From: a virus
Length of the DNA: 22,158 bases
Virus record (IMG/VR): IMGVR_UViG_3300018049_000165
Span: 1-22,158 of that record
Reading direction: 5' to 3' (one strand)
Shown here: piece by piece, positions 1 through 22,158 of the stretch
Layout of the letters: every line of letters begins with the position of its first letter
Numbering within the stretch: the first letter of the stretch is position 1
The notes under the pieces: model-generated
The model's input: only the letters and a program-made list of their open reading frames with translations
Told to the model about the DNA's origin: nothing
The model's database searches: none
Position numbers and translations under genes: made by a program

Positions 1-3000
1 AATTCTTGCTTGTGCAAGATTTGTTGGTTGTGGATAGCTAGCAAGACTAAATGCATTTTCAAATGCTGCTTGCATTGTAATATTCTGTGTGCCACTAGTA
101 ACTTCGTCAAATAATACACTAGTACTTTCAATGATTAGTTCTTTACTGGCTCCGCCTGCAATTATAGGGTTTGTAACATTGCCCTGAATTTGTGCATTGT
201 TGTAAACAGTAGTTGATGTTGTTGTATCAAATGTTACAGAAATTGCAGTAGAAGAAGTAGTGCCCAATACAATTGTACTATTATCTGTAACAACATCATT
301 TGACAAAATATCTTGTGTACCGTCAACTATAATTGGGTTAAATGTATCAGAATTTGTTGATCTCTGAATTACAATTGTGTTACCGTCAATAACAAGTGTT
401 TCATTAGGGTCTGATGCTGGAATTACTGGCAACGATACTGTACCAGTTGCAGTAATAATGTCATTTGGTCTTGTTAGTCCACTTGTACCATCCGGATCTA
501 ACATTTCCCAAACTTTGCCCTGATAAATTACTTTATCTTTGAACTTGTATGCTGTCTTATTATCCCAGTGTTCAATTGTTTGCCATTCTCCTTCAAAGCT
601 GTAATCGTCTTTTACTTCTTCTGGAAAATATGCAAAGTCTTCCTTGTTAAGAACACGGTAGTCTGTTTCTGTTAATAAAGGAAGTCCTGCTGAAATAAGA
701 TCATTTGCATATACTGATTCTTCACTAATTGTTGTGTAATTAAATGTTTTTGCCCAGCGTGTTTGGAAATTGTTTCCTGGTGTACCAGTAACTAACAATG
801 GACTGTTAAAGTCAACATCAATAACAATATCACTAAGCACGTCATTAAGTTCAGTTGCACTAAAACGAACAGGTTGTGGATTTGTTTTTAGCAATTCTTT
901 ATTAATTTCAAATTCAAGTGTGTCACGGCTACGTGTATCACCATAATCTGCTGTGCGTATTGCCCACTCTTCATGTACTTTAGCACTTGCAAGAGTACCA
1001 AATAAAGAAGTATTACGCATAAATGCATTGAGCGCATGGCGAGTACCTTTGTACTTGCGTGTGCCTTTTATAAATTTAAACAGTGTATCATCATCTAATC
1101 CTGCAACTTCATTCCACAGCGGCTTATTATAGCCAATGTTAAAACGTGCAGTATCTACTTGCTGTTGATTACTTAACACATTACCAGGACCATAATAATT
1201 ACCGATCTCATTTGCAACTGTGTCAAAGTTTGCTATTACACCATTTCCATTAATAATGAAACCAGGAGCGTAAAACTTACCATTCCAATTTTTTGTTCTG
1301 CTGCCTCTCCAAATTACTCGACTATGTCTAATGCCCAGTACTGGATCATATATCATATCATCAAAATTTGTACTATTGTTTACAACAAATGCATGTTCTA
1401 CTTCTACTCTATAAAGTCTTAGTCCATAGATAGCTGTGTCATCTCTTGCTTCAACAATTGTTTTTCCATTTTCGCTACTAATAACATCACGTGTTATTGT
1501 TAAACGGTTATTTAAAATTTGATAACCATTTTGGTTAATAACATTATATTCACCGTCAAATTTATTTGCAACATTACTAAAATATCCATTTTTTGTTTCA
1601 TCAATTTCAATACGTGACGTACTCGGAGTTGCGTAATAAATGTCGTCTACTTTGGCTGTTTCTGTCCACAGTATTGTATTGCCTGCTGTGCTACGCCAAG
1701 TTGCATTCCAACCTTGTGAATTTAAATATTCACCATAGCCAAGTAAGAATTCATAAAGTGCTTGATCTCCTGTTAATACAGTGTTATAATCTAAGACAGT
1801 TGCAGTTGATTCAAAATTCTTATATCTATAAACTTGTTTGTTTCCAACGTTAACAACTATTTTTCCGGCGCTTTGATTTGGTTTAAAATATGAAAAATAT
1901 TGCTTTGCATTGTCATAACCAGCAACACGATATCCTGTTGACAACTTAGTTACTTTCACTGCACCAAAGAATACTTCTTCTTTTGGTTGACTTGTGTATA
2001 ATACTGTTGTAATATCTTCTTCTGGAACAACAACACGGCCTTTGTCTTGGCTGCTTTCTAAAATTAAAGTTTGATTACTGTTTACAAAGCCACCAGTTTT
2101 AATAATTGGATTATTGGTGTAATTTTCCAATCTATTCTTTAAGGTAAGTGCTGTAGTACCGTTACGTTGAGAATAATTAATTATAGCATTGCTTAAACCG
2201 TCTACATATTTTTTAACATCATTTGCTAACACAACATCAAATGTGGCACTGCCTGTTGAAGGAACAATACTTGGTTTTGTTTGATATCCACTTCCAGGAT
2301 TGGTTACAGACGCCGCAACAACTACACCATTGGAAATTTTTGCTAATAATGTTGCACCTGTTCCAAAGTTGCTATACAATGACAGTGATGGTGCACTAGT
2401 ATACCCAGTACCGCCAGTCTTTACACTAACTGACTCTACAATACTATTTTCATATGATTCATTAGTTAGCACTAGATTTCGATTGTTACCTAATTGGCGT
2501 GTATCAGTAAATGCAACTTGACGAGTATTAAAATTATATTCTGTTCTAGTATTACTTCTAAAATAATCGTTTACTATACGTAAAGGTCTTAGTTTTGTTA
2601 ATGCAGTAAACAACGATATTTTATACTCAGAACTGCGTCTCCAAGCATCTTCAATATCTCCCCAATCGCCAAATACAAATTCTTTTGCAGGGTTTGTTGG
2701 TGTTGTAATTACGCCTGCTGTAACCGGACCAATTAGCAAACCAGCGTTGTCTACTATATTATTGTTATCCCAATCGTATGCAGTATATGCATATGCCAAA
2801 TCATACTCTGGTACTTGGCTAGGATCATTATAATGTCCAACTTTAAGTGCAGCAATAAATGCAGCACGTTTTGTTGGATCTGTCCAACTATAATAAGTAT
2901 CCCACCAACTTGGCTGTGTGTTATGTCCTAACATTTCCCACGGGTTTGAATGTGGTCTATCAGTGTTAAAGTAGTAAGTATACAACCCTCTCCAGCCACC

Positions 3001-6000
3001 TATACCTGGTCCAACATCACTGTAGTTATATGTAAACTCATCACTTGCATCATAACTGCTGGCATCATGCAACGTAGATATATTGTTTCTAAGTTTCCAT
3101 TTATTAAAGTCTGTACGTAATGCTTCTGTTAAGTCTGCCCAATTGTATACAGTTGGTCGATGTGCGTTAGGCATAATTTTTTTGTAATCAACAACCTGAG
3201 ATGCAATCAAGTTATTATAAATTCTAGTTTCGAATTCCCACAACACAGCATCTTCAATATTAAAATTAGCCGAATTACGATTATATAATTCAGATCCTTT
3301 ACGTATTGATATGCTACCGTCGTGTCCAAAAAGATGTTTAGCATTTAGTGCAGGGGGACTTGCATTTAACAAGCCAAGTTTAACTGCACTCGGAGGAACA
3401 AAACTTGAGCTAGTTAATGGATACCAACGAATTTTAATAAGAGCTTGTCCACTACTATCATATGTCACACTTGTTGTTACTGTAACTTGATTTTCAGTTA
3501 TAGTGTAATCAATATCTTTAATTAAATTTCTCCAACGAAGGTTTCCAGAACCATCATCGTCTCTCACATAAACATTTACATGATTTTTAGTATCATCATA
3601 TGTGTTTACGGTTTGTGGTATATCAAATACAGGTGTTAATGTCGCAGTCCAGTAACCATTAAACTCTTCATAATCGCTAAACTTTAACATATTACTGTTA
3701 GCAAAAACATCATTAGCTGTTTTACCAATAGTAATACTTTTCAACGCTTCATCAACAACTTCATACACAGATTTTGAACTGTCCATTGTATTATGCAGTT
3801 GAATACATTTTTGTAAAAATTGCTTTTTAAAACTTCCGTAACTATTTGCAGCATGTTTCAAACTGCTAAAAATGTTAGTATCATTGTGCATAACAAGTTG
3901 TGCTAAAAGCTCTGTACTGTATGGCTGTTGTCTAATTGTACCACCAAATTCATGCACACGTGGCAAGTTTCTATAGTTATTAATTCCAAAGAAATTACCA
4001 GTTAGACCAGGATATCCTGTCATTTGTTCTTTGATGTGTGAAAGTATATCTCCAAAACTTACTTGTGTTAGCAGTTCATTTTGTGGATTTAAAATATGTG
4101 TGTCAGCTGGCAAATCAACACCGTCGCTGTCAGTAATTTTATCGTCTGTGTACCAGGTTACATCAATCACATCGTCAACAGAATGTCCATTAGAAATAAT
4201 AACTTGCTTTTCTCTAAGTGCATAGTTTGTAGTTTCTGTTCCATTTATTTTTACTACAACATTAACACTGTTTTGGTTTTGTACAAATCCAGGATCAACA
4301 TAGTCATTGTCAATATAACTAGGCTGGCTTTCATTAACATAAATTAATCCTGTAACAGTGTTGTCACTTACTAAGCGATATCTAAAAACATCAGGAACAA
4401 AAGAATTACCAACAACAATTGTAAACACATTATTTGTTGCAGTTCCAACAGTAACACCACTAAGTGCACTGCCATCAACATTAACAAATTCAATGTCTGT
4501 GCTATCAAAGTAAGTTGTGACTATATACTCTTTTGTCTTATCAAAAAACAAGATTGGATTTAGGCCGTTAACACGTGTTATATGACTGTAACTACCTTCA
4601 TAAAATTCAAGTTTATTATTTCTTTTTGTTATTTTAATTGTTTCATCTGATAGCAACTTGTCAGTACCTAAATTAAACAATACTGGTTTTGTTGCATCAG
4701 TAACAATTTTTTGTGCGTGTTTCCAAACTGGCTGACTTTCTCTAACTTCGACCCAACCATTATAATACTGACTGTTGTCTAAACGCTTGTAATAATAGTA
4801 TCCTAATATTTCACTTATAATAGAAGCATTGGTGTTTTCAGGATCATCAGTTGTATTTCTTGCATTATATTCATAACGAACACTTCCCAATCCCAAATCA
4901 AAACTCAGGCCTGGCTCATTGCCGTAATCAACATAACGTGGCTGGATGCCTAGTGCATTGTCTACTTTAGTAGTTTCACTAGTACCATATTTAAAAATAA
5001 AATCGCCTTGGAAATTATTGTTAGGATATAAAGTTTCATTATCCAACTTTACACTGTTAATATCATACAGTTGGAACATAATACTGTCGTTGCGTGTATC
5101 TTTTTGTTGACTGTATACCCAGCTTGTTCCATTCCAGTGCCATTCACTTCCACTATAAATGTCGTTTGGATAGCTCTCTCCAAATACATTGTTGTAACCT
5201 ATACGTACTTTAATCCCGTCACCTGTTACTAACGGAGTTGAGCTTGCACCATATAGTTCTGTTAGTGCAGTAACTTGACCATTACCACTTACACTTGCAG
5301 TAAAAATTCTATTATTGTAAACTGGGTTTGTTGAGTTTAAAAACAAAATTGTGTCGCCGTCTACAATATCACGTGATTGTATTTCTACCCAGTATTCTCG
5401 GTTTTCTGAATATGTTGGATTTAATGCTTGTGTATGAGATTTAATACAATTCCAAAATGACGTAACACCATTAGAAACAACTTTAACATGATCTCCAAAA
5501 TCATATCCAACATTTGACCAGTTAGTAGTAACAGTATAACTTACAAGGTCAAAATTATTGCCAATAATACTAGATGCTGGATCGTCAACATTGTCATAAA
5601 CATGTGTTATACTTCCCAGACTCTGTGTTGCAAAATTAAACTTTTCAATATTTGCACGGAATTCAATAATAGGACGTATTCCACGGAATTTATCAAGTAA
5701 AAAGTCAGTAAGGTCTAAATCATTGTAAACACATACTGCAATTGCTGCCTCTTCATGTATCCACAGGTTCTTTCTAGACCAAGCACTTTGATCTCTGGTA
5801 TGACGTTGTTCCACTGTGTATTCACGTCCGTATACTTCATATTCGGTTAAGTCATATGTTGGATATACAAAGTTACTTTCTGAACCCTCCCATTGGCTTG
5901 GCTCTTGTGATCCATATACAGTGTCATTAAACCACACACGTTTTCCATAACCAGTACCAGTATATTCAAATTGTTTAGTAAATGAAATACTAGTGCCAAC

Positions 6001-6678
6001 ACCATCAACAATATAAATGTCATTAGTTGGATATGTTGCTGTGCCTGTTGCATTGCTTCCACTAAATCTGACACGCATGCCATCCTGTAGCTCTAGTGTT
6101 TTTCCATTTGACAAAGTTGGTGTTGTATAGTATACTGAACCCACAATATCGCTAATAGCAATTGGGTTTGTAACAGTAGGAATAATATCACAAACTGGTA
6201 AAAAGTCAACTAACCAGTAGTAATGATGATAGTTAACAAACATGTCATAGTTAATTGGCAAGTCAAGTGTATATCCTGGCTCATTAAAAATACGATTTGT
6301 GTTTCCTACATCAACTTCATTATATTTTAAAATATCTAAGAAGTCATCATATGACATTGCTTGCGTAATTTCATTACTATCATTACGTACAACACTGCCT
6401 GGAACAAATTGATAACTGTCAGTTAAACGATTGTCTTTTAAATAACTTTCACTAACTTTTCTATTATTTGAAGTGCCAGTAAAATAATTAATAGCTTCCA
6501 TGCTACCAGTTGACATTAACTGTTCTAGTGTTGTATCCAAGAACTTTTTATTAATTGTTGTTTGGAAGATCGCAGGAAGCAATTCTGTAGTATTTCTTGT
6601 ACCTACATACTCTAAACTTTCTCCTGGTCTAACTGATTTCTTTGCTACGACTGGATTGGCATGATATTGTGTGCTCAT
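1..6678 (-). CDS. Giant baseplate wedge / virion structural protein at the gp7 position (3' end beyond window)
   Basis: The frame opens with ATG at 6678, overlapping the gp6 stop as ATGA, and I found no stop down to base 1, so at least 2226 residues are encoded and the C-terminus is missing. The N-terminus reads MSTQYHANPVVAKK. The protein is rich in Asn, Thr, Tyr and aromatic residues, has no signal peptide or membrane segment, and has many short beta-rich stretches typical of tail proteins. Residues about 1413-1485 hold two glycine-rich repeats (GGTGY at 1422-1426, GSGY ending at 1465). In T4, gene 7 (1032 residues, baseplate wedge initiator) directly follows gene 6, so position and size argue for a gp7-like role. 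I cannot show homology by eye, and marine T4-like phages also carry other giant structural proteins. A virion protein is near certain; the gp7 name is inference. Confidence 0.8.
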   Translation of the reverse strand, partial: MSTQYHANPVVAKKSVRPGESLEYVGTRNTTELLPAIFQTTINKKFLDTTLEQLMSTGSMEAINYFTGTSNNRKVSESYLKDNRLTDSYQFVPGSVVRNDSNEITQAMSYDDFLDILKYNEVDVGNTNRIFNEPGYTLDLPINYDMFVNYHHYYWLVDFLPVCDIIPTVTNPIAISDIVGSVYYTTPTLSNGKTLELQDGMRVRFSGSNATGTATYPTNDIYIVDGVGTSISFTKQFEYTGTGYGKRVWFNDTVYGSQEPSQWEGSESNFVYPTYDLTEYEVYGREYTVEQRHTRDQSAWSRKNLWIHEEAAIAVCVYNDLDLTDFLLDKFRGIRPIIEFRANIEKFNFATQSLGSITHVYDNVDDPASSIIGNNFDLVSYTVTTNWSNVGYDFGDHVKVVSNGVTSFWNCIKSHTQALNPTYSENREYWVEIQSRDIVDGDTILFLNSTNPVYNNRIFTASVSGNGQVTALTELYGASSTPLVTGDGIKVRIGYNNVFGESYPNDIYSGSEWHWNGTSWVYSQQKDTRNDSIMFQLYDINSVKLDNETLYPNNNFQGDFIFKYGTSETTKVDNALGIQPRYVDYGNEPGLSFDLGLGSVRYEYNARNTTDDPENTNASIISEILGYYYYKRLDNSQYYNGWVEVRESQPVWKHAQKIVTDATKPVLFNLGTDKLLSDETIKITKRNNKLEFYEGSYSHITRVNGLNPILFFDKTKEYIVTTYFDSTDIEFVNVDGSALSGVTVGTATNNVFTIVVGNSFVPDVFRYRLVSDNTVTGLIYVNESQPSYIDNDYVDPGFVQNQNSVNVVVKINGTETTNYALREKQVIISNGHSVDDVIDVTWYTDDKITDSDGVDLPADTHILNPQNELLTQVSFGDILSHIKEQMTGYPGLTGNFFGINNYRNLPRVHEFGGTIRQQPYSTELLAQLVMHNDTNIFSSLKHAANSYGSFKKQFLQKCIQLHNTMDSSKSVYEVVDEALKSITIGKTANDVFANSNMLKFSDYEEFNGYWTATLTPVFDIPQTVNTYDDTKNHVNVYVRDDDGSGNLRWRNLIKDIDYTITENQVTVTTSVTYDSSGQALIKIRWYPLTSSSFVPPSAVKLGLLNASPPALNAKHLFGHDGSISIRKGSELYNRNSANFNIEDAVLWEFETRIYNNLIASQVVDYKKIMPNAHRPTVYNWADLTEALRTDFNKWKLRNNISTLHDASSYDASDEFTYNYSDVGPGIGGWRGLYTYYFNTDRPHSNPWEMLGHNTQPSWWDTYYSWTDPTKRAAFIAALKVGHYNDPSQVPEYDLAYAYTAYDWDNNNIVDNAGLLIGPVTAGVITTPTNPAKEFVFGDWGDIEDAWRRSSEYKISLFTALTKLRPLRIVNDYFRSNTRTEYNFNTRQVAFTDTRQLGNNRNLVLTNESYENSIVESVSVKTGGTGYTSAPSLSLYSNFGTGATLLAKISNGVVVAASVTNPGSGYQTKPSIVPSTGSATFDVVLANDVKKYVDGLSNAIINYSQRNGTTALTLKNRLENYTNNPIIKTGGFVNSNQTLILESSQDKGRVVVPEEDITTVLYTSQPKEEVFFGAVKVTKLSTGYRVAGYDNAKQYFSYFKPNQSAGKIVVNVGNKQVYRYKNFESTATVLDYNTVLTGDQALYEFLLGYGEYLNSQGWNATWRSTAGNTILWTETAKVDDIYYATPSTSRIEIDETKNGYFSNVANKFDGEYNVINQNGYQILNNRLTITRDVISSENGKTIVEARDDTAIYGLRLYRVEVEHAFVVNNSTNFDDMIYDPVLGIRHSRVIWRGSRTKNWNGKFYAPGFIINGNGVIANFDTVANEIGNYYGPGNVLSNQQQVDTARFNIGYNKPLWNEVAGLDDDTLFKFIKGTRKYKGTRHALNAFMRNTSLFGTLASAKVHEEWAIRTADYGDTRSRDTLEFEINKELLKTNPQPVRFSATELNDVLSDIVIDVDFNSPLLVTGTPGNNFQTRWAKTFNYTTISEESVYANDLISAGLPLLTETDYRVLNKEDFAYFPEEVKDDYSFEGEWQTIEHWDNKTAYKFKDKVIYQGKVWEMLDPDGTSGLTRPNDIITATGTVSLPVIPASDPNETLVIDGNTIVIQRSTNSDTFNPIIVDGTQDILSNDVVTDNSTIVLGTTSSTAISVTFDTTTSTTVYNNAQIQGNVTNPIIAGGASKELIIESTSVLFDEVTSGTQNITMQAAFENAFSLASYPQPTNLAQARI
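2224..2442 (-). repeat. Tandem GGxGY repeat pair inside the giant structural protein
   Basis: Two copies of a loose pattern (hydrophobic strand, GGxGY, then T/S-x-x-P-S) occur with the tyrosines at residues 1426 and 1465, exactly 39 residues apart. A similar pair with the same spacing occurs in the gp6 homologue. Repeats of this kind are common in marine phage tail proteins and probably form a small beta-rich module exposed on the particle; the function is inferred. Confidence 0.65.
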
Positions 6679-9600
6679 CTAATATTAACTCCGGAGTTGG
6701 CTGCAATACTTGTTGGATTAAATGCTACGCTTCTATTAACTGTAATGTCACTTGTTGTTAAAACTGGTAAAAATAGTTCGTCACTATCACTAATAATTTC
6801 ATATAGCGCATCACTACTTGCTTGATCATCTACTGGCGATATGCTTATTTGTGCAACTTGTCCAACCATATTGTTGTGGACATATGCAGCAAGTTCAGTA
6901 AAGTAGAATGTTTCACCAAAGTCCCAGTTGTCAATACTAAAGTACTGTTCAATTAATCTAATAACTTCTTGTTTTATTTCAGTGTCACTAAACGAACTGT
7001 TGGTAGTTTTAGTAACTGTAAAACGTGCTTGAAGTTCACTATTTGCTATGTTACCAAATAGTAATTTGTATTTTACTGGTCTATATATAACTTGGTCACT
7101 AATTGCTTTTTTAGTTTCCAAGCTACTGAACAAGTCATTTAGTTCTGAAATAGTTGGAGCAGCTGGTTTTGTAAAACTTCTTCCATCATATTGTGCCCAG
7201 TTTCTAAATGCTGTTTCATATGACGTTAGTAGAACATATGTGTCAATAATATTTGTTGTTGCAGGATCAATAACTTGATTTGTATCTGCAATTCTAGTAT
7301 ACTTTGAATTAAGTCCTGATCTGCCTGGAACACTTGTTGTTCCTGAGTCACTTCTAACAGTATAAGTAAATCCGTCAACAGTAGTTGTTCCTAGTTTAAT
7401 ACTATCAAGATCAACAATATCGTTAAATGCACTTGGAGTTAATGGAAAACCATCATTAGAAGGCGATGCAAGTGTTAATCTAATTTTGTGTGGATCAGTA
7501 TACCCATCTGGATACGTAAAGTAGCCAAATGCATTTAGTGTATAGTCTGTACCAAGTGCAACATTGTTAGTTGAAGTTTTAGTATTCATACTCAATATTT
7601 TAATGTTGTCCATGCTAGGCTTCAGTGTTTCACTGCTAAACGTTTCTTGGAAATTTAAATTATTAAATTTAACTTGAGAATCACTACCAAATATGTAACG
7701 TGTTTTTCTTGTAATAATTTCCCAGGCCGTTGATGTGTAATTTACACGAATAATCCAACTATTATCTAACCCAGTACCTGTTACGTCTCCTTCATATAGT
7801 CGACTCCAACTAGATGGATTATTATTAATTTGTGAACTAGTAACCAAATCACTACTATCAACAATTTTCCATTGTTGATTAAGTGCATCATATCGTAATC
7901 CAAAACTATTGTTATTAGCAAGTTTAGCCAACACATTAGTTTTAACTGTACTAGTTAAATCTTTTGCCCAACTTGGTATAATTCTTTTAATACGTGCACC
8001 GCTAGGAATAACTCCACTAAGTGCAATACTACCACGGCCAAGTAAGTCAATACCAGTTGGTGTGCCAACACTGTTATCAATGCCCAGGCCGTCATTATAG
8101 ATTCCTGTTACTCTAACCCATTGTGTATCTGCACTTTTAATTACTGGAGATGCTGCAGCACCAGTGCCGCCGCCTCCACTAAATGTAATACTCGTGTTAC
8201 TGTCATAATTTACACCACCGTCAGTGATGCTAACACTAATAACTGTGCCGGTTCCGTCAATATTTGCTGTTCCAGTTGCATTTGTCCCCGATCCAGTAAT
8301 AGTAACTGTTGGTTCAGTTGTGTATCCACTACCGCCATTTAAAATTGTTACTTTTTCAACATAACCAATTTTATATGGAGGTGTAATAAACTCAATCATT
8401 GAGTTTACACCAATTTTGTCCATTGGGCTTGTACTGCTTGCACCAACTCTTTGTACAACTGCAGTATCATCAGTAATGTATCCAGAGCTTGCATTTGATC
8501 CTTTTGTAATTTGATTCCAACGGAATGTATTGAGTGCTGTACCATCAGAGTTATAATAAACAATACCACTCGTAGTGTCTGTATATTCTAGTTGTGGATT
8601 GTAATTATAATTAGGACCATAATGATGTCTGTCATAATAAAAGTTTTTAACTTCTGGATTATCTAATAATGGTTTAATATATCTACTATATGTTTGTTCG
8701 CTGTTTAATGTTGTTGGCAAACTAATAATATTGCGTGTTGAAACATCTTCTCTGTATAGATAACCGTCATCCAAAAAGTTAATAGCATCACTATAACTAC
8801 CTGTTGGATCATTAAAATCTCTAAAACGGCTGTGCCCGCTATGTACACGGTTAATACTTTTAATTTTACGAATATTTTCACTAACAGTTAGTGGGAAAAT
8901 GCTGTAGTCTTCTGCAGTTACAAGACGGTCTTGTGTACTGAAAAAACGTCCAGCATTGTCTTTAATGCTCTGTAAACTTTCACGTGCACTTGCATTACTA
9001 ACAGTAGATTTTAAACTTGCAGTAAAGCTAGCATTATATGTGTTTCCGTCTAAACCAATATAGTTAAAAGAATATGTTACTCTTCCAAATGTTTCTGGAT
9101 TTAGCACGTAACTTAAATTTAGTCCTGTGCGATACCACACACGTATAATTCCACGTGGAATATTACCAAAGTTACCATCACCAAACACGATGCTAATTTG
9201 GTCATTTTCTCTACTTGAAACTGTAAAGATGTTTCTAAAGTTGTTGCTTGCATTGTTATATATTGAGTTTAGTCCAAAAATTCTATCAACTTGTGCCCAG
9301 TTGTTAAGTACTTGACCAGTTTCATCAATTGTTTGTACCCAAACATTTCCATTAGCAATATTATTGTCATCAACATCTAGAACCAAATTTGGCAATCCTT
9401 CAGTAATATCATAATCTTTAAATGTTAATGTTCCTTGCTTGAATCCAAAAAAGAATCCAGTGTTTGGACTACTAAATCCACCGTTATCATTACGATATAA
9501 AATATCCAATGCACCATATGGATCAGGTGTTTTTTCTTGTAAACGATTTAATGTTTCATTATAATACACACTGTGTATACCAAATGTTGATCTTGCACCT

Positions 9601-10214
9601 GCAATATTTCCGTTAAATGCATAATTTACTGGTGTATTAACGCTTTTGGTTCTGTATACTTCATTAGTAGTACCGTTGCGTGTAAACTTTGAATGTGGCG
9701 CACCAAATTGATTACTATTTTGAAAAATTGAATTCATAACTGTTAAAAAGTTCTGATACGCAGCTGGATCTGTAACGTCTTCAAATTGCAAATCAACATT
9801 AGCTAAACTGTTGCCGTCTACATCATAAATTATTTCTGTTGTTTTAATGCTGTCAATTTTTAAATAACCACGTGATACAACATTACGGGTTGGTGTGTAT
9901 CCTAAAAATTCTGCAATGCGGAGTGCACTGTCTCTACGCTCTGCAGTACTTAAATAATTCTCACGTGAGTTTAGATCATTACGGAACGCCAAGTTATGAC
10001 CTAAAAATGCCATCAGTTCTAGTAAACTTGTAAATTCGCTTGAGCTAATCCAGTCATTAAAGTTTTCTGGATAGTTGGTGTCAATGTATTCTACCATTGC
10101 ATTTTTAATAGTGTCAAAATCATATGCTTGAAAGTCTGCTTGTGCAAAACTTTCATATACTACACTAAAATCTTCTGCCGCAAATAAACTGCTCTGTCTT
10201 GCGCCCTGTGCCAT
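6675..10214 (-). CDS. 6: Baseplate wedge protein gp6, enlarged
   Basis: This is a 1179-residue protein of the gp6 (J-like) baseplate wedge family, which forms the inner ring of the wedge and helps trigger sheath contraction. The N-terminus (EYIDTNYPENFNDWISSSEF, then LLELMAFLGHNLAFRNDLN) and the C-terminal region (IEQYFSIDNWDFGETFYFTE, then VHNNMVGQVAQISISPVDD) are family hallmarks. T4 gp6 has 660 residues, so this protein carries about 500 extra, part of which is a glycine-rich double repeat at residues 619-690. The start at 10214 is supported by GAGGCGG upstream and by the 1-base TAATG overlap with gp25. The stop overlaps the next start as ATGA. The order gp25-gp6 fits a wedge operon. Confidence 0.93.
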   Translation of the reverse strand: MAQGARQSSLFAAEDFSVVYESFAQADFQAYDFDTIKNAMVEYIDTNYPENFNDWISSSEFTSLLELMAFLGHNLAFRNDLNSRENYLSTAERRDSALRIAEFLGYTPTRNVVSRGYLKIDSIKTTEIIYDVDGNSLANVDLQFEDVTDPAAYQNFLTVMNSIFQNSNQFGAPHSKFTRNGTTNEVYRTKSVNTPVNYAFNGNIAGARSTFGIHSVYYNETLNRLQEKTPDPYGALDILYRNDNGGFSSPNTGFFFGFKQGTLTFKDYDITEGLPNLVLDVDDNNIANGNVWVQTIDETGQVLNNWAQVDRIFGLNSIYNNASNNFRNIFTVSSRENDQISIVFGDGNFGNIPRGIIRVWYRTGLNLSYVLNPETFGRVTYSFNYIGLDGNTYNASFTASLKSTVSNASARESLQSIKDNAGRFFSTQDRLVTAEDYSIFPLTVSENIRKIKSINRVHSGHSRFRDFNDPTGSYSDAINFLDDGYLYREDVSTRNIISLPTTLNSEQTYSRYIKPLLDNPEVKNFYYDRHHYGPNYNYNPQLEYTDTTSGIVYYNSDGTALNTFRWNQITKGSNASSGYITDDTAVVQRVGASSTSPMDKIGVNSMIEFITPPYKIGYVEKVTILNGGSGYTTEPTVTITGSGTNATGTANIDGTGTVISVSITDGGVNYDSNTSITFSGGGGTGAAASPVIKSADTQWVRVTGIYNDGLGIDNSVGTPTGIDLLGRGSIALSGVIPSGARIKRIIPSWAKDLTSTVKTNVLAKLANNNSFGLRYDALNQQWKIVDSSDLVTSSQINNNPSSWSRLYEGDVTGTGLDNSWIIRVNYTSTAWEIITRKTRYIFGSDSQVKFNNLNFQETFSSETLKPSMDNIKILSMNTKTSTNNVALGTDYTLNAFGYFTYPDGYTDPHKIRLTLASPSNDGFPLTPSAFNDIVDLDSIKLGTTTVDGFTYTVRSDSGTTSVPGRSGLNSKYTRIADTNQVIDPATTNIIDTYVLLTSYETAFRNWAQYDGRSFTKPAAPTISELNDLFSSLETKKAISDQVIYRPVKYKLLFGNIANSELQARFTVTKTTNSSFSDTEIKQEVIRLIEQYFSIDNWDFGETFYFTELAAYVHNNMVGQVAQISISPVDDQASSDALYEIISDSDELFLPVLTTSDITVNRSVAFNPTSIAANSGVNIR
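8145..8360 (-). repeat. Tandem glycine-rich repeat pair inside gp6
   Basis: Residues about 619-690 of gp6 contain NGGSGYTTEP (tyrosine 631) and DGGVNYDSN (tyrosine 670), 39 residues apart, each followed by a Thr/Gly-rich strand. The spacing is the same as in the giant protein downstream. It looks like an inserted surface module that T4 gp6 lacks. Confidence 0.65.
8387..8407. repeat. Perfect 10-bp inverted repeat with 1-base centre
   Basis: TAAACTCAAT and its exact complement ATTGAGTTTA flank a single C. It lies inside the gp6 coding region, where it encodes VNSMIEF. It is too tight for a normal RNA hairpin loop but could be a dimeric-protein site or chance. Confidence 0.6.
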
Positions 10215-10579
10215 TATTCCGCCTCACTTGTATAAGTTAGATATAGTTCTTCTGCTGTGCCAGTATCATTATAAATTACACGTACTCGTATATCAAGCTG
10301 ATGATCTACTGGTTTAGATAATTGCAGACTTACAAAGTTCCATCTTGGATCACTATTAATAATACGTTCAACATCTTCTTGTGCAAGTGTTTCTGTTCTT
10401 ACGTCTAAAGGATCAAAAACTAAATCATGCAAAATAGACCCAAACGTTGGGTTCATTACTCTTTCGCCTTGTCGAGTATAGAAATGATTTAGCAGGTCAC
10501 GCAAAGCTAAATCTTTGTCAGTGAGTACTGCATTTATTGTATTTCTGTTAATTGTGCTATATCCAACATATGTTACCAT
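10214..10579 (-). CDS. 25: Baseplate wedge protein gp25
   Basis: This is a 121-residue member of the gp25 / GPW_gp25 family, a wedge subunit that joins gp6 near the sheath and is conserved across contractile machines (T4 gp25 has 132 residues). The recognisable core is ALRDLLNHFYTRQGERVMNP, followed by FGSILHDLVFDPLD and a late SDPRW; the family's acidic/arginine core around QGERVMNPTFGS is intact. Despite the old 'lysozyme' label of this family it is structural. The ATG at 10579 is the only good start before MNPTF. No Shine-Dalgarno sequence is visible, and a late-promoter-like GATAAATA lies only 5 bases upstream. The stop overlaps the gp6 start by one base. Confidence 0.95.
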   Translation of the reverse strand: MVTYVGYSTINRNTINAVLTDKDLALRDLLNHFYTRQGERVMNPTFGSILHDLVFDPLDVRTETLAQEDVERIINSDPRWNFVSLQLSKPVDHQLDIRVRVIYNDTGTAEELYLTYTSEAE

Positions 10580-10584
10580 AATAA

Positions 10585-10592
10585 TATTTATC
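10585..10592 (-). promoter_or_regulatory. Possible T4-type late promoter before gp25
   Basis: On the minus strand this reads GATAAATA, one base off the T4 late consensus TATAAATA that gp55-programmed polymerase recognises. It sits in the 33-base gap between the 295-residue gene and gp25, one of only two real gaps in the late operon. Transcription would be expected to begin about 6 bases downstream, close to the gp25 ATG, giving a leaderless or nearly leaderless message. Confidence 0.45.
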
Positions 10593-10612
10593 GCAAAATT
10601 AACTACTACTTT

Positions 10613-11500
10613 TTAAATTTTAAAGGTAAAACGTATAATATCGCCTTCTTTTAACTCTTTTACTATAGTAACTACATTATTAACAATTGTAAAGTCAAAG
10701 TAGTGTTGAATTTGTACTCCATTTAATTCTACTTTAAGTTTTTCAACTGGTTCCATGCTAGGAGTTTGTGAAAGTGTAAAGACTTTTGAATCAGAAAATG
10801 TGAAGTTTTCTACAGTTATAGTTTTTTCATATTCTTTAGCAATACCACGCTTGATACCTTCCGGAGTTTTAGGCAAAAACTTTAATGTTTCAGCATAATA
10901 TGCAAATCTTGCACGTGCAAGTTGTTCTACTGACAAGGTTCCTAGTTCATTTTTATCACGCATTTCAAAAATGCCAGTCTGTCTCATCCAACTTCTTGTT
11001 TTATATTTTCCATAGTCAGCAAGTTTAATAATACTAGCAGCACGAATACAAAATGGTGAATTGAAGTTACTTCTTTTAATAATACTTGCTACTATATCCC
11101 AGTCTTTGTTGGCAATATATTCTCTGATTTCGTAATTTTTCTCTGGTGCAGTAACAGTTAAAATATCACCGTTAATAATAAAATATAGTAACAGCCCATC
11201 AAACGTACATTGTGATATTTCTAATATACCAATTGCTTTTAACTGCTTGATAAAAATTCGCTGATTTCTTTGAAAATCAGAAATCCAAATATCATATGCT
11301 TCTTGTTCAGTAATACCACGACTAACTTCACTAACATCGTAAGCGTATGTATTATATCCACTGTAGCGTGACATGTTAAGTGTTACTAGTTCTAATGTTT
11401 CACTAGCACTAATATTGTCAATACCTATTAAGGTATCAACAGAGTTTTGGTCTTTAACAACAAAATCTGTCCAATCAGTAAGATACTTATTTTCTATCAT
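10613..11500 (-). CDS. Baseplate/tail structural protein with degenerate lysozyme-like region
   Basis: This 295-residue protein lies between the gp5-like spike and gp25. Residues about 48-165 resemble the T4-lysozyme (GH24) fold by pattern: ITEQEAYDIW matches the ITKDEAEKLF helix, TFDGLLLYFIINGD matches the helix around 'DAVRRCALINMVFQMG', and REYIANKDWDIVASIIKRS matches 'RMLQQKRWDEAAVNLAKS'. The N-terminal glutamate helix (DEGLR in T4) has no counterpart, so catalysis is unlikely. Residues about 228-295 look like a small beta-sandwich with a VELNGVQ turn, as seen in tail proteins. The start at 11500 overlaps the upstream stop (ATGA) and follows GGAG. A baseplate role is inferred from position. 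I do not recognise a T4 gene name. Confidence 0.75.
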   Translation of the reverse strand: MIENKYLTDWTDFVVKDQNSVDTLIGIDNISASETLELVTLNMSRYSGYNTYAYDVSEVSRGITEQEAYDIWISDFQRNQRIFIKQLKAIGILEISQCTFDGLLLYFIINGDILTVTAPEKNYEIREYIANKDWDIVASIIKRSNFNSPFCIRAASIIKLADYGKYKTRSWMRQTGIFEMRDKNELGTLSVEQLARARFAYYAETLKFLPKTPEGIKRGIAKEYEKTITVENFTFSDSKVFTLSQTPSMEPVEKLKVELNGVQIQHYFDFTIVNNVVTIVKELKEGDIIRFTFKI

Positions 11501-13026
11501 ACGTCTCTACTCCAGCGTTGGTTAAATTTATCATTTTGTTCAGGGCCAGCCCCAGAAGCGGCTACACCAGAACCAGAAGCGGCTACACCAGAACCAGAAA
11601 CAGCCACACCAGAACCCGAAACAGCTACACCAGAACCCGAAACAGCTTGGCCTGTTTTTCGGCGTCTGCCCCCACGTCCATTTTGCGGACCAAATGTTAA
11701 TGCTTCAGTATCTTCTTCTGGCACACTAAGTGTTGATCCCACATTAGAAACATCGTAATCTTTAGCTGTAGTTTGTGCACTAGCTGGTGCTTGTGCTGCG
11801 ACCTGTGTATCTGCTTGTACAGTATGCCCACCCCAGGGCTCATGTTCTGGAACACGTGGGTTAATACTTTCTTTAACTGTTCTGTTTGCTGCTAAACTTC
11901 CACTTGTTGGGCCAACTGCGCCAAGTGCCGTTGGACCGTTCAAGTCTAATATACCATCTGTACTAATGCGTCCATAACCAGTTGCTTTTAACTGTAAGTT
12001 TAAATCAGTTGTAAAGCGTATGTCTTTGTTTGACTTAAATTGCATTGGGCCAGTTGCTGTCTCAGCTTGTATACCTGCTGCACCACGTGCTTTAATATTA
12101 AATGTATCAGCATCTAAGTTAATATCGCCTCCGGCATATAAATTAAAATCTTGTTCTGTGTGGTAGCTGATACTTCCTTGTGCATAAATGTCAACATTGC
12201 CATTAGAGTCCATTTGTATCCAACTACTACCATTTTGATTGTTAATATAAACAATGCCTTCAGTATCATTGAATAACATTTGTGCTCCACCAGCACTGCG
12301 TAATCTCATTAAGTTGCTTTGACCTTCTTTTCGTGACTGGTCAGGAACGTAGTTTTCGCCTTCTTTATATGCAACTGTGCCGTCATCCATAACAAAACTA
12401 TGGCCGCCTGGCGTTAAAAACCCTGCTACATTAGTTGGTGATTCACGACGTGATCCACTACTGCCAATACCACGTGCAGGATCTAAACCAAGACCCTGTG
12501 CTGCAACTGCATTTGCAACCGGATGTCTTGGTCGAATATTTTGATCTTGATCAGCACCTGGATCTATACTAGCCCCAATACCTTGTTCGCCTTCAATTTG
12601 GCTTGCAGGTAATCCTGGTACACTACTATTTCTTCCAGTTTGTGGTAGTACTCCTAATAAAAACCCAACAGAGTCGTTACCAGTAAACCCAACTAGTACT
12701 TCAGTACCCGGTCCTGGTGGAGGGAAACATGAACCATATGAAACAGTTGTGTCCCTTCCTGTAACAGTACCACCAAAAGGAGACACTGTTCTTACTTTTT
12801 GAAACTGATGCCTTTGCTCTCTAGTATCACGCTCCCCAAATGTTTGTTGTCCTACAAGTTCTACATATATGGCTTGGTCGTAATCACCAGACGCAACATC
12901 AACTACTTTTGCTAAAAATATGCCATTGGCCATCATAAACCCAGAGCGATCACCACTGTGATAAACTGCTGGTACACCCAATGAGTCTCTGTTACTACCT
13001 GTAAATTTATTTGCCTCTTTTGACAT
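11497..13026 (-). CDS. 5: gp5-like baseplate hub spike, without lysozyme domain
   Basis: This is a 509-residue central spike protein of the gp5/VgrG type. Residues about 33-130 form the OB-fold (MMANGIFLAKVVDV, then VSPFGG, PPPGPGTEVLVGF and a closing VGFLLGVLP). A proline/glycine-rich linker follows. Residues about 240-365 form the trimeric beta-helix needle (SSWIQMDSNGNVDIYAQGS, GGDINLDADTFNIKA). T4 gp5 carries a muramidase between these two parts; it is absent here. The C-terminus is unusual: a basic RGGRRRK stretch (451-457) followed by five 7-residue repeats of the AVSGSGV type (461-495). The start is supported by AAGGAAT 3-4 bases upstream. The 1082-residue lytic protein is encoded 16 bases upstream, so the two probably assemble together at the hub. 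Confidence 0.88.
   Translation of the reverse strand: MSKEANKFTGSNRDSLGVPAVYHSGDRSGFMMANGIFLAKVVDVASGDYDQAIYVELVGQQTFGERDTREQRHQFQKVRTVSPFGGTVTGRDTTVSYGSCFPPPGPGTEVLVGFTGNDSVGFLLGVLPQTGRNSSVPGLPASQIEGEQGIGASIDPGADQDQNIRPRHPVANAVAAQGLGLDPARGIGSSGSRRESPTNVAGFLTPGGHSFVMDDGTVAYKEGENYVPDQSRKEGQSNLMRLRSAGGAQMLFNDTEGIVYINNQNGSSWIQMDSNGNVDIYAQGSISYHTEQDFNLYAGGDINLDADTFNIKARGAAGIQAETATGPMQFKSNKDIRFTTDLNLQLKATGYGRISTDGILDLNGPTALGAVGPTSGSLAANRTVKESINPRVPEHEPWGGHTVQADTQVAAQAPASAQTTAKDYDVSNVGSTLSVPEEDTEALTFGPQNGRGGRRRKTGQAVSGSGVAVSGSGVAVSGSGVAASGSGVAASGAGPEQNDKFNQRWSRDV
11542..11646 (-). repeat. Five tandem 21-bp repeats in the 3' end of the gp5-like gene
   Basis: The repeats encode AVSGSGV three times, AASGSGV once and a final AASGAGP. 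Copies differ at a few bases. The unit is 7 codons, so slippage would add or remove whole heptads without shifting frame. Small-residue heptads could form a flexible tail or sheath on the spike. Confidence 0.9.
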
Positions 13027-13042
13027 TATGATTCCTTAACTA

Positions 13043-16000
13043 TTAACTATTATACATATTAACTAACCAAGCAGGCGGTGCATGGCCAGAAGTTTTACCA
13101 CTGCCTCCCCAATATGGACCGGCATTTGGATCAGATGCTGCACTTGAAAATCCTGGCGTTCTTGCAATATCATAATGGAATGCAGTTCCGCTCATATAAA
13201 GTTCACTTCCTGATCCATACGCTGGGTTACCAATACCAACACTTGGAACAAGTCCTGCTGCACGTGTAGCTACAAGATATGCATTTGTGTAAGTTTGAAT
13301 TATTGCAAGATCAGCTGGGTTTTCAACACTTAGCAATCTACCGTTGCTAAACAATTGAACATCTGCAGCACTGCCATTGTGTCTACCACTTGGGTTGCTA
13401 CCGCCACTTCTAACCCCACTGGTCACAACTGCAGTTACTCCTGCTTCTGCTGCAGCAGATTGAAGTGCTGAAGTGAGTTGCGAATTGAGACCAGCAGTAT
13501 CACCACCTACACTACCATTGTCGCCACCAGTTGAGCTTCCTGGTAAAACTTCTGAGTTATCAGTTGGTATTGGATCACCATTCACATCGTCTATTCCGTC
13601 ACCATCACTGTCTATATAATTTTGTTGTAAGTTTCTTGCCCCTTGGTTTTGCACCCTACCAGACAACAATTGTTCTATCAACATAGGAACATTAGTGTTT
13701 ACGTCTCTAAAACTTGTTAATGATTGCTTAAATTCACCATTTGTATACATTGATTGAACTGTTAAAACACGGAACAATGCAGTAATAGTAAAGTTTTCAA
13801 AGTTCTGGTTCATAAACCCATCTTCGCCTTCGTAAGTTGGGAAACGTACATGTAAGAAATAACCAATACCACCTTCACTGTAGTTTGCTTGATTTGAGTT
13901 AGTTACACTAGCACCTCTAGGCTTTCCTAACCAATAAGGATCTCCACGTATATCAATACGCTGTTCTACCATACTTTCAACAGCGTTTAAATTAAGCTCT
14001 AATGCACCTAACATTGCAGTTCCGACATTGTCAGTTAAATCTGCACCAGATGCTGCTAAACTATCACTTACACTTCTGTAATCAAAATTCATTGACTTTG
14101 CAATGCTATCTATATACGATGATCCTGCAAAAACATCAGACTGAGTAATATATTGTTTTGCACTTGGACTTAGTGAATTTTGTGTATTACGTGACAACTC
14201 TGCTAATTCTCTTGTTGCATCTTCAGCAGAGGTTGTTGTATCAAATTGCTGCCTTCTTAATTGTGCAATTGTAAATTCTGTGGCTTGTCTTTCTTGTTCT
14301 AAAGCATTTAGGGCATCAGGGGTAACTCCACGGTTCCTAAACAGTGCTTGGCGTTCTCTATCAATTTCTTCCAAACGTCTGTTAAGACTAGATATTTGCT
14401 CACGTACAGATTGGAATGAATTTTTAGCTCTAACAGCATTTTGCTCTGCAGTAGTCAAACCATCAAAATAACTTCCTTGTCCTTGAACTGCACCACCGTT
14501 AATTGGCTGTAATGAATAAAATGTATTATTGAATGTTAAGTCAAGATTTAAAACCTCGGTGTTTAACCCAGTGTATGTATAATCAAAACGTTTCTTTAAA
14601 AGACCGTTACGTAATATATTATCCATTCGCAATGTTTGTAATCTAGTGTCTGTGTTTAGTTCACTGAAACTAACTGGGTCATGGATGCCTTCTATTGTAA
14701 TAAAAGGAGTTATATTATACACGATTTCTTTTTGATATTGTCTTGACAGTGCATCAAATTTTCTATACAGTACTTCTGTACTAAAACTAAACCATCTCAT
14801 CATCTCGGCTAGTTTTGGTGCTTCTGCAGTTCCTGTGTCAGGATTTTCTTTTGCAAACTGGCCATTGTGTAAAGGTACTCTTTTGAAATTTCGAGTTTGT
14901 AATATTGCTGCAGCAATTGCTGCAGTCATACCTGTACCTGCTTTTAAGTTAAACGTCACTGTGCCGCCTGATGCTGTCACACTTATGTTTCTAGATTCAT
15001 TTAGTTGTTCCCCAACAACACCATCAAACTCCCAACTTAGCCATTCTTCTGCATCACCTTGTGCGCCAAAAGTATATAAAGTTGGATAAAGTTTGCTAAG
15101 TGTTAGTGAGGTTTGTTTTACGGTTTCATCATTTACTTTTTGTTCAAAGTCTGTTAAAAAATCTCCAAAGTTAGAAGCAGTAACAGTTATGTCTGATCGT
15201 AAATGGTATTCCAATCTGTTGTATGCTTCTTGATGTGTTTCTACAAATGCAACTTGATAGGAGGTAGCACTATCCATGTGTTTGGTTTGAAAATTAGTAA
15301 TTGTTGTCATATAATAATAAGGACCAACAATCTCATCTACTGGTGTGCCATCTTGGTGCCATCCACGGAAATTTAACTCCAGCAAATAACAGGCTTCAAG
15401 ATGATTTTTTATGTCTAAATCTTGTGCAGCTAAAACAATTCGATTAAACAATGTAAATCCTTTTGCTTCTAGTAATGAAATGTCAAAAGTATTAGCTACA
15501 CTGTTTCTATTATCACGTACAAATGTAAGTGTATTGGACTGTATTACAGTTTCAATACTAATTTCATTTTCAACACCGCTTTCGGCAATTGTTACATATG
15601 TGTTTCTAGCTAAGTTTTCTTCAAAGTCTTGTGCTGTTTGCGGATGCACCATGTGTATGGCCCAACTGTAGGTATAAGAGTCAAATTGATTTAAAACATT
15701 ATCTTCATAAAAACTTTGGCCGCCGCCCCTGTTAAATCTTTCTTCTACATCTGTTAGCTCACGTGCTTCTTCTGGTGTTTCAACAGACGGAGTTTCTGGC
15801 TCTGGTGTAAAATCTTCACTAGGTATAACTTCATTTTCACCATTATCCCAGTTTAACATGTTTGTTTGGCGATCTGCACGCCACTGTGCAATACCCCAGG
15901 CTCCTAAATTACCACCCGCTGGATTAAATGCGTTTGGATCTAGATTCCTGCCGCTTTCTGCCATTAAGTTTCCAACAATCCCGGCAGCTTGGTTTGGTGT

Positions 16001-16291
16001 GTATCCTCGACTTACTAGGTAATTGTATGATGTAGCTACGTTAGGGCTAATAGAAGACAGTGTTCCGTTAGTTGCTGCCTCTCTAACTTCTGTTGCATTG
16101 TTTATTCTTCTGTTAAGTGCAGAACCGCCACTTCTTTCGTAACGCTGTTCAAATGCTATTGCAGCGTCACGTGAACTCATGTTTGGGTTTAGGTAATCAT
16201 TAACGTTTCCGCCATTACCTGTTCCCATTTCATTAACGAGAAACCCAAGTTGTGCTTCAAGGGATGGTGCTCCGTCTTTAGTTTGAACCAT
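13043..16291 (-). CDS. Large baseplate protein with permuted tail lysozyme and C-terminal M15-like peptidase
   Basis: This 1082-residue protein has several parts. Residues 9-65 (LEAQLGFLVNEM, then RDAAIAFEQRYERSG) match the C-terminal half of the phage tail lysozyme domain. Residues 87-148 (YNYLVSRGYTPNQAAGIVG, NLMAESG with candidate catalytic Glu112, GAWGIAQWRADRQ) match its N-terminal half, so the order is swapped. Residues about 200-610 are an unrecognised beta-rich structural region that could supply hub functions, since no separate gp27 is seen. Residues about 612-705 form a strong coiled coil. A calcium-loop-like DSDGDGIDD lies near residue 894. Residues about 930-1082 resemble an M15-type D,D- or L,D-peptidase with probable zinc ligands His971, Asp977 (GRHNGSAADVQ) and His1039 (AFHYDIA). 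No signal peptide is present. GGAG precedes the ATG, which overlaps the gp53 stop as TAATG. Cutting of host peptidoglycan during entry is the inferred job. Confidence 0.85.
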   Translation of the reverse strand: MVQTKDGAPSLEAQLGFLVNEMGTGNGGNVNDYLNPNMSSRDAAIAFEQRYERSGGSALNRRINNATEVREAATNGTLSSISPNVATSYNYLVSRGYTPNQAAGIVGNLMAESGRNLDPNAFNPAGGNLGAWGIAQWRADRQTNMLNWDNGENEVIPSEDFTPEPETPSVETPEEARELTDVEERFNRGGGQSFYEDNVLNQFDSYTYSWAIHMVHPQTAQDFEENLARNTYVTIAESGVENEISIETVIQSNTLTFVRDNRNSVANTFDISLLEAKGFTLFNRIVLAAQDLDIKNHLEACYLLELNFRGWHQDGTPVDEIVGPYYYMTTITNFQTKHMDSATSYQVAFVETHQEAYNRLEYHLRSDITVTASNFGDFLTDFEQKVNDETVKQTSLTLSKLYPTLYTFGAQGDAEEWLSWEFDGVVGEQLNESRNISVTASGGTVTFNLKAGTGMTAAIAAAILQTRNFKRVPLHNGQFAKENPDTGTAEAPKLAEMMRWFSFSTEVLYRKFDALSRQYQKEIVYNITPFITIEGIHDPVSFSELNTDTRLQTLRMDNILRNGLLKKRFDYTYTGLNTEVLNLDLTFNNTFYSLQPINGGAVQGQGSYFDGLTTAEQNAVRAKNSFQSVREQISSLNRRLEEIDRERQALFRNRGVTPDALNALEQERQATEFTIAQLRRQQFDTTTSAEDATRELAELSRNTQNSLSPSAKQYITQSDVFAGSSYIDSIAKSMNFDYRSVSDSLAASGADLTDNVGTAMLGALELNLNAVESMVEQRIDIRGDPYWLGKPRGASVTNSNQANYSEGGIGYFLHVRFPTYEGEDGFMNQNFENFTITALFRVLTVQSMYTNGEFKQSLTSFRDVNTNVPMLIEQLLSGRVQNQGARNLQQNYIDSDGDGIDDVNGDPIPTDNSEVLPGSSTGGDNGSVGGDTAGLNSQLTSALQSAAAEAGVTAVVTSGVRSGGSNPSGRHNGSAADVQLFSNGRLLSVENPADLAIIQTYTNAYLVATRAAGLVPSVGIGNPAYGSGSELYMSGTAFHYDIARTPGFSSAASDPNAGPYWGGSGKTSGHAPPAWLVNMYNS

Positions 16292-16590
16292 TAACTAACT
16301 CCAGTAGCTATTTTCTTGCTAGGGACATTAATAATAGTTCCTGCAACAAAATCATTTATTGGATCCTTTAAAATGTCTCTGTTATAGTGTACAAATATCC
16401 ACCAATATCTGGCATTGCCGTACATATCAAATGCTAATAGGTCAGGACGTCTATTATACCTGTTGCCTACTCGAATTTTTTTAGTTTCTTGACTTAAATT
16501 GTCTATTGTAATTTTAGGAGAATAAACATCTAAGTATTTTCTATTCATTTTTGTTGCTGAATAATTACTAGAGTCTTTATAGGCTGTCAT
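16291..16590 (-). CDS. 53: Baseplate wedge protein gp53
   Basis: This 99-residue protein has the gp53-family pattern: NRYNRRPDLLAFDMYGNARY, WWIFVHYNRD, then DPINDFVAGTIINVPS, which is a LysM-like ending. In T4 gp53 links neighbouring wedges around the hub; it has 196 residues, so this is a compact version with only the core. GGGAGGA upstream supports the start. It is joined by 1-base TAATG overlaps to the genes on both sides, as expected for strong translational coupling. Confidence 0.85.
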   Translation of the reverse strand: MTAYKDSSNYSATKMNRKYLDVYSPKITIDNLSQETKKIRVGNRYNRRPDLLAFDMYGNARYWWIFVHYNRDILKDPINDFVAGTIINVPSKKIATGVS

Positions 16591-17192
16591 TAAATAAATC
16601 CTCCCTGATATAAATTACCATTTACAAAAGCAGTTTTACTAAATTGTTGTTTTTGTTTTGCAGGATTTACAGTTACTAGCAGATCTAATGCAACGGTTTG
16701 TACTGCTGGTAGTGCAGCACCTTCATGCTCAACTAAATCAGTGTCACTTTGATAGGGTATACTAACATTTCCAACAACAACTGGTACTTGGTTAAATTGT
16801 GTTTCTCCGAATGCGCTGAAACTTAGTACAGGCGGTGGAGTACCTGCTGTTGGTGTTTGTGGTACATCGCCTAAACCATAAAACATTTTAGTTACACTGC
16901 GTAAAAAGTGTATTACACCTTGTGTATATCTGTGTTCTTCTGCAGTTACGTTACTAAACTGTGCAGTAATCTGTAGTGTAGGACTAGGAGTACTTGCATA
17001 TGCATACGTTGTATAGTTTGTGTGTGTTAAGTTGTACGGAGTGTAATTTACACTTTGGTTGTAAACAATATCTGGCTGGTTAGGAAAAACTATTCCTTGT
17101 GTAGGTGTAAGCGCAACTGCAGGGCCTCCAAAATAAAAGCCACTACTTCCACGTACTGTTAACCTTGCTCGTTTATTGTCACTTACCGACAT
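16590..17192 (-). CDS. 48: gp48-like baseplate tail-tube cap protein
   Basis: This is a 200-residue protein. The central stretch (EEHRYTQGVIHFLRSVTKMF, YGLGDVPQTP, then GTPPPVLSFSAFG) and the later FNQVPVVVGNVSI, ALPAVQTVALDLLVTVNP and C-terminal FVNGNLYQGGFI fit the tube-like part of T4 gp48, which caps the hub and starts tail-tube polymerisation. T4 gp48 is longer (364 residues), so an N-terminal portion is missing or reduced; gp54 is a possible alternative identity. The start at 17192 overlaps the end of the nucleotidyltransferase by 14 bases. Naming rests on recalled family patterns and position before gp53. Confidence 0.65.
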   Translation of the reverse strand: MSVSDNKRARLTVRGSSGFYFGGPAVALTPTQGIVFPNQPDIVYNQSVNYTPYNLTHTNYTTYAYASTPSPTLQITAQFSNVTAEEHRYTQGVIHFLRSVTKMFYGLGDVPQTPTAGTPPPVLSFSAFGETQFNQVPVVVGNVSIPYQSDTDLVEHEGAALPAVQTVALDLLVTVNPAKQKQQFSKTAFVNGNLYQGGFI

Positions 17193-17769
17193 TTAATTTG
17201 TCCTTAACAAAATCATATATTTCTGGATTAAAATTACCAAAAAAATCTTCAAATGCTTCTTGCTTTTGCTTTTCAGTTAATCCTGGCATACGCATAGCAT
17301 TACGGAATGTAGTTGCACTGCGTCCGTCATCTTCAACAGGCACAGTATAAATGTATCCTGCTTCGTCACTTGACAACAATTGTTCACCATCACTATACAT
17401 TTTAAAATAGTTTCCTGGTTGGAGTCTACCAGCGTCTTTTTCGCTAAACACAACTATTAGTGCTGTGTTATTTGGGTCTCTGCCAGCAGCAGAAACATCT
17501 GGTCTATAAGGCATAGTATTAATAATGTTTGATCCTGGTATACCAAACATTTTTTGCATTAACATTTTCTTTTCATCAAAAGTAAAAGGGTCTTTTTCTG
17601 GTGTTGCATTCTTACCAACCATAGTAGCGATAAATACGTTATCACTACCAAACTTGCGTACAAGGTTCATATACACTTTATTGTGTCCACTGTGCATAGG
17701 TTGAAACCTACCGCCATAAAACACGGCGATATTATTTGCAGGTGCTTCGATAAGTTGTGAGTATCTCAT
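17179..17769 (-). CDS. Nucleotidyltransferase, probably nicotinamide-nucleotide adenylyltransferase-like
   Basis: This 196-residue protein has the cytidylyltransferase-like Rossmann fold: AVFYGGRFQPMHSGHNK with the HxGH nucleotide-binding motif at residues 26-29, and a late SATTFRNAM (151-159) equivalent to the family's ISxTxxR phosphate-binding motif. Such enzymes join a nucleotide to NMN, FMN, pantetheine phosphate or a polyol phosphate. The GGRFQPxHxGH pattern fits NMNAT/NadM-type enzymes best, but the substrate cannot be settled by eye. It is the first gene of the late baseplate operon, with AGGAGA 5 bases before the ATG and a late-promoter-like box just upstream. The product could restore NAD pools late in infection; that role is inference. 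Confidence 0.8.
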   Translation of the reverse strand: MRYSQLIEAPANNIAVFYGGRFQPMHSGHNKVYMNLVRKFGSDNVFIATMVGKNATPEKDPFTFDEKKMLMQKMFGIPGSNIINTMPYRPDVSAAGRDPNNTALIVVFSEKDAGRLQPGNYFKMYSDGEQLLSSDEAGYIYTVPVEDDGRSATTFRNAMRMPGLTEKQKQEAFEDFFGNFNPEIYDFVKDKLNVGK

Positions 17770-17787
17770 AGTAGTCTCCTATATGAC

Positions 17788-17795
17788 TATTTATT
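17788..17795 (-). promoter_or_regulatory. Late promoter for the baseplate operon
   Basis: The minus strand reads AATAAATA, one base from the T4 late consensus TATAAATA. The predicted start of transcription is near 17782, leaving a short leader that begins just before the AGGAGA ribosome site of the nucleotidyltransferase. No sigma70-type -35 box is evident for this direction. Confidence 0.6.
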
Positions 17796-17819
17796 GTTTT
17801 GTAAAGTGCTATTTTAATG

Positions 17820-17847
17820 TTGACATTTTATTTGACAATGTTATAAT
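17820..17847 (+). promoter_or_regulatory. Sigma70-type promoter for the gp55 operon
   Basis: TTGACA at 17820-17825 and TATAAT at 17842-17847 are separated by 16 bases, a consensus host-type promoter. Transcription should begin near 17854. An AAGGA ribosome site (17860-17864) then lies 7 bases before the gp55 ATG. This implies early or middle expression of the sigma factor by host polymerase. Confidence 0.8.
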
Positions 17848-17871
17848 ATAAAAGATTTAAAGGAATTTTTA

Positions 17872-18750
17872 ATGAGGAAACAAAATTATCTAAACAATAA
17901 AGATATGCTAAAAGAAATACACAAAAGCAAAATGACATATTGTTACTTGCTAGATGATGAATATTCTAGATTTGACATCATTGTAGAAGACTACCAGGAT
18001 ATTTTTGATCCTGCAGTTGTTCAACAAGCAAAAGAAAATAGAGCACACCAATTAAGCAGTGAAGGTTACGAACGTTCATACAGAGAATGGCAAGAAAACG
18101 GAAGAAAAGCTAAAGATAAACCTAAACAGGCTGACTCACGTGTTAGCCCAGACGATATTGATCCAAATACACTTATATATCGTGTTATGACTTTTGAGCA
18201 CGTTCCTGAAGAACCTAAAAGAAAAACTAACCCAAAGTCTGAAGCTGACTTACATGCAAAAACTAACTTTCCGCCATTCAAGCATTATGCAACACACAGT
18301 GGTGAAATGCGTGAAGTAGTTCGTAGCCATTGGGAAGGTGGTCTAGACAATGGTAAATTTAATACACAGCATGGAAAAACAACAAATGAACTTGCAAAAA
18401 TGTATATCAAACTGTGTGAGCGTTATAGTATGCGTAGTAACTGGAGAGGTTATACATATGTAGATGAAATGCGCAGTCATGCACTGCTTCAACTAAGTCA
18501 AATTGGCTTAAAATTTAACGAAGCAAAGAGCCAAAACCCATTTGCATATTACACCGCCGTTGTAACTAATAGTTTTACAAGAATACTAAACTTGGAAAAA
18601 CGTAACCAAAACATTAGAGATGACTTGTTACAAGAAAATGGATTTAATCCTAGTTTTAGTAGACAACTTGATCATGAAGCTGCTGAAAAAGCTAAGTGGG
18701 ATGAGCAAATGGAAAAAGAACGTAAAGAAGCAACTGGGTCTAATTTCTAG
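17872..18750 (+). CDS. 55: Late-transcription sigma factor gp55
   Basis: This 292-residue protein is a gp55-type sigma factor, which binds host RNA polymerase core and recognises TATAAATA-like late promoters together with the sliding clamp. Residues about 170-255 hold the sigma-region-2-like core: NELAKMYIKLCERYSM, NWRGYTYVDEMRSHALLQLS and NPFAYYTAVVTNSFTRILN, followed by EKRNQNIRDDLL. T4 gp55 has 185 residues; here about 100 residues are added at the N-terminus, with a charged linker (GRKAKDKPKQ, EEPKRKTNPK). The consensus sigma70 promoter and an AAGGA site upstream support the start. The late-type boxes at 17788-17795 and 10585-10592 are plausible targets. The order gp55-gp47-gp46 matches T4. 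Confidence 0.9.
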   Translation: MRKQNYLNNKDMLKEIHKSKMTYCYLLDDEYSRFDIIVEDYQDIFDPAVVQQAKENRAHQLSSEGYERSYREWQENGRKAKDKPKQADSRVSPDDIDPNTLIYRVMTFEHVPEEPKRKTNPKSEADLHAKTNFPPFKHYATHSGEMREVVRSHWEGGLDNGKFNTQHGKTTNELAKMYIKLCERYSMRSNWRGYTYVDEMRSHALLQLSQIGLKFNEAKSQNPFAYYTAVVTNSFTRILNLEKRNQNIRDDLLQENGFNPSFSRQLDHEAAEKAKWDEQMEKERKEATGSNF

Positions 18751-18777
18751 TTGACTTATCAACAGGTTAGTTATATT
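18751..18777 (+). promoter_or_regulatory. Possible sigma70-type promoter before gp47
   Basis: TTGACT (18751-18756) and TATATT (18772-18777) are spaced by 15 bases in the 35-base gap between gp55 and gp47. The predicted transcription start falls almost at the gp47 ATG, and no good ribosome site is visible there. The spacing is short, so it is only a candidate. Confidence 0.35.
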
Positions 18778-18785
18778 CTGAACTT

Positions 18786-19793
18786 ATGACATTTTTTAAT
18801 CGAGCCGCCTGTTTTACAGACATTCACTTTGGCAACAAAAATAATAGTAGACAGCATAATAATGACTGTCAAGACTTTATTAATTGGTTTATCCAACAAA
18901 GTGAAGACTGTGAAACTTGTATATTTTTAGGTGACTGGCACCATCACAGAGCTGGTGTTAATGTAAGCACCCTTAACTACAGCGTAGAAAACGTTCGCAA
19001 ACTAAGCGAAAACTTTGAACATGTGTATATGATTATGGGAAACCACGATCTGTACTATCGAGAGAAGCGAGACCTTAACAGTTTGCCTTATGCTGGGTTA
19101 TTCAACAATGTAACATTAATTGAAGACACACTCGTACAAGATGACGTTGCACTTGTACCTTGGTTAGTTGGTGATGAGTGGAAAAAGATTAATAAAATAA
19201 AAGCTCGTTATATGTTTGGACATTTTGAGCTTCCTTATTTTAAAATGAATGCAATGGTAGAGATGCCGGACCACGGCGGGCTAAACACTGAGCACCTTTT
19301 AGGGCCAGAATACGTGTTTAGCGGACATTTTCACAAACGACAGCAAAAAGGTAATATTCATTACTTAGGGTCTCCTTTTCCGCACAACTATGCTGACGCT
19401 TGGGACGATGATCGTGGTATGATGAAGCTGACGTGGGGTGGTGAGCCTGAATATATCGACTTTGACGGTCCAAGATATAGAACCACCCCACTCAGTGCTC
19501 TTATTGACGATGCAGATAGAATATTAAACAACAAAACATACTGTCGTGCAGTACTAGATGTAAACATTACATATGAAGAAGCAAATTTTATTAAAGAAAC
19601 ATTTGCTAACCAGTATAATTTACGTGACATCACACTTATGCCAAGTAAAAAGGAAGAACATGCACAGGATTGGCGACAAGTAGACGATTTAGAGGTTGAA
19701 AATGTTGACCAGATAGTGTATAATAGCCTTAATGCTGTTGACAGCGAAATGATAGATAAAAAACTGCTAGTAGATATATATAATTCCCTATGA
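18786..19793 (+). CDS. 47: Recombination endonuclease subunit gp47 (Mre11/SbcD-like)
   Basis: This is a 335-residue calcineurin-like phosphoesterase. All metal-binding motifs are visible in order: FTDIHFGN (DxH), FLGDWHHH (GDxxH), IMGNHDLYY (GNHD), MFGHFEL (GH) and FSGHFHKRQ (GHxH). With gp46 it forms the nuclease complex that resects double-strand ends for recombination-dependent replication and takes part in host DNA breakdown; T4 gp47 has 339 residues, nearly the same length. The ATG follows a 35-base gap with no clear ribosome site. The 3' end overlaps gp46 by 4 bases (ATGA), so the two subunits are probably coupled in translation. Confidence 0.96.
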   Translation: MTFFNRAACFTDIHFGNKNNSRQHNNDCQDFINWFIQQSEDCETCIFLGDWHHHRAGVNVSTLNYSVENVRKLSENFEHVYMIMGNHDLYYREKRDLNSLPYAGLFNNVTLIEDTLVQDDVALVPWLVGDEWKKINKIKARYMFGHFELPYFKMNAMVEMPDHGGLNTEHLLGPEYVFSGHFHKRQQKGNIHYLGSPFPHNYADAWDDDRGMMKLTWGGEPEYIDFDGPRYRTTPLSALIDDADRILNNKTYCRAVLDVNITYEEANFIKETFANQYNLRDITLMPSKKEEHAQDWRQVDDLEVENVDQIVYNSLNAVDSEMIDKKLLVDIYNSL

Positions 19794-21562
19794 TTACAAT
19801 TAAAGACATCACAATTAAAAATTTTATGAGCGTTGGTAACGTTACACAGGCAGTTCGCTTTAGTGATAACGGTCTTACCCTAGTGTTGGGTAATAACATG
19901 GACTTGGGTGGAGACGGTTCACGTAACGGAACAGGAAAAACTACAATAATCAATGCATTATCGTATGCAATGTACGGTAATGCGCTAACTAATATACGTA
20001 AAGACAACTTAATCAACAAAACTAACGGTAAAGGAATGTTGGTTACGCTTGATTTTGAAATAGATGGCATACAGTATCGTATTGAGCGAGGACGTAAGCC
20101 AAATATATTTAAATTTTATGTTGACAATATTAACACTGATGATGGTAATGAAGCGCAAGGCGAAAATCGCCAAACTCAAGAACAAGTAGACAAACTATTT
20201 GGTATGTCGCATGATATGTTTAAACATGTTGTCGCATTAAATACATATACAGAGCCATTCCTTAGTATGCGAGCTAACGACCAGCGAGCTATTATCGAAC
20301 AACTACTTGGCATTACTATGCTTAGTGAAAAAGCAGAAGCTCTTAAAGAACAGCAAAGGCTGACAAAAGATGCAATTAAAGAAGAAGAGTATCGTATTAA
20401 AGCAGTTGAAGATTCAAATGCCACAATTACGAAAAGTATCGGTGACCTTGAACGTAGACAAAATCTTTGGAAAACTAAAAAAGCAGAGTCACTGCAAGAA
20501 TTAGAAAACGCTATTAACGTATTAGAAAAAATTGATATTGAACAAGAACTAGCAAATCATAAACTATTAGCTGATTACCTCGAAAAGAAAACACAAGTAA
20601 ACACACTTGAATCTGAAATTACAAAACTGTCCAATAGTATTACTAGAGAACAAAAACGTCTGGACAAAGCTAAACAAGATTTACTAGCAACTGAGCAACA
20701 CGAATGTTATGCGTGTGGTCAAAAGATCCACGATGAAAAACACGGCGAAATACTTAAAGCAAAACGTTTAGCAGTAGAAGAATCACAAGACTTAATTAAC
20801 AACGACTTTACATTTAAAACAGAATACCAAAGTGCACTCGAACAGTTAGGTGATCTGGGGCAAATACCGGCTACATTGTATAACACAGAACAAGAAGCAT
20901 ATCAGCATCAAAATCAAGTTGATAGTTTGCGTACAGAATACAAAAACAAAGAAAACGAATCAGACACATATCAAGAGCAGATTGATAGTCTTAAAGAAAC
21001 TGCATTACAAGAAGTAAGTTGGAAAACAATGAATGATCTTGTACAATTAAAAGAACACCAGGACTTTTTGTACAAACTACTAACCAACAAAGATAGTTTT
21101 ATACGTAAACGTATTATTGAACAAAACTTACAATACTTGAATAGCAGACTTGCTTATTATCTAACTAAACTAGGATTACCACACGAAGTTGCTTTCCAGC
21201 CAGACTTAACTGTAGAAATTACAGAACTAGGTCGTGAGCTGGACTTTGATAACCTGTCACGTGGTGAACGAAACAGACTAATACTAGGTTTAAGTTGGTC
21301 GTTTAGAGATGTTTTTGAAACAATGAACACACCATTAAACTTTTTGGCTATCGACGAACTCGTTGACAGTGGCATGGACACGAATGGTGTTGACGCTGCA
21401 TTAGGTATCTTAAAGAAGATAGAAAGAGAACGTAATAAAAACATTTTCCTAATTAGTCACAGAGACGAATTACAGGGCCGTGTTAATACAATACTACAAG
21501 TCATTAAGGAAAATGGCTTCACAACATTTAGCGTTGATACGGAGGTAGTAGATGCAAAATGA
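19790..21562 (+). CDS. 46: Recombination endonuclease subunit gp46 (Rad50/SbcC-like ATPase)
   Basis: This 590-residue SMC-like ATPase (T4 gp46 has 560) has a Walker A GSRNGTGKT at residues 43-51. A first coiled-coil arm leads to a zinc hook CYACGQ with Cys306 and Cys309, and a second arm returns. The ABC signature LSRGE is at 489-493, Walker B FLAIDE with Asp522 and Glu523, and the switch histidine is His557 in LISHRDE. Every catalytic element is intact. It drives the gp47 nuclease by ATP-dependent opening and closing. It overlaps gp47 by 4 bases at the start and the next small gene by 11 bases at its end. Confidence 0.96.
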   Translation: MITIKDITIKNFMSVGNVTQAVRFSDNGLTLVLGNNMDLGGDGSRNGTGKTTIINALSYAMYGNALTNIRKDNLINKTNGKGMLVTLDFEIDGIQYRIERGRKPNIFKFYVDNINTDDGNEAQGENRQTQEQVDKLFGMSHDMFKHVVALNTYTEPFLSMRANDQRAIIEQLLGITMLSEKAEALKEQQRLTKDAIKEEEYRIKAVEDSNATITKSIGDLERRQNLWKTKKAESLQELENAINVLEKIDIEQELANHKLLADYLEKKTQVNTLESEITKLSNSITREQKRLDKAKQDLLATEQHECYACGQKIHDEKHGEILKAKRLAVEESQDLINNDFTFKTEYQSALEQLGDLGQIPATLYNTEQEAYQHQNQVDSLRTEYKNKENESDTYQEQIDSLKETALQEVSWKTMNDLVQLKEHQDFLYKLLTNKDSFIRKRIIEQNLQYLNSRLAYYLTKLGLPHEVAFQPDLTVEITELGRELDFDNLSRGERNRLILGLSWSFRDVFETMNTPLNFLAIDELVDSGMDTNGVDAALGILKKIERERNKNIFLISHRDELQGRVNTILQVIKENGFTTFSVDTEVVDAK

Positions 21563-21821
21563 CATGAATGAAGACACATATACAATTGATGTAACTACCA
21601 CATCAGACACTACATTTGACATAGGTAGCTTAACAGTTGATACAGTTGACATTGGTAGTATCGCAGGCACAACAGATTATAGTATTGATTGGAAAAATAT
21701 TGAAATCAATACAAGTAAAAAAAGAACAGATGTAAGAAATAATGGTAAAATTCCGATTGACATCTGGGCTAAGTTGTATAACAATGGAGTTATAGAAGAC
21801 AACGATGAACTACCTTTTTGA
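21552..21821 (+). CDS. Small acidic hypothetical protein downstream of gp46
   Basis: This is an 89-residue protein I do not recognise. The first half is Thr/Asp-rich with a near-repeat (FDIGSLTVDTVDIGSIAG), and the second half (SIDWKNIEINTSKKRTDVRN, then IPIDIWAKLYNNGVIEDNDE) looks like a compact folded segment. There are no cysteines or membrane segments. GGAGG at 21541-21545 is well placed for the ATG at 21552; a second ATG at 21564 is a less likely start. It overlaps both gp46 (11 bases) and the next gene (17 bases), so it is a genuine member of the operon and may act with the gp46/47 complex, though that is only positional inference. Confidence 0.75.
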   Translation: MQNDMNEDTYTIDVTTTSDTTFDIGSLTVDTVDIGSIAGTTDYSIDWKNIEINTSKKRTDVRNNGKIPIDIWAKLYNNGVIEDNDELPF

Positions 21822-22158
21822 TTTAGATGGTACATTGACAGATGCTCGTCAATATATCGACACAGAATTCAAACAATTTATGCATGAATTTGCCGGCAAA
21901 AACTCGTGCTATATTTGTACTGGTAGTGATTATCCAAAAGTAGAAGAACAATTAGGCAAAGATTTAAGTGACAAGTTTGTAGCTATATTTGCATGTAGTG
22001 GCAATCATCACTTTGTTAAAGGCATAGAAACATATAAATCAGACTGGCAAATAAACGAACAAGAAGAACAATACTTTATTAACGAACTTGAAAAACTTAA
22101 TTATCCACATAAAACTGGCAGACATATAGAAAAAAGAATAGGCACAGTAAACGTAAGT
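21805..22158 (+). CDS. HAD-family phosphomannomutase-like protein (3' end beyond window)
   Basis: The frame is open from ATG at 21805 to the window edge, 118 residues. YLFDLDGTLTDARQ has the HAD motif I with Asp6 and Asp8 and the trailing Arg-Gln seen in eukaryotic-type phosphomannomutases. ICTGSDYPKVEEQLG (37-51) matches their GGSDxxKxxEQLG segment, and the last visible residues RIGTVNVS match the RxGxxNVSPIGR substrate-binding motif. The family interconverts mannose-6-phosphate and mannose-1-phosphate (or acts as a related sugar phosphatase). The start overlaps the upstream gene by 17 bases, without a strong ribosome site. The remaining catalytic residues lie off the window. Confidence 0.75.
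   Translation, partial: MNYLFDLDGTLTDARQYIDTEFKQFMHEFAGKNSCYICTGSDYPKVEEQLGKDLSDKFVAIFACSGNHHFVKGIETYKSDWQINEQEEQYFINELEKLNYPHKTGRHIEKRIGTVNVS

Follow-up and report, generated by a model that had tools for sequence, protein, structure and literature searches.

A probable circular permutation of a phage tail lysozyme domain at the N-terminus of a baseplate hub-like protein

In phage T4, a lysozyme resides inside the spike protein gp5. The tail lysozymes of Pfam family PF18013 (Phage_lysozyme2) are described by a model of 140 positions, with a gathering score of 28.2 bits, in which the catalytic half comes first. The phi29 protein gp13 (PDB 3csr) is canonical in the same sense, the counterpart of the C-terminal half (residues 121-156) following that of the N-terminal half. 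In the wider lysozyme fold, the Enc34 endolysin (ORF39) is a phage enzyme whose sequence does not recognisably resemble those of known lysozymes and whose helices are permuted in order relative to families GH73 and GH23, the catalytic glutamate being kept in place (PMC8943055). Both the family and the fold considered here are known, and Enc34 is a precedent within the wider fold; a permutation inside PF18013 itself is new within the bounds of a limited search of the open-licence literature, whose titles and abstracts yielded no prior report of one.

Here, we analysed a stretch of 22,158 nucleotides (the window; IMG/VR record IMGVR_UViG_3300018049_000165) that probably derives from an uncultured bacterial virus of T4-like type. 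It contains a gene cluster of that type, including baseplate wedge subunits, gp25-like and gp53-like proteins, a late sigma factor and an SbcCD-like nuclease pair. A cytidyltransferase-like gene (17179-17769) is also located within the baseplate cluster, and a similar gene occupies the equivalent place in the relative L011. The gene under study (13043..16291, minus strand) is an open reading frame encoding 1082 amino acids; its neighbours encode a gp53-like protein, gp25 and a baseplate wedge subunit, and residues 196-860 of its product match phrog_11190 (virion structural protein; E 1.5e-37). The product is termed hub-like on the grounds of this gene context and of the phrog_11190 match; no match to gp27 was obtained for it, and a PDB search with a profile built from five hub relatives retrieved phi29 gp13 only. 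The start codon of the hub gene overlaps the stop codon of the upstream gp53-like gene in a TAATG motif (16289..16293, minus strand; TTAATGG), which is kept in nearly all the hub relatives checked, irrespective of the N-terminal domain they carry. The neighbouring gp5-like spike protein (509 aa, 11497-13026) gave no lysozyme match in profile searches. Its C-terminal end is made of low-complexity repeats (SGSGVAVSGSGVAASG...).

A first-pass annotation of the window had proposed that residues 9-148 of the hub-like protein (15848-16267) form a tail lysozyme domain whose two halves stand in swapped order, with residues 9-65 representing the C-terminal half and the gene beginning exactly at the cut. 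The segment does lie at these positions on a genuine open reading frame of 1082 residues, and the gene does begin at the cut, its ATG overlapping the stop codon of the preceding baseplate gene. The whole protein scored 89 bits against PF18013, in two swapped pieces. The C-terminal half comes first, residues 7-69 (16085..16273, minus strand) matching profile positions 71-136, as had been proposed for residues 9-65, while the catalytic N-terminal half comes second, residues 85-150 (15842..16039, minus strand) matching positions 3-66. Each half taken singly exceeded the gathering score, with 34.5 bits (E 2.7e-8) for the C-terminal half in fragment 1-80 and 64.7 bits (E 1.3e-17) for the N-terminal half in fragment 81-155 (profile 3-65). 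The same two pieces were recovered at the DNA level, at 16085-16288 for the C-terminal half (profile 66-136, E 1.2e-9) and at 15839-16039 for the N-terminal half (profile 3-67, E 3.6e-19). As the collinear order of PF18013, catalytic half first, is absent from a domain in which residues 7-69 are the C-terminal half and residues 85-150 the N-terminal half, the hub domain is a permuted variant of the family and not an ordinary member.

Rejoining the halves in the canonical order produced a single continuous PF18013 match spanning profile positions 3-136 (E 8.6e-29, 100.9 bits), and placing residues 1-155 twice in tandem, as suggested in the first-pass annotation, likewise gave one continuous match (3-136) over the join. 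The same annotation had described a new linker between the swapped halves at residues 66-86. Such a junction, connecting the two former termini of the domain, does exist, but its limits are better set at about residues 70-84 (16040..16084, minus strand), the gap between the two profile matches, with helices predicted at 59-75 and 83-94.

We then considered how widely the swapped order occurs. Close relatives in IMG/VR (L001-L010, 56-100% identity) display it wherever the contig includes the N-terminus, with the gene starting at the cut. Half-domain profiles were run over all fetched loci, and domains were sorted by the order of their halves. This gave 187 distinct viral-locus domains, of which 145 were canonical, 36 permuted and six limited to the N-terminal half; a few entries in the set originate from species genomes or a cultured phage. 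None of the 187 combined both orders or had a C-terminal half on both sides. The linker between halves is 11-16 residues long in all 36 permuted domains (C then N), compared with a median of 12 in canonical ones (N then C). In complete permuted copies the C-terminal half starts 7-14 residues from the beginning of the open reading frame, always at the N-terminus, whereas canonical domains are found at any position in the protein. Applied to whole contigs, the model from Pfam itself returned two swapped pieces for 21 out of 21 permuted contigs and one continuous piece for four out of four canonical control contigs; in the cultured Bacillus phage P59, which served as a canonical control, the N-terminal half was followed by the C-terminal half (E 4e-17 and 1e-17). 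In the species genomes scanned, the domain was present as canonical copies or as one half only (L166-L168). The cultured Synechococcus phage Sf-FP1 had been a permuted candidate and was rejected, being canonical with profile positions 3-122 in a single piece. One permuted copy (L146:3992-4721) extends over two overlapping frames, its N-terminal half being matched in two open reading frames, and probably reflects a frameshift or a sequencing error.

The survey extends the swapped arrangement well beyond the single protein for which it had been claimed. It also bears on whether the similarity of residues 9-65 might be fortuitous, or the contig misassembled. We found no point in favour of this reading, to which we assign a practically negligible probability: the C-terminal half alone reached E 2.7e-8 against the whole of Pfam-A, and the 36 distinct sequences that share this order on many independent contigs refute it. 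We consider it very probable that residues ~7-150 of the hub-like protein form a circularly permuted tail lysozyme of the PF18013 type that is natural, real and maintained, because many relatives, including those of a second phage group, share the rearranged enzyme.

Structure prediction is in line with a circularly permuted domain. With an alignment of 32 relatives, AlphaFold2 modelled residues 1-152 as one compact domain (pLDDT 89.3, pTM 0.88), the outcome that the first-pass annotation had anticipated, while an alignment of five sequences gave a poor model (pLDDT 54). Neither of the results that the annotation had named as contrary to its proposal was obtained. The junction region is among the most confident parts of the former, with pLDDT values of 96-98 in blocks 61-100. 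A Foldseek search of the model, an alignment method that follows sequence order, found nothing at E ≤ 0.001 in the PDB and BFVD. The presumed catalytic residue, Glu112 (codon 15956..15958, minus strand), is a glutamate in 32 of 32 permuted sequences and aligns by profile with residue 45 of phi29 gp13 (PDB 3csr), also a glutamate and the catalytic one of gp13. Also invariant in these 32 sequences are Gly104, Gly107-Met110, Ser113, Phe47-Glu48, Glu52-Arg53 and Arg62.

Two further explanations accept the swapped order and differ in what they make of it. T4-type hubs are oligomeric, and the halves might complement each other between neighbouring protomers, the C-terminal half of one hub chain packing on the N-terminal half of the next; sequence data fit packing within and between chains equally. 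Such a domain swap appears unlikely, since the junction measures just 11-16 residues in 36 of 36 copies, the prediction within one chain is of high confidence, and the halves are arranged identically in a second protein, whose phage is of a different type and which is not bound to assemble into such a ring. Circular permutations classically arise through tandem duplication, and the two halves could alternatively be the decayed remnants of such an event (the second half of copy 1 and the first half of copy 2) in which the working enzyme has been lost, remnants that would look identical in any single sequence. This reading is very improbable in view of the conservation of the glutamate and the core motifs, which holds among permuted sequences down to 35% identity, of dN/dS values of 0.05-0.33 for the permuted domain (in pairs with enough changes), and of the compact and confident predicted fold. 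Purifying selection together with the invariant catalytic glutamate instead argues for a working enzyme, and the comparison of sequences supports the permuted domain being functional.

Permuted copies are found in two contexts. The first group comprises hub-like proteins of T4-like viruses (890-1094 aa) and the second a virion protein of 479-539 aa from a different phage type, encoded near the portal gene; in L032, the gene lies two genes upstream of the portal gene (phrog_1216). Trees of the rejoined domains resolved two permuted clades that are not directly joined, with supports of 99/99 and 98/93 in a 58-row tree and of 100/99 and 100/95 in a 96-row tree. A single clade uniting all permuted copies was not rejected (AU p 0.449 and 0.445 for 58 and 96 rows, respectively), so that both readings stand: the two clades may stem from a single origin followed by transfer, or from two origins. 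We tentatively entertain, at somewhat less than even odds, that the same cut arose on two independent occasions, in T4-like hubs and in the virion protein encoded near the portal gene, as an N-terminal lysozyme tethered through its loop would suit a virion-borne enzyme. If so, the inter-half loop would have served as a permutation site more than once, and selection would have acted on the geometry of the tether.

Comparison of hub relatives clarifies where the domain sits in the protein. The hub core (residues 194-884; 13640..15712, minus strand) is kept with or without the lysozyme, and proteins with 34-39% identity begin here, the lysozyme being an extra module that separates the start codon from the conserved core motif 'YEDN[IV]LN'. 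Between the two, a linker (residues 151-193; 15713..15841, minus strand) tethers the lysozyme domain to the hub; it differs in length and sequence among relatives and is missing from L011, which starts with MVQFYEDNVLN. The slot is empty in L011 and in L102-L117, which start directly at the hub core, and holds a short extension in L101. It is filled by an 'NPGNIR' domain in L094-L100, which in L094 shows a relationship to families of phage endolysins and transglycosylases, and by a T4-type (GH24-type) lysozyme in L115, L118, L126 and L128 (PF00959 confirmed for L115 and L126). Unrelated muralytic domains are exchanged at the hub N-terminus, which carries the NPGNIR type, the T4 lysozyme type, the permuted tail lysozyme type or no such domain. 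That other muralytic domains take its place at this position is the strongest reason to think that the permuted domain has the same job, digesting peptidoglycan locally as the tail penetrates. At the other end of the protein, the C-terminal domain (residues 930-1082; 13046..13504, minus strand), aligned across seven relatives, is conserved in hub relatives whether or not the lysozyme is present and matched no Pfam or PHROG family. H971, D977, H1039 and D1041 are invariant in that alignment and resemble, by eye only, the ligands of M15-type metallopeptidases; the domain may be a second wall-cutting domain.

We propose that the old N- and C-termini have been joined by the short junction at residues 70-84, that the start of the protein would correspond to the loop linking the two halves in canonical enzymes, and that the rest of the hub would be attached at the other side of that loop. 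The two halves of a single chain are predicted to pack together as one lysozyme domain, whose putative active site contains Glu112. When the baseplate is at the cell surface, this domain would most likely cut peptidoglycan so that the tube can pass, by analogy with the gp5 lysozyme of T4. The comparison of relatives shows the domain to be a module placed between the hub start codon and the conserved core. The permutation shifts the tether, the hub chain exiting from the inter-half loop instead of the old C-terminus; an N-terminal module may gain from this shift, and the timing or regulation of the enzyme in the baseplate might hypothetically be altered, as the first-pass annotation had suggested. 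The arrangement likely arose when the domain was duplicated in tandem and the pair then lost its outer halves, although no N-C-N-C intermediate was present among the 187 distinct viral domains.

With both orders alive in one family and readable from sequence, PF18013 is useful for understanding how a new order arises and what is gained by it. The 36 permuted and 145 canonical domains, together with hub relatives whose slot is empty or otherwise filled, make the effect of tether position directly testable. Profile searches that assume a collinear order split or under-score permuted domains, so that permuted lysozymes may appear as partial matches elsewhere.

With members of PF18013 such as the tail lysin of Bacillus phage P59, the hub domain shares motifs, matches above the cut-off for both halves and occurrence in phage virion proteins; it differs in its swapped halves, its invariable location at the extreme N-terminus and the exit of the chain from the old inter-half loop. 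The permuted N-terminal half is collinear with residues 3-81 of phi29 gp13, Glu112 being aligned with Glu45, and a profile of the permuted family matched gp13 in two out-of-order pieces, significantly for the N-terminal half and weakly for the C-terminal half (6.3 bits by itself). Compared with Enc34, the family is another one and a different helix has moved; Enc34 is an endolysin whereas the hub domain belongs to a virion protein, and the Enc34 permutation was deduced across families from structure, while that of the hub is visible within one sequence family (PMC8943055). As with gp5 and gp27 of T4, the hub region of a contractile-tail baseplate carries a muralytic domain; unlike in T4, the gp5-like protein is without a lysozyme match and the domain is carried by the adjacently encoded hub-like protein.
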